From Oscillospiraceae bacterium (GTDB taxonomy: Bacteria > Bacillota > Clostridia > Oscillospirales > Acutalibacteraceae), in contig SVOG01000056.1 of the NCBI GenBank assembly GCA_015066525.1, positions 1 to 49,484 on the forward strand: DNA of 49,484 nt. The letters are read 5' to 3'. Under the pieces are notes generated by a model. It did not search any database. It saw only the letters and a program-made list of their open reading frames with translations, and was not told the origin of the DNA. Each line of letters starts with the position of its first letter. The stretch's first letter is position 1. Both the position numbers and the translations under genes were made by a program. Of this stretch, positions 1 through 49,484 are shown piece by piece.

Positions 1-29
1 CTTCGGTATCTAACGCAAAATAAAAACAG

Positions 30-59
30 GGACGCTCCCGCAAGGGGCGTCCTTTTTTT
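30..59 (+). terminator. Rho-independent terminator of an upstream gene outside the window
   Basis: GGACGCTCC and GGGGCGTCC form a stem with one G-T pair around a short loop, followed by seven T. It would end a rightward transcript that enters from outside the window. Confidence 0.8.
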
Positions 60-62
60 ATT

Positions 63-88
63 GTAGGGAGCGGCGACCCCGACGCTCC
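63..88. repeat. GTAGGG-hairpin interspersed repeat, copy 1
   Basis: GTAGGGAGCG is followed by an inverted CGCTCC, so GGAGCG/CGCTCC makes a small hairpin. It is one of nine related GTAGGG-plus-hairpin elements, all between genes in this window. Confidence 0.6.
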
Positions 89-117
89 GATACAAAACCA
101 CGCCCCTACGAGCAACC

Positions 118-206
118 GTAGGGAGCGGTGAGATTCCCCTGTGAGGGGAAATGTCACCGCAGGTGACAAAAGGGTGAGGCGCCCGCTCCAAGGGCACATC
201 GCTCCG
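118..206. repeat. GTAGGG-hairpin interspersed repeat, copy 2 (long form)
   Basis: GTAGGGAGCGG opens the element and CCCGCTCC then ATCGCTCC close it. Nested inside are CCCCTGTGAGGGG and GTCACCGCAGGTGAC hairpins. No coding signal is seen. Confidence 0.5.
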
Positions 207-239
207 ATATGAATTTGCCGGACTCTCTTCTCAACTATC

Positions 240-289
240 GAAAGGTCCACCGGACCTTTCTCCCAATCGGCGCACATTCTGCGCGCCTC
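240..289. other. Two intergenic hairpins of unknown role
   Basis: GAAAGGTCC-ACC-GGACCTTTC (240-260) is a perfect 9-bp stem, and a second hairpin, GGCGC...GCGCC, lies at about 270-289. Neither has a T tract. The whole 61-356 stretch has no convincing gene; it holds only repeats, hairpins and the tRNA terminator. Confidence 0.4.
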
Positions 290-300
290 TTGGAGTTCGT

Positions 301-379
301 TTCGAGCCCGACAAGGGGAAAAAATAAAGGATACCATAAAGGTATCCTTTATTTTTTGGCTCCCCTTGCCGGGCTCGAA
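301..379. repeat. Long inverted repeat duplicating the tRNA-Asn 3' end
   Basis: The left arm (301-335) carries TTCGAGCCCG-A-CAAGGGGA and then TAAAGGATACC. The right arm (341-379) is the complement of the real tRNA T-arm, acceptor 3' strand and trailer. The arms differ by one substitution and by loss of the GCC of the CCA end. No D-arm or anticodon arm precedes the left arm, so it is a fragment and not a second tRNA. Confidence 0.7.
322..354 (-). terminator. Terminator of tRNA-Asn
   Basis: AAATAAAGGATACC and GGTATCCTTTATTT pair perfectly around ATAAA. Read on the minus strand, the T-rich side follows the tRNA 3' end directly. The hairpin is symmetric and could stop transcription from either side. 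Confidence 0.8.
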
Positions 380-432
380 CCAGCGACAACTCGGTTAACA
401 GCCGAGTGCTCTACCAACTGAGCTAAAGAGGA
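357..432 (-). tRNA. tRNA-Asn (anticodon GTT)
   Basis: On the minus strand a 76-nt cloverleaf can be drawn. The acceptor TCCTCTT pairs with AAGGGGA (one T-G pair). The D-arm contains AGCTCAGTTGGTAGAG. The anticodon loop CTGTTAA gives anticodon GTT for Asn. The T-arm contains GGTTCGAGCCC, and the discriminator G is followed by an encoded CCA. A terminator hairpin follows immediately. Confidence 0.97.
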
Positions 433-510
433 ATGTCTCACTCGTGAGTGCTTAAATATAATAACAAATTAATATACCAATGTCAACAACTTTTTTTGAT
501 TTTTTCCAAA

Positions 511-539
511 AAATATCGGGAGGGCTCATACCCTCCCGT
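511..539 (-). terminator. Terminator of purA
   Basis: CGGGAGGG-CTCATA-CCCTCCCG (517-538) forms an 8-bp stem just after the purA stop codon. On the minus strand it is followed by ATATTTTTT. Confidence 0.85.
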
Positions 540-544
540 TTGTT

Positions 545-1822
545 TTACTTATTGCGATAGATGATTGCCTCGCGCTCGGGACCGTTGGATACCATCGTGA
601 TATTGCAGCCCATCTCCTGTTCGATAAACTCAACATAGTCGCGGGTCTCCTGCGGGAGGTCGTCATAGTTCTTAATGCCTCGGATGTCGCAGTGCCATCC
701 CTTAAAGGTCTTGAGAATCGGCTTAGCCTTCTTAAGCAGGGGCGTGGTGGGGAAGTCCTTGGTAACTTCACCGTCGATTTCATAGCCGACGCATACCTTG
801 ATTTCCTCGAGGTAGGACAGGCAGTCGAGCGCGGTCATAACGACCTGGGTCGCGCCCTGGCACTCAATACCGTAGCGCGATGCTACGCAGTCAAACCAGC
901 CGACACGACGCGGTCTGCCGGTCGTAGCGCCGAATTCGCCCTTGTCGCCGCCGTGGATACGCAGCTCCTGCGCCTCGTCGCCGAAGATTTCGCTGACGAA
1001 CTCGCCTGCGCCTACTGCGGACGAATACGCCTTGGTAACGACGACAATATCCTCGATTTTATGAGGCGGGATACCGGCGCCCACTGCGCCGTAACCTGCG
1101 AGTGTGGAGGAAGAGGTTACCATCGGATAGATACCGAAGTCGGGGTCCTTGAGCGTGCCGAGCTGACCTTCGAGAAGGATATTCTTGCCCGCCTTTATCG
1201 CATCTGCGAGATACTTATGGGTGTCGCAGACATAGGGCGCAATCTTCTCCTTATATTCCATACAGGTGGCAAAGAGTTCATCCTCGTCGAGAAGCGGTTT
1301 ATGATAAACGTGCTCGAGGGTGAGATTCTTCAGCGTGCAGATATTCTTGAGCTTTGCTCTGAGAACTTCGTCATCGAACAGCTCGTTGACCTGGATACCG
1401 ATTTTGCTGTACTTATCCGAGAAGAACGGCGCGATACCGCTCTTGGTCGAACCAAAGGCGTTTTTGCCGAGGCGCTCCTCCTCGTACTCGTCGAGCAGAA
1501 TGTGGTAAGGCATCAGAATCTGCGCCCTCTCGCTGACTAACAGGTGGGGGTTGAGCCCCGCTTTCTTAACCTGCTCGAGCTCGTTGATGAATTTATTGAT
1601 ATCGAGCGCAACACCGTTGCCGATAATGCAGGTGGTGTGGTCATAGCACACACCCGACGGCATCAGATGAAGCGCGAATCTGCCGTGCTCGTTGATGATG
1701 GTATGTCCTGCGTTAGCGCCGCCCTGGAAGCGGATAACGATGTCGCTCTGCTCAGCGAACATATCGGTGATTTTTCCTTTGCCTTCGTCGCCCCAGTTGG
1801 CGCCGACTATTGCTCTTACCAT
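545..1822 (-). CDS. purA: Adenylosuccinate synthetase
   Basis: This 425-residue protein has the usual PurA length. The enzyme joins IMP and aspartate using GTP to give adenylosuccinate, the first step from IMP towards AMP, in the cytosol. Family motifs are intact: NWGDEGKGK near residues 9-17 (GTP loop with catalytic Asp), GGANAGHT near 34-41 (with the catalytic His), and TTGRPRR near 300 (aspartate/IMP loop). The start is the ATG at 1822, preceded by AAAGGAG. A terminator follows the stop. The AICAR transformylase gene lies upstream on the same strand, 140 bases away, so the two may share a transcript, although the gap holds repeats that could separate them. Confidence 0.98.
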   Translation of the reverse strand: MVRAIVGANWGDEGKGKITDMFAEQSDIVIRFQGGANAGHTIINEHGRFALHLMPSGVCYDHTTCIIGNGVALDINKFINELEQVKKAGLNPHLLVSERAQILMPYHILLDEYEEERLGKNAFGSTKSGIAPFFSDKYSKIGIQVNELFDDEVLRAKLKNICTLKNLTLEHVYHKPLLDEDELFATCMEYKEKIAPYVCDTHKYLADAIKAGKNILLEGQLGTLKDPDFGIYPMVTSSSTLAGYGAVGAGIPPHKIEDIVVVTKAYSSAVGAGEFVSEIFGDEAQELRIHGGDKGEFGATTGRPRRVGWFDCVASRYGIECQGATQVVMTALDCLSYLEEIKVCVGYEIDGEVTKDFPTTPLLKKAKPILKTFKGWHCDIRGIKNYDDLPQETRDYVEFIEQEMGCNITMVSNGPEREAIIYRNK

Positions 1823-1842
1823 AATGCTTACTCCTTTGTTAA

Positions 1843-1960
1843 TTGAGAGTTGAGAGTTGAGAATTGAGAATTAATGGCGGGACACCCGCACCCGATTATA
1901 TAATGGGTGAGGGCGAAGCCCTCCCGAAATTCTCCGTTCTACATTCTACACTCTCAATTC
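1843..1960. repeat. Short tandem TTGAGAR repeat with a distant complementary copy
   Basis: TTGAGAGTTGAGAGTTGAGAAT-type units run from 1843 to about 1872. A complementary CTCTCAATTCT lies near 1948-1960. The intervening segment has a GGGTGAGGGCGAAGCCCTCCC hairpin core. It sits between purA and the AICAR transformylase gene. Confidence 0.5.
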
Positions 1961-1962
1961 TA

Positions 1963-3138
1963 TTAGTGGTGGAAAAGTCTGATGCCTGTCATTGTCATTG
2001 CGATGCCGTACTTATCGCAGCATTCGATAACCTGCTCGTCACGAACTGAGCCGCCCGGCTGCGCGATATACTTGACGCCCGACTTCACAGCGCGCTCGAT
2101 ATTATCCTCAAACGGGAAGAACGCGTCCGAGCCGAGAGCGACATTGTCCATCTCCTTATGCCATGCTGCTTTTTCCTCAGTAGTGAAGGGTGCGGGGCAC
2201 TCGGTGAAGTAGCGCTGCCATACGCCGTCCTTGAGCAGCTCGTCGGAATCATCGCTGATGTAAAGGTCAATCGCGTTGTCCGCGTCGCACTTTCTGATTC
2301 CCTCGATGAAGGGAAGGCTGAGCACCTTTTCGTTTCTTCTCAGCCAGAGCATATCTGCTTTGTTACCCGCCATACGGGTGCAGAGAATACGGCTCTGCTG
2401 ACCTGCGCCGACGCCGAGCGTCTGTCCGCCCTGTGCGTAAACGACGGAATTTGACTGCGTATATTTCAGCGTAATCATCGAAATGAGAAGGTCGATTTTG
2501 GCAATCTCGGGAATGTCCTTAATCTTAGTCGGCATATCGTTGAACAGGTCCATCGTGATTTTCGCGTTATTGCGCTTCTGCTCAAATTTGATGCCGAATA
2601 CCTGCTTGGTCTCCATCTCCTCGGGCACATAATCGGGGTCGATTTTGATAACGAGGAAATTGCCGCGGCGCTTACTCTTCAGAATTTCGAGCGCCTCGTC
2701 GGTGTAACCGGGGGCGATAATGCCGTCGGACACTTCCTTTTGCAGGAAGGTGGCTACCGATGCGTCGCAGACGTCCGAAAGTGCCGCAAAATCACCGAAG
2801 GACGACTGACGGTCGCAGCTTCTTGCTCTGGCATAAGCCTCGGCAATCGGAGAAAGCTCGAGTCCGTCCGGTACCATACATACCTTGCGGTCAATTTCGC
2901 TGAGCGGCTGCGCTACTGCGGCGCCCGCAGGGGATACATGCTTGAAGGAAGCCGCACTCGGAAGTCCGGTCGCTTCCTTGAGTTCCTTGACAAGCTGCCA
3001 CGAGTTAAACGCGTCGAGCAGATTGATATAGCCTGCTGCACCGTTAAGGATTTCAAAGGGGAGCTCCGCTCCGTCCATATGAATTCTCGCGGGATTCTGA
3101 TTCGGGTTACATCCGTATTTAAGTTTGTATTCGGTCAT
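1963..3138 (-). CDS. purH: AICAR formyltransferase, stand-alone form of PurH
   Basis: This 391-residue protein corresponds to the AICAR transformylase half of PurH, which transfers a formyl group from 10-formyltetrahydrofolate to AICAR to give FAICAR in purine synthesis. SFKHVSPAG near residues 64-72 carries the catalytic Lys66-His67 pair, and RSCDRQSSFGD near 106-116 and the QPGGSVRDE segment near the C-terminus are family features. Ordinary PurH is about 510-520 residues with an N-terminal IMP cyclohydrolase domain; that domain is absent here and the protein starts directly at the transformylase. A strong AGGAGG precedes the ATG at 3138. IMP cyclohydrolase activity must come from another gene outside the window. 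The gene is probably expressed together with purA. Confidence 0.93.
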   Translation of the reverse strand: MTEYKLKYGCNPNQNPARIHMDGAELPFEILNGAAGYINLLDAFNSWQLVKELKEATGLPSAASFKHVSPAGAAVAQPLSEIDRKVCMVPDGLELSPIAEAYARARSCDRQSSFGDFAALSDVCDASVATFLQKEVSDGIIAPGYTDEALEILKSKRRGNFLVIKIDPDYVPEEMETKQVFGIKFEQKRNNAKITMDLFNDMPTKIKDIPEIAKIDLLISMITLKYTQSNSVVYAQGGQTLGVGAGQQSRILCTRMAGNKADMLWLRRNEKVLSLPFIEGIRKCDADNAIDLYISDDSDELLKDGVWQRYFTECPAPFTTEEKAAWHKEMDNVALGSDAFFPFEDNIERAVKSGVKYIAQPGGSVRDEQVIECCDKYGIAMTMTGIRLFHH

Positions 3139-3185
3139 CCTGTCTACCTCCTGAAATTAATCCTCTGCTATTTTACAATACTTGA

Positions 3186-3214
3186 TTGAAAAATGCAAGA
3201 TTACATATTATAAT
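3186..3214 (+). promoter_or_regulatory. Sigma-A-type promoter of the ATP-grasp operon
   Basis: TTGAAA, a 17-base spacer and TATAAT lie just upstream of the ATG at 3236. Confidence 0.75.
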
Positions 3215-3235
3215 AAACGCAAAGAAGGTGAAAAA

Positions 3236-4051
3236 ATGACGGGTATTCTGGTGGCAAACGCTTATCTGCGCGGCGAAAAGTTTGACACCTTGCACAAGCA
3301 TTTGATTGACTGTGCCGAAAGGTTGGATATTTCGCTGAAATTGAAAAATAATGAGGAAATGCTCTTTTGCGGCGAGGGATGCGATTTCGTCCTGTTTTGG
3401 GACAAGGATGTGAATCTTGCGAAAGCCCTTGAAAATAAAGGCATTCCCGTGTTTAACTCCGCACGCTCGATTGCCCTGTGCGACGATAAGGCAAAGACCT
3501 ATCTCGCCCTTGACGGCAGGGTGAAGCAGCCGAAAACACTCATTGCACCGCTCTCATTTTATGGCGCGGATTATCGGAGCTTTGTGCGGAAAGCGGCGGA
3601 AATTCTTGGATTACCGCTTGTGTTCAAAGAGTGCTTCGGTTCCTTTGGCGAGCAGGTGTATCTCTGCCGTACCGTCGATGAAATACTGAGTCGCATCAGC
3701 GAAAAGCCGTTTCTCCTGCAGGAATTTATTGCTTCCTCCGCGGGCGAGGACGTCCGCCTTGAAATCGTGGACGGCGATTGTGTTGCCGCAATGAAACGCC
3801 GCAATGATAACGACTTTCGCTCGAATATCACGAACGGCGGCACCGCCGCGCCCTACACCCCGACGGATGCCGAAATTGACCTCGCCGTTACCGCCTGCAA
3901 AACGCTCGGGCTCACCTTCGGCGGCGTGGATATTCTGAGCGGCGGCTATGTCTGCGAAGTGAATTCCAACGCGCATATTATCAATATTATGAACGCTACC
4001 GGGATTGATATTGCGCCGTTCATTTTTGAGGCAATCGGACGAAAGATATGA
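3236..4051 (+). CDS. RimK-like ATP-grasp ligase (first of a pair)
   Basis: The 271-residue protein has an ATP-grasp fold of the RimK/glutathione synthetase type. These enzymes activate a carboxylate as acyl phosphate and join it to an amine; the substrate here is unknown. Visible features are a central lysine and glycine loop (FKECFGSFGEQV, about residues 128-139), an FLLQEFI strand, DFRSNITNGG (about 197-206) and a C-terminal Mg-binding CEVNSN. The ATG at 3236 follows AAGGTG; an in-frame upstream ATG at 3182 lies before the promoter's -10 and is unlikely. The stop overlaps the next gene by ATGA, which implies translational coupling to a second ATP-grasp protein. Confidence 0.85.
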   Translation: MTGILVANAYLRGEKFDTLHKHLIDCAERLDISLKLKNNEEMLFCGEGCDFVLFWDKDVNLAKALENKGIPVFNSARSIALCDDKAKTYLALDGRVKQPKTLIAPLSFYGADYRSFVRKAAEILGLPLVFKECFGSFGEQVYLCRTVDEILSRISEKPFLLQEFIASSAGEDVRLEIVDGDCVAAMKRRNDNDFRSNITNGGTAAPYTPTDAEIDLAVTACKTLGLTFGGVDILSGGYVCEVNSNAHIINIMNATGIDIAPFIFEAIGRKI

Positions 4052-4773
4052 AGATCGTATTGGTTTATTCCGATGCTCAGGCGCAGCGTAACGCCTTTGC
4101 CGTGGAAAAATTTGAAAAACTGCTCGGCGCAGAGCTTGTAAGTCCTGATTATAGGGGCGAAGCGGATGTCGTCATCAACCGTTCAAACGATTATCACATT
4201 GCTGAATATTACGAGCAAAGAGGCGTCAGAGTGTTTAATCCTGCATCGTTTACCCGCCTTGCGAACGATAAGCAGGCGGCGTATGATTTTATGGAAGCAC
4301 ACGGCATCGAGGTGATGCCCACGCGTTACCGCATCCCCCCGTTTGTGAAAAAACCGCGCGACGGACACGGCGGACAGGGAGTCGTGATGTGCCACTGCAC
4401 GGAGGATTATGACGAGGCTTTCGTTTGCCAGAAACCTGCCTCGGACCTCGGGCGGGACCTGCGTGTGTGGGTGCTTGGCGGCGAGATTCGCGCGGCGATG
4501 TTGCGCGTCAGCAGGACGGATTTCCGCTCGAATTTCTGCCTCGGCGGTGAGGCGTTGCCGTATACCCTCAACCCCGATGAAACGGCGCTGATACAGCGCA
4601 TTATTTCGCTCGTTGACGGGGATTATTACGGTATGGATTTCGTTTTTAACGACGGCAAAATCGTCTTTAATGAGCTTGAGGACGCTGTCGGCGCGCGGAT
4701 GCTCTACGCAAAGACGGATATGGACATATTAAAAGATTACTGCGAATATATAAAGGAAAAAAGTGAGCTTTAA
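4048..4773 (+). CDS. RimK-like ATP-grasp ligase (second of a pair)
   Basis: This 241-residue ATP-grasp protein starts within the stop of the previous gene (ATGA). It is related to but diverged from its neighbour. It keeps the glycine-rich ATP loop (KKPRDGHGGQGV, about residues 96-107), the QKPASDLGRDLRVWV strand and DFRSNFCLGG (about 160-169). The first protein has EVNSN near its C-terminus; this one has FNELEDAVGARML, so the Asn metal ligand is in a different context. It may form a heterodimer or act on the same substrate. A terminator overlaps its stop. Nothing nearby encodes an obvious peptide substrate. Confidence 0.82.
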   Translation: MKIVLVYSDAQAQRNAFAVEKFEKLLGAELVSPDYRGEADVVINRSNDYHIAEYYEQRGVRVFNPASFTRLANDKQAAYDFMEAHGIEVMPTRYRIPPFVKKPRDGHGGQGVVMCHCTEDYDEAFVCQKPASDLGRDLRVWVLGGEIRAAMLRVSRTDFRSNFCLGGEALPYTLNPDETALIQRIISLVDGDYYGMDFVFNDGKIVFNELEDAVGARMLYAKTDMDILKDYCEYIKEKSEL

Positions 4774-4787
4774 TGCTCACTTTTTTT
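4757..4787. terminator. Bidirectional terminator between convergent genes
   Basis: AAAAAAGTGAGC and GCTCACTTTTTTT pair around a short loop that contains the stop of the ATP-grasp gene. T or A runs lie on both sides, so it also serves the minus-strand gene ending at 4777. Confidence 0.88.
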
Positions 4788-5142
4788 GTGCCTCAAAGTA
4801 GGCGTAGTGCTCGCTCGTGTGGTAGGAGTTTACGTGGAATTTTTCCTTGAGCGCGGTGCGGAATTCTTCGTGCGGTTTCAGACAGGCGATGAAGGTGCCG
4901 TCCGGTTTGAGAATGCGGTGGATTTCGTCGAGTGCCTTGTCGCAGTCGAATTTGTGGAGTTTCAGACATACCGCCATATCGACGCTGCCCGCCTCCTGCG
5001 TCTCTAAATCCTGCATTCCGGCAGCGGAGATAATCTTCGCTTTGGGGCAACTGTTTTCGAGTTTGCTCTTCAGGTCGAACACCACACCGTCGAAATCGGC
5101 GGGGATATGCCGGAGTGTTTTTTCTTTGATTTCCTTTTTCAT
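4777..5142 (-). CDS. Truncated class I methyltransferase-like protein
   Basis: This 121-residue protein matches the second half of a Rossmann-fold SAM-dependent methyltransferase. AGSVDMAVCLKL is the strand after motif II, and ALDEIHRILKPDGTFIACL is the typical motif III helix and strand. The N-terminal glycine-rich SAM loop (ExGxGxG) is missing, and the preceding sequence shows no frameshifted copy of it. It may be a degenerate enzyme or a binding or partner protein. The ATG at 5142 lies only about 10 bases after the predicted transcription start and has a weak GGTGAT SD. Its own strong promoter argues that it is still expressed. Confidence 0.65.
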   Translation of the reverse strand: MKKEIKEKTLRHIPADFDGVVFDLKSKLENSCPKAKIISAAGMQDLETQEAGSVDMAVCLKLHKFDCDKALDEIHRILKPDGTFIACLKPHEEFRTALKEKFHVNSYHTSEHYAYFEAQKK

Positions 5143-5157
5143 TGTATCACCACGGTC

Positions 5158-5186
5158 ATTATAGCAATTAATCGGGGATTTGTAAA
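5158..5186 (-). promoter_or_regulatory. Promoter of the methyltransferase-like gene
   Basis: On the minus strand TTTACA, 17 bases and TATAAT lie just before the ATG at 5142. Confidence 0.75.
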
Positions 5187-5194
5187 TGTTAATA

Positions 5195-5223
5195 TAGACT
5201 TTTGCGACAGAATATATTATAAT
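5195..5223 (+). promoter_or_regulatory. Promoter of ddl-murF
   Basis: TAGACT (4 of 6 to consensus), a 17-base spacer and a perfect TATAAT precede the ddl SD AGGAG. Confidence 0.6.
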
Positions 5224-5256
5224 ATATAGAACGAGTTTTTACAGGAGATACTTTAT

Positions 5257-6291
5257 ATGGATATAGTTGTACTGGCAGGCGGCACAAGCACCGAGCGTGA
5301 TGTTTCGCTCATCACGGGTAAAAATGTGACCAAAGCGCTGCGCAGAAAGGGACACAGAGCCACTCTTCTCGACGTGTTTATGGGATATGAAGGCGACGCT
5401 GCCGGCTTTTTCGATACGGACGGCATTGATGAAACGCTGCGCATCAGTGATACCGACCCCGACATCAAAGGAATCTTAGCCGCGCGCAAGGGTGACGCAA
5501 AGGGTCTCTTCGGCGAGAATGTTATCTCGCTTTGCAAGGCGGCGGACATCGTTTTTATCGCGCTCCACGGCGAGGACGGCGAGGACGGCAAGGTGCAGGC
5601 GGCGTTTGATTTAATGGGAATTCCTTACACGGGCTCGGGCAGTTTCGGCTCGGCGCTCGCGATGAATAAATATGTGGCGAAGGAACTGATGGACGCGCAC
5701 GGCATCAAAAACGCAAAATATATTATCACCAAGGGCGGCGAGAAGGCACCTGAATTTCCGATTCCGTGCGTTATTAAGCCGTTTTCGGGCGGCTCGAGCG
5801 TCGGCGTCTCCATCGTAACCGAGCAGAGTGAATACGATGCTGCGCTGCAGCAGGCTGCGAAGTACGAGAGCGATATTATTATCGAGGAGTACATTAAGGG
5901 CAGAGAATTTTCGCTCGGTATCGTCGGCGGCAGAGCGCTGCCCCCGATTGAGATTATCCCGAAAGAGGGATTTTATGATTATAAGAATAAGTACCAGGAG
6001 GGGATGACCGTCGAAATTTGCCCCGCTGAGCTTGACGAGGCGTTGACCCGTAAAATGCAGGCACAGGCAAAGCAGGTTTTTGACGCGCTCTGTCTTGACG
6101 TGTACGGCAGAATTGATTTTATTCTCAAGGATGGCACGGAGGATTTCTATTGCCTCGAGGCGAATTCGCTCCCCGGTATGACCTCGATGAGCCTGCTCCC
6201 GCAGGAGGCAGCCGCGGTCGGCATCGCATATGACGACCTCTGCCAGATGATTATCGACCTCTCATTGGATAAGTATAAGGATAGATTATGA
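5257..6291 (+). CDS. ddl: D-alanine--D-alanine ligase
   Basis: This 344-residue cytosolic enzyme joins two D-alanines with ATP for peptidoglycan precursors. It has the Ddl N-terminus (VVLAGGTSTERDVSL, residues 4-18), ALHGEDGEDGK near 108-118, the ATP-grasp loop PFSGGSSVGVS near 171-181, KGREFS near 214-219, a DVYGRIDF strand, and EANSLPGMT for metal and substrate binding. KGREFS resembles the D-Ala-specific ligases, but I cannot rule out D-lactate activity by eye. AGGAG precedes the ATG. The stop overlaps murF by four bases, so the two cell-wall enzymes, whose steps follow each other, are coupled. Confidence 0.96.
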   Translation: MDIVVLAGGTSTERDVSLITGKNVTKALRRKGHRATLLDVFMGYEGDAAGFFDTDGIDETLRISDTDPDIKGILAARKGDAKGLFGENVISLCKAADIVFIALHGEDGEDGKVQAAFDLMGIPYTGSGSFGSALAMNKYVAKELMDAHGIKNAKYIITKGGEKAPEFPIPCVIKPFSGGSSVGVSIVTEQSEYDAALQQAAKYESDIIIEEYIKGREFSLGIVGGRALPPIEIIPKEGFYDYKNKYQEGMTVEICPAELDEALTRKMQAQAKQVFDALCLDVYGRIDFILKDGTEDFYCLEANSLPGMTSMSLLPQEAAAVGIAYDDLCQMIIDLSLDKYKDRL

Positions 6292-7661
6292 ATACACTCA
6301 GACTTTCTGACATTGTAAAACATATCGACTGCTCGTGCGACGCTGCGACGGATATTGACATCCTCGATGTCAATACCGATACCCGCACGACGAAGGCGGG
6401 CGACCTCTTCATCGCGCTGGTCGGTGAAAAATTCGACGGTCACGACTATGTAAATACGGCTGTGGAGAGCGGCGCGGTTGCCGTCGTGTGCTCCAAACCC
6501 GTGGATACTACGGTGCCCGTGATTCTCGTGCCCGATACGGAAAAGGCGCTCCAGCAGATTGCTGCATATTATCTCAGCACGCTGGATATCAAGGTCGTTG
6601 CGGTGACGGGCAGTAATGGCAAGACGACGACGCGCAATATGATTACGCGCGTGTTGCGTACGAAATACAGCGTCTACTCGACGAAGAAGAATTTTAACAA
6701 CGAAATCGGTCTGCCGAAAAGCGTGCTCGAACTCGACAATTCCTATGATATTGCCGTGCTCGAGATGGGAATGAACCACCTCGGCGAAATCAGCACGCTG
6801 ACCCATATCGCCAAGCCCGACCTCGCGGTCATCACGAATATTGGCAAGGCGCATATCGGCAATCTCGGCTCGCAGGAGAATATATGCAAGGCGAAGTTCG
6901 AGATTTTAGAGGGACTCAAGGATGGCGGCACGATTGTGCTCAACGCCGACGACCCCTATCTCTTTGGCGCTGACAAGAAGGGATTTCGCACCGCCTATAT
7001 CGGTTTTGATAAGACGAAGGGCGCGGTGCTGACTGCCGAGAATATCGCATCGAGCGGCGAGGGAACGAAGTTCACCGTCGACTATAACGGCGAAAAGACG
7101 GACGGCTTTATTCCACTGCCCGGTCGATACAATGTCGCGAATCTCCTTGAGGCGGTTTACTGCGGCATTCATTTCGGTGTGGAGGTGAAGGCGGCGCTCG
7201 ATTCCGTACGCGATTATGCTCCCGAGGCAAACCGTGCCGACGTGGCGGTGGTGAAGGGCGTTTCGATTATCCGCGACTATTATAATTCAAGCCCCGACTC
7301 GGCGAGAGTGGGACTCGAAACGCTGAAAACATATAATGAGAGCGGCAAGAAATTTGCCCTGCTCGGTGAAATGCTCGAACTCGGTGATTACAGTGCCGAA
7401 GAGCACCGAAAACTCGGCGAACTCTGCGCTTCGCACCGTCTTGACGGCGTGTTCTTCATCGGCAAGGATTATCTTTCCTTTGCCGAGGGTATGCCCGAGA
7501 AAGCTATCACCTGCGACGCGAAGGAGCGCGACTACTTTCTTGAGAAAGTGAAGGAGTTTGCGAAAAGCGGCATTCTTACCGCCGGCGATGTCGTCCTCGT
7601 AAAAGGCTCGCGCGGGATGAAGATGGAAGAAGCATACGATGTTTTAGTAAATAATCTTTAG
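6288..7661 (+). CDS. murF: UDP-N-acetylmuramoyl-tripeptide--D-alanyl-D-alanine ligase
   Basis: This 457-residue protein has the normal MurF length. MurF adds the D-Ala-D-Ala dipeptide made by Ddl to the UDP-MurNAc-tripeptide in the cytosol. Domain order: N-terminal UDP-binding domain (VNTDTRTTKAGDLFIAL), central ATPase with P-loop VTGSNGKTTTRNM near residues 105-117 and the KKNFNNEIGLP segment, EMGMNHLGEI near 160-169, then the C-terminal Rossmann domain with DYYNSSPDS and LGEMLELG. It starts in the ATGA overlap with ddl. A GC hairpin after the stop probably ends the operon. Confidence 0.97.
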   Translation: MNTLRLSDIVKHIDCSCDAATDIDILDVNTDTRTTKAGDLFIALVGEKFDGHDYVNTAVESGAVAVVCSKPVDTTVPVILVPDTEKALQQIAAYYLSTLDIKVVAVTGSNGKTTTRNMITRVLRTKYSVYSTKKNFNNEIGLPKSVLELDNSYDIAVLEMGMNHLGEISTLTHIAKPDLAVITNIGKAHIGNLGSQENICKAKFEILEGLKDGGTIVLNADDPYLFGADKKGFRTAYIGFDKTKGAVLTAENIASSGEGTKFTVDYNGEKTDGFIPLPGRYNVANLLEAVYCGIHFGVEVKAALDSVRDYAPEANRADVAVVKGVSIIRDYYNSSPDSARVGLETLKTYNESGKKFALLGEMLELGDYSAEEHRKLGELCASHRLDGVFFIGKDYLSFAEGMPEKAITCDAKERDYFLEKVKEFAKSGILTAGDVVLVKGSRGMKMEEAYDVLVNNL

Positions 7662-7667
7662 TATTTT

Positions 7668-7694
7668 AGCCCCGCAACTATCGGTTGCAGGGCT
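7668..7694 (+). terminator. Probable terminator of ddl-murF
   Basis: AGCCCCGCAAC and GGTTGCAGGGCT pair into an 11-bp stem with one mismatch just after murF. Only a weak ATTTGT follows, so termination may be partial. Confidence 0.55.
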
Positions 7695-7764
7695 ATTTGT
7701 AAACCAAAAGCGGTAGCAATCCGCCCCTTTTTCTGATATGTTGAAAGTGAAAGGGGCGATACGA

Positions 7765-7830
7765 ATGAAAGCATTATTACAGAAGCTCAATGATTTTTTA
7801 TTATCCATTTCTACAAAGGAGAATGAATGA
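7765..7830 (+). CDS. 21-residue small ORF coupled to the XRE regulator
   Basis: An ATG at 7765 behind AAAGGGGCGAT opens a 21-residue reading frame rich in Leu and Lys/Glu (MKALLQKLNDFLLSISTKENE is its whole length, shown here only in outline). Its stop TGA overlaps the start of the regulator gene as ATGA. It is amphipathic at the N-terminal half and has no signal peptide. It could be a leader that couples translation of the regulator, or a genuine micropeptide. Conservation between related genomes would decide. Confidence 0.5.
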   Translation: MKALLQKLNDFLLSISTKENE

Positions 7831-8441
7831 TGAATATTGTGACTGCAAACAGACTGCTTGAGCTGCGCAAGATGAACGGCTATTCTCAGGATGTGCTCGC
7901 CGAAAAAATCGGCGTATCCCGCCAGGCTGTTTCCAAGTGGGAACGCGCGGAATCCTCACCCGATACCGATAATCTGATTGCGCTGGCGGAGTTATACGGT
8001 ATTACGCTCGATGATTTGCTCAATACTTCAAAAGATGTCATCGAGATTACACCCGAGCCGTCTAAAAAGAAGGACATCAAGGGTAAAGCGAAGTCGTTAC
8101 TCTCGAAGGTAAACGATTTTGGCATATATCCGAAAACGGCGGCAGCGATGGCGAAATTTCCGTATCCGCTTATCGTCGTTATCCTCTATGTGGGGTTATC
8201 TTATGCGTTTGATATCTGGCATCCGTTGTGGCTGGTATTTTTGACGCTGCCGATTTACTACCGTATTGCGACGGCGTGCAAGGCAAACGGTAAGAAAGCA
8301 TTTGCCGCACTGTTACCGATACCCGAGTTCATTGTCCTGCTTTATCTGATGTGCGGCTTCTTTGCGCACGCCTGGGGCACGATGTGGGTATTATTTCTCA
8401 TTATACCGATTTACTACTGGGTGATTTCCCTCAAAAAATAG
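7827..8441 (+). CDS. XRE-family regulator with a C-terminal membrane domain
   Basis: This 204-residue protein has an N-terminal helix-turn-helix of the XRE/Cro type (about residues 7-62; SQDVLAEKIGVSRQAVSKWE is the recognition part). A charged linker with KKKDIKGKAK follows, and then a hydrophobic half with about three membrane segments near 110-130, 132-150 and 165-200. The layout suggests a membrane-tethered transcription factor that senses something at the envelope. Two ATGs occur in tandem; the first is used here. It is coupled to a 21-residue ORF. No partner gene is adjacent on this strand, and a perfect bidirectional terminator follows. Confidence 0.85.
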   Translation: MMNIVTANRLLELRKMNGYSQDVLAEKIGVSRQAVSKWERAESSPDTDNLIALAELYGITLDDLLNTSKDVIEITPEPSKKKDIKGKAKSLLSKVNDFGIYPKTAAAMAKFPYPLIVVILYVGLSYAFDIWHPLWLVFLTLPIYYRIATACKANGKKAFAALLPIPEFIVLLYLMCGFFAHAWGTMWVLFLIIPIYYWVISLKK

Positions 8442-8452
8442 ATAGATATCAT

Positions 8453-8485
8453 AAACGGGCTGTCTCAGATGAGACAGCCCGTTTT
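8453..8485. terminator. Bidirectional terminator between the XRE gene and ftsH
   Basis: AACGGGCTGTCTC and GAGACAGCCCGTT pair perfectly, with T or A runs on both sides between convergent genes. Confidence 0.92.
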
Positions 8486-8490
8486 TGCCT

Positions 8491-10191
8491 TTATTCAAAT
8501 ACTTGTTGGAACTCTTCTTTCGTGAGGGTTTCTTTTTTTATGAGGAGCTCAGCAGTTTTTTCGACATAGTGCCAGTTCGTTTCGAGCAGTTTGACGGTAT
8601 CCTCCCAGGCGTTATTCAGCGTGCTCTGGCAACGCTTGATGACCTCTGCCTTGCCGTCGTCTGCGAAGAGCGAGTAGTCAATGCCGGTCTGCAGTTCGGT
8701 CAGCGTGATAGCATAGCGTGTTGCCTTTCTGACATCATCCGCAGCGCCCGTGCTGATAACGTCGGGATTCTTGCCGCCGTGTAGATATTCGGCTGCCCTG
8801 CCGCCGTACAACATCATAATTTTATTCCGGATATTTTTAGCGGTGGAATAATCCGTCTCGTCATCCATTCCCGACACAGTGAATCCGCCCGCTCCCGAGG
8901 TGGTGGGTTTAATGGAGATAACCGCGATTTCCTCGTCGCCCAGCAGATGCCCCGTGACAGCGTGTCCGGCTTCGTGGAAGGCTGTGTGGATGCGGGTCTT
9001 TTCGCTCTGATTCGCGTCTTTGCGGATACTACCCTTAATTGTCATCTGAATTATCGCGTTTTCGAAATCATCCGTGTGCAGGCGGTCGCGACCATTTTTG
9101 ATGGAGAGTATGCGCGCCTCGTTGACGATGCACTCGATTTCGCTGCACGAGCATCCGTAGGTGCGGTTAGCGAGCTTGTCCAAATCGACATCGTCGTTTA
9201 ATTCAGCATCCTTGGAATAGAGGCGGAATAATGCCAGTCGGGTGCTCTTGTCGGGATAGGAGAGAACCAGTTGACGGTCGAACCTGCCGGGGCGGATGAG
9301 TGCCTCGTCGAGACTGTCCGCGCGATTGGTTGCCGCCATAACAATAATACCGGAGGATGCATCGAATCCGTCCATCTCATTGAGCAGAGCGGTGATAATG
9401 GTGTTCATCTCGCGTCCAGCAGCGCTGTTGTCGCTGCTGCGCGCTGACCCCACACCGTCAATCTCATCAATGAAAATGACGCAGGGCTTATTCGCCTTTG
9501 CCTTTTTGAAAAGTCTGCGGATTTTTGATGAGCCTGCACCGACGAGAGAACTGCTGAAGTCACTCGCGTTGACCGCGATAAAGTTAACGCCCGTTTCACC
9601 GGCAAAGGCGCGCGATATGAAGGTCTTGCCGTTACCGGGAGGACCTTCGAGCAGGATGCCCTTCGGCAGTCTCGCTCCCTTTTCGGCATAGGTGGGATTC
9701 TTCATCATATCGGCGATGAGCAGTAAATCCTCTTTGATTTCCTCCATACCCGCCACATCGCTGAAACGGGTCTTAATGGAAGCGCTGTTTTCTATGCTGA
9801 AATGTCCGCCGCCATTAATATTGCGCAGCAGGACAAAGACAATCAGCGCATATAGTACCAGCGAGAGATAGGGGAATACCTCAGAGAGAATGCTCGTTTC
9901 GTTAATCTTGATATCCACCCCGCTCTTGAGAAGTTCGCTCTTGAAATTCTCATAATCGGGATAATTTGTATAGCATCTCTTGCCATCGAGTTTATAGGTG
10001 ATTTTATCGGAACTTTCGTCAATATTAACCTCTTCGATTTTCTTTTCCTCAACCTGCGACATAAAGGTATTGTAATCCACCTTTGTCTGCGTCGAGGTTA
10101 TCAGTTTCGGCGAGGCAATTATGAGAATTACGACGATGACCGATACGAGATAAATAGCGGTTTTCAGCCTGCGGTTCTTAGAATGATTCAT
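8491..10191 (-). CDS. ftsH: FtsH-family membrane AAA+ zinc metalloprotease
   Basis: The 566-residue protein is somewhat short for FtsH (usually 600-650). It has a membrane segment near residues 10-28, a small extracytoplasmic domain, a second segment near 105-123, an AAA domain with Walker A GPPGNGKT near 179-186, Walker B CVIFIDEIDG and the SRH ATNRADSLDEALIRPGRFDR. The zinc protease domain has HEAGH near 399-403 and a distal Asp in TGAADDVRKAT. FtsH degrades misfolded and regulatory membrane proteins. The C-terminal tail after the protease is short. The ATG at 10191 follows GGAGG. Upstream on the same strand lie a 31-residue membrane peptide and a phosphohexomutase, probably in one transcript. 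Confidence 0.93.
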   Translation of the reverse strand: MNHSKNRRLKTAIYLVSVIVVILIIASPKLITSTQTKVDYNTFMSQVEEKKIEEVNIDESSDKITYKLDGKRCYTNYPDYENFKSELLKSGVDIKINETSILSEVFPYLSLVLYALIVFVLLRNINGGGHFSIENSASIKTRFSDVAGMEEIKEDLLLIADMMKNPTYAEKGARLPKGILLEGPPGNGKTFISRAFAGETGVNFIAVNASDFSSSLVGAGSSKIRRLFKKAKANKPCVIFIDEIDGVGSARSSDNSAAGREMNTIITALLNEMDGFDASSGIIVMAATNRADSLDEALIRPGRFDRQLVLSYPDKSTRLALFRLYSKDAELNDDVDLDKLANRTYGCSCSEIECIVNEARILSIKNGRDRLHTDDFENAIIQMTIKGSIRKDANQSEKTRIHTAFHEAGHAVTGHLLGDEEIAVISIKPTTSGAGGFTVSGMDDETDYSTAKNIRNKIMMLYGGRAAEYLHGGKNPDVISTGAADDVRKATRYAITLTELQTGIDYSLFADDGKAEVIKRCQSTLNNAWEDTVKLLETNWHYVEKTAELLIKKETLTKEEFQQVFE

Positions 10192-10207
10192 ACATCCTCC
10201 AAATATG

Positions 10208-10230
10208 ACGGGCGGAATGAATCCGCCCGT
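10208..10230 (-). other. Hairpin between the 31-residue ORF and ftsH
   Basis: ACGGGCGGA and TCCGCCCGT form a perfect 9-bp stem. No T tract follows on either strand, so it looks like a 5' UTR or processing hairpin and not a terminator. Confidence 0.5.
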
Positions 10231-10237
10231 GAAATAA

Positions 10238-10333
10238 TCAGTTCATTAATGCTACGATGCCTACGCCGAGACCGCTGACTGCCATCAGCGCGGCGAGGAC
10301 GAGTGCAATAATGCGTGTCCAGTTCTTATGCAT
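10238..10333 (-). CDS. 31-residue single-pass membrane peptide
   Basis: On the minus strand an ATG at 10333 sits seven bases after AGGTGG and opens 31 codons ending in TGA. The peptide begins MHKNWTR, then has a hydrophobic, small-residue-rich helix of about 21 residues (positions 8-29), then a short end. This is the shape of a one-span membrane micropeptide with a positively charged cytoplasmic N-terminus. It resembles in size and layout the Prli42/DUF4044-type peptides of Bacillota, but I cannot confirm homology. It starts 9 bases after the phosphohexomutase stop and lies 46 bases before ftsH. Confidence 0.7.
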   Translation of the reverse strand: MHKNWTRIIALVLAALMAVSGLGVGIVALMN

Positions 10334-10342
10334 AGCGCCACC

Positions 10343-12055
10343 TTATTTCATAAATTCGTTCGCAGCGGCGATAAGTTTGTCAGCAATGGCAGCTGCGTCG
10401 TTCTTGCTTTCGCCGATGGCGGTGATATACGCTTTAATCTTAGGCTCGGTGCCGCTCGGACGTACAATCACTTTATTGCCGCCCTCGAGAGCGAATGCGA
10501 GCACGTTGGATTTCGGCAGGTCGATTGCCTCTTCGCCACCGTCGGTGAAGGTTGTCTTGCTCGTCTTATAGTCTGAGACTGCCGTTACCTTGTAGCCGCC
10601 GATTTCAGCGGGCGGATTCGCGCGCAGGGTATCCATAATGCCTGCCATCTTTTCCATACCTGCCGCGCCCTCAAAGGTGTAGGACTCGACGGTGTTATTA
10701 TAGTAGCCGAACTCGTCATAGAGCGCGTTCATCACATCGACGAGGTTCATACCCTTTGACTTATAGTAAGCCGCCATTTCGCAGATGAGCATCGACGCGA
10801 CAACGGCGTCCTTATCCCTTGCGTGCGTACCGGCGAGATAGCCGTAGCTCTCCTCAAATCCCATGATGAAATCGTCAGCTCTGCCTTCCTCTTCGAGGTT
10901 GGTGATGAGCTCGCCGATGTACTTGAATCCGGTGAGGAGATTCTTAAAGGTGCAGTGATATTTCTTGGCAATTACCTCTGCGAGGTCGGTGGAAACGAAA
11001 CTCTTTACCGCGATAGCCGTTGCGGGGAGCGTACCCTTTGCCTTGCGCTCGGAGAGGATGTAGTTGAGAAGCATGGCGCCGACTTCGTTACCGCTCATCA
11101 GTACGAGTTCGCCCGATTTATCGGGTACGGCGATACCGACGCGGTCGCAGTCGGGGTCAGTAGCGAGGAGAATATCCGCGCCGATTTTCTTATTCATCTC
11201 GAGACCGATTTCGAATACCTGCTTGATTTCGGGATTCGGGAACGGACAGGTCGGGAAATTGCCGTCGGGTTTTTCCTGCTCGGGCACGACGTATACCTTG
11301 TCGATGCCGATTCTGTCGAGAATCTGGCGAACGGGCTTGTTGCCCGTGCCGTTGAGCGGGGTATAGATAACCTTGAGGTCGGCAGCCTTTACGATGTCGG
11401 GGTTGATGCACTGCTTTTGCACCTCGTCGAGGAATACGTCGATGACCTCCTGCCCGATGTACTCGATGCGTCCGTCGGCAACCGCCTCGTCAAAATCCAC
11501 CTTCTTGATACCCGTGAAGTAGTCCACCTTTTGGATGAAATCGTAGGTCTCGGCAGCCTCTTCGTCGGTCATCTGATAGCCCTTCGGGTTGTAGCACTTG
11601 TAGCCGTTATACTTTGCGGGATTGTGCGACGCGGTGAGGATGATACCGCTCGAGGTGTGGAAATGGCGAATCGCAAAGGACAGACACGGCGTCGGCTCAA
11701 GCTCTTCGTAGATGTATACCTTGATACCGTTTGCCGCGAGGATGGATGCCGCTTCCTTGCTGAAATAATCGCTCTTGATACGCGAATCATAACCGATGGC
11801 GATGGAGGGGTTTTCATAATTCTTGTTGAGGAAATCGGAGAGTCCCTGCGTTGCTCTGCCGACGGTGTAGATGTTCATACGGTTCGTGCCCGCACCGATG
11901 ACACCGCGCAGACCTGCGGTACCGAATTCGAGACTGCGGTAGAAACGGTCGAGGATTTCGTCGTCCTTACCCTTGATGCTCTCGAGTTCCGCTCTGAGGT
12001 CGGGGTCGCCGTCCGCTTTTTCGAGCCATTCGTTATATAAAGCGTTCATATCCAT
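10343..12055 (-). CDS. pgcA: Alpha-phosphohexomutase (phosphoglucomutase type)
   Basis: This 570-residue enzyme interconverts hexose 1- and 6-phosphates, most likely glucose, feeding UDP-glucose and envelope sugar synthesis. The four family signatures are present: the catalytic serine loop TASHNPAKYNGYK near residues 120-132, the metal loop ATDPDCDRVG near 296-305, the sugar-binding GFEESYGYL near 396-404, and the phosphate-binding RPSGTEPKIK near the C-terminus. The start is the ATG at 12055, seven bases after GGAGT. A longer frame upstream would run through the promoter and is not used. Its promoter overlaps that of the divergent comM gene, and the 31-residue ORF and ftsH follow. Confidence 0.94.
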   Translation of the reverse strand: MDMNALYNEWLEKADGDPDLRAELESIKGKDDEILDRFYRSLEFGTAGLRGVIGAGTNRMNIYTVGRATQGLSDFLNKNYENPSIAIGYDSRIKSDYFSKEAASILAANGIKVYIYEELEPTPCLSFAIRHFHTSSGIILTASHNPAKYNGYKCYNPKGYQMTDEEAAETYDFIQKVDYFTGIKKVDFDEAVADGRIEYIGQEVIDVFLDEVQKQCINPDIVKAADLKVIYTPLNGTGNKPVRQILDRIGIDKVYVVPEQEKPDGNFPTCPFPNPEIKQVFEIGLEMNKKIGADILLATDPDCDRVGIAVPDKSGELVLMSGNEVGAMLLNYILSERKAKGTLPATAIAVKSFVSTDLAEVIAKKYHCTFKNLLTGFKYIGELITNLEEEGRADDFIMGFEESYGYLAGTHARDKDAVVASMLICEMAAYYKSKGMNLVDVMNALYDEFGYYNNTVESYTFEGAAGMEKMAGIMDTLRANPPAEIGGYKVTAVSDYKTSKTTFTDGGEEAIDLPKSNVLAFALEGGNKVIVRPSGTEPKIKAYITAIGESKNDAAAIADKLIAAANEFMK

Positions 12056-12089
12056 ATCAATTACTCCTTTATAAATTAATTCACTCTCT

Positions 12090-12118
12090 ATTTTAATATG
12101 ATTATTTAGTGTTGTCAA
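12090..12118 (-). promoter_or_regulatory. Promoter of the phosphohexomutase operon
   Basis: On the minus strand TTGACA, 17 bases and TAAAAT. Its -35 lies on the same bases as the -35 of the opposite promoter. Confidence 0.75.
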
Positions 12119-12140
12119 TATTACAATTATTTAGTATAAT
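12112..12140 (+). promoter_or_regulatory. Promoter of comM/yifB
   Basis: TTGTCA, 17 bases and TATAAT, directly upstream of the ATG at 12156. Only about 15 bases separate the -10 and the start codon. Confidence 0.75.
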
Positions 12141-12155
12141 AAAATCGGTGATATT

Positions 12156-13679
12156 ATGTTTGCAAAGATTAAGAGCGAGGGTCTCTACGGCATGAATACC
12201 TTTGATGTGACGGTGGAGGCGGATATCAGCTCGGGACTGCCGCGTTTTGACGTGGTCGGTCTACCCGATGCCGCCGTGAAGGAAAGCCGCGAGAGGGTGC
12301 GTGCCTCGATGAAAAACTGCGGTTTTACGTTCCCGGTCTCGCGCATCACGGTGAATATTGCCCCCGCCGATGTGAAGAAGGAAGGCTCGTTTTACGACCT
12401 GCCGATATTAATTGCACTGCTCAGAGCAAGCTCGCAGCTTAAGGCAAATGCGGACGACTACGCCTTCATCGGCGAGTTGTCGCTCGACGGCGAAATTCGC
12501 GCGGTAAACGGCGTGCTCCCGATGGTTATTCAGGCGAAGGAGAGCGGCGTCGGCGCGGTTTTTGTACCGTTTGACAATGCCGACGAGGGCTCGGTCGTCA
12601 GCGGGATAGACGTTCTGCCCGCCCGGCATATCAGCGAGGTTGTTGCCCACCTCGAGGGTGAGAGGCTGATTGCGCCCGCCTTTCAGGAACTCAACGAGGA
12701 GAGCGTACTCGGCGAGATGCTCGATTTTGCCGATGTCAAGGGGCAGGCGAAGGTGAAGCGTGCGCTCGAAATTGCCGCAGCGGGCGGACATAACTGTATT
12801 ATGGTCGGCACCCCGGGTACGGGTAAGTCGATGATGGCAAAACGCCTCGGCTCAATTCTCCCGCAGATGACCTTTGATGAACAGATTGAGACGACGAAGA
12901 TATATTCGGTGGCAGGCGAACTTCCGAGTGGCGCGCGGTTGATTGCCAGGCGTCCGTTTCGCTCGCCCCACCATACGGTCAGCGCCCAGGGACTCACGGG
13001 CGGCGGCAGCAGTCCGAAACCGGGCGAAATCAGTCTGGCGCACAACGGTGTATTATTTCTCGACGAATTCCCCGAATTTGACCGCCGCGCCAAGGAATCG
13101 CTCCGTCAGCCGCTCGAGGACGGCGTCGTGACCATTACGCGTGCGTCGGGTACGATTACCTACCCGAGTGATATTATGCTCGTCGCGGCGATGAATCCCT
13201 GTCCCTGCGGTTATGCGGGACACCCGACGATTGAGTGCAAATGTACCGAGGCGGCGCGCAAGCGCTATAACGATAAGATTTCGGGGCCGATTCTCGACAG
13301 AATCGACATTCATATCGAGGTCGGCGCCGTGAATTACGAAATGCTGCGCGGCGACAGAGAAGAGGAGCCGAGTGCCGTCATTCGCGCGAGAGTGAATCGG
13401 GCGCGCGAGGTGCAGAATCAGCGCTTTAAGGGCACTTCCGTGAAGTGCAACGCCAAAATGACGCCGAAGATGACGCGGCAGTTCTGCATTCTCAGTGACG
13501 ACGCGGATGAACTCCTGAATGCCAGTTTTGACGCGCTTGGACTTTCGCCGCGTGCCCACGATAAAATTCTCAGAATGGCGCGTACGATTGCAGACCTTGC
13601 CGGCAGCGAAATGATTGAACTGGAACATATTGCCGAGGCAATTCAGTACAGAAGCCTCGACAGAAAATACATACTGTAA
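12156..13679 (+). CDS. comM: YifB/ComM-family Mg-chelatase-like AAA+ ATPase
   Basis: This 507-residue protein has the full YifB layout: an N-terminal Lon-protease-like domain (residues 1-170; GLPRFDVVGLPDAAVKESRE is characteristic), then an AAA core with Walker A GTPGTGKS near 217-224, Walker B GVLFLDEFPEF near 298-308, and the MNPCPCGY cysteine motif, then a C-terminal lid domain. ComM is a branch-migration helicase that helps integrate DNA during natural transformation in Gram-negative bacteria; the role in Clostridia is less clear. It is followed after 11 bases by the LUD-domain gene. Confidence 0.94.
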   Translation: MFAKIKSEGLYGMNTFDVTVEADISSGLPRFDVVGLPDAAVKESRERVRASMKNCGFTFPVSRITVNIAPADVKKEGSFYDLPILIALLRASSQLKANADDYAFIGELSLDGEIRAVNGVLPMVIQAKESGVGAVFVPFDNADEGSVVSGIDVLPARHISEVVAHLEGERLIAPAFQELNEESVLGEMLDFADVKGQAKVKRALEIAAAGGHNCIMVGTPGTGKSMMAKRLGSILPQMTFDEQIETTKIYSVAGELPSGARLIARRPFRSPHHTVSAQGLTGGGSSPKPGEISLAHNGVLFLDEFPEFDRRAKESLRQPLEDGVVTITRASGTITYPSDIMLVAAMNPCPCGYAGHPTIECKCTEAARKRYNDKISGPILDRIDIHIEVGAVNYEMLRGDREEEPSAVIRARVNRAREVQNQRFKGTSVKCNAKMTPKMTRQFCILSDDADELLNASFDALGLSPRAHDKILRMARTIADLAGSEMIELEHIAEAIQYRSLDRKYIL

Positions 13680-13690
13680 CGGAGGAAAAA

Positions 13691-14335
13691 ATGGAAAAGT
13701 ATATTGAAACCACGATGAAAAATCTCGAGAAAAACGGGATGAAACCCTTTTACTGCGAGACGAAGGAAGAGGTAGCCGCGATTGTGAAATCGCTGATAAA
13801 AGACGGCGAGAGTATCTCTAACGGCGGCAGCGAAACGCTGAAAGCCTGCGGCATTTTTGACATTATCAAAAGCGGCAACTACGATTTTATTGACCGCACG
13901 GGACTTGAGGGTGAGGCGGTGCGCGAGGCGTACATCAGAGCCTTCGGCTGCGATACCTATTTCTGCTCGTCGAATGCCGTGACCGAGCGCGGTGAGCTCT
14001 ATAATGTTGACGGCAATTCAAATCGTGTTGCCTGCATCGTCTACGGTCCGCGCCAGGTGATTATGGTGGTCGGCAGGAATAAGATTGTGCCCGACATCAA
14101 CGCGGCTATTAAGCGCGTGAAGGAAAAAGCCGCGCCGCCGAACTGCGAGCGACTTCACCTTGCCAATCCCTGTACGAAGCTCGGCTCGTGCGTTTCGCTG
14201 AAGCTCGACGACCCCTATCTCTGCGACGGCTGCGCGCTCGATTCCCGTATCTGCTGCAACTATGTCGTCTCGGCAAAGCAGCGCCATAAGGACCGCATCA
14301 AGGTCATCATCGTCAACGAGGATTTAGGATACTAA
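13691..14335 (+). CDS. LUD-domain (LutC/YkgG-like) protein
   Basis: The 214-residue protein matches the LUD domain family (formerly DUF162), whose founding members LutB and LutC take part in L-lactate oxidation. SNGGSETLKACGI near residues 38-50 and FCSSNAVTERGELYNVDGNSNRV near 97-119 are the typical core (the latter in a long conserved strand-loop). The C-terminus is rich in cysteine (CTKLGSC, CDGCALDSRICC), which may bind a metal or cluster. LutA and LutB are not adjacent, so lactate use cannot be assumed. GGAGG precedes the ATG, and the gene probably shares the comM transcript. Confidence 0.85.
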   Translation: MEKYIETTMKNLEKNGMKPFYCETKEEVAAIVKSLIKDGESISNGGSETLKACGIFDIIKSGNYDFIDRTGLEGEAVREAYIRAFGCDTYFCSSNAVTERGELYNVDGNSNRVACIVYGPRQVIMVVGRNKIVPDINAAIKRVKEKAAPPNCERLHLANPCTKLGSCVSLKLDDPYLCDGCALDSRICCNYVVSAKQRHKDRIKVIIVNEDLGY

Positions 14336-14384
14336 CCGTGCCGGCGGGTCTTGTCGCCCGCATAAATAAGGTTGATTATCAAAA

Positions 14385-14415
14385 TGAGCAGGAGTGAAAA
14401 CTCCCGCTCGTTTTT
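14385..14415 (+). terminator. Terminator of comM-LUD operon
   Basis: GAGCAGGAGT and ACTCCCGCTC pair with one mismatch, followed by GTTTTT. A GGCGGG/CGCCCG hairpin lies just before it. Confidence 0.75.
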
Positions 14416-14525
14416 CATATATTCTTTTGTTAAACAAAAAAGCATTGTTTCCCATTGCAGAGTTGACATCTTGTCGCGCAAAATGTATCCTCTCCAAATT
14501 TTCACAAATAAAATCGTATTCTTTA

Positions 14526-14555
14526 TTGACAAATCGCAATAAGACTGTTTATAAT
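14526..14555 (+). promoter_or_regulatory. Possible antisense promoter at the permease 3' end
   Basis: TTGACA and TATAAT are perfect, with an 18-base spacer, reading rightward into the complement of the permease gene. No plus-strand gene follows. Confidence 0.4.
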
Positions 14556-17278
14556 GACTGATTTTTCAGTGCCTCGCCCTTCGGCGTTTTCTTAATTTTA
14601 AGCATCAGCCCTGCGGCAACGATGCCGTAGCACACCAACCCGAGAATAACCATAGTAACAAAGCAGGAGTTGCTGACAATATACGGAATATATCCCGTCA
14701 TTTCCGTATACAAATACGAGTGGAACGCCCACCGCAGCACAGCGTCAATCATCGGGATTGACAGCAGCAACGAGGCAAGCACCGCAAACGAGGTCATAAT
14801 CAGATACAGCCTGCCGATTTCAATATCCGTAAAGCCGAGGATTTTTGCCATTGCAATGGATTTTGTGTTCTTTTCGATAATCTGCTTTGTGAGGATATAC
14901 ATCAAAAGCAGGAAAATCACAATGCCGAGCGCCTTAAATACCACCATAAAGTCAAGCATGGACGATTCAAGCTGCGTTACCATTTTTATCAGGTCCGCTT
15001 CCGTTATGACGGCGGCTATGGAATCTTCGCTGATATCCGTCAGTTCCTCGTTGCTGAAATAGCCTGTAAAATAGTCGTCGCCCTTATTGAACATTTTAAG
15101 ATAATCGCTGCGGCTCATAAAAACGGAAATTGCCGCGTCGTATCGGTATTCGCCCGCAATCGTGAAGGTATAGACCTTGTTTCCGTAAGGCTCTTTCAGG
15201 TCGATGGTATCGCCCTCTTTTAATCCGAATTTATCGAGCAGTCCGTTGGAAGCAAGCACCTTGCCGCTCGGTATCTCTGCCTTGACATACCGGCTGCCGC
15301 TTTTAATACCGTAAATCATCACGTCATCGGTCAGATATTTGTTATACATCGTTTCAAGCGAGGTAACGCAGTATTTTTCAGCATTGTTATTTTCTGTTTT
15401 TGCTTCATCGCTGAGAATATACTGATAGCTTGCCAGTTTGGTTTCGTTAACAAGCGCAGTGTAATCCTGAACAAGCGGTTCAAACATCACGCCGAAAACA
15501 ACGAGCATTCCCGCAAGAATCACGCCGACAAACAGCGTCAGATAAGAAGGTATATTTTCAAAAAGTATTCTGAGCCTGAATTTTGAGAAAAACGGCAGCT
15601 TTTTCGGGAGTCTGATAACCGATTTTCTGCTCTTTTTCTTCAGCTCTCCGCGCAGGAAATTGAGCGGGCTGATTTTGAGCTTTCTGCTCAGCACGATAAA
15701 GTTAATAACAAGCATCAGGATAAGCGGTACCACGGTTGTGCGGATAAATGCATCGCCGTTCCATAGGACCTTATATTCCGTCAGCGAGTAATTACCGTAG
15801 TATACGCCTACAAACATTCTTTGAAAAACCGTATAACCGAGAATATTGCCGACAAGCGCGGCAAGCAGCGTAACCGTAACGGGCAAGAACATATAATGCC
15901 GTATCAGCTCTCCCCTCGAATAGCCGGAAGCGCGCAGGGTGCCGATAACATTTGCCTCTTTTGAAATAGTATTAGAGGTAGTAACGGCAAAAACAAAGGC
16001 GATGACGGCAATAATAATGTACAGCATCATGGTAGCGGAAGCCTTGTCGGAGGTGGAATCCTCCATCACAAAGGCAATCGCCTTATTCGTGTAGCGCGGA
16101 TTATAATCCTCGACCGTCAGAATACCGCTGTCATCAATGTTGATATCCATCATTTTGTCGAGCTTATCCAGGTTCTTGCGGATGTTTGAACAATCATAAA
16201 TTCCTGTTGCCTCAACCGCGTCAACGATTTTATAAACCGTGTCCACTGCATTGTTCAGTTTACTGTCAAAGCCCGCTTCGCTTTCGTAATCGTCAAGGCT
16301 TACCTTCGGCGCTTTATCCAGGGAATCGAGGTCAAAATCATCCTCCATTCCCTCCGCCTCCTTGAAGGCGTCCATCATAGCGTTGTATTTTTCCTCGGTG
16401 GTGCCGAGCTCCTTTGCAATGCCTGCGTTATTGAGCATTCCGGCTGTGCGCATGGCGGCACGGATTTTTGTTTCAAGCTCATCCGACGCTGTTTCAAATT
16501 CCGAAGCGAGCGCTTTAATCGTGCCTTTTGCGTCCTCGTAAACGCTGTCAACCTGCGCCTGAAGAAGCGGCTCGTCGTATTTTTTGATAATGCTCTCCAA
16601 TGAATCAATCAACGCCTCGGAGCGCGTATTGGCGTCCGTATCGTCAGTAATCGCCTTGTTGTATTTGAAAGCATAATTATAGGTAAGGTGGGCGTCGCTC
16701 ATCGCCTCAAAACCTTCATTGCTCAACACCGCCACACCGAAGCCGAGCGCGTCAAACATCATATCCGAATTGCTTTCAAACAAACAGGAATAATCGGGAA
16801 CGGCAATCAAGGCGGAAACGGTATAATCCGTATCCCTTACGGTAATCACGCTGCCGACTTTGAGGTCGTTGTTGTCCGCATACATTCTGTCAAGCGCGAT
16901 TTCGTTTGCCGCCTCGGGCATCTTACCGTCAAGCACACATTCCGTATTGACGGCATCACGGTCTGCATAAATGCGAAGCGTGTCGTCAAGGTCCTTCACC
17001 TTTTCTTCCTTGTAGTACAGGGGAAAAAGCTTCAAATCATTTTGTGTTTCTATATCGCTGATAACCGCTTTTGCGGGCTTAATATTAAAGGCAAGGTGTC
17101 CGTCCTCAATATTGTATTTTATATGACTTTCTTCATAGTTGGTAACGACGGAATTATCTGCAACAAAAAAGCCCGACATGGCGCCGATAAAGAAAACGAG
17201 AAACAGGAAAATAGCTATGTATTTTCCCGCGTCGCTTTTCAGTTCCTTTTTATATCGTTTATTAAGTGGGTTTTTCAT
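14549..17278 (-). CDS. ABC transporter permease of the FtsX/MacB type
   Basis: The 909-residue permease has one N-terminal membrane segment (about residues 19-43), a long extracytoplasmic region of nearly 380 residues with helical, coiled-coil-like stretches, three segments near 425-530, a second extracytoplasmic domain (about 590-750) and three C-terminal segments (about 765-900). This is two FtsX repeats in one chain. It has no transport fold of the type I importers; FtsX/MacB proteins usually move or sense lipids, peptides or antimicrobials at the membrane. It lies four bases after its ATPase gene and is the last gene of an operon that starts with a DUF3793 gene. The substrate is unknown. 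Confidence 0.87.
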   Translation of the reverse strand: MKNPLNKRYKKELKSDAGKYIAIFLFLVFFIGAMSGFFVADNSVVTNYEESHIKYNIEDGHLAFNIKPAKAVISDIETQNDLKLFPLYYKEEKVKDLDDTLRIYADRDAVNTECVLDGKMPEAANEIALDRMYADNNDLKVGSVITVRDTDYTVSALIAVPDYSCLFESNSDMMFDALGFGVAVLSNEGFEAMSDAHLTYNYAFKYNKAITDDTDANTRSEALIDSLESIIKKYDEPLLQAQVDSVYEDAKGTIKALASEFETASDELETKIRAAMRTAGMLNNAGIAKELGTTEEKYNAMMDAFKEAEGMEDDFDLDSLDKAPKVSLDDYESEAGFDSKLNNAVDTVYKIVDAVEATGIYDCSNIRKNLDKLDKMMDINIDDSGILTVEDYNPRYTNKAIAFVMEDSTSDKASATMMLYIIIAVIAFVFAVTTSNTISKEANVIGTLRASGYSRGELIRHYMFLPVTVTLLAALVGNILGYTVFQRMFVGVYYGNYSLTEYKVLWNGDAFIRTTVVPLILMLVINFIVLSRKLKISPLNFLRGELKKKSRKSVIRLPKKLPFFSKFRLRILFENIPSYLTLFVGVILAGMLVVFGVMFEPLVQDYTALVNETKLASYQYILSDEAKTENNNAEKYCVTSLETMYNKYLTDDVMIYGIKSGSRYVKAEIPSGKVLASNGLLDKFGLKEGDTIDLKEPYGNKVYTFTIAGEYRYDAAISVFMSRSDYLKMFNKGDDYFTGYFSNEELTDISEDSIAAVITEADLIKMVTQLESSMLDFMVVFKALGIVIFLLLMYILTKQIIEKNTKSIAMAKILGFTDIEIGRLYLIMTSFAVLASLLLSIPMIDAVLRWAFHSYLYTEMTGYIPYIVSNSCFVTMVILGLVCYGIVAAGLMLKIKKTPKGEALKNQSL

Positions 17279-17282
17279 TCTC

Positions 17283-17984
17283 TTACCATTCCAGTTCTGC
17301 TGCCGCTATCTTGCTTTCGTTTTGATAATGATCCGTAATTTTACCGTCCTTGAGCGTAAACACCCTGTCCGCCATATTTTTAATGGCATCATTGTGCGTT
17401 ACCATAATAACGGTGTTGCCGTATTTTTGATTGACCTCCTCAATGAGCTTGAGAATCTCCTTCGAGGTATGGTAGTCAAGCGCTCCCGTCGGCTCGTCGC
17501 AAAGCAGAATGTCGGGGTTTTTAACAATGGCTCTGCCGATGGAAGTCCTTTGCTGCTGACCGCCCGAAAGCTGTGACGGCAGCTTGTCCTTTTGCTCATA
17601 TATTCCGAGGGTTTTCATCAACTCGTCCACGTCCAGCGTGTCGCTTCCGAGGTAAGAGCCGACCTCGATATTTTCACGGACTGTTAAATTCGAAATTAAG
17701 TTATACGACTGAAAAACATAGCCGAGATGCTTGCGTCTGTACTGCGTTAAGCGCTTTTCACTCATAAATTTAACCTTTTCGCCGTTTACGGTGATATCGC
17801 CGCTGTCAGCCGTTTCAATTCCGCCGATAATATTCAGCAGGGTGGATTTTCCCGAGCCTGACGGACCGAGCAGAACGCAAACCTCGCCCTTATCAATTTC
17901 CATATCAACTCCGCCGAGCGCCTGAACAAAGCTGTCGCCCTCGCCGTAATGCTTCTTTAATTCCCTGATTTCAACAAAACTCAT
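17283..17984 (-). CDS. ABC transporter ATPase (MacB/LolD type)
   Basis: This 233-residue ATPase powers the permease encoded immediately downstream. It shows Walker A GPSGSGKST near residues 38-46, a Q-loop in YVFQSYNL near 90-97, the signature LSGGQQQR near 138-145, Walker B ILLCDEPTGALD near 155-166 and the H-loop in VMVTHND near 194-200. SGGQQQR and DEPTGALD are typical of the MacB/LolD/FtsE branch. The first ATG at 17984 is preceded by AGAGGT. The DUF3793 gene ends 10 bases upstream. Confidence 0.93.
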   Translation of the reverse strand: MSFVEIRELKKHYGEGDSFVQALGGVDMEIDKGEVCVLLGPSGSGKSTLLNIIGGIETADSGDITVNGEKVKFMSEKRLTQYRRKHLGYVFQSYNLISNLTVRENIEVGSYLGSDTLDVDELMKTLGIYEQKDKLPSQLSGGQQQRTSIGRAIVKNPDILLCDEPTGALDYHTSKEILKLIEEVNQKYGNTVIMVTHNDAIKNMADRVFTLKDGKITDHYQNESKIAAAELEW

Positions 17985-17994
17985 TTTTTACCTC

Positions 17995-18552
17995 TCATGC
18001 TTTTACTGTCAACTGTAAAATATTTCTTGAACCGCTTGTGTAAAGGCGTGAATACACCTCACGGCATTTTTTGAATTTATTGAAGGTTTTTTGTGCCTCA
18101 CACTCGTTGCAGTAAACCTTCCAGCACCCTGTGCAAAGGCAGTTTTCGCTGCCCTGCTCAATAAACCCCTTCACGTCTCCGAGCGGATAACTCAAAAATA
18201 TGCCGATTTCGTGAGGAAAATCCTTTTGCGCCTGCAATCTGCTTTTCAGCGTCTGAATTGCGTAATCCGCGTTGATGGAACGGTAACCGTACGCCGTCAG
18301 GAATTCCTTTACGCCGTCCTTATTCAAGTCTGCCGTCAGCATATTCCTTCTGCACACATAAATCAGCGCAAGACCGTTTTCTTTTTTCAGAACAATCAGC
18401 TCCACGCCCTTATCCCTGAACAGCTCGTTCCAGGAATCAATCGCTGTTTCGAGCGCTTTTTCACTATCAAACCTGCACGAAAACATATTCGCGGTTTTAA
18501 GCGAAGCCAGTGTGGGCGAACAATGCTCTACCAGATATTTATCAAGCGACAT
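17995..18552 (-). CDS. DUF3793 family protein
   Basis: The 185-residue protein fits DUF3793: an N-terminal HCSPTLASLKTANMF segment (residues 10-24), GIFLSYPLGDVKGFIEQG near 117-134, and a cysteine-containing WKVYCNECEAQKTFNKFKKC region near 143-162. DUF3793 proteins are common in Clostridia, have no established biochemical role, and are often found next to iron- or redox-related genes. Here it heads an operon with an ABC transporter, behind a consensus promoter with two matching operators. GGAAG precedes the ATG at 18552. A role in sensing or supplying metal or haem to the transporter is a guess only. Confidence 0.85.
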   Translation of the reverse strand: MSLDKYLVEHCSPTLASLKTANMFSCRFDSEKALETAIDSWNELFRDKGVELIVLKKENGLALIYVCRRNMLTADLNKDGVKEFLTAYGYRSINADYAIQTLKSRLQAQKDFPHEIGIFLSYPLGDVKGFIEQGSENCLCTGCWKVYCNECEAQKTFNKFKKCREVYSRLYTSGSRNILQLTVKA

Positions 18553-18579
18553 AATTCTTCCTCGTTCAAATCATTGGAG

Positions 18580-18595
18580 GTTAGCAACCGCTAAC
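18580..18595. promoter_or_regulatory. Operator 1, GTTAGC-N4-GCTAAC
   Basis: A perfect inverted repeat GTTAGC/GCTAAC with a 4-base centre lies in the 5' UTR of the DUF3793 gene. Its centre is 35 bases from that of operator 2. Confidence 0.7.
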
Positions 18596-18614
18596 TAACG
18601 CTTCTAAAAATATG

Positions 18615-18630
18615 GTTAGCCAACGCTAAC
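18615..18630. promoter_or_regulatory. Operator 2, GTTAGC-N4-GCTAAC, at the transcription start
   Basis: It has the same 6-4-6 inverted repeat as operator 1, extended to GGTTAGC/GCTAACC. It begins about seven bases after the -10 box, so it covers the start of transcription, a typical repressor position. Confidence 0.75.
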
Positions 18631-18637
18631 CATAACT

Positions 18638-18666
18638 ATATTATCATATTATATTTTTTATGTCAA
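18638..18666 (-). promoter_or_regulatory. Promoter of the DUF3793-ABC operon
   Basis: On the minus strand TTGACA, a 17-base spacer and TAATAT. Confidence 0.85.
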
Positions 18667-18747
18667 TACCTCTTTTTTGGGCTTGCAAAGCAGATAGAAG
18701 CGGATAAGATGCGATTATTGGACTAACCTTCGTTATCGCACCTCGCC

Positions 18748-19143
18748 TTATATTAAATCACTTAATCTTTTAGAATTAAAAAAGTTTTTAATCATATTAT
18801 TGTACTCCGTCCACATCGGCAGGGTGTCGCAGTATGCCGCGCGCGGGCATTTGGCTGCGCCGTCATCAAGGCAGGCAACCACTGCGAGCGAGCCTTCGGT
18901 GACTTTTAGTATCTCCGCGACGGTATAGTCCTCGGGCTTTCTTGCGAGTTTGTAGCCGCCGCCCTTACCGCTGACGCCGGTCAGCAGTTTAGCACCGACT
19001 AAGTCCTTGACGATGGTTTCCAGATACTTCTTTGAAATCTGCTGCCGTTCGGCGATGTCCTTGAGGGGAATATAATGCCCTTTGTCGTTTTGCGCTAAGT
19101 CTATCATCACTCTGAGCGCGTATCTGCCCTTGGTTGAAATCAT
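18748..19143 (-). CDS. Rrf2-family transcriptional regulator (CymR/IscR-like)
   Basis: This 131-residue protein is a winged-helix Rrf2 regulator. It begins MISTKGRYALRVMIDLA, has the recognition region ERQQISKKYLETIVKDL near residues 34-50 and the wing GKGGGYKLAR near 61-70. Three cysteines (near 90, 99 and 105) sit where IscR-type members bind an iron-sulfur cluster, though spacing alone does not prove a cluster. CymR of Bacillus controls cysteine genes. The start is the ATG at 19143, seven to eight bases after AAGGAG; an in-frame GTG further upstream would swallow the SD. It is divergent from metY-cysK and shares an operator motif with it, so autorepression and control of that operon are likely. 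Confidence 0.92.
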   Translation of the reverse strand: MISTKGRYALRVMIDLAQNDKGHYIPLKDIAERQQISKKYLETIVKDLVGAKLLTGVSGKGGGYKLARKPEDYTVAEILKVTEGSLAVVACLDDGAAKCPRAAYCDTLPMWTEYNNMIKNFFNSKRLSDLI

Positions 19144-19169
19144 CTTTTGTGCTCCTTTCACAAGTTTTA

Positions 19170-19197
19170 CCTATTATACCACAGGGTTAGTAGGTAA
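19170..19197 (-). promoter_or_regulatory. Rrf2-type operator on the regulator's own promoter
   Basis: On the minus strand it begins TTACCTACTAACC and ends AATAGG, a 28-base element. It shares about 20 of 28 positions with the element at 19227-19254. It covers the -10 and spacer of the regulator promoter. Confidence 0.7.
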
Positions 19198-19202
19198 ATC
19201 AA
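19173..19202 (-). promoter_or_regulatory. Promoter of the Rrf2 gene
   Basis: On the minus strand TTGATT, 18 bases and a perfect TATAAT. Confidence 0.65.
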
Positions 19203-19226
19203 TACAAATCTGAAAAATTTTCTTAA

Positions 19227-19254
19227 TTACCTATTGACACGGTAGGCGAATAGG
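19227..19254 (+). promoter_or_regulatory. Rrf2-type operator on the metY-cysK promoter
   Basis: It begins TTACCTATTGACAC and ends AATAGG, matching the regulator's own operator. It covers the -35 and the spacer of the sulfur operon promoter. Confidence 0.72.
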
Positions 19255-19262
19255 ATTATAAT
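19234..19262 (+). promoter_or_regulatory. Promoter of the leader peptide-metY-cysK operon
   Basis: TTGACA, a 17-base spacer and TATAAT, all perfect. Predicted start near 19269. Confidence 0.88.
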
Positions 19263-19292
19263 GAGCACAACATCACCAAAGGAGATGGTCAT

Positions 19293-19376
19293 ATGCTTAA
19301 CAAGTGGATATATGCCTCGCTTTTTGAAATGCGAATGTGTGATTTCTGTCGATGTCGATGTTGCAATCAGAAATAA
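19293..19376 (+). CDS. Cysteine-rich leader peptide of the sulfur operon
   Basis: An ATG at 19293 follows AAAGGAG at ideal distance and opens 27 codons ending in TAA. Residues 16-24 are CDFCRCRCC, five cysteines in nine codons; the rest is ordinary. It lies about 24 bases after the predicted transcription start and ends 32 bases before metY, whose products make cysteine. The layout is that of an attenuator leader peptide, like the cysteine-rich leaders of Actinobacteria, in which ribosomes slow on Cys codons when Cys-tRNA is scarce. No intrinsic terminator lies between the leader and metY, so translational control is more likely than transcription attenuation. A cluster-binding micropeptide is the alternative. 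Confidence 0.75.
   Translation: MLNKWIYASLFEMRMCDFCRCRCCNQK
19342..19374 (+). promoter_or_regulatory. RNA hairpin enclosing the cysteine codons
   Basis: ATTTCTG (19342-19348) and CAGAAAT (19368-19374) pair over seven bases. The loop holds the last three cysteine codons. ATTTCT can alternatively pair, with two G-U pairs, with GGAGAT, the metY SD at 19395-19400. Confidence 0.4.
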
Positions 19377-19408
19377 ACATATTTACATTTTGAAGGAGAT
19401 TTTATATA

Positions 19409-20689
19409 ATGAGTTATAAGTTTGAGACATTACAGTTACATATCGGCCAGGAGCAGGCGGACCCCGCCACCGATTCCAGAGCCGTTCCGATTTATCAGAC
19501 CACATCCTATGTGTTCCATGATTCCCGGCATGCGGCTGACCGTTTCGGTCTCGCCGATGCGGGCAATATTTACGGCAGACTGACCAACAGCACCCAGGAG
19601 GTGCTCGAAAAGAGAGTGGCAGCCCTCGAGGGCGGCAGCGCAGCACTTGCGCTCGCATCGGGCGCGGCAGCCATCACCTATACGATTGAGGCGCTTGCGG
19701 CAAACGGCGGTCACATCGTCGCGCAGAAAACGATTTACGGCGGCAGTTACAACCTGCTTTCCCATACGCTGCCGCAGTACGGTATCGAGACCACCTTTGT
19801 GGACGCGCATAACCTCGCTGAGGTAGAGGGCGCGATTCGCGATAATACGAGAGCGATTTATCTTGAGACACTCGGCAACCCGAACAGCGACATTCCCGAT
19901 ATTGACGCGATTGCAGAACTCGCGCACCGCCACGGATTGCCCGTCGTTGTGGATAACACCTTCGGCACTCCGTATCTCATCCGACCGATTGAGCACGGCG
20001 CCGATATCGTCGTCCACTCGGCAACGAAATTCCTCGGCGGTCACGGTACCACCCTCGGCGGCATTATCGTCGAGTCGGGCAAATTCGACTGGTCCGCGAG
20101 CGGCAAATATCCGAATATCGCGGCGCCGAATCCGAGTTACCACGGCGTTTCGTTTTATGACGCAGTAGGACCTGCGGCGTTTGTGACCTACATCCGTGCG
20201 ATTCTCCTGCGCGATACGGGCGCTTCGATTTCCCCATTCAATGCGTTTCTGCTTTTGCAGGGGGTCGAGACACTTTCCCTCCGTCTCGAGCGCCACGCGG
20301 AGAACACGAAGAAGGTCGTGGAATACCTCGCTAACCACCCGCAGGTGGAGAAGGTCAACCATCCGTCACTCCCCGACCATCCCGACCACGCGCTATACAG
20401 TAAATACTTCCCGAACGGCGGCGCGTCGATATTTACTTTTAATATCAAGGGCGGCAGGGAAGACGCCTGGAAGTTTATTGACAATCTCAAAATCTTTTCC
20501 CTTCTCGCCAATGTGGCGGATGTGAAGAGTCTTGTGATTCACCCGGCTTCGACGACGCACTCCCAGCTTTCGGCGGAGGAACTCGCTGAGCAGGGCATCT
20601 ATGAAAACACCATCCGTTTGTCCATCGGCACGGAACATATCGACGATATCATCGCAGATTTAGACAATGCATTTAAGGAGGCAGAATAA
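19409..20689 (+). CDS. metY: O-acetylhomoserine sulfhydrylase family enzyme
   Basis: This 426-residue PLP enzyme of the Cys/Met metabolism family normally joins O-acetylhomoserine and sulfide to homocysteine; some members also accept O-acetylserine. It begins with the MetY-type FETLQLHIGQEQ (about residues 5-16), has SGAAAITYT near 84-92, the DNTFGTPYLIRP loop near 184-195 and the PLP lysine in HSATKFLGGHG near 205-215. The length and the long GVSFYDAVGPAAF insert fit MetY and not the shorter MetB/MetC. AAGGAG precedes the ATG. Its stop overlaps the cysK start by one base. It is controlled by the Rrf2-type promoter and the cysteine-rich leader. Confidence 0.93.
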   Translation: MSYKFETLQLHIGQEQADPATDSRAVPIYQTTSYVFHDSRHAADRFGLADAGNIYGRLTNSTQEVLEKRVAALEGGSAALALASGAAAITYTIEALAANGGHIVAQKTIYGGSYNLLSHTLPQYGIETTFVDAHNLAEVEGAIRDNTRAIYLETLGNPNSDIPDIDAIAELAHRHGLPVVVDNTFGTPYLIRPIEHGADIVVHSATKFLGGHGTTLGGIIVESGKFDWSASGKYPNIAAPNPSYHGVSFYDAVGPAAFVTYIRAILLRDTGASISPFNAFLLLQGVETLSLRLERHAENTKKVVEYLANHPQVEKVNHPSLPDHPDHALYSKYFPNGGASIFTFNIKGGREDAWKFIDNLKIFSLLANVADVKSLVIHPASTTHSQLSAEELAEQGIYENTIRLSIGTEHIDDIIADLDNAFKEAE

Positions 20690-21621
20690 TGTCAAAGGTA
20701 TATAAAAACGCGGCGGAGCTTATCGGCAACACGCCGCTCGTAGAAGTAACGAATATTGAAAAAGAGCTTGACCTTAACGCAAAGGTGCTCGTAAAACTTG
20801 AATACTTTAACCCCGCCGGCAGTGTGAAGGACAGAATCGCCAAGGCGATGATTGAGGATGCCGAGGCAAAGGGCGTGCTGAAGGAAGGCGCGGTCATCAT
20901 CGAGCCGACCTCGGGCAATACGGGTATCGGTCTCGCAGCGATTGCTGCTGCAAAGGGTTACAAAATTATCCTGACGATGCCCGAGACAATGAGCGTGGAG
21001 CGCCGCAATATCCTCAAGGCGTACGGCGCTGAGATTGTGCTCACCGAGGGCGCTAAGGGTATGAAGGGCGCTATCGCAAAAGCGGAGGAACTCGCCGCTG
21101 AGTACGAGAACAGCTTCATCCCCGGTCAGTTCGTGAACCCCGCGAACCCCGCGATTCATAAGGCAACCACGGGTCCCGAGATTTTCCGCGATACGGACGG
21201 CGCAGTGGATGTCTTTATCGCAGGCGTCGGCACGGGCGGTACCGTTACCGGCACGGGCGAATATCTCAAGGAGCAAAAACCCGATGTAAAGGTCATCGCC
21301 GTGGAGCCCGAGACCTCTCCCGTTCTTTCAAAGGGTACGGCGGGTGCCCATAAGATTCAGGGTATCGGCGCGGGATTTGTGCCCGACGTACTGAATACCG
21401 AGGTGTACGACGAGGTCATCACTTCGTCAAACGAGGCAGCCTTCGAGGCAGCTAAGCTCCTCGCAAAGAAAGAGGGCATTTCCGTCGGCATCTCCTCCGG
21501 CGCAGCACTCGGCGTTGCGATTGAACTCGCGAAGCAGGATGCCTATGCCGGCAAGACCATCGTCGCCCTCCTCCCCGACAGCGGCGACAGATATTACTCC
21601 ACTCCGCTCTTTACGGAATAA
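20689..21621 (+). CDS. cysK: Cysteine synthase (O-acetylserine sulfhydrylase)
   Basis: The 310-residue enzyme makes cysteine from O-acetylserine and sulfide with PLP. NPAGSVKDR near residues 42-50 contains the PLP lysine, PTSGNTGIGLA near 70-80 is the substrate loop, GTGGTVTGTGE near 177-187 binds the PLP phosphate, and SSGAALG near 263-269 follows. All catalytic residues seem intact. It overlaps metY by one base (TAATG), with AAGGAGG inside the metY end as SD. The pair gives both routes of sulfide assimilation, which suits control by cysteine supply. Confidence 0.96.
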   Translation: MSKVYKNAAELIGNTPLVEVTNIEKELDLNAKVLVKLEYFNPAGSVKDRIAKAMIEDAEAKGVLKEGAVIIEPTSGNTGIGLAAIAAAKGYKIILTMPETMSVERRNILKAYGAEIVLTEGAKGMKGAIAKAEELAAEYENSFIPGQFVNPANPAIHKATTGPEIFRDTDGAVDVFIAGVGTGGTVTGTGEYLKEQKPDVKVIAVEPETSPVLSKGTAGAHKIQGIGAGFVPDVLNTEVYDEVITSSNEAAFEAAKLLAKKEGISVGISSGAALGVAIELAKQDAYAGKTIVALLPDSGDRYYSTPLFTE

Positions 21622-21664
21622 AAATTTAATTAAACAGGCTTTTGAAAAGGAGCAGAATTTCGTA

Positions 21665-21709
21665 TTTTGCGAGCGGGAGCTGTACATTGGTACCGCCCCC
21701 CGAGCAAAA
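21665..21709 (+). other. Structured sequence in the 3' UTR of metY-cysK
   Basis: Nested pairs TTTTGC/GCAAAA, GCG/CGC and GTAC/GTAC can fold this segment into one long hairpin. It lies between the cysK stop and the terminator and has no convincing ORF. Confidence 0.4.
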
Positions 21710-21724
21710 GACGGAAAACGCCAA

Positions 21725-21759
21725 AAATGCCGCAGGCTCGATGCCTGCAGCATTTTTTT
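21725..21759 (+). terminator. Terminator of metY-cysK
   Basis: AAATGC-C-GCAGGC and GCCTGC-A-GCATTT pair with one internal mismatch, followed by TTTTTTT. Confidence 0.88.
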
Positions 21760-21781
21760 ATTGTCTGATGATTGAATTGAC

Positions 21782-21807
21782 GGAGCGATGTGGTCATCGC
21801 TCCCTAC
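21782..21807. repeat. GTAGGG-hairpin interspersed repeat, copy 3
   Basis: In reverse orientation: GGAGCGATG and CATCGCTCC form the hairpin, closed by CTAC. Confidence 0.65.
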
Positions 21808-21864
21808 AAGGATAACCCCGTAGAGCAAGAATGCCGGCGTGGTTATGCCCTTTTACAAAGACTG

Positions 21865-23370
21865 TTAGAGAAGTCCGTCCCAGGTGTCGACTTCCTTTGC
21901 CTTCATCTCTTCCTCGTCAAACCAGTGCTGGGTGACTGACTTGCTTTCGGTGAAGAAACGGTATGCGTCCTTGCCGAGGCAGTGGAGGTCGCCGAAGAAG
22001 GACTGCTTGTGACCGCTGAACGGGATGAATCCGACCGGTACCGGGATACCGACGTTGATACCAACCTGACCGCCGTCGGTGTATCTTGCAAACTGGCGAG
22101 CATAGTAGCCGCTCTGGGTGTAGATAACAGAGCCGTTTGCGTACGGGTTTGCGTTCATCAGTGCGAGACCCTCGTCAAAATCCTTGACTCTCTTGATACA
22201 GAGTACGGGACCGAATACCTCTTCGTCGCCGATGGTCATATCGGGAGTCACATGGTCGAATACGGTGGGGCCTACGAAGTAGCCGTTTTCATAACCTGCG
22301 GGAACGGCGGGATTTCTGCCGTCTACGACAAGCTCAGCGCCTTCGTTGATACCCTTTTCGATATCGGCGAGAACTTCCTTATAGTGCTTTTCATATGTAA
22401 TAGGACCAAGTCTGGTGCTCTTATCCCATGCGGGGCCGCAGTTGACGGAAGCAATCTGCTTCTTCAGCTCGGCAACAAACTTGTCAGCGATGCTCTCCTG
22501 TACGACGCAAGCGGAGAGAGCCATACATCTCTGACCGCCGCAGCCGAATGCGGAGTTGATAACGCCAGCAACGGTTCTCTCGAGTGCGCAGTCTTCCATA
22601 ACGAGCGCGTGGTTCTTAGCCTGGCAGAGCGCCTGGCATCTCTTGCCGTTTGCTGCTGCCTTTTCATAAATCTTGAGACCGACGGGAGTGGAACCTACGA
22701 AGGTGATACCCTTTACTGCGGGATGCTCAAGGATGGTGTTAATCTCGTTTCTCGAGCAGGTGACGATGTTGATAACGCCGTCGGGGATACCCGCTTCTTT
22801 ATAGAGCTCGCCGATTCTCATCGCCGTTCTCGGAGTGAGGGATGCAGCCTTGAGTACCATCGTGTTACCGCAGGCAACGCAGACGGGAGCCATCCAGCCG
22901 AACGGAATCATTGCGGGGAAGTTGACGGGAACGATACCGGCAAATACACCCATCGCTTCGCGATACTTCACGGTATCGAAACCGGTGGAAGCGTCCATCA
23001 GGCTCTCGCCCATCATCAGCGAAGGCGCCTGGGTAGCAAGCTCGGTGCCTTCCTGTGCCTTACCGACATCGCCGGCAGCCTCAGCCCATGTCTTGCCGTT
23101 TTCCTCACAAACAAGCATGGTGAGCTCATCCATATGCTCAATGATGAGTTCTCTTACCTTGAAGAGAATCGCTGCTCTCTTTCTTGCGGGTGTGTTTTTC
23201 CATGCCGGATATGCTCTGTCCGCAGCCTCGATGGCTTCGAGCACCTCGTCGTTGGTACAGCAGGGAGCCTGACCCGTAACCTCACCCGTTGACGGGTTGT
23301 GAAGGTCGTACCAGACGTCGGTCTTGGATTCTCTGAACTCACCGTTTACAAAATACTTGAGTCTTTCCAT
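21865..23370 (-). CDS. mmsA: CoA-acylating methylmalonate-semialdehyde dehydrogenase
   Basis: This 501-residue aldehyde dehydrogenase matches MmsA/IolA, which converts methylmalonate semialdehyde (or malonate semialdehyde) with NAD and CoA to propionyl- (or acetyl-) CoA. Characteristic are the N-terminal YFVNGEF and GIVPVNFPAMIPFGWMAP near residues 143-160, FVGSTPVG near 227-234, the catalytic cysteine in GQRCMALS near 285-292, and EEVFGPVLC near 386-394. No inositol or valine catabolic genes are adjacent, so its pathway here is open. The ATG at 23370 has AGGA seven bases before it. High similarity to family motifs makes the family call firm; the physiological substrate is inference. Confidence 0.93.
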   Translation of the reverse strand: MERLKYFVNGEFRESKTDVWYDLHNPSTGEVTGQAPCCTNDEVLEAIEAADRAYPAWKNTPARKRAAILFKVRELIIEHMDELTMLVCEENGKTWAEAAGDVGKAQEGTELATQAPSLMMGESLMDASTGFDTVKYREAMGVFAGIVPVNFPAMIPFGWMAPVCVACGNTMVLKAASLTPRTAMRIGELYKEAGIPDGVINIVTCSRNEINTILEHPAVKGITFVGSTPVGLKIYEKAAANGKRCQALCQAKNHALVMEDCALERTVAGVINSAFGCGGQRCMALSACVVQESIADKFVAELKKQIASVNCGPAWDKSTRLGPITYEKHYKEVLADIEKGINEGAELVVDGRNPAVPAGYENGYFVGPTVFDHVTPDMTIGDEEVFGPVLCIKRVKDFDEGLALMNANPYANGSVIYTQSGYYARQFARYTDGGQVGINVGIPVPVGFIPFSGHKQSFFGDLHCLGKDAYRFFTESKSVTQHWFDEEEMKAKEVDTWDGLL

Positions 23371-23439
23371 AATTTAGTCCTATGCCTTTCTTTATTATTT
23401 TCGCTTTATTTTAGCATTATATAGCAATGATTGCAATAA

Positions 23440-24114
23440 CTATTTTTTAATTCTCGCTTCTAAACGATAAATGGGAAATCCCTGCGACGAGAATTTTTCC
23501 TCGTACTCGGTGACGATATTGCCCTCGAAGTCACTGTTGTGGAGGTCGAGCGAGATATTGCTGAGCTCGAATCCGCATTTGGAAAACGACTCGAGCGAAT
23601 ATTCGAAGAAGTGCATATTGTCCGTTTTCTGATAAATCGGCGCGCCGTCCTTAAGTAGCGGTTTGTATATGTTCAAAAAGCGCTCGCTCGTCAATCGGTG
23701 CGACGCGTAACTCTTTTTCGGATACGGGCACGAGAAATTGAGGTATATAAGCTCGATGGATTTCTCGGGTATGTACGACGGCAGATATTCTGCCGCGCAG
23801 TCGAGGAACTTAATGTTTTTCAGTCCCATCTCTTTCGCCGTTTCGCAGCCGACAACGATAACGTCGCGCACCTTCTCCACGCAGAGCACGTTGATATCGG
23901 GATTGCGCGCGGCGAGCGTCGTGGCAAAGGTACCCTTGCCGCCGCCGATTTCGAGATGCACGGGGTTGGAGTTGCCAAAGAGCGCCTCCAAATCGAGCAG
24001 ATGATTTTCATTTTTTGCGTCCGCAAAATTGAGGCTCTCATTTCTGAGCGTGATTAAGTAATCGCTCACCGCCTCCAGCCTTGCGTCCAGATTTTTCTTA
24101 TGTCTCGGTCTCAT
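23440..24114 (-). CDS. trmB: tRNA (guanine-N7)-methyltransferase
   Basis: The 224-residue TrmB methylates G46 in the variable loop of tRNAs with SAM. The N-terminal RPRHKK basic segment, the SAM loop HLEIGGGKGTFATTLA near residues 54-69, CVEKVRDV near 78-85 and the NFSCPYPKKSYASHRLT segment near 122-138 identify it. In most TrmB proteins the last segment reads (S/C)(D/N)PWPKxRHxKRRL; here Cys, Tyr, Ser-Tyr and Ser-His replace the usual Asp, Trp and basic residues. The rest looks functional. The ATG at 24114 follows CGGTGAT and lies just after a TATAAT; an in-frame upstream ATG lies before that promoter and is rejected. Confidence 0.9.
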   Translation of the reverse strand: MRPRHKKNLDARLEAVSDYLITLRNESLNFADAKNENHLLDLEALFGNSNPVHLEIGGGKGTFATTLAARNPDINVLCVEKVRDVIVVGCETAKEMGLKNIKFLDCAAEYLPSYIPEKSIELIYLNFSCPYPKKSYASHRLTSERFLNIYKPLLKDGAPIYQKTDNMHFFEYSLESFSKCGFELSNISLDLHNSDFEGNIVTEYEEKFSSQGFPIYRLEARIKK

Positions 24115-24130
24115 ATGTATCACCGAGGGA

Positions 24131-24159
24131 ATTATAATATATTTTGCAGTTGATTGCAA
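24131..24159 (-). promoter_or_regulatory. Promoter of trmB
   Basis: On the minus strand TTGCAA, a 17-base spacer and TATAAT, directly before the trmB start. Confidence 0.6.
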
Positions 24160-24187
24160 TATAAAATTTAGAGATACATTAGTATCC

Positions 24188-24394
24188 CTAAATAATGCTT
24201 GTTGCTGTTTCCGCATCTCTTCTGTTGACATAGATGCGGTATTGCGTCGGGTTGGCGGTTTGTGAATATGTTCCGTAGTCGATTACCCGCGGTCTGAATT
24301 CAATGCCGTTTTCTTTCAGTTTTGCGCAAATCCGGTTGAACTCCGCCGAGTCAAATCCGCGGTAAATCCGCTTTGCGTTAATCAGTAAAACCAT
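24188..24394 (-). CDS. Small protein of unknown function, 68 residues
   Basis: The 68-residue protein begins MVLLINAKRIYRGFDSAEF and is mixed alpha/beta with no signal peptide or membrane span. A pattern of hydrophobic strand, helix (EFNRICAKLKENGI), strand (QYRIYV) suggests a small ferredoxin-like fold, as in some DUF2007-like proteins, but I do not recognise the family. GAGGAAAAG precedes the ATG at 24394, and the SD directly follows a hairpin that is the duplicated SPFH terminator. It ends 29 bases before the trmB promoter -35. Confidence 0.6.
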   Translation of the reverse strand: MVLLINAKRIYRGFDSAEFNRICAKLKENGIEFRPRVIDYGTYSQTANPTQYRIYVNRRDAETATSII

Positions 24395-24410
24395 ATCTTT
24401 TCCTCTTAAA

Positions 24411-24437
24411 ACCCGCAGCACCGGGGCGCTGCGGGTT
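24411..24437 (-). terminator. Hairpin/terminator, copy A
   Basis: ACCCGCAGC and GCTGCGGGT pair over nine bases around a GC-rich loop. On the minus strand a short TTTT follows and the SD of the 68-residue gene starts right after it, so it may stop transcription only in part. Confidence 0.6.
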
Positions 24438-24463
24438 GGTGTTTGTCTTGAGCCTTGAGCAGC

Positions 24464-24489
24464 GGAGCGATGTAGGCATCGCTCCCTAC
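24464..24489. repeat. GTAGGG-hairpin interspersed repeat, copy 4
   Basis: GGAGCGATG...CATCGCTCCCTAC, in reverse orientation, inside direct repeat A. Confidence 0.65.
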
Positions 24490-24497
24490 AAGCGAAG

Positions 24498-24573
24498 TTA
24501 CTTCGTAGCTTCTACGATGCCTTCGGCAAGTCCTGCAAGCCCCTGAATTTCGGACGGGATGATGATTTTTGTT
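24498..24573 (-). pseudogene. 3' remnant of the SPFH/band-7 gene
   Basis: On the minus strand it encodes the last 24 residues of the SPFH protein (IIIPSEIQGLAGLAEG... to the stop) and the same TAA stop. One silent Ser-codon change separates it from the intact gene. The 5' part is missing; similarity ends sharply at 24573. It is a duplicated tail and not a functional gene. Confidence 0.85.
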
Positions 24574-24615
24574 TCATGGCGCACACTTGCGCGCACCGCC
24601 CTGAAAGGTCAGGCT

Positions 24616-24638
24616 GTAGGGGCGGATATCATCCGCCC
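24616..24638. repeat. GTAGGG-hairpin interspersed repeat, copy 5
   Basis: GTAGGGGCGGAT and ATCCGCCC; GGGCGGAT/ATCCGCCC is an 8-bp stem. Confidence 0.65.
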
Positions 24639-24656
24639 GCGGAATGTAGGATGCCG

Positions 24657-25376
24657 TCAGTTAAATCTATCGTTCTTCTTTTTTGCGCTTATTATTATGA
24701 TAATTGATAATACAGTAAATGAGATTGCGGCAATCAAAATGATAACTGTTTTTATTGTTTGCTCTGTATTGACATCATATAAAACAGTTGTGTTTCCGGC
24801 ATCATCTGTTTTAATAAGCTGAGAATAACTCGACATCCCAATTACTACATTAAGGATTCCCATATCATTCTGAACTTTATATAGATCATTTCCGATTTGC
24901 CTTTCGGTATTATCTAACGAATGGAGATAGGCGCTGTTTTCCATAGTATCATCTATTGTTTCAATGTTGACAATTTCGCCGGCTGCGTTATATGTTGCCG
25001 CTATATCATCTCTAATATAATATACACTTAAGTTGCTGTCTTTGCTCCATTCAATACAATAGGAACCTGCATTAGTAAAACAATAGCTACAAATATGATT
25101 AAAATCCGAATCATATATATAAATATACCCTTTATCATTCGTTTTGCTTCCGATTGCAATATCGCCTTTGTTATTAACATCAAAACATTTTATAGTTTCA
25201 TTTTGAAGTTCTTTATCCAGACGACTTATGGAATAAACCTCCTTATAATACGTTAACTCGGCATCAGGAATTTTTGATGTTTGAAGTTGAGACAAACCGT
25301 TTGCCAAAGCACAATAAGGGAAACAAACACAGAACAAAAACATTAGGATTATAGCGCAAACTTTTTTGAGTTTCAT
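24657..25376 (-). CDS. Secreted or membrane-anchored protein of unknown function
   Basis: The 239-residue protein has a signal peptide (KLKKVCAIILMFLFCVCF, cut perhaps after ALA near residue 25), an extracytoplasmic region of about 170 residues, one membrane segment near 209-230 (TVIILIAAISFTVLSIIIII) and a KKK tail. The middle has beta-type repeats such as DIAIGSKTNDKGYIYIYDSDFN that recall a propeller-like sensor, but I cannot name a family. Its coding sequence is clearly richer in A and T than the genes around it, which suggests recent acquisition. It lies in the block between the SPFH repeats, so it was probably brought in with that event. Confidence 0.7.
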   Translation of the reverse strand: MKLKKVCAIILMFLFCVCFPYCALANGLSQLQTSKIPDAELTYYKEVYSISRLDKELQNETIKCFDVNNKGDIAIGSKTNDKGYIYIYDSDFNHICSYCFTNAGSYCIEWSKDSNLSVYYIRDDIAATYNAAGEIVNIETIDDTMENSAYLHSLDNTERQIGNDLYKVQNDMGILNVVIGMSSYSQLIKTDDAGNTTVLYDVNTEQTIKTVIILIAAISFTVLSIIIIISAKKKNDRFN

Positions 25377-25468
25377 ATTATTTCTCCGTTATCCATTTTA
25401 TATTTGCGGAATGTCGAGGTCGCCATTCCCTACAATTATCGGTTACTCGCTACGCTCGGACAATTAAC

Positions 25469-25491
25469 GGACGATTGATAATCGTCCCTAC
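25469..25491. repeat. GTAGGG-hairpin interspersed repeat, copy 6
   Basis: GGACGATT and AATCGTCC, closed by CTAC, reverse orientation. Confidence 0.65.
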
Positions 25492-25517
25492 AGAAACTAT
25501 AAAAGTTAACGCACACC

Positions 25518-25540
25518 GTAGGGACGACCATTGGTCGTCC
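25518..25540. repeat. GTAGGG-hairpin interspersed repeat, copy 7
   Basis: GTAGGGACGACC and GGTCGTCC; forward orientation, so copies 6 and 7 face each other 27 bases apart. Confidence 0.65.
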
Positions 25541-25559
25541 GTTTGTATAAATGGCTTAA

Positions 25560-26054
25560 TTATGCATTTATTTCGTCAATTTGAACGATGATGTTGATAT
25601 CGCCTGATTTTTCAGTTTCATACGGCACATACCTAATCTGCAATATTTGACCGTTGCCTGTGATAACGCCACCGTCGTATTGCGGCGTATTGTAGCCCGA
25701 GGTAACCGTATCAGGCGAATAATCAAAATGTACGCCGTTAATATCAAAGTGCTCAGTGTCGCCGTTGTTGTTTTCGTCCTGCGGGTGAAAGTTCTGCACG
25801 GTGCCCGAAATAGTCATAGCGTAACCAGAATCAACATCATTTTTCAACCTTTTATAGTCATTTATAAAAAATACGCTTGGAACTATGGCAAAAACGATAC
25901 ATCCAATCGCAATTAGAGCGCAGCATATTCTTACCGCAATAGTTCGTCTTTTGAGTTTGAAAAGTCGGAACAAATATAATAATATAATAGCAATTATTAT
26001 GATGAACGGAATAATACTTGAATAATCGAAGTTCAGTTCATATAAGTTGTTCAT
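25560..26054 (-). CDS. Membrane protein of unknown function
   Basis: The 164-residue protein has two N-terminal membrane segments (about residues 14-33 and 40-62) and an extracytoplasmic region of about 95 residues with beta character (GYAMTISGTVQNF, HFDINGVHFDYS, VITGNGQILQIRYVPYE). The C-terminal half looks like a small OB- or barrel-like domain. I do not recognise a family. AGGAGA precedes the ATG at 26054, and that SD abuts the SPFH terminator hairpin. It lies between the two copies of the SPFH 3' end with the 239-residue gene downstream, and the two may be expressed by read-through from SPFH. Confidence 0.68.
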   Translation of the reverse strand: MNNLYELNFDYSSIIPFIIIIAIILLYLFRLFKLKRRTIAVRICCALIAIGCIVFAIVPSVFFINDYKRLKNDVDSGYAMTISGTVQNFHPQDENNNGDTEHFDINGVHFDYSPDTVTSGYNTPQYDGGVITGNGQILQIRYVPYETEKSGDINIIVQIDEINA

Positions 26055-26069
26055 AATTTTTCTCCTGAA

Positions 26070-26097
26070 ACCCGCAGCACCGGGGGCGCTGCGGGTT
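26070..26097 (-). terminator. Hairpin/terminator of the NfeD-SPFH operon
   Basis: ACCCGCAGC and GCTGCGGGT pair around a loop that is one G longer than in copy A. On the minus strand only TTTC follows, so it is a weak terminator. Confidence 0.6.
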
Positions 26098-26123
26098 GGT
26101 GTTTGTCTGGAGCCTTGAGCAGC

Positions 26124-26149
26124 GGAGCGATGTAGGCATCGCTCCCTAC
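26124..26149. repeat. GTAGGG-hairpin interspersed repeat, copy 8
   Basis: Identical to copy 4 because it lies inside the duplicated segment. Confidence 0.65.
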
Positions 26150-26157
26150 AAGCGAAG

Positions 26158-27081
26158 TTACTTCGTAGCTTCTACGATGCCTTCGGCAAGTCCTGCAAGC
26201 CCCTGAATTTCTGACGGGATGATGATTTTTGTTGCCTGGCCGTCGGCAGCCTTTGAGAATGCCTCAAGTGCCTTGAGTTTGAGCACTGCGTCGTTGGCGT
26301 TTGCCTCGTTGAGCATTTTGATTGCCTCTGCAGACGCCTGCTGTACCTTTGCGATAGCCTCAGCCTCACCCTCAGCCTCGCGGATTTTCGCCTCTTTTAC
26401 AGCCTCTGCACGCAGGATGGCGGATTGCTTTTCAGCCTCTGCCTCGAGGATTTTGGACTCCTTGTGTCCCTCTGCTACGAGGATTCTTGACTGCTTTTCA
26501 CCCTCTGCACGGAGGATTGCCTCACGGCGCTCACGCTCAGCCTTCATCTGCTTTTCCATCGCGTCCTGAATTTCACGCGGGGGAATGATGTTTTTGAGCT
26601 CAACTCTGTTTACCTTGATGCCCCACGGGTCTGTTGCCTCGTCGAGGATGACGCGGATTTTTGCGTTGATGGTGTCGCGCGAGGTGAGCGTTGAGTCGAG
26701 CTCGAGCTCGCCGATGATGTTACGCAGTGTGGTTGCCGAGAGATTCTCGATAGCGGAAATCGGGCTTTCCACACCGTAGGTGTAGAGCTTCGGGTCGGTA
26801 ATCTGGAAGAATACGACCGTGTCAATCTGCATCGTTACGTTATCCTTGGTGATAACGGGCTGCGGCTTGAAGTCAACTACCTGCTCCTTGAGCGATACCG
26901 TCTTGGCAATTCTCTCAATGAACGGGATTTTAACGTGAAGTCCCGTGTCCCACGTTGCCGAGTAAGTACCGAGTCTCTCGATAACGAATGCCTTGGATTG
27001 CGGTACAACTCTGATGTTTGCAAATACCAGTGCAAATACTGCGATGATTAATAAGATGATGACAATTGTTAAAGGTCCCAT
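26158..27081 (-). CDS. SPFH/band-7 (stomatin-like) membrane protein, QmcA type
   Basis: The 307-residue protein has an N-terminal membrane segment (residues 2-22), the SPFH domain (about 25-185; VVPQSKAFVIERLGTYSATW is typical), then a long charged coiled coil rich in Ala and Glu with repeats such as EAEKQSAILRAEA (about 195-250) and a C-terminal region. Stomatin-like proteins form oligomeric rings and organise membrane microdomains, often with an NfeD partner, which is encoded just upstream. This pairing is conserved in bacteria and archaea. The ATG at 27081 follows AGGAG. Its 3' end is duplicated about 1.66 kb away at 24409-24573. Confidence 0.94.
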   Translation of the reverse strand: MGPLTIVIILLIIAVFALVFANIRVVPQSKAFVIERLGTYSATWDTGLHVKIPFIERIAKTVSLKEQVVDFKPQPVITKDNVTMQIDTVVFFQITDPKLYTYGVESPISAIENLSATTLRNIIGELELDSTLTSRDTINAKIRVILDEATDPWGIKVNRVELKNIIPPREIQDAMEKQMKAERERREAILRAEGEKQSRILVAEGHKESKILEAEAEKQSAILRAEAVKEAKIREAEGEAEAIAKVQQASAEAIKMLNEANANDAVLKLKALEAFSKAADGQATKIIIPSEIQGLAGLAEGIVEATK

Positions 27082-27096
27082 AGTATTTCTCCTTTA

Positions 27097-27142
27097 GAAT
27101 GATGAATGATGAGTTATGAATGATGAATGATGAATGATGAAT
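27097..27142. repeat. Tandem GAATGAT heptamer repeat
   Basis: Six to seven imperfect GAATGAT units lie between the SPFH and NfeD genes. The function is unknown; they could vary in number by slippage. Confidence 0.7.
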
Positions 27143-27204
27143 TTCGGGTCGCTTCGCTCCGCGTATATATTTACCGGGCGTAGGCGAAGCACACCGTCAA
27201 TTTA

Positions 27205-27639
27205 TCATTGTTTGACAATTAGTTTAACGCCGTCGATTTTCTGGACGGTAACGACCGTGCCCTCGGGTATCGTTTCTCCCGATGCGGAGCGCGCAGTCCA
27301 GATTTTGCCGTCGGCTTTGACCTGCCCCGTCGGGGCAAGGTTGTCGATTGTTTCGATGACGACCGCTTCGCCGCCGATACAGCGGTCAGCGTTGGTCTTT
27401 TCCGCCTGGGTGTTCAGCTTCTTGCGCACGAGCGGACGGGTGATTAACAGTGCAATAATGCTCACCGCGATGAATACGAGTATCTGTACCAGCAACGTTG
27501 CGCCGAGTATCTGCGCCACCAGTGCGGCAATCGCGCCGATGACAAACCATATGGACACGAGCTGCGCGGTGATGCCCTCCAGTACGCCGAATGCCACAAT
27601 CAGCGCTGCCCAGACAACATACATCTTTACATCTGCCAT
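27205..27639 (-). CDS. NfeD family membrane protein
   Basis: The 144-residue protein has three or four hydrophobic segments in its first half (about residues 6-28, 30-45 and 50-68) and a C-terminal OB-fold domain (GGEAVVIETIDNLAPTGQV... to VVTVQKIDGVKLIVK). It is the short, protease-less NfeD form that pairs with SPFH proteins. The start ATG at 27639 is eight bases after AAGGGAG; an in-frame upstream ATG would include the SD. It lies upstream of the SPFH gene behind a consensus promoter, with the heptamer repeat in the 123-base gap. Confidence 0.9.
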   Translation of the reverse strand: MADVKMYVVWAALIVAFGVLEGITAQLVSIWFVIGAIAALVAQILGATLLVQILVFIAVSIIALLITRPLVRKKLNTQAEKTNADRCIGGEAVVIETIDNLAPTGQVKADGKIWTARSASGETIPEGTVVTVQKIDGVKLIVKQ

Positions 27640-27746
27640 ACCTTTTCTCCCTTTCATAGTATTCATACGGACTACTATAATATGTATTAATATATATACA
27701 TATTAATTGTGCTGCCCACATTACTTAACTTCCATATGTTGACCTA

Positions 27747-27775
27747 ATTATACCATATTCCGCAAAAATATTCAA
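27747..27775 (-). promoter_or_regulatory. Promoter of the NfeD-SPFH operon
   Basis: On the minus strand TTGAAT, a 17-base spacer and TATAAT. Confidence 0.72.
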
Positions 27776-27810
27776 TATCTTGTGTTTCGAATTTATGAGA
27801 TTTACAAATT

Positions 27811-27857
27811 GTTAAAAAATAAACACAAGGACTTGTATATCACAAATCCCTGTGTTA
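27811..27857 (-). terminator. Terminator of thrS
   Basis: AACACAAGGACTTGT and ACAAATCCCTGTGTT form a long imperfect stem. On the minus strand TTTATTTTTT follows. It lies about 100 bases after the thrS stop. Confidence 0.75.
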
Positions 27858-27880
27858 TTCCTGTGGTGTATTTATTGTTT

Positions 27881-27906
27881 GTAGGGCGCGATGACCACAT
27901 CGCGCC
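27881..27906. repeat. GTAGGG-hairpin interspersed repeat, copy 9
   Basis: GTAGGGCGCGATG and CATCGCGCC, forward orientation, between the thrS stop and its terminator. Confidence 0.65.
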
Positions 27907-27960
27907 GCGGAATGCCGCGGTCAGCATTCCCTGCAATTTTTGCAATAACGCAAAATGTGA

Positions 27961-29895
27961 TTATCTTGCTTTGCTGTTGATTTCCTCGGTGATACGGGCA
28001 ACGAATTCGTCAATCGTCGTAGCTCCTTCGTCGCCGTTCTTGCGGGAGCGCACGGAGATGGTGCCCGCCTCGATATCCTTGTCGCCGACAAGAATCATAT
28101 AGGGGATTTTTTCCATCTGCGCGCTGCGAATCTTGAAGCCGATTTTTTCGCTTCTGTCGTCGAGCTCACAGCGAACGCCGGCAGCCTCGAGCTTCTCTAT
28201 CATCTCACGCGCGTAATCCTGGTGTCTGTCGGCAATCGGCAGGAACTTCACCTGAACGGGTGCGAGCCAGGTCGGGAACGCGCCCATTGTCTCCTCAATC
28301 AGATATGCCATAAATCTGTCGAGCGAGCCGAGGATAGCGCGGTGGAGCACAACGGGAGTGCGCTGGGTGTTGTCCTTGTCCACATAGGTGAGGTTGAACT
28401 TCGCGGGCAGACAGAAGTCGAGCTGACAGGTCGAGAGCGTGTACTCCGCGCCGACGGCGGGAGTGACGTTGACGTCGAGTTTCGGTCCGTAGAAGGCAGC
28501 CTCGCCGATTTCCTCGGTATAGTCGAGACCGAGGGAGTCGAGTACGTCGCGCAGCGCGTCTTCGGCGGTGTTCCACATCTCGTCGTCCTGGTGGTACTTC
28601 TCGGTGTCCGCGGGGTCGCGCAGTGAGAGTACGAGGCGGTAATCCGTGATGCCGAAATCCTTATAGGTGTCGAAAATGAGGTCAACAACTTTCGCAAACT
28701 CGTCCTTAATCTGCTCGGGCGTTACGAAGAGGTGCGCATCGTTCTGGCAGAAATGTCTGCCGCGCTCGATACCCTTGAGCGTACCCGACGCCTCAAAGCG
28801 GAAATCGTGTGCAATCTCGCCGATTCTGACGGGAAGGCTTCTGTAAGAATGGGGCGTGTTGGCGTAAATGCGCATATGGTGCGGGCAGTTCATCGGTCTG
28901 AGGACATAGGTTTCGTCCTCCACCTCCATGGCGGGGAACATATTATTCTGGTAGTGCTCCCAGTGACCCGAGGTCTGGTAGAGACCGACGGTGCCGATAC
29001 AGGGCGTCAGCACGTGCTGATAGCCGGATTTGATTTCTTTGTCGCGGATGTAATCCTCGAGAATTCTCCAGAGGGTGTAGCCCTTGGGCAGAAACATCGG
29101 CATACCCTTGCCGACGAGCTCGTCGGTCATAAAGAGCTGCAGGTCGTGACCGAGCTTTCTGTGGTCGCGGAGTTTTGCCTCCTCGAGTTTCTGCAGGTAT
29201 TCGTCGAGCATCTCCTTCTTCGGGAAGGCGATACCGTAGATTCTCTGCAGCGCCTTGCCCTTGGAGTCGCCGCGCCAGTAAGCGGCGTTGTTGCTGAGAA
29301 GTTTGAACGCATTTGCCTTGATGTGTCCGGTTTTGTCCACGTGAGGACCGGCGCAAAGCTCGGTGAACTCACCCTGCTTGTAGAAACTGATTGCCTCGCC
29401 CTTGTCGGCGTGCTCCTTGATGAGCTCAATCTTGTAGGGCTCGCCCTTTTCTTCCATCAGCGCGATTGCCTCGTCGACGGGGAGTTCAAAACGCTCGAGT
29501 TCGAGGTTTTCCTTGATAATCTTCTTCATCTCCGCCTCGATTTTTTCGAGGTCATCGGGGGAGAAGGTGTTTTCCACATCGAAGTCGTAGTAAAATCCGT
29601 TGTCAATCGCAGGACCGATGGTGAGCTTTGCCGCGGGATAGAGACGCTTCACCGCCTGCGCCATAATGTGGGACGCGGTGTGGTTATATGCCTTCTTGCC
29701 GTCCTCGTCGTCAAAGGTCAATACCTCGAGCGCCGCGTCGCTGTCGATAACGGTGCGCAGGTCCGCTACCGCGCCGTTAATCTTGCAGCAGCAAGCGTTG
29801 CGGAAAAGTCCCATTGAAATGTCTTTTGTAATGTCGGCAGCGGTTTTTGCCTCATTATATGTGAGGATTGAGCCGTCTTTAAGAGTGATATTCAT
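27961..29895 (-). CDS. thrS: Threonyl-tRNA synthetase
   Basis: This 644-residue class II synthetase charges tRNA-Thr. Domain order: N-terminal TGS domain (about residues 1-62), the editing domain with HxxxH (HTASHIMA near 70-77) and CAGPHV near 180, the catalytic core with NCPHHM near 332-337, and the C-terminal anticodon-binding domain. Three ATGs occur in tandem after AGGAGG; the third (29895) has the best spacing and gives the usual N-terminus MNITLKDG. Expression is controlled by a T-box riboswitch directly upstream that responds to uncharged tRNA-Thr. Confidence 0.97.
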   Translation of the reverse strand: MNITLKDGSILTYNEAKTAADITKDISMGLFRNACCCKINGAVADLRTVIDSDAALEVLTFDDEDGKKAYNHTASHIMAQAVKRLYPAAKLTIGPAIDNGFYYDFDVENTFSPDDLEKIEAEMKKIIKENLELERFELPVDEAIALMEEKGEPYKIELIKEHADKGEAISFYKQGEFTELCAGPHVDKTGHIKANAFKLLSNNAAYWRGDSKGKALQRIYGIAFPKKEMLDEYLQKLEEAKLRDHRKLGHDLQLFMTDELVGKGMPMFLPKGYTLWRILEDYIRDKEIKSGYQHVLTPCIGTVGLYQTSGHWEHYQNNMFPAMEVEDETYVLRPMNCPHHMRIYANTPHSYRSLPVRIGEIAHDFRFEASGTLKGIERGRHFCQNDAHLFVTPEQIKDEFAKVVDLIFDTYKDFGITDYRLVLSLRDPADTEKYHQDDEMWNTAEDALRDVLDSLGLDYTEEIGEAAFYGPKLDVNVTPAVGAEYTLSTCQLDFCLPAKFNLTYVDKDNTQRTPVVLHRAILGSLDRFMAYLIEETMGAFPTWLAPVQVKFLPIADRHQDYAREMIEKLEAAGVRCELDDRSEKIGFKIRSAQMEKIPYMILVGDKDIEAGTISVRSRKNGDEGATTIDEFVARITEEINSKAR

Positions 29896-29910
29896 CATCA
29901 TTCCTCCTGA

Positions 29911-30135
29911 AAAATAAAAAGCGCCCTGAAACATCAGGGTGCATGGTTTACACGGTTCCACCTGAATTATACCTTGCGGTATCACTCAAACCCTTTAACG
30001 CAGGGGGTACGGCACACCATTTCCTGTGTGCGGCTCGGGGATGGTAACAATTCTTCTGCGTGCGTTTTTGCACCGACCAAACGCTCTCTGAAACGCAGGG
30101 CAAAACTGCCGTGTTCCCGTCACTGCCTTAATATT
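29911..30135 (-). promoter_or_regulatory. T-box riboswitch of thrS
   Basis: On the minus strand it contains the T-box core AGGTGGAACCGTG (29951-29963) and a terminator GCACCCTGA/TCAGGGCGC followed by CTTTTTATTTTT (29911-29942). A stem I region has CAGAGAG, a GGTCGGTGC segment and a GAA-rich loop before a likely specifier ACC (Thr) at 30043-30045. Binding of uncharged tRNA-Thr would stabilise the antiterminator and allow thrS transcription. The specifier position is inferred from the thrS context and the general T-box layout. Confidence 0.92.
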
Positions 30136-30141
30136 AAAACT

Positions 30142-30170
30142 ATCATAACACTGCGCTTTTGATTTGTCAA
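30142..30170 (-). promoter_or_regulatory. Promoter of the T-box-thrS transcript
   Basis: On the minus strand TTGACA, a 17-base spacer and TATGAT, about seven bases before the T-box leader. Confidence 0.85.
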
Positions 30171-30183
30171 TTAAAATTTAATG

Positions 30184-30197
30184 TGACAATATTGTAA
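30184..30197. promoter_or_regulatory. Possible response-regulator box 1
   Basis: TGACAATATTGTAA contains the palindrome ACAATATTGT and matches 31899-31912 at 12 of 14 positions. It lies upstream of the response regulator gene. Confidence 0.5.
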
Positions 30198-30208
30198 TGG
30201 AAACCCAC

Positions 30209-30224
30209 TGTATCATATGATACA
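30209..30224. promoter_or_regulatory. Perfect 16-base palindrome before the response regulator
   Basis: TGTATCATATGATACA is self-complementary over its full length and overlaps a plausible TACAAT -10. It is about 20 bases before the ATG at 30245. Confidence 0.55.
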
Positions 30225-30244
30225 ATATCCACGAGGTGAAAAGA

Positions 30245-30919
30245 ATGGATATTTTTCTTCTGGAAGATGACAGTGCTATCGCAACGGCGCTGACGTATTC
30301 TCTTGAAAATGAAGGCTACCGTGTCACGCTCGCAAGGAGTATTGCCGAAGCGAAGGCTGTCATCGCAGACAAGGTCTTTTCCTTATATATTCTCGATTTA
30401 ACCCTGCCCGACGGCAGCGGCTATGATATTTGCAAGGCGGTGAAGGCGCAGGGCGACTATCCCGTGATATTCCTGACCGCCTATGACGACGAGGCGAATG
30501 TGGTGATGGGCTTTGACCTCGGCGCGGACGATTATATCGCAAAACCGTTTCGGCTGAAAGAACTACTTGCCCGTATGAAATCCGTCCTGCGCCGTTACAG
30601 TAAGGAGAGCGCGGACGGGGTCGTGACGCTTTACAACGTGCGCGTCAATATGAACGAGGCGCGCGTGTGGAAAAACGGCGAGGAAGTGATTCTGACCGCG
30701 ATGGAGTACCGGCTGCTGCTGACGATGCTGCACAATCGCGGCGCGGTGCTGACGCGCAATAAGTTGCTCGAGGATATCTGGGACGTGGACGGCGATTTTG
30801 TGAACGATAATACGCTCACCGTTTATATCAAGCGCCTGCGTAATAAGATTGAGGACAACCCCGCCGAGCCGACCATCATCAAAACTGTGAGAGGAATGGG
30901 ATACATCATTGAAAAATAA
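30245..30919 (+). CDS. OmpR/PhoB-family response regulator
   Basis: The 224-residue protein has an N-terminal receiver domain (residues 1-115) with the acidic pocket LEDD near 5-8, the phosphoacceptor Asp in ILDLTLPDG near 50, the conserved Thr in FLTAYDD near 78 and Lys in AKPFR near 100. A C-terminal winged-helix DNA-binding domain follows (about 125-222; VWKNGEEVILTAMEYRLL, then VRGMGY). The ATG at 30245 is seven bases after GAGGTG; an in-frame GTG three codons earlier lies within the SD and is rejected. It overlaps the kinase gene by 11 bases. It likely controls the adjacent ABC transporter genes. Confidence 0.95.
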   Translation: MDIFLLEDDSAIATALTYSLENEGYRVTLARSIAEAKAVIADKVFSLYILDLTLPDGSGYDICKAVKAQGDYPVIFLTAYDDEANVVMGFDLGADDYIAKPFRLKELLARMKSVLRRYSKESADGVVTLYNVRVNMNEARVWKNGEEVILTAMEYRLLLTMLHNRGAVLTRNKLLEDIWDVDGDFVNDNTLTVYIKRLRNKIEDNPAEPTIIKTVRGMGYIIEK

Positions 30920-31901
30920 AGGATTTTATCTGCCGATGCTCATAGGCATTGCCGTGACGGCGGTTGCAAGTACTTTGATGTTGCGCGTGAATCTTGTCGG
31001 CGCGCTGATTTGCGCTGTGACGGGCGCGGTGCTGCTGTGCGTTTTCGGCGTGTTTACTGCGAAGCGCTACCGCGCCATCAGCGAACTGAATGACTATTTA
31101 TCGCTCGTCTGCGCAGGGCATTACGATTTGGCGCTCGGCGACAATTCCGAGGGAGAACTCTCGATTTTGCAGAATAATCTGTTGAAGGTAATTTCGCAGC
31201 TGAAAACGCAGAATGAAGTGATTGCGGCGGATAAGGTCTATCTCGCCGATTCGCTTGCTGATATTTCGCACCAGCTCAAAACGCCGCTGACCTCGATGAT
31301 GATGGTGTCCGAACTGCTCGAAGATGAGACTGACGAGGATAAGCGCAGGGAGTTCATCGGTATTATCCACACCCAGTGCAATAAAATGAACTGGCTCGTG
31401 CAGACGCTGCTGAAACTGTCAAAACTTGACGCCGGCACGGCTGATATGAACCGCGAACCGCTCGCCGTCGGCGAAATCATTGAAAGCGCCCTTGCGCCGT
31501 TTATGCTCACCCTTGATTTGAAGAATATTAATGTGGAAAAGAAAATCAGCGATTTTCAGTTTACGGGCGATAAAAACTGGAGCACTGAGGCGCTGCAGAA
31601 TATCATCAAGAATTGCATCGAGCATACCGATGCGGGCGGCACGCTTCGTATTGAAACGGATGAAACCACGGTGTTTAAGCGGATTGTGATTCGTGATAAC
31701 GGCTGCGGGATTGCGCGGGAGGATTTGCCCCATATCTTTGAGCGCTTTTACCACGGCAAAAATGCGTCATCGGAGAGCGTGGGTATCGGGCTCGCGCTAT
31801 CCAAAGCCATTCTCAGCAAAGAAAACGCCTCCGTCTCCGTCACCAGTGAGGAAGGACGCGGAACACAGTTTGAAATCAAGTTTTACAAATCGGTAATATG
31901 A
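30909..31901 (+). CDS. Intramembrane-sensing type histidine kinase
   Basis: The 330-residue kinase has two membrane segments close together (about residues 8-24 and 29-50), leaving almost no extracytoplasmic loop, as in the BceS/LiaS group. A linker follows, then the phosphoacceptor His in ISHQLKTPL near 120, and the ATPase domain with NIIKNCIEHT, DNGCGI, and GIGLALSKAI. Kinases of this shape do not sense ligands by themselves but report on a partner transporter. The TTG at 30909 is taken as the start because it gives the family-like MKNKGF; an ATG at 30936 is the alternative. It overlaps the response regulator. Confidence 0.93.
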   Translation: MKNKGFYLPMLIGIAVTAVASTLMLRVNLVGALICAVTGAVLLCVFGVFTAKRYRAISELNDYLSLVCAGHYDLALGDNSEGELSILQNNLLKVISQLKTQNEVIAADKVYLADSLADISHQLKTPLTSMMMVSELLEDETDEDKRREFIGIIHTQCNKMNWLVQTLLKLSKLDAGTADMNREPLAVGEIIESALAPFMLTLDLKNINVEKKISDFQFTGDKNWSTEALQNIIKNCIEHTDAGGTLRIETDETTVFKRIVIRDNGCGIAREDLPHIFERFYHGKNASSESVGIGLALSKAILSKENASVSVTSEEGRGTQFEIKFYKSVI

Positions 31902-31912
31902 CAAAATTGTTA
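31899..31912. promoter_or_regulatory. Possible response-regulator box 2
   Basis: TGACAAAATTGTTA, 12 of 14 positions like box 1, between the kinase gene and the ABC genes. It overlaps the kinase stop by three bases and lies about 60 bases before the ATPase start. Confidence 0.5.
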
Positions 31913-31973
31913 TAAAAAATTCACCTGAATGTAAGATAAAAAGGGTACCATTGTGTCATCGAAAGGAGATAAA

Positions 31974-32660
31974 ATGATGAAAATTTTAGAAACAGTCAAT
32001 CTTTGCAAAACATACGGAAACGGCGACACGATGGTAAAGGCGCTTGATAACGTCAGCTTTTCCGTCGAGAGGGGCGAGTTCGTTGCCATCGTCGGACCGA
32101 GCGGCTCGGGTAAATCGACGCTGATGCACATCTTAGGCGGCGTGGATACCGCGACGAGCGGCAGCGTCATTATTGATAAAACCGATATTTCCACCCTCGA
32201 TGAAACGGCGCTTGCCATCTTTCGCCGCAGACAAATCGGTCTGGTCTATCAGTTCTATAACCTGATTCCCATTCTGACCGTGGAGGAGAATCTGACGCTT
32301 CCACTGCTTCTTGATGGCAGAAAGCCCGATGAACGGCAACTAAACAGCATTATCGAACGCCTCGGCTTGCAGGACCGGCTCTCGCATCTTCCGTCCCAGC
32401 TTTCGGGCGGCCAGCAGCAGAGAGTGTCCATCGGCAGAGCGTTGATAAATAACCCCGCTCTTATGCTTGCCGACGAGCCGACGGGTAACCTCGACAGTGA
32501 AAACAGCAAGGAGATTATCGCGCTGCTCCGTCAGTTTAACCGCGAGCTCGGCCAGACGGTTATTATGATTACACACGACGAGCAGATTGCGCTTTCTGCC
32601 GACCGTCTGATTGAAATCAAAGACGGCAGAATTGTCCGCGACGAAAGGAGAGTACAATGA
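31974..32660 (+). CDS. ABC transporter ATPase linked to the two-component system
   Basis: The 228-residue ATPase has Walker A GPSGSGKST near residues 42-50, a Q-loop (VYQFYNL) near 94-100, LSGGQQQR near 143-150, Walker B LMLADEPTGNLD near 160-171 and an H-loop (MITHDE) near 200-205. SGGQQQR and ADEPTGNLD place it in the MacB/LolD/BceA branch. Two ATGs follow AAAGGAG; the first is used. The stop overlaps the permease start (ATGA), so the two are coupled. A box shared with the regulator promoter lies upstream, so phosphorylated regulator probably induces it, as in antimicrobial-peptide detoxification modules. Confidence 0.94.
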   Translation: MMKILETVNLCKTYGNGDTMVKALDNVSFSVERGEFVAIVGPSGSGKSTLMHILGGVDTATSGSVIIDKTDISTLDETALAIFRRRQIGLVYQFYNLIPILTVEENLTLPLLLDGRKPDERQLNSIIERLGLQDRLSHLPSQLSGGQQQRVSIGRALINNPALMLADEPTGNLDSENSKEIIALLRQFNRELGQTVIMITHDEQIALSADRLIEIKDGRIVRDERRVQ

Positions 32661-35128
32661 ACATCGTTAACACCCTGACTCTCCGCCACATCAAAAGTCA
32701 CAAACGCCGTTCCCTGTTAACGGTGCTGTCCATTATTGTTTCCGTCGCGATGGTAACGGCAGTTTTTACCACGGTGTTTTCATTTGTAACCTTTTTAAGG
32801 GATGCAACGCTTGCTTACGACGGCAGCTGGCAGGCGGAGCTGACTTATGAAGAAACGCCCGACCTTGCCGCGTTTCAAAGCGAGGATACGGAATACTATG
32901 CCGGAGTGCAGTTGTGCCGGTTCACTTATCAAAAGGATATAGAAAAGGCGAAGGCGTATTCTCAGATTGACGCAGTGGACGAAGCCGTTGTCAAAATGCG
33001 AAATATCAAAATCAAAGAGGGTGCGTTTCCGAAAAACAAAGGCGACCTTCTGATAACCGATAAGTATATTGAAAACAATAAATTGAATTGGAGGGTTGGC
33101 GACACCGTCAGTCTTTACTGCGCCGATTTTGCCACGGAAAAAGAATACTTCAAGGAGTATAAAATCTGCGGTATTGCGCAGGGAAATGTCAGCTTTTTTG
33201 ACAACCGTGACGGGGTTACGGCAAATGCGGATAGCGCTGTGTCATATGTAACTCTCCGCTATAAAACGCTTGACGAATCGTTTTATGACAAAGCCGAAAC
33301 GCTGCAAAAGAAAACCGGTGCAAAGCATATTTCTTATAACACCGATTTGCTTGATTATTCGGGCGTAAACAGGGGCAGCAGCACCATAAGAACGGTGAAG
33401 ATTTTTACCTGCATCATTCTTGCCGTAATCGTTTTTGCTTCCGTGTTTATGATTTATGACAGCTTTGCCGTGTCCTATCAGGAGCGTGAGCGCTATCTGG
33501 GTATGCTTGCTTCGGTAGGAGCGACTAAAAAACAAAAACGCTCGTCCATTTACTTTGAAGGCTTTATACTCGGTACAGCAGGAACCGTGCTCGGCATAAT
33601 TGCCGGCTTTGTCGGTATGGCAATCACCTTCAGGAGTATTGAGGGAGCTTTTCTGTCAACAATTGCCATACCGATTCAGGGTACATTAAAGGTGCATTTC
33701 AGTCCGTATATTATAATTGGCACAGTCGCCCTAAGCGCGCTTACAATCTTTGTGTCCTGTTATATTCCGGCGCGCCGTGCATCCAAAACCACGCCGATAA
33801 ACGCGATTAAGGGAACCAACACCGTGAAGGTGAAAAAAGCAAAACGCCTGCGCGTTTCCGGGCTGACAAAGAAGCTTTACGGCTTTGAGGGCGAGCTTGC
33901 AGTCAAAAACTTCAAGCGCAACGGCAGACGCAGCCGCACCATCGTATTTGCACTTGTGATGAGCGTTGTATTGTTTCTTTCGGTAACGAATTTCTCGCAG
34001 CTGTTTACATCTTTGGTGCAGATGGAAACGGGCGAACAAAACGCCGATTTTCAGGTTTATTCAAAAATTGAGGACAAAGATGAAATAAAGAAATACTTTG
34101 AAAGGGCGGACATTGACGATTGCGTTTCGTATCTGCAGGTAAACAGCACCCTGAAAAATACGGATTTATTAACTGCGGATGCAAAAAGTGCTTATAACAG
34201 CAAAGAAAAAAGCATCTATCTCTTTGTGATGGAAAACGAGAGATTTGACGACTATCTCAGGGCACTTGGAGAAAAACCGGAGGGGTATCATCACACGGAC
34301 AGCTTAAAAGCAATCATTTTTAATCAGGTTACGGATGTGTCCGGCAAAATGCATAAAAGCTTTCCGGCATTTTCCGCAGACGTCGCGGGCAAAACGCTTG
34401 AATGTTATATCAATCAGATTGACGAGAACACGGGCGAAAACAATATCAAGCATGATTTTAATGTAACCGCCGGCGCCATTACAGACAAAGAGTATGACGG
34501 CAGACTGTTCCTGCCAAAGTATATGAATTACCCCTCCATCATACTTCCGGAGGACGCCATTTCCGTACTGCCCGTTGAGCAAAACGGCTGTGTGTTTAAT
34601 ATCTTTGTCAGAGATTACAAGCCTGCGATGGAAGCGGCGGAGTCGTATTTTGAAAGTAAGGGTATCGCCTGTGAAATCGTGGATACAACCTCACAGATTC
34701 AGGCGATTAACGCAGTTTTGCAGATTATGAAAGTCTTTATGTATGGCTTTATCACGCTGATTACTCTTATTGCAATCATCAACATTATCAACTCTGTTTC
34801 AAACTCGATGAACGAGCGCAAAACGGAATTTGCCATGCTCAAATCCGTCGGCGTCACCCCGAAAGGATTTAAGAAGATGGTTTATGTGGAGAGCGTGCGC
34901 TATGGCGTGAAATCACTTTTGTGGTCGCTGCCGCTCAGCGTTGCGCTGCACGCGTTGATGTATTATGCGCTGTCAAGCGCGGAGGGTATGCAGATACCGT
35001 TTTCAACCAACTGGCAGTATTATGTTGCGGCGGTTCTTGCGGTGTTTGCCATCATTCTGATGTCGCTGCTCTATTCGGCTGACAAGATTAAGGACGATAA
35101 TATTATCGAAAACTTAAAACAGGATTAA
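32657..35128 (+). CDS. ABC transporter permease of the FtsX/MacB type
   Basis: The 823-residue permease has an N-terminal membrane segment (about residues 19-44), an extracytoplasmic domain of about 190 residues, three segments near 245-370, a further segment near 425-448, a second extracytoplasmic domain (about 450-690) and three C-terminal segments (about 695-810). This is two FtsX halves with two external domains. BceB-type permeases are usually about 650 residues with one large external domain, so this is a related but distinct layout. Together with the intramembrane kinase it may sense and remove peptides acting on the envelope. A strong terminator follows. Confidence 0.9.
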   Translation: MNIVNTLTLRHIKSHKRRSLLTVLSIIVSVAMVTAVFTTVFSFVTFLRDATLAYDGSWQAELTYEETPDLAAFQSEDTEYYAGVQLCRFTYQKDIEKAKAYSQIDAVDEAVVKMRNIKIKEGAFPKNKGDLLITDKYIENNKLNWRVGDTVSLYCADFATEKEYFKEYKICGIAQGNVSFFDNRDGVTANADSAVSYVTLRYKTLDESFYDKAETLQKKTGAKHISYNTDLLDYSGVNRGSSTIRTVKIFTCIILAVIVFASVFMIYDSFAVSYQERERYLGMLASVGATKKQKRSSIYFEGFILGTAGTVLGIIAGFVGMAITFRSIEGAFLSTIAIPIQGTLKVHFSPYIIIGTVALSALTIFVSCYIPARRASKTTPINAIKGTNTVKVKKAKRLRVSGLTKKLYGFEGELAVKNFKRNGRRSRTIVFALVMSVVLFLSVTNFSQLFTSLVQMETGEQNADFQVYSKIEDKDEIKKYFERADIDDCVSYLQVNSTLKNTDLLTADAKSAYNSKEKSIYLFVMENERFDDYLRALGEKPEGYHHTDSLKAIIFNQVTDVSGKMHKSFPAFSADVAGKTLECYINQIDENTGENNIKHDFNVTAGAITDKEYDGRLFLPKYMNYPSIILPEDAISVLPVEQNGCVFNIFVRDYKPAMEAAESYFESKGIACEIVDTTSQIQAINAVLQIMKVFMYGFITLITLIAIINIINSVSNSMNERKTEFAMLKSVGVTPKGFKKMVYVESVRYGVKSLLWSLPLSVALHALMYYALSSAEGMQIPFSTNWQYYVAAVLAVFAIILMSLLYSADKIKDDNIIENLKQD

Positions 35129-35132
35129 CGTA

Positions 35133-35162
35133 AATCGGGCTGCGCGCGCAGCCCGATTTTAT
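35133..35162 (+). terminator. Terminator of the ABC operon
   Basis: AATCGGGCTGCG and CGCAGCCCGATT form a perfect stem followed by TTATCTT. Confidence 0.88.
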
Positions 35163-35166
35163 CTTA

Positions 35167-35195
35167 TTGACAAAACTGCTTTGTAAATATATACT
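35167..35195 (+). promoter_or_regulatory. Promoter of the CDP-glycerol transferase gene
   Basis: TTGACA, a 17-base spacer and TATACT. Confidence 0.78.
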
Positions 35196-35224
35196 TTAAT
35201 TAGTAATTAAGAGGAGAGTTCTCT

Positions 35225-36553
35225 ATGATTTGGTACGGCAAAGAGGATATGGATAAGCTGGAAAATCTCCCCGATTTTTCCCATCTGACGAAGCAGGACA
35301 GCAAGGTCAAGGCACTCGCCCTCGATGTGGCGAAGAAGAGCGCGCTCTTTCGAAAGGCGTCGCGCGACGCACTGAATCTGAAGCGTAAGCTGGCTTACGA
35401 AAAACGCACGAAGGATATTAAGACCGACCCGAAAGTGATTTTATTCTCCACTTTTGACGGCAGGTCCTACGGCGACAGCCCGAAGGCGATTTATGAGTAT
35501 ATGCTGACGGACAGCCGATTCGACGATTATACCTTTGTGTGGGCGTTTCGTTCGCCTAAGGATTTTAAGTTCCTGCTCGAAAATAAGAATACTTATATTG
35601 TCCAGCCCGCGACGCCGCAGTACGATTTAGCGTGCGCGACGGCGAAATACTGGCTCTATAACTACCGTATCGCCGATTATATTTACCCCAGGGATGACCA
35701 GGTCTATGTCCAGCTCTGGCACGGCACCCCGCTGAAACGCCTCGGCTACGATATCGCGATTTCCGACAACGTGATGAATTCGCAGACGGAAATCCGTGAG
35801 AAATATAAGATTGACGCGGCGAAGTTTAAGTACATTCTCGCCCCGAGCGAGTTCGCGGGTGAGAAGTTCGCCTCGGCGTGGAACTTAAAGGCAATTGGCA
35901 AGGAGGATGCCGTGCTCGTTGCCGGCTATCCGCGTAATGATTTCCTGATAAACTACACCCCCGCGGATGTACAGAAAATCAAAGAGGAACTCGGCTTGCC
36001 CGAGGATAAGAAAATCATTCTTTACGCCCCGACCTGGCGCGATAATCAGCACGACAGCGAACTCGGCTATGTCTACGAGCCCGAGGCGGATTTCGACAAG
36101 CTCCGAAAGGCGCTCAGCGACGAGTACATCATTCTCTTCCGTGCGCACTATCTCGTGGCGAACAGCTTTGATTTTGAGAAATACGCGGGTTTCGTCTGGG
36201 ATGTGTCGGGCGTGGCGGATATTAACCGTCTCTACATTGCCGCGGATATGCTCGTCACCGATTATTCGAGCGTATTCTTCGACTATGCGAATCTCGGGCG
36301 ACCGATTCTCTTTTATATGTACGATATGGATGCCTATGCGGGACAGATTCGCGGCTTTTATATCGACACGAGCGAACTCCCCGGCAAGATTGTCAAAACG
36401 ACCGACGCGCTTGCCGATGAAATTAAAGGTATTGATTTTCAAACCTTCGATTTTGAAAAGGAATATCCCGCTTTTCGTCCGAAGTTTAATTATCTCGACG
36501 ACGGCGCGGCGTCGCGGCGTGTTGCCGAGGCAGTCATTGAGGAAATCTCATGA
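35225..36553 (+). CDS. CDP-glycerol:glycerophosphate glycerophosphotransferase family protein
   Basis: The 442-residue protein belongs to the TagB/TagF family that adds glycerol-phosphate units from CDP-glycerol during teichoic acid or related polymer synthesis at the inner face of the membrane. Family motifs are QLWHGTPLKRLG near residues 158-169, AGYPRNDFL near 230-238, LYAPTWRDN near 258-266, FRAHY near 302-306 and VTDYSSVFFDYA near 339-350 with its Ser-Ser pair. The first 65 residues are basic and may bind the membrane. The ATG at 35225 follows GAGGAGAG. It stands alone with its own promoter and terminator, so whether it primes or polymerises is not known. Confidence 0.92.
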   Translation: MIWYGKEDMDKLENLPDFSHLTKQDSKVKALALDVAKKSALFRKASRDALNLKRKLAYEKRTKDIKTDPKVILFSTFDGRSYGDSPKAIYEYMLTDSRFDDYTFVWAFRSPKDFKFLLENKNTYIVQPATPQYDLACATAKYWLYNYRIADYIYPRDDQVYVQLWHGTPLKRLGYDIAISDNVMNSQTEIREKYKIDAAKFKYILAPSEFAGEKFASAWNLKAIGKEDAVLVAGYPRNDFLINYTPADVQKIKEELGLPEDKKIILYAPTWRDNQHDSELGYVYEPEADFDKLRKALSDEYIILFRAHYLVANSFDFEKYAGFVWDVSGVADINRLYIAADMLVTDYSSVFFDYANLGRPILFYMYDMDAYAGQIRGFYIDTSELPGKIVKTTDALADEIKGIDFQTFDFEKEYPAFRPKFNYLDDGAASRRVAEAVIEEIS

Positions 36554-36558
36554 TAGAT

Positions 36559-36584
36559 AGGAGGGCGTTTGCCCTCCTGTTTTT
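36559..36584 (+). terminator. Terminator of the CDP-glycerol transferase gene
   Basis: AGGAGGGC and GCCCTCCT pair around GTTT, followed by GTTTTT. Confidence 0.87.
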
Positions 36585-36656
36585 ATAAAAATCCCTTTAT
36601 TTTTTCTGCCATATGCGATATAATGGGAGTGAATTTATACAAAAGGAGTAAAATAT

Positions 36657-37841
36657 ATGAAAGAACGCGTGTTATCTTTTCTTGCAGCCGTCGTTATGCT
36701 GGCGGTTATATTGACTGCGCCGGCAGCGGCTTTCGCTAAGAGCAGTACCCCTGTATGGGATAAGTATTCCAAATTCGGCTCGCACAAGGTCAGCACGATG
36801 ACCTTTACCGTGGAGGGCAACGATTTTACCTATAAGGTATGGTATCCGAAGGATATTGCCGAACTGTCCAAACGTCCGATTATCCTCTACTGCAACGGTA
36901 CCGGTTCTAATTACATCAAAACGCCCGACACCGAAACCTATCTGAAAAAGGCGGCTTCGTATGGCTTTGTCTGTTTGACAAACACCGATGAGAATACGGG
37001 CGTCGGCATCAGTATGGATGCGGGAATGTCACAGCTTGTGAAGTTCAACGCTACCAAAGGACACCGTTTTTATCAGAAACTCAACCTTTATAAAACCGGT
37101 CTCGGCGGCCACTCGCAGGGCGCAACCTGTTGTCTGAATCTGTCGAGCAAGGGAAACTATGCAAACCGTAAGTATTTCAAGACGATTTATGCCTGCTCGC
37201 TTCCGACGCCGCAGCTGGAGGCATCCCCGCTGCAGAACTGCCCGTACGACGCGTCGCTCGTGGCAATTCCCACTTTGATGATTTCGGGCACCGGCGCGAC
37301 GGATAACGGCATTATTTCACCGCTTGAAACGAGCCTGAAACCCGCGTTTTCCAAGATAAAGAGCGATGTCGTGATGGCGCGTATGAAGGGCATAGAGCAT
37401 CCCGACAGCATTATGAAAACGCATCCGTATATGATTGCGTGGTTTGATTATAAATTAAACGGCGACAAAAATGCGGCAAAAGCTTTTGTCGGCAAATCTC
37501 CCGAACTTAAGACGAACAATGATTTCCAGGATTATAGGCTAAAAGTTCGCGTCAGCAAGACAACCTTTTCCAAACTCACTGCCGGCAAAAAGAGCTTTAA
37601 GGCGAAGTGGACGAAGGCAGCGGGCGTGACGGGCTATCAGCTGCAGTATTCCACGACCAAGAAGTTCACGAAGAAAATGACAAAATCCGTCTATATCAAG
37701 AAGGCGGCGACGGTTTCGCGCACGGTTAAGAAGCTGAAGGCAAAGAAGAGATACTACGTTCGTGTCCGTTCCTATCGTTCGGTTGGCGGCGTTAAGTATT
37801 ACAGTAAATGGACGGCAACCAGGAGTGTCAAAACAAAATAA
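36657..37841 (+). CDS. Secreted alpha/beta hydrolase with a C-terminal fibronectin-like domain
   Basis: The 394-residue protein has a signal peptide (residues 1-28, AFAKS as the likely cleavage region). The alpha/beta hydrolase domain (about 45-285) carries the nucleophile serine in GLGGHSQGA near 140-148 and an Ile-Glu-His stretch (GIEHPDS) near 247 that can supply the catalytic His; the acid may be the Asp in GATDNG. The layout resembles chlorophyllase/PAF acetylhydrolase-like esterases. The C-terminal 100 residues are very rich in lysine and form a fibronectin III-like domain (AAGVTGYQLQYST, YYVRVRSYR). This basic domain may bind the cell surface. The substrate is unknown. AAAGGAG precedes the ATG. 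Confidence 0.85.
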   Translation: MKERVLSFLAAVVMLAVILTAPAAAFAKSSTPVWDKYSKFGSHKVSTMTFTVEGNDFTYKVWYPKDIAELSKRPIILYCNGTGSNYIKTPDTETYLKKAASYGFVCLTNTDENTGVGISMDAGMSQLVKFNATKGHRFYQKLNLYKTGLGGHSQGATCCLNLSSKGNYANRKYFKTIYACSLPTPQLEASPLQNCPYDASLVAIPTLMISGTGATDNGIISPLETSLKPAFSKIKSDVVMARMKGIEHPDSIMKTHPYMIAWFDYKLNGDKNAAKAFVGKSPELKTNNDFQDYRLKVRVSKTTFSKLTAGKKSFKAKWTKAAGVTGYQLQYSTTKKFTKKMTKSVYIKKAATVSRTVKKLKAKKRYYVRVRSYRSVGGVKYYSKWTATRSVKTK

Positions 37842-37860
37842 AGAGAAATGAGAGAAATGT

Positions 37861-37888
37861 ACGGGCGGGAATATCTGCCCGTTTTTTC
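37861..37888 (+). terminator. Terminator of the secreted hydrolase gene
   Basis: ACGGGC and GCCCGT pair, followed by six T. Confidence 0.8.
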
Positions 37889-37890
37889 TA

Positions 37891-37918
37891 TTGACAAATG
37901 GAAAAAAGAGGGTATAAT
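37891..37918 (+). promoter_or_regulatory. Promoter of htpG
   Basis: TTGACA, a 16-base spacer and TATAAT. Confidence 0.85.
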
Positions 37919-37922
37919 AGTA

Positions 37923-37949
37923 TTAGCACTCGAGATATAAGAGTGCTAA
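37923..37949. promoter_or_regulatory. CIRCE operator (HrcA binding site) before htpG
   Basis: TTAGCACTC, nine bases, GAGTGCTAA: a perfect CIRCE. It starts five bases after the -10, so HrcA binding would cover the transcription start. Confidence 0.95.
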
Positions 37950-37973
37950 TTCAACAATTATGAGGTGATTATT

Positions 37974-39845
37974 TTGAGAAAAAAACAGTTCAAAGCAGAA
38001 TCAAAAAAACTCCTTGATATGATGATAAATTCGATTTACACCCACAAGGAAATATTCCTTCGCGAGCTTATCTCCAACGCGAGCGACGCGACGGATAAAC
38101 TTTACTTTAAGTCGCTGACCGATACGAGTATTGACACTTCGGCGCTCGATATTCGCATCGACCTTGACAAGGAGGCACGTACGATTACGATTTCCGACCA
38201 TGGTATCGGTATGACCCCCGAGGAACTCGAGACGAATCTCGGCACGATTGCCAAATCCGACTCCCTTAACTTCAAGAACGAGAATGAGGGCGACGAGAAG
38301 ATGGAAAATATCGAGGTCATCGGTCAGTTCGGCGTCGGCTTTTACTCCTCGTTTATGGTGGCGGACAAGGTCGAGGTGGTGTCAAAGGCACTCGGCGCGG
38401 ATACTGCCTCCAGATGGACGAGCGAGGGCGCGGATGGTTACACCATTGAGCCGTGCGAGAAGGACGAAGTCGGCACGGTGATTACCCTGCATATTAAGGA
38501 AAATACCGAAAACGACCGCTATGACGACTACCTCGAGCAGTATAAGATTCAGGAACTCGTCAAGAAATACAGCGATTACATCCGCTACCCCATCGTGATG
38601 GAAATGACCTCCCAGGTGCCCGACCCCGAAAAAGAGGGCGAGTACATCACCGAGGTTAACGACGAGGTGCTCAATTCCCGCGTTCCGCTCTGGCGCAAGA
38701 GCAAGAGCGAGATTAAGGACGAGGATTACAACGACTTCTATAAGCAGAAATTCTACGATTACACTGACCCCGCCCTCGTCATTCACTCCAAAACCGAGGG
38801 CCAGGCAACCTTTGACGCGCTGATGTTCATCCCGCAGAATGCACCCTTCGATTTCTACTCAAAGGAGTACGAAAAGGGCTTGCAGCTCTACTCAAACGGC
38901 GTGCTCATTATGGATAAATGCGCCGACCTTTTGCCCGATTATTTCAGCTTTGTCAAGGGACTGGTCGACAGTGCCGACCTCTCGCTGAATATCTCGCGCG
39001 AAATTCTGCAGCACGACCATCAGCTCAAAATTATTGCCAAGGCGATTGACAAGAAGATTAAGTCGGAACTGACGAAACTTCTGCGCAAGGACCGCGAGAA
39101 GTATGAGGAAATCTTTAAGACCTTCGGCGTTCAGCTCAAGTGGGGCGTCTATGCCGATTACGGTATGAATAAGGACGGACTGAAGGACCTGCTCCTCTTT
39201 AAGTCCTCAAACGGCGGCTACACCACGCTGAAGGAATACCGCGACAGAATGGCGGATTCGCAGGAGGATATCTACTATGCCTGCGGCGAGAGCGAGGACA
39301 AGATAGCCCTGCTGCCGCAGTGTGAAGCAGTGAAGGAAAAGGGATTTGAGATTCTTTACTTCACCGACGATGTGGATGAATTTGCTATCCAAATGCTGAT
39401 GGAATATGACGGCAAACATTTTGCCAATATTCTCAAGGATGATTTTGACCTCTCTACCGATGCGGAGAAAGAGGCAATCCAGAAGAAAAATGAGGACTCC
39501 AAGGAGTGGCTCGGCAAGATGAAGGACCTTCTCGGCGACGAGGTCACGGCGGTAAAACTGACGAATAAGCTCGGCACCCACGCCGTATCGCTTGCAGCGG
39601 AAGGCTATGTCAGCCTCGAGATGGCGAAGGTACTCTCCCAGATGCCGGGCGGCGACGGAATGAAGGCACAGCTTGTGCTCGAAATCAGTTCCGCGCATCC
39701 GATTGCCGACAAACTCGCCCACGCCGACGCGGCAACCCTCGAAAAATATACGAAAATTCTCTATAACCAGGCGCGTCTGATTGCGGGTCTGACGGTCGAC
39801 AACCCGACCGAACTCGCCGACAGCATCGCCGACCTGATGGTATAA
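37974..39845 (+). CDS. htpG: Molecular chaperone HtpG (Hsp90)
   Basis: The 623-residue protein is a full-length bacterial Hsp90. It begins MRKKQFKAESKKLLDMMINS, then LRELISNASDATDKL near residues 25-39 (ATP site, Glu and Asn), DHGIGMT near 74-80, GQFGVGFYS near 113-121, the middle-domain NISREILQ near 338-345, and the C-terminal dimer domain. The start is TTG at 37974, four bases after GAGGTGAT; a GTG upstream lies in the SD. HtpG folds client proteins with ATP in the cytosol. A perfect CIRCE upstream places it under HrcA repression and heat or stress induction. A terminator follows. Confidence 0.97.
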   Translation: MRKKQFKAESKKLLDMMINSIYTHKEIFLRELISNASDATDKLYFKSLTDTSIDTSALDIRIDLDKEARTITISDHGIGMTPEELETNLGTIAKSDSLNFKNENEGDEKMENIEVIGQFGVGFYSSFMVADKVEVVSKALGADTASRWTSEGADGYTIEPCEKDEVGTVITLHIKENTENDRYDDYLEQYKIQELVKKYSDYIRYPIVMEMTSQVPDPEKEGEYITEVNDEVLNSRVPLWRKSKSEIKDEDYNDFYKQKFYDYTDPALVIHSKTEGQATFDALMFIPQNAPFDFYSKEYEKGLQLYSNGVLIMDKCADLLPDYFSFVKGLVDSADLSLNISREILQHDHQLKIIAKAIDKKIKSELTKLLRKDREKYEEIFKTFGVQLKWGVYADYGMNKDGLKDLLLFKSSNGGYTTLKEYRDRMADSQEDIYYACGESEDKIALLPQCEAVKEKGFEILYFTDDVDEFAIQMLMEYDGKHFANILKDDFDLSTDAEKEAIQKKNEDSKEWLGKMKDLLGDEVTAVKLTNKLGTHAVSLAAEGYVSLEMAKVLSQMPGGDGMKAQLVLEISSAHPIADKLAHADAATLEKYTKILYNQARLIAGLTVDNPTELADSIADLMV

Positions 39846-39856
39846 GAATAGATTAA

Positions 39857-39888
39857 GAAAACGGACTTGCACTGCAAGTCCGTTTTTT
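39857..39888. terminator. Bidirectional terminator between htpG and the GNAT-like gene
   Basis: AAAACGGACTTGCA and TGCAAGTCCGTTTT pair around one or two bases, with T or A runs on both sides. Confidence 0.9.
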
Positions 39889-40475
39889 CATTCTTCTTTA
39901 TTGAGCATCATCAGTGTTTGTACGAAGGTGGTCGAGGCAAACATTTTTTGATAGGTGACAACGAAGCCCTTTTCCTTCATATCCTCGATATGTCTGCGGG
40001 TGAGGGTGTCGTACATCAGGTTGAAATGGTATTGATAGGACAGTCCGATTGCCTCGTCGACCAAATTGAGCGCCGCTTCGCTGTGCGTTTTGTCGGCGAA
40101 GATGGTCATTACCTTGAGCCTTCTGCCGCGCGGCGCAATCAGATGCACGATGTACGCGAGATTGCCACGGTAGAAGAAGATGGCGGGCGCGTTCGGGTAT
40201 TTCTTGAGTTTCTTTGCGCCCTTGCCGCTGAATTTATGCGACGAGCTGCGGGGACTTTGCAGTACCACGAGCGCGTCGAAATTCTCGTCGATGAGCAGAT
40301 AGTCGCCCCTCTCCATCCAGCGCGGGATATAGTAATTGAAATACGCCTCGATGAACGCCTCGCGCTCCTCGCGCTCGGGGCACAGGAAGCGAAAGAGCTT
40401 GTGCTCAACGAGTTTCGGCGCGAGCGTTTCGCTGAGTTTCGCGATTTCTTTTGTTTTTAGGGCTTTTAATAGCAT
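39888..40475 (-). CDS. GNAT-like protein of uncertain function
   Basis: The 195-residue protein has no signal or membrane segment. The C-terminal half (AYIVHLIAPRGRR, then a helix, then LMYDTLTRRHIEDMKEKGFVV near residues 150-172) has the strand-helix pattern of a GNAT acetyltransferase, and the last part resembles a GNAT end where a neighbour-rank 'x-x-x-G-F' motif closes the fold. The usual acetyl-CoA loop (Q/RxxGxG/A) is not clear, though PRGRRLKV could take that role. I cannot name a substrate. It overlaps the end of the MATE gene by one base (TAATG) and is translated with it. Confidence 0.5.
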   Translation of the reverse strand: MLLKALKTKEIAKLSETLAPKLVEHKLFRFLCPEREEREAFIEAYFNYYIPRWMERGDYLLIDENFDALVVLQSPRSSSHKFSGKGAKKLKKYPNAPAIFFYRGNLAYIVHLIAPRGRRLKVMTIFADKTHSEAALNLVDEAIGLSYQYHFNLMYDTLTRRHIEDMKEKGFVVTYQKMFASTTFVQTLMMLNKEE

Positions 40476-41878
40476 TAGTCGTCATCTCCTGTGACGGGGG
40501 ATTTTTCAAGTTTTTTCATAACAAAGACGAGCATAACGATACTCATAATAATGCAGACATAGTCCGCCGCGGGCTGCGCCCAGATGATGCCTTCCAGTCC
40601 GATGAGGCGGTCCATAATAAAGAGCAGCGGCAGATAAATCAGTCCTTGCCGTCCGACGGCGAGCATCAGCGACTGGAAACCCTTGCCCATTCCCTGGAAG
40701 GAGAAATTGATGATGAACATAATACCGAGCAGTGCGCCCGAACTCATCAGTGCGGTGAGCATCTTGGTGCCGTAGTCAATGACCTCGGCGTTGTTGATAA
40801 ATAATTCGATAACCTGGCGGCGGAAGAAGATGTAAAAAACCGTCATACTTGCGCCGATGATGACATCGCACAGCATTCCGAATCGCATACTGTTTTTCAT
40901 CCGCTTGTAATTCTTCGCGCCGTAGCAGTAGCCGATGAGCGGCTGAATGCCCTGAGCGAGACCGAGCTGGAGCATGACGACGAGCATATTCGCCTTCATC
41001 GCGACACCCATCGCCGCGACGGCGGTGTCGCCATAGCGCGACAGAAACATATTGATGACGATATTCGACGCGCTCATCAGCAGATTGTTGAGCGCTGCGG
41101 GCAGTCCGACATTGATGACGCCTTTGGCGATGCCGTTCTTTGCGGAAAATCGTTTCGGCGTGATGGAGAGAATCGAACGTCCTCTGAGGAAATAGATGAG
41201 GAAGAACAGGACGCTGACAATATTGCCGAGCACGGTTGCAATCGCCGCGCCTGCGACGCCCATATGTAACCCGAACGGTAAATGAAAGAAGAATAGTTTA
41301 TCCCCCTTGTCGAGGATAAAAAACGGGTCGAGCACGATATTGGTGAGCTGACCGATAATCATACCCGCTACCGACGCCTTCGCCGCACCTTCGCCGCGAA
41401 TCAGGTTGCCGACGGTGATTGCCGTGACGATAAACGGCGCACCGAGTGCGACCCACATCAGATAATCGCACGCAAAGTCGATACTCGCGTCCGACGCGCC
41501 GATGGCGTAGAGCAGGGGACGGCGAAAGAGTAAAAACAGTCCCCCGAGCAGAATGCCCGCCAGCATACCGCCGTAGATACAAAAGGCGGAGATGGTTTTG
41601 ATAATATCGCGGTTGCCTTCGCCGAGCGAACGGCTGACAAAGGCGCACCCGCCGACCCCGAAGAGGTTGCCGAGCGCGATGAAGAGCAGAAAGAGCGGCA
41701 TCGAGAGTGATACAGCCGAGACCTGATTCGCGTCGCCCGTCTGCCCGACGAAAAAGGTGTCCGCGAGGTTATATACGATATTGATGAGCATACCCAGCAT
41801 ACTCGGCAGCGCAAGTGCCGCCACGGCTTTGGGTATTTTATATTCGCTGAAAACTAATGTGTTGTCCTTTTTTGCCAT
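40475..41878 (-). CDS. MATE-family multidrug/cation exporter
   Basis: The 467-residue protein has about 12 membrane segments with the MATE pattern, including LPSMLGMLINIVYNLADTFFVG near residues 24-45 (shown in outline), SLSMPLFLLF and LRGRS-type loops. MATE proteins expel drugs or metabolites by Na or H antiport. The ATG at 41878 lies five bases after the ksgA stop and has no clear SD. An in-frame TTG at 41920, inside ksgA, sits three bases after GGAGG and would add 14 residues; either start is possible, and translation may depend on ksgA coupling. Confidence 0.9.
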   Translation of the reverse strand: MAKKDNTLVFSEYKIPKAVAALALPSMLGMLINIVYNLADTFFVGQTGDANQVSAVSLSMPLFLLFIALGNLFGVGGCAFVSRSLGEGNRDIIKTISAFCIYGGMLAGILLGGLFLLFRRPLLYAIGASDASIDFACDYLMWVALGAPFIVTAITVGNLIRGEGAAKASVAGMIIGQLTNIVLDPFFILDKGDKLFFFHLPFGLHMGVAGAAIATVLGNIVSVLFFLIYFLRGRSILSITPKRFSAKNGIAKGVINVGLPAALNNLLMSASNIVINMFLSRYGDTAVAAMGVAMKANMLVVMLQLGLAQGIQPLIGYCYGAKNYKRMKNSMRFGMLCDVIIGASMTVFYIFFRRQVIELFINNAEVIDYGTKMLTALMSSGALLGIMFIINFSFQGMGKGFQSLMLAVGRQGLIYLPLLFIMDRLIGLEGIIWAQPAADYVCIIMSIVMLVFVMKKLEKSPVTGDDD

Positions 41879-41882
41879 ATGT

Positions 41883-42749
41883 TTATTTGCAGTGAGACAG
41901 TATATCTGCCAGTGCCGCAAAATCCTCCATTGTCATTTTTTCCGCACGCACGGTTTCGCTGAGACCGAGCGCATTCAGTGCACTGCAAAGCTCGCTCTTT
42001 GATATGCCGAGTGTGGAAGAAACGGAATTGACGAGCGTTTTTCTCCGCTGCGAAAATGCCGCACGCACGAGCGAGAAAAATGCTTTTTTATCCGTGATGT
42101 GATAGTCGTTATTTTTGCCGAGCGTAATTTTAATGACAGCGCTGTCCACCTTCGGCGAGGGCATAAAACTCTCGCGTCCGACTTCAAACAGAATCGCGGC
42201 GCTGCCGTAGTAGCGCACGGCTGCGGTCACGGCGCCCGCCTGGCGGGTGCCCATCTCGGCACACAGTCTGTCGGCTGCTTCCTTTTGCACCATCACGACG
42301 ATTTCGTCAATCGGCGCTTCGCTTTCGAGGAGCGCCATCATAATCGGCGAGGTGATATAGTACGGCAGATTGGCGCATACTTTGACGCTCTCAAAACCGG
42401 CACATTTTTCACTGATGAGCTTGGCGAGGTCGAGTTTCATCGCGTCGCCCTCAACGAGTTCAAAATTATCGTAGCCGCCGAGCGTTTCGCCGAGAACGGG
42501 ATAGAGCCGCTTGTCGAGCTCGATGGCGATGACTTTTCCTGCGACTTCGCACAGTTCCTTTGTGAGCACGCCGATGCCCGGTCCGATTTCGATGACTGCC
42601 GTGTGCCCGTCGGCACCGAGTTCTGCCGCCATCGCGGGGCAGACGCTGCTGTCAATCAGAAAATTCTGACCGAGTGCTTTTGAGAAAGTGAATCCGTATT
42701 TTTTTAATAGACCGCTTACGGTGTTGTAGTCGCACAAATTGTATGTCAT
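41883..42749 (-). CDS. ksgA: 16S rRNA dimethyladenosine transferase
   Basis: The 288-residue RsmA/KsgA dimethylates two adjacent adenines near the 3' end of 16S rRNA, a late step in ribosome assembly. It shows ALGQNFLID near residues 25-33, the SAM loop EIGPGIGVLT near 54-63, ELD near 76, GDAMK near 101, and the catalytic NLPYYITSP near 127-135. FMPSPKVDSAV near 191-201 is also diagnostic. The ATG at 42749 is taken as the start; an in-frame TTG lies two codons earlier, and the SD is weak (GGGAT). Downstream MATE and GNAT-like genes follow with near-zero gaps. Confidence 0.96.
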   Translation of the reverse strand: MTYNLCDYNTVSGLLKKYGFTFSKALGQNFLIDSSVCPAMAAELGADGHTAVIEIGPGIGVLTKELCEVAGKVIAIELDKRLYPVLGETLGGYDNFELVEGDAMKLDLAKLISEKCAGFESVKVCANLPYYITSPIMMALLESEAPIDEIVVMVQKEAADRLCAEMGTRQAGAVTAAVRYYGSAAILFEVGRESFMPSPKVDSAVIKITLGKNNDYHITDKKAFFSLVRAAFSQRRKTLVNSVSSTLGISKSELCSALNALGLSETVRAEKMTMEDFAALADILSHCK

Positions 42750-42838
42750 ACACAATTATCCCGATTCGTCATTATTAATCAAATATTTTAACATACTTTT
42801 ATTTTCTTTTCAATAAAAAATTTGTCATATTAAAAGTA

Positions 42839-42867
42839 TTGATTAAAAAAATAGATTATGCTAAAAT
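42839..42867 (+). promoter_or_regulatory. Promoter of the ABC exporter operon
   Basis: TTGATT, a 17-base spacer and TAAAAT, before AAAGGAGG. Confidence 0.68.
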
Positions 42868-42896
42868 AATCTATCGTCAAAGGAGGTAATACGGAT

Positions 42897-44636
42897 ATGC
42901 TTAAAAAGCTCTCTAAATATCTCAAAGGTTTATGGTTTTTATGTGCTGTCAGCGCGACGGGTATGATTGTCGAGGCGGTGTGCGAAATGGCGCTTCCCTC
43001 GATTGCAAACGCGGTCTATTCGCGTGTGTCCGCGTCGGCGGAAAGCGGCGAGGATATTAGTTGGTTTGTCTTTGCGATGGGTGCTGCGATGTTTGGTATG
43101 GCGCTCATCGGACTGCTCGGCGGATTGGCGACGATGCACGCGTCGTCCGTCGTCAGCCAGCGGTTTTCCTACCGCCTGCGCAAGGATATGTACGAGAAAA
43201 TCAGCGCCTTTTCGTTCAGCAATATTGACTCGTTTTCGACTTCGTCGCTGACGACGCGTATGACGAATGATGTCACGATGCTGCAGAATACACTCGCGAT
43301 GGTGCTGCGTATTCTGGTGCGCGCTCCCGCGCTGCTGATTGTTGCGGCATTTTTTGCGTTCAGCATTAATGCGAAGATTTCGTCGATTCTCCTGGTGATG
43401 TTCCCGATTATTCTTGCCATCGTGGCGGTGGTACTGAAATTCGGATTTCCGATGTTTCAGAAGATGCAAAAGAGGATTGACAACGTGAACCGCGTGGTAC
43501 AGGAAAATTTAATCGGCATTCGCGTCGTCAAGGCGTACGTCCGTGAGGAACGCGAGAAGGATAAGTTCCACACTGCGTCCGACGAACTTGCGGCGCAGGG
43601 CGCCAGGGCGGCAGGACTGGTCGTTACCATTATGCCGATTATGATGCTGATGCTCAATATCGTCATCGTGTTTATCTATGCCAAGGGCGCTTACAGCGCG
43701 GCGGCGGGCACGATGGATGTCGGACAGATTTCGGTACTCGCTTCCTATATCATCCAGGTGTTGATGAATATTATGATGGTGTCGATTCTGATGCTCCAGA
43801 TTACGCGCGCCAAGGCGTGCGGCGACCGTGTGGTCGAGGTGCTCGACACCGAGCTTGACATCGTCAATCCCGAAAACCCGTTTATTCCCGAGAATCCGCG
43901 GGGCGGTATCGCATTCAGAGACGTGTATTTCGGCTATCACGAGGGCGACCACGTACTTGAGAATATTTCGTTTGAGGCGGAGCCGGGCAGCATTATCGGT
44001 TTAATCGGCTCGACCGGCTGCGGAAAATCCAGCCTCGTCAACCTTATTCCGCGTCTTTACGACGTGACGGAGGGCGCGGTGCTTGTCGACGGCACGGATG
44101 TGCGCGATTATGACCTCAGCGCGCTGCGCGATATGATTGGAGTCGTACTGCAGAAGAACGTGCTTTTCTCCGGCTCGATTAAAGAGAATATCCGCTGGGG
44201 CAAGGCGGATGCGACCGACGAGGAAATCATCGCCGCGTGCAAGGCGGCACAGGCGCACGATTTCATTATGCAGCAGCCCGACGGCTACGATACCGACCTG
44301 TCGCAGGGCGGTCTGAATCTTTCGGGCGGACAGAAGCAGCGTCTTTGCATTGCCCGCGCTATGATTAAGAAACCGAAGATTCTCATTCTCGACGACTCGA
44401 CCTCGGCGGTCGACACCGCGACCGAGGCAAAAATCCGCGAGAGCTTTTATTCAAGCCTGAAGGATACCACGGTTATTATCATCGCGCAGCGTATCTCGTC
44501 TGTGAAGGACGCGGACAAAATTATCGTGCTCGACGACGGCAAGATTGATGCCTGCGGCAACCACGACGAACTGATGCAAACGAGCGAGATTTACAAGGAA
44601 ATATACGAGACTCAGCAGAAGGGGGTGCTTGAATAA
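42897..44636 (+). CDS. ABC exporter half-transporter, degenerate ATP site subunit
   Basis: The 579-residue protein has six membrane segments (about residues 15-305) and a C-terminal ATPase domain. Walker A GSTGCGKSS near 365-373, LSGGQKQR near 470-477, Walker B ILILDDSTSAVD near 492-503 and IIIAQRISS near 524-532 are visible. The catalytic Glu after Walker B is Asp here (DDSTSA), and the H-loop His is Gln (AQR), so its own ATP site is degenerate. This is the classic first subunit of heterodimeric exporters (BmrC/LmrC, TM287 type). It overlaps the second subunit gene by one base (TAATG). The substrate could be a drug, lipid or peptide. Confidence 0.94.
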   Translation: MLKKLSKYLKGLWFLCAVSATGMIVEAVCEMALPSIANAVYSRVSASAESGEDISWFVFAMGAAMFGMALIGLLGGLATMHASSVVSQRFSYRLRKDMYEKISAFSFSNIDSFSTSSLTTRMTNDVTMLQNTLAMVLRILVRAPALLIVAAFFAFSINAKISSILLVMFPIILAIVAVVLKFGFPMFQKMQKRIDNVNRVVQENLIGIRVVKAYVREEREKDKFHTASDELAAQGARAAGLVVTIMPIMMLMLNIVIVFIYAKGAYSAAAGTMDVGQISVLASYIIQVLMNIMMVSILMLQITRAKACGDRVVEVLDTELDIVNPENPFIPENPRGGIAFRDVYFGYHEGDHVLENISFEAEPGSIIGLIGSTGCGKSSLVNLIPRLYDVTEGAVLVDGTDVRDYDLSALRDMIGVVLQKNVLFSGSIKENIRWGKADATDEEIIAACKAAQAHDFIMQQPDGYDTDLSQGGLNLSGGQKQRLCIARAMIKKPKILILDDSTSAVDTATEAKIRESFYSSLKDTTVIIIAQRISSVKDADKIIVLDDGKIDACGNHDELMQTSEIYKEIYETQQKGVLE

Positions 44637-46486
44637 TGCCGCCTATGGGAGGAAGAAATCCGGGCGTTGTCAAGCCCAAGGATACGAAGAAAACCCTTTT
44701 GGGAATTGTGGAATATATCGGCAAGAGCAAGTACCTGCTGATTTTTGTGTTGCTGATGCTTGTGCTCGGTACGGTGTGCCAGATGGGCGCGTCCTATTGG
44801 CTCAAGCCGATACTCAACGACGTTGCCGACTCGATTAAGGCACATAATTTCGCCACGGTCGGCGTGAAACAGCTTGCGAAGAATCTGGCGATTGTGTCGG
44901 GATTTTATGTCGGTGCGTCGCTCTTCAGCTTTATCCAGGCGAAGATTATGGTCAGCATCGCGTATAAGACGACGAACATCATCCGCAAGGATTTATTTGA
45001 CCATCTGCAGACCTTGCCGCTCAGTTTCTTCGACGCGCAGACGCACGGCGAAGTGATGAGCCGTTTTACCAACGATGTGGATAATATCCAGATGATGCTT
45101 GAGCAGACGGTGGTGCAGCTCGTGTCCTCCGTGTTCTCGTTTATCAGTATCATCATTATGATGATTTATCTCAAGTGGCAGCTCTTTCTCGTTGCGCTGG
45201 TGTTCCTCATTATTATGGTCATCAACTCCGTCTATATCGCTAAGAAAACGCGTAAGTATTACAAGGCGCAGCAGGCGGCACTCGGCGAGATGAACGGCAA
45301 TATTGAGGAAACGATGGAGGGTATGAAGGTCGTCAAGGTCTTTAACCACGAAGAGACTGCCAAGGACGACTTCGACGTGCTCAACGAGAAGTACAGAACC
45401 GTCGGCACGAAGGCGAATTTCTATTCGGGTATTATGGGTCCGTGCTCCACGGGTATCAATAACGCCTCGTATGCAACGATTACGATGGTCGGCGGCATTC
45501 TCGTGCTTCACGGCTCGCTCGACATCGGTACCTTCTTTACCTTCCTGAGTAACACGAAGCAGTTTACCCAGCCGATTAACCAGATTATGAACCAGATGAA
45601 TAATATCTTCTCGGCGCTTGCGGGTGCGGAGCGTGTGTTTGAAATTATGAACACGGCGCCCGAGGTCGACGAGGGCACCGTGACGCTCGAAGAGGTCAAG
45701 ACCGACGCGGGCAAAAAGTGGTTCTGGGTCGACGGCGACAGCCGTATTCCCGTTGAAGGCAAGGTTGTATTCGACGACGTGACCTTCTCCTATGTGGAGG
45801 GCAAGGTCGTGCTCAGCGATATTAACCTCTACGCAAAACCCGCCCAGAAGATTGCGTTTGTCGGCTCGACAGGTGCGGGCAAGACGACGATTACGAATCT
45901 GATTAACCGTTTCTACGATATTCAGCAGGGCGCCATCACCTACGACGGCATCGACATTAAGCGGATTAAGAAGAGCGATTTGCGCCGCTCCCTTGCGATG
46001 GTGCTGCAGGATACGCACCTCTTTACCGGCACGATTATGGATAATATCCGCTACGGCAGACTTGACGCCACGGACGAGGAGTGCATTGCCGCGTCGAAAC
46101 TCGCGTCCGCGCACTCATTTATTAAGCATCTGCCCGACGGTTATCAGACTGAAATTACGGGCGACGGCGCGAATCTTTCGCAGGGACAGCGCCAGCTTCT
46201 CGCCATTGCCAGAGCGGCGGTTGCCGACCCGCCCGTGATGATTCTCGACGAGGCGACCTCCTCGGTCGACACCCGTACCGAGGCGCATATCGAGCACGGT
46301 ATGGACCGTCTGATGATTGGCAGAACGGTGTTTGTCATCGCCCACAGACTCTCCACCGTGCGTAATTCCAACGCGATTATGGTGCTCGAGCACGGTGAAA
46401 TTATCGAGCGCGGCGACCACTTTGCGCTCCTCGAGCAGAAGGGCAGATACTACGAACTGTGCACCGGCAAGGCGCAGCTTTCGTAA
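44636..46486 (+). CDS. ABC exporter half-transporter, canonical ATP site subunit
   Basis: The 616-residue partner has an N-terminal extension, six membrane segments (about residues 28-320), and an ATPase domain with Walker A GSTGAGKTT near 408-416, Walker B MILDEATSSVD near 535-545 with its Glu, and an intact H-loop (IAHRLS). Its signature motif reads LSQGQRQ in place of LSGGQ. The intact catalytic site is therefore formed with the LSGGQ of the first subunit, and the degenerate site with this LSQGQ, as expected for asymmetric heterodimers. Both genes are co-translated. An unusual feature is a roughly 25-residue insert (DAGKKWFWVDGDSRIPVEG) at the edge of the ATPase domain. Confidence 0.94.
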   Translation: MPPMGGRNPGVVKPKDTKKTLLGIVEYIGKSKYLLIFVLLMLVLGTVCQMGASYWLKPILNDVADSIKAHNFATVGVKQLAKNLAIVSGFYVGASLFSFIQAKIMVSIAYKTTNIIRKDLFDHLQTLPLSFFDAQTHGEVMSRFTNDVDNIQMMLEQTVVQLVSSVFSFISIIIMMIYLKWQLFLVALVFLIIMVINSVYIAKKTRKYYKAQQAALGEMNGNIEETMEGMKVVKVFNHEETAKDDFDVLNEKYRTVGTKANFYSGIMGPCSTGINNASYATITMVGGILVLHGSLDIGTFFTFLSNTKQFTQPINQIMNQMNNIFSALAGAERVFEIMNTAPEVDEGTVTLEEVKTDAGKKWFWVDGDSRIPVEGKVVFDDVTFSYVEGKVVLSDINLYAKPAQKIAFVGSTGAGKTTITNLINRFYDIQQGAITYDGIDIKRIKKSDLRRSLAMVLQDTHLFTGTIMDNIRYGRLDATDEECIAASKLASAHSFIKHLPDGYQTEITGDGANLSQGQRQLLAIARAAVADPPVMILDEATSSVDTRTEAHIEHGMDRLMIGRTVFVIAHRLSTVRNSNAIMVLEHGEIIERGDHFALLEQKGRYYELCTGKAQLS

Positions 46487-46561
46487 ATATAGTCCGCAAA
46501 ACGACCCGAATTACTATATTTTGGGTATCATTTTGCCTAAAATTTTTTATCGTAAAAACAC

Positions 46562-46590
46562 TTTACAAATGACGCACAGCGTGTTATAAT
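46562..46590 (+). promoter_or_regulatory. Promoter of the sortase substrate gene
   Basis: TTTACA, a 17-base spacer and TATAAT. The 5' UTR is about 45 bases. Confidence 0.8.
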
Positions 46591-46641
46591 TTACTTGATT
46601 ATAATGTATAATTATCTTTAGAGATACTTGAGGTGTTAAAA

Positions 46642-47139
46642 ATGAAAAAGATTATTTCCATCGTTCTTTCTCTTGTTATGCTTCTCTCTGTATCCGCAGC
46701 GGCTACCTCCGTATTCGCAGCAGATAATGTTCAGAGTATCGAGAGCACAACTAAGATGACTAACCCGATTCATACCGAGGTTAACGGTAACGAGACCGAC
46801 GAGGTTAAGGTAACGCCCGATAAGGACGACCCGACTAAGATTACCTTCACCTATACCGGCGACGGCGACCTCCAGGGTTGGGAATTCCCCGGCATCACAG
46901 AGGGTCAGGAGTATATCATTGTCTCCGAGGAAGGTAATTCCATCACCATCCAGATTATCAACGGCTATAAGGGTCCCATTACGGCGAATGCTATCGTGAA
47001 AGAGGATACCACCAGCAAGAAAAAGAAGAATAATAAGAAAAAGTCTCCCAAGACCGGCGCAGCAGCGGGTGCAGCGATTGCAGCAGCGGGCGCAGGCATT
47101 GCAGTGCTTGCAGCAACGAAAAAGAGAGACGAAGACTAA
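46642..47139 (+). CDS. Cell-wall-anchored surface protein with an SPKTG sorting signal
   Basis: The 165-residue protein has a signal peptide (KKIISIVLSLVMLLSVSA, cleavage after VFA near residue 28), an extracellular domain of about 90 residues with beta character, a lysine/asparagine-rich spacer, and a C-terminal SPKTG, a hydrophobic Ala/Gly stretch and an RDED tail. SPxTG or PPxTG is the site used by class B sortases of Clostridia such as C. difficile. The sortase gene follows directly, so it is the probable substrate. The ATG at 46642 follows GAGGTG; an earlier GTG is within the SD. The tail after the hydrophobic stretch is KKRDED, positively charged only at its start. Confidence 0.85.
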   Translation: MKKIISIVLSLVMLLSVSAAATSVFAADNVQSIESTTKMTNPIHTEVNGNETDEVKVTPDKDDPTKITFTYTGDGDLQGWEFPGITEGQEYIIVSEEGNSITIQIINGYKGPITANAIVKEDTTSKKKKNNKKKSPKTGAAAGAAIAAAGAGIAVLAATKKRDED

Positions 47140-47150
47140 TTAACTGAATG

Positions 47151-47175
47151 AAAGCCCGTTTTGACGGGCTTTTTT
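47151..47175 (+). terminator. Terminator between the SPKTG protein and sortase genes
   Basis: AAAGCCCGT and ACGGGCTTT pair, followed by TTTTG. It is 24 bases before the sortase ATG, so sortase expression may be reduced by partial termination. Confidence 0.85.
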
Positions 47176-47198
47176 GTTTCAGCAAAAGGGCTGGTTTT

Positions 47199-47993
47199 AT
47201 GAGCGAAACAGTAAATCACGAAGAAAAGCGCAGAAAAAAAGGCAGGGTTATTCTGATTATTATCGGACTGCTGCTGGTCATTTTCGGTTCGGTTTATCTC
47301 GGCTACTACCTCTATGCGCAGTATGCCGCGAGCCAGAATGAGGAGTTTGCCTCGAGTGTGGCGCAGACCACCGCGGCGGTAAACGAGAGCCTGGCGGAAA
47401 ACCCGATTGACTTTCCGTCGCTGCAAAAACAAAATAAGGACATCTACGCCTGGCTGAAGGTACCGGGAACGAAGGTGGACTATCCGATTGTGCAGCATCC
47501 CGACGACGATGATTTTTATCTTAAGCACAGCGCGTACGATAAGAAATGGTCCTCGAGCGGCGCGATTTATACCGAACTTGGGAATACGAATACCTTTCGT
47601 GATACGGTGACGGTCGTTTACGGGCATAACGGCTACGGCGACTCGATGTTTACCACCCTGCACCGATTTGAAAAGACGGATTTCTTCAATAAGCACGAAA
47701 AGTTTTATATCTATATGCCGCATCGAAAACTGACTTATCAGATTGTGTCGGCGTTTAAGTTTGACGACAGGCATATTTTGAATTGCTTTGACTTTAATAA
47801 TACGCAGGTTATCGAGGACTTTTTCAAAATGATTCAGTCCCCCGATACCAATAATAAGAATGTCAGAAAATCGCTGAATAAGCAAATAACTATTGAGGAT
47901 AATGTCGTTATTCTCTCGACTTGCTTTACCAATCAGAGAAGCAACAGATACCTCGTTTGCGGAGTTTTAATAAAGGATGAAAAGACAAATTGA
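47199..47993 (+). CDS. srtB: Class B sortase
   Basis: The 264-residue protein has a basic cytoplasmic N-terminus (EEKRRKKGR), one membrane anchor near residues 17-39, and a sortase domain. Catalytic residues are His in VVYGHNGYG near 147-155, Cys in VILSTCF near 237-243 and Arg in NQRSNRY near 245-251. KVPGTKVDYPIVQ near 89-101 and the longer helix insert before the Cys place it in class B. It cuts xPxTG signals and attaches proteins to peptidoglycan. The start ATG at 47199 is eight bases after AAAAGGG; a longer in-frame start would lie in the terminator hairpin. The LCP gene overlaps its 3' end by 17 bases. Confidence 0.94.
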   Translation: MSETVNHEEKRRKKGRVILIIIGLLLVIFGSVYLGYYLYAQYAASQNEEFASSVAQTTAAVNESLAENPIDFPSLQKQNKDIYAWLKVPGTKVDYPIVQHPDDDDFYLKHSAYDKKWSSSGAIYTELGNTNTFRDTVTVVYGHNGYGDSMFTTLHRFEKTDFFNKHEKFYIYMPHRKLTYQIVSAFKFDDRHILNCFDFNNTQVIEDFFKMIQSPDTNNKNVRKSLNKQITIEDNVVILSTCFTNQRSNRYLVCGVLIKDEKTN

Positions 47994-49320
47994 CCCCAAC
48001 CTCGCGGGATTCGGCGAGGATGATATCTTAAACAGCGTCGGTAGTGCGGAGTTTGCACTCACCGAGACGGACGATATTCCCAAGGCGGAGCCGACGGAGG
48101 GCGTCGGCGAAGGCGAGGAGTATCTCGGGCTGAAAGAGGATGTCAGAAATTACAAAGAAGCGCAGGAAGAGGCGGCGCGTGAGAGAGCGGAGGAATCCCA
48201 CCATCATCACCATCACCACCACCATCACCATCACAGCCATTCTTCGTCGCATAAGCACTCGTCCCACCGCCATTCGTCGAAGAAGAAAAAGAAAAACAGT
48301 CTCCCGACTGCGATTAAGGTTGCGATTATTATTCTGCTCGTGCTCCTGCTTGCCATCGGCACCGTGTTCGGTACTTTTATGGTGCTCAAGAGCAAGGGCA
48401 AGAAGGATATTTTGCCCGCCGTCACCGAGCAGGTGAAGTACGAGGAAATTGTTGAGTACGGCGGCCATAAATATAAGTATAACGAGAACGTCGTAGCGCT
48501 CGCCTTTATCGGCGTCGACCAGCGCGCGCTCGAAACGACCGCCGATACCGATTTCGTCGGTGCTGCCGATGCGGATTTGGTTATCGCGGTGGACACCGAG
48601 ACGGGCACGACGAACGTCATCGCCATTCCCCGTGATACGATGGTCGATATTGATATGTACAGCGCCGATACGGGACTGCTCCTGCGCTCGGATAACGCGC
48701 AGCTCTGCCTTGCCTATGCGTACGGCGACGGTGACGCGCTGAGCTGCCAGAACACGGTAGACGCGATGAGCCGTATTCTCAATAATGTCCCGATTCAGAA
48801 ATACTTTACCCTCGACCTCGACGGTATCGCACCGCTGAATGATGCCATCGGCGGCGTGGAGATTACACATTCGCTCTATCCCTTCCCCGAGGAAGGTATC
48901 AGCGTCGGCGACCCCGTGACGATTCAGGGCGATATGGCGGAGAAATATGTCAGAACGCGTGATATGGATGATGTCGAGGCGTCGCTGAACCGTACCGAGC
49001 GCCAGATTCAGTATGTGAAGGCGTACGCGCAGCAGGCGCTGCCGGCGGTAATGCGTGATTTCTCGACGGTGTCGCGGCTCTATAATATCTCCAAGAATTA
49101 TTCCAAGACAAATCTGACCCTGTCGAATGCGACCTATATGGCGTCGCTCCTTTTGTCAAAGAATATCCGCGATTTTACGGGTACGACGCTGAAGGGTGAA
49201 ATGAAGGGCTCGAATGACACGAACCCGTTATATAAGGACATCATTCACGCGGAGTTCTACCCCGACAAGGATGCCCTGACCGAAACGGTGCTTAAAGTGT
49301 TTTATACACAAATAGATTAA
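47977..49320 (+). CDS. LytR-CpsA-Psr (LCP) family protein with a poly-histidine tract
   Basis: The 447-residue protein has a long cytoplasmic N-terminus (about 112 residues) that is acidic first, then holds 12 consecutive histidines near residues 75-86, a His/Ser-rich stretch and a lysine run. A membrane segment follows near 114-134. The LCP domain (about 175-420) has the pattern DADLVIAVD, IPRDTMVDI near 214-222, and RNRTERQ-type phosphate-binding arginines (LNRTERQIQYVK). LCP enzymes transfer undecaprenyl-linked polymers such as teichoic acid to peptidoglycan. It overlaps the sortase gene by 17 bases. The His tract is unusual for the family; a metal-sensing or metal-binding role is only a guess. 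Confidence 0.9.
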   Translation: MKRQIDPNLAGFGEDDILNSVGSAEFALTETDDIPKAEPTEGVGEGEEYLGLKEDVRNYKEAQEEAARERAEESHHHHHHHHHHHHSHSSSHKHSSHRHSSKKKKKNSLPTAIKVAIIILLVLLLAIGTVFGTFMVLKSKGKKDILPAVTEQVKYEEIVEYGGHKYKYNENVVALAFIGVDQRALETTADTDFVGAADADLVIAVDTETGTTNVIAIPRDTMVDIDMYSADTGLLLRSDNAQLCLAYAYGDGDALSCQNTVDAMSRILNNVPIQKYFTLDLDGIAPLNDAIGGVEITHSLYPFPEEGISVGDPVTIQGDMAEKYVRTRDMDDVEASLNRTERQIQYVKAYAQQALPAVMRDFSTVSRLYNISKNYSKTNLTLSNATYMASLLLSKNIRDFTGTTLKGEMKGSNDTNPLYKDIIHAEFYPDKDALTETVLKVFYTQID

Positions 49321-49329
49321 GACAAAACA

Positions 49330-49344
49330 AAAAGGCTTGCTGCG
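49330..49344 (+). other. Apparent half of the LCP terminator, cut by an insertion sequence
   Basis: AAAAAGGCTTGC looks like the left arm of a terminator stem, but its complement does not follow. The sequence changes to the end of an IS element at about 49345. Confidence 0.45.
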
Positions 49345-49484
49345 TGACATAGTCAATATTTAGTAGACACAAAAAAGAATTAAGCTGCCAGTTCAATACG
49401 ATATTGGACTGGCGTTTTTTTATTAAGTTTTCTTAAAGGTTTGATATTGTTGAAGTAGAAGATGGTTTCATCAACTACTTTGGA
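49345..49484 (-). mobile_element. End of an IS3-family insertion sequence (partial)
   Basis: On the minus strand the transposase C-terminus is followed by TGTCTACTAAATATTGACT, a terminal inverted repeat of the IS3/IS150 kind (ending near 49345). The other end is outside the window. The target duplication cannot be seen. Confidence 0.75.
49380..49484 (-). CDS. IS3-family transposase, C-terminal part (partial)
   Basis: The 34 residues seen (from SKVVDETIFYFNN to RIELAA and a TAA stop) match the end of an IS3 OrfB, where a YFNNIKP-like stretch is followed by the diagnostic PVQYR. The DDE residues lie outside the window. The reading frame is open to the window edge, so the full transposase may be intact. 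Confidence 0.85.
   Translation of the reverse strand, partial: SKVVDETIFYFNNIKPLRKLNKKTPVQYRIELAA

Follow-up and report, generated by a model that had tools for sequence, protein, structure and literature searches.

A short leader ORF upstream of metY carries a fixed CGA-AUG codon pair and may control translation of sulfur amino-acid genes

In this work we present an analysis of a short leader ORF preceding metY-cysK in a 49,484-nucleotide stretch of DNA from an Oscillospiraceae bacterium (referred to below as the window), whose source genome is a 1.64-Mb draft, 74% complete. Sequence comparison shows a genuine leader ORF that is one member of a large family, whose fixed feature is the codon pair CGA-AUG, not a cysteine run. 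We propose, with a probability of about 0.6, that the leader is a translational-attenuation device for sulfur amino-acid genes, which is ON when a ribosome stalls on it. The initial annotation had described it as a cysteine attenuator, a reading that is partly supported: right in part and too narrow. The features of the locus are as follows.

18748..19161, minus strand: divergent Rrf2-family regulator (TIGR00738, 118.7 bits, over the cut-off; under the CymR and IscR cut-offs)
19230..19246, plus strand: Rrf2-like candidate operator CCTATTGACACGGTAGG, overlapping the -35 box (recurrent motif, divergent Rrf2 gene nearby)
19234..19262, plus strand: predicted sigma-70-like promoter TTGACA-N17-TATAAT (12/12 consensus bases)
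19278..19285, plus strand: SD of the leader ORF, sequence AAAGGAGA
19293..19376, plus strand: leader ORF of 27 codons (translation and family conservation)
19316..19323, plus strand: candidate anti-SD 5' of CGA (CTCGCTTT), with which the metY SD of the window is mainly predicted to pair; counterpart of the NFR codons of relatives
19332..19340, plus strand: core codons CGA-AUG-UGU (Arg14-Met15-Cys16; CGA-AUG in 49/49 target-linked leaders, CGA in 50/51 picked rows)
19335..19355, plus strand: second candidate anti-SD, over the first Cys codons (predicted duplex of -10.6 kcal/mol with the metY SD segment, and family permutation z)
19338..19364, plus strand: Cys tail TGT GAT TTC TGT CGA TGT CGA TGT TGC (translation and family Cys enrichment)
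19392..19399, plus strand: SD of metY, sequence GAAGGAGA
19409..20689, plus strand: metY, O-acetylhomoserine aminocarboxypropyltransferase (TIGR01326, 629 bits)
20689..21621, plus strand: cysK, cysteine synthase A (TIGR01139, 447 bits)

The leader ORF is translated as MLNKWIYASLFEMRMCDFCRCRCCNQK followed by a stop codon, with cysteines at residues 16, 19, 21, 23 and 24. Five or more cysteines per nine-residue stretch occur in only 2 of 98,916 such stretches in the six frames of the whole window, and the leader stop lies 32 nt before the metY start. The ORF of 27 codons, its SD, the five cysteines within residues 16-24 and the gap before metY, all reported in the initial annotation, were confirmed on the sequence; missed there was that the ORF uses CGA for each of its three Arg residues, always immediately 5' of AUG or UGU. 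The window peptide matched no family in NCBIfam, Pfam or PHROGs, and the typical leader peptides of relatives matched none in NCBIfam and PHROGs. The predicted -10 box ends 31 nt 5' of the leader ATG. A CCTATTGACANNNTAGG-like motif, as found at 19230-19246, precedes the leader in 15 of 50 leader-bearing metY loci (a count that includes the window), pointing to an Rrf2-type regulator common to metY promoters; we take CCTATTGACACGGTAGG to be the putative Rrf2 operator named in the initial annotation.

Conservation was examined in a family sample of 150 genomes, in the DNA upstream of 76 metY-orthologous loci (bit score of at least 534); all counts take the related genomes as they came, without a tree. 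An SD-led short ORF with Arg-Met was picked upstream of metY in 51 of these loci, under a rule that left the Arg codon of Arg-Met free and demanded an SD as well as Cys, Gly or FR/NF (one or more) nearby. One wrong Arg-Met pick (L057) was dropped from the 51 rows, and L033, L061, L073 and others, lying far from metY, are doubtful. Typical leader peptides in relatives are MKNTFEKLVRANFRFGRMCRCCRTPNSGAH and MPRDFQKLLRANFRFGRMCCCCKNR; those of two congeners, MINYYSKLVFKNIRNERMCFRCYC and MKYILNAIIAKNYKNDRMCFRCCK, end in RMCFRCYC and RMCFRCCK. The hexamer CGAATG lies within 200 nt upstream of metY in 56 of the 76 loci, where it is the commonest hexamer, and in 49 of the 56 it is found 54-108 nt before metY. 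Among the 20 loci that have no CGAATG, at least five are apparently operon-internal (L005, L013, L014, L071 and L060), with an upstream ORF ending 1-144 nt before metY; presumably this ORF is NifU/IscU-like in the first three, CysK-like in L071 and MetA-like in L060, and metY may sit inside an operon in these loci. In 8 of the 20, no ORF of 60 codons was found near metY in the 420 nt covered. An internal Met precedes the core in 21 of 194 leaders. At one metY locus (L171) the core NFRCGRMCCSCSNS is tandemly duplicated within one ORF, the copies being 42 nt apart. A subgroup (L273, L293, L295, L298, L146 and L180) carries a second C-terminal motif after Arg-Met, SRAxxMAGRxxAP-like, which replaces or accompanies Cys. 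Viral contigs gave two matches, neither with a convincing leader.

The Arg codon of Arg-Met is CGA in 50 of the 51 picked rows upstream of metY, while CGA accounts for 24 of 800 Arg codons (3%) in the related metY genes among the matches listed. Some of the sets had been collected with a CGA-containing pattern, so the search was redone with the Arg codon left free. In 295 genomes at the level of the order it returned 63 sites in 55 genomes, with about 20 matches in the reversed control. Of these sites, 49 precede metY (40), metQ (8) or metN (1), and the pair is CGA-AUG in all 49; among the 14 sites that have no such target, CGA is found in 6 (4 leader-like, 2 in long ORFs) and another Arg codon in 8 (49/49 vs 6/14, Fisher 8e-7). 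For 33 of the 63 sites the downstream search covered only about 350-420 nt, so some targets may be missed. The consensus pattern of this search recovers only members with NFRxG, which the window copy does not carry. Most leaders of a further set of 156 came from patterns already containing CGAATGTG, which biases the CGA-AUG and first-Cys counts there, and the claims on both therefore rest on the 51-row, 76-locus hexamer and 49-leader sets. Target-linked leaders were found in 13 of the 26 families sampled across the order of the window. As a separate candidate, CGAAUG as an arm of a fixed hairpin was rejected: 39 of 156 leaders contain a wobble partner, vs 43.5 expected, and 3 the exact CATTCG.

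The targets were surveyed further by a one-genome-per-species scan with a CGAATGTG-containing pattern, which gave at least 120 loci; 119 loci with 120 matches were analysed, one locus with masked bases (L150) being left out. Among the 120 matches listed, the target is metY in 95 and metQ in 13 (both grouped by BLAST clustering), with single cases of metN (L169) and cysK (L202, an 84-codon reading), two transporter permeases (L208 and L220, BPD_transp_1), and 7 matches lacking a usable gene (none in 6, only a 42-codon fragment in L149). Spot checks identified the metQ product of L103 as an NlpA lipoprotein (PF03180) and the metN product of L169 as ABC_tran with a NIL domain. In a Treponema record (L140), the leader MKFFFEKLVRENFRNGRMCLCCLFN stands before a gene for a URO-D-domain protein, possibly through transfer or as a mis-binned contig. 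As the targets of the free-Arg search are methionine-centred (40 metY, 8 metQ and 1 metN of 49), a methionine signal is at least as likely as a cysteine one.

The cysteine tail behaves differently from the pair: it is enriched but optional, as seen in the leader sequences. From the second codon after Arg-Met, in-frame Cys makes up 54 of 221 residues in 50 metY leaders; the other two frames give 12 of 286 and 2 of 260. In the 49 leaders, a sample not selected for Cys, a Cys tail is present in 30 and no Cys follows Arg-Met in 19, of which 16 stop straight after Met (RM-UGA). The check proposed with the initial annotation, that relatives should keep the ORF with its cluster, held for the ORF, but the Cys cluster is kept only in part. 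The exact Cys run of the window was rejected as a conserved element, being present in 1 of 150 genomes, the window's own.

Codon choice within the tail repeats that of the core. Among Arg codons 3' of Arg-Met in 194 distinct leaders, CGA accounts for 38 of the 63 that precede Cys vs 11 of the 114 that do not (Fisher 1e-12); the Cys codon following is TGT in 38 of 38 cases after CGA and in 22 of 25 after other Arg codons. In the 156-leader set, an in-frame CGA after Arg-Met (n=38) is followed by TGT in 31 cases, by ATG in 3 and by a stop in 4. Of the 32 CGATGT copies located 3' of the pair in this set, 31 are in frame and one is not; outside this region, one copy precedes the pair, the 9652 nt that follow the stops hold another, and the stretches of up to 100 nt preceding the ORFs hold 4. 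With 31 of 32 copies in frame, an RNA motif CGATGT was rejected, and the rule would operate at the codon level: CGA directly 5' of a Met or Cys codon.

Control by the leader appears to be translational (SD masking, modelled at the family level) rather than transcriptional. No intrinsic terminator was found in the window at 18700-19600. In the related loci (163 rows, from which matches lacking a start or gene call were dropped, with identical leaders merged, 163 to 156), intrinsic terminators occur in 4 of 135 metY, 0 of 13 metQ and 1 of 7 other loci, with shuffled means of 1.6, 0 and 0.2; being this rare, they make transcription attenuation of the trp type unlikely. Neither the locus nor 8 related loci reached the gathering score of any Rfam covariance model, and a T-box, SAM riboswitch or other Rfam element was accordingly rejected there. 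The sole T-box leader of the window lies elsewhere, at 29932-30132 on the minus strand (98.4 bits, at gathering score), so that the genome also employs tRNA-sensing leaders of the usual Firmicutes kind.

In silico folding was performed for 121 of 135 metY loci (SD openness), 134 loci (permutation) and 111 NF-type leaders (synonym swap). In predicted folds, the openness of the metY SD is 0.36 vs 0.54 with shuffled leaders, and it is lower in 98 of the 121 loci. The main predicted partner of the SD in these loci is the segment from -14 to -5 before CGA, corresponding to the NFR codons. Placing a simulated ribosome with its P site on CGA or AUG raises the openness of the metY SD by +0.18 or +0.17; the opening forms a plateau of +0.12 to +0.18 from codon -9 to +2 and then falls, with no pronounced maximum at CGA. 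Upstream of CGA, the native codons pair with the SD at -7.50 kcal/mol vs -6.49 kcal/mol for swapped synonyms (z -7.2, 0/200 swaps, 111 leaders). Controls with a reversed SD (z +0.65) and inside metY (z +1.2) were flat, but those at metY -45..-24 (z -3.5), leader -45..-25 (z -2.9) and with the leader's own SD (z -1.8) were not. The highest GC third gave only z -1.8, as did the pairing in 13 metQ leaders.

The pairing was also assessed by permuting the SDs among loci. Own SDs outperformed those of other loci on the 5' and 3' flanks of CGA with z of -3.7 and -4.0 in 23 loci that have no NF motif, and of -6.5 and -8.2 in 111 NF-type loci. As controls, the region +24..+45 showed no better pairing, and -42..-21 gave z -3.1 in the 111 NF-type loci. 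Initially the 3' flank served as a control (+9..+29, z -5.0); its designation as a second masking segment came only later. One congener (L020) pairs weakly with its metY SD on both flanks (-3.2 and -4.7). In the window copy the predicted SD openness is 0.442 vs 0.415 in shuffled sequences, 53 of 100 shuffles being as low or lower. With Met15 in the P site and Cys16 awaited it rises to 0.61, and with Cys16 in the P site to 0.65; a simulated stall awaiting Cys23 or Cys24 leaves it unchanged, and the highest opening, 0.69, is obtained with Ile6 in the P site, distant from the core. As the fold of the window copy is no more masked than expected by chance, the mechanism is held at the family level and extended to the window by homology.

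In the mechanism we propose, the metY SD would be masked and metY expression low when the leader is untranslated or quickly finished. The two masking segments, predicted to pair with the metY SD, flank CGA on its 5' and 3' sides, so that both would be covered by a ribosome held at CGA-AUG-UGN. Such a slowed ribosome, its P site occupied by CGA or AUG, would release the SD and switch metY-cysK on. The slowing would come from a hungry codon right after CGA: AUG family-wide, when Met-tRNA is scarce, and in the Cys-tailed members, window included, also UGU/UGC, when Cys-tRNA is scarce. CGA, read by an inosine tRNA, would weaken the decoding step and give a sharper stall. The conserved nascent chain L-x-R-x-N-F-R-x-G may assist in the members carrying it, and transcription would be regulated separately through the Rrf2-type operator at the promoter. 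Shortage of Met-tRNA is the probable signal, joined by that of Cys-tRNA in Cys-tailed forms like the window copy; with AUG fixed and the targets mostly of methionine, scarce Met-tRNA would be the simplest common signal.

Published measurements bear on the role of CGA. According to the part of PMC4046918 consulted, CGA was slow in a Salmonella his-leader assay, though stalling was stronger at AGG; for B. subtilis, the consulted part of PMC10454642 reports that lacZ was not impeded by four CGA codons. Slowness alone thus fails to explain the exclusive use of CGA.

Another account of the conserved codons is a nascent-chain arrest peptide similar to TnaC, in which NFRxGRM in the tunnel would sense a small molecule (e.g. 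O-acetylhomoserine, methionine or SAM) and arrest translation at UGA or UGN while Met occupies the P site. It agrees with a chain conserved at the amino-acid level with free synonymous use: in 117 leaders with the 16-codon spacing, Arg10 is encoded by AGA (54), CGC (21), CGG (15), CGA (8), CGT (7) and AGG (6), and N12, F13, R14 and G16 are kept as well. Of 50 leaders, 31 have CGA at a distance of 16 codons from the start. A stop directly after Met is UGA in 16 of 16 cases, compared with 11 TGA and 22 TAA in the other 33 leaders (Fisher 5e-6), but this may just reflect one-base changes between UGY and UGA, and SD pairing accounts for part of the NFR conservation. Moreover, several members, among them the window copy, have no NFRxG and yet keep CGA-AUG, and an amino-acid signal leaves the exclusive CGA codon unexplained. 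We therefore consider an arrest peptide unlikely.

The cysteine attenuator in its pure form, in which lack of Cys-tRNA would stall ribosomes at the Cys run and nowhere else, fits the in-frame Cys enrichment after the core, the five cysteines of the window copy, and the predicted opening of its SD while the first Cys is awaited (0.61 vs 0.44). What it leaves out are the 19 of 49 leaders in which no Cys follows Arg-Met, the 16 ending RM-UGA included, the presence of metQ and metN among the targets, and the fact that the invariant codons are CGA-AUG. The conserved leader peptide with its in-frame Cys enrichment thus upholds the initial reading in part, but the Cys cluster does not define the family, and as a full explanation this form is quite unlikely.

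Alternatively, CGA itself could be the sensor, if its decoding by tRNA-Arg(ICG) depended on a sulfur- or SAM-dependent tRNA modification. The s2C32 modification is linked to CGA decoding; a further, conjectural version of this reading is based on A37 and SAM. The window's own genome has a tRNA-Arg(ACG) with C32 and A37, and a TtcA-like protein at 183.9 bits, which is below the cut-off of 272. At E 1e-40, however, the TtcA-like protein is absent from 21 of 43 genomes, including leader-bearing ones that are 99% complete (e.g. G098, G101 and G032). With the protein absent from leader carriers, the thiolation version is not general, and TtcA thiolation of tRNA-Arg was rejected as the general reason for CGA; we regard CGA as the sensor as very improbable. 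The TtcA-like gene of the window's genome lies on a different contig from metY, and in two congeners (G021:C27:72077-74463 and G149:C30:6858-9252) such a gene is the immediate 5' neighbour of metY, co-oriented with it and about 290-300 nt away.

A chance ORF, or an RNA motif that acts without translation, would suit the unremarkable fold of the window copy taken alone, but is barely credible against the frame-specific use of Cys and CGA, the SD in front, the usually fixed start distance and the conservation at the peptide level.

The translational-attenuation reading thus remains the preferred one, and a wider form of it can be outlined, which we put forward as possible but doubtful. The family might represent an order-wide two-codon sensing unit, pairing CGA with a hungry codon, either AUG or the UGU of the Cys tail; poor decoding of CGA would make the sulfur amino acid that comes next rate-limiting. 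One short ORF would then read both Met-tRNA and Cys-tRNA, controlling metY, metQNI and cysK by freeing the start site, and in the boldest form the decoding of CGA would itself report a sulfur- or SAM-dependent modification of the inosine tRNA.

Leader-peptide attenuation is textbook knowledge for tryptophan and histidine. In the translational attenuation of ermC and catA86, a ribosome stalled on the leader ORF frees the SD of the next gene. The same release by a stalled ribosome is proposed here from predicted folds; those systems answer to antibiotics, whereas the signal suggested here is a sulfur amino acid. TnaC senses tryptophan. Arrest peptides of its type (PMC8429421, consulted in part) share with the leader a short conserved peptide and a possible halt near its end, UGA following the core directly in 16 of 49 leaders; unlike in TnaC, no ligand is known here, the exact CGA codon is fixed, and a Cys tail is present in 30 of 49.

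The nearest likeness in the Cys tail is found in Actinobacteria. One of the studies concerned is attributed to Seliverstov et al. (2005). As far as the consulted part of that study goes (PMC1262725), cysteine leader peptides were predicted in Actinobacteria, with Cys-codon runs near the stop of a short ORF and no terminator found, as here, and Rho-dependent termination was suggested by its authors; a CGA-AUG pair and SD masking are absent from the description in that part. Mycobacterial polycysteine leader ORFs (Canestrari et al. 2020, via an excerpt of PMC13236596) are likewise short Cys-coding ORFs before cysteine genes, and their control is termed translation attenuation there. A Cys-codon run before sulfur genes, the mark of that type, is found in the window (5 Cys, residues 16-24) and in part of the family. 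By the title, the mycobacterial ORFs are leaderless, whereas here the SD AAAGGAGA and a predicted 24-nt 5' region precede the ORF; compared with what the same excerpt describes, the Cys run is optional here, CGA-AUG is fixed, the targets centre on metY and metQNI, and the phylum is different. Searches of the open-licence PubMed Central literature turned up no leader for methionine, or for methionine plus cysteine, in Clostridia, nor any description of the present leader, which may be described elsewhere.

Since the leader occurs in 13 of 26 sampled families, it may be a main control of sulfur amino-acid genes in this order. What is fixed at the proposed stall site is a codon and not just an amino acid, and this offers a clean natural test of the combination of a poorly decoded and a hungry codon. 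The CGA-AUG leader would also serve as a marker for sulfur regulons in unannotated genomes.
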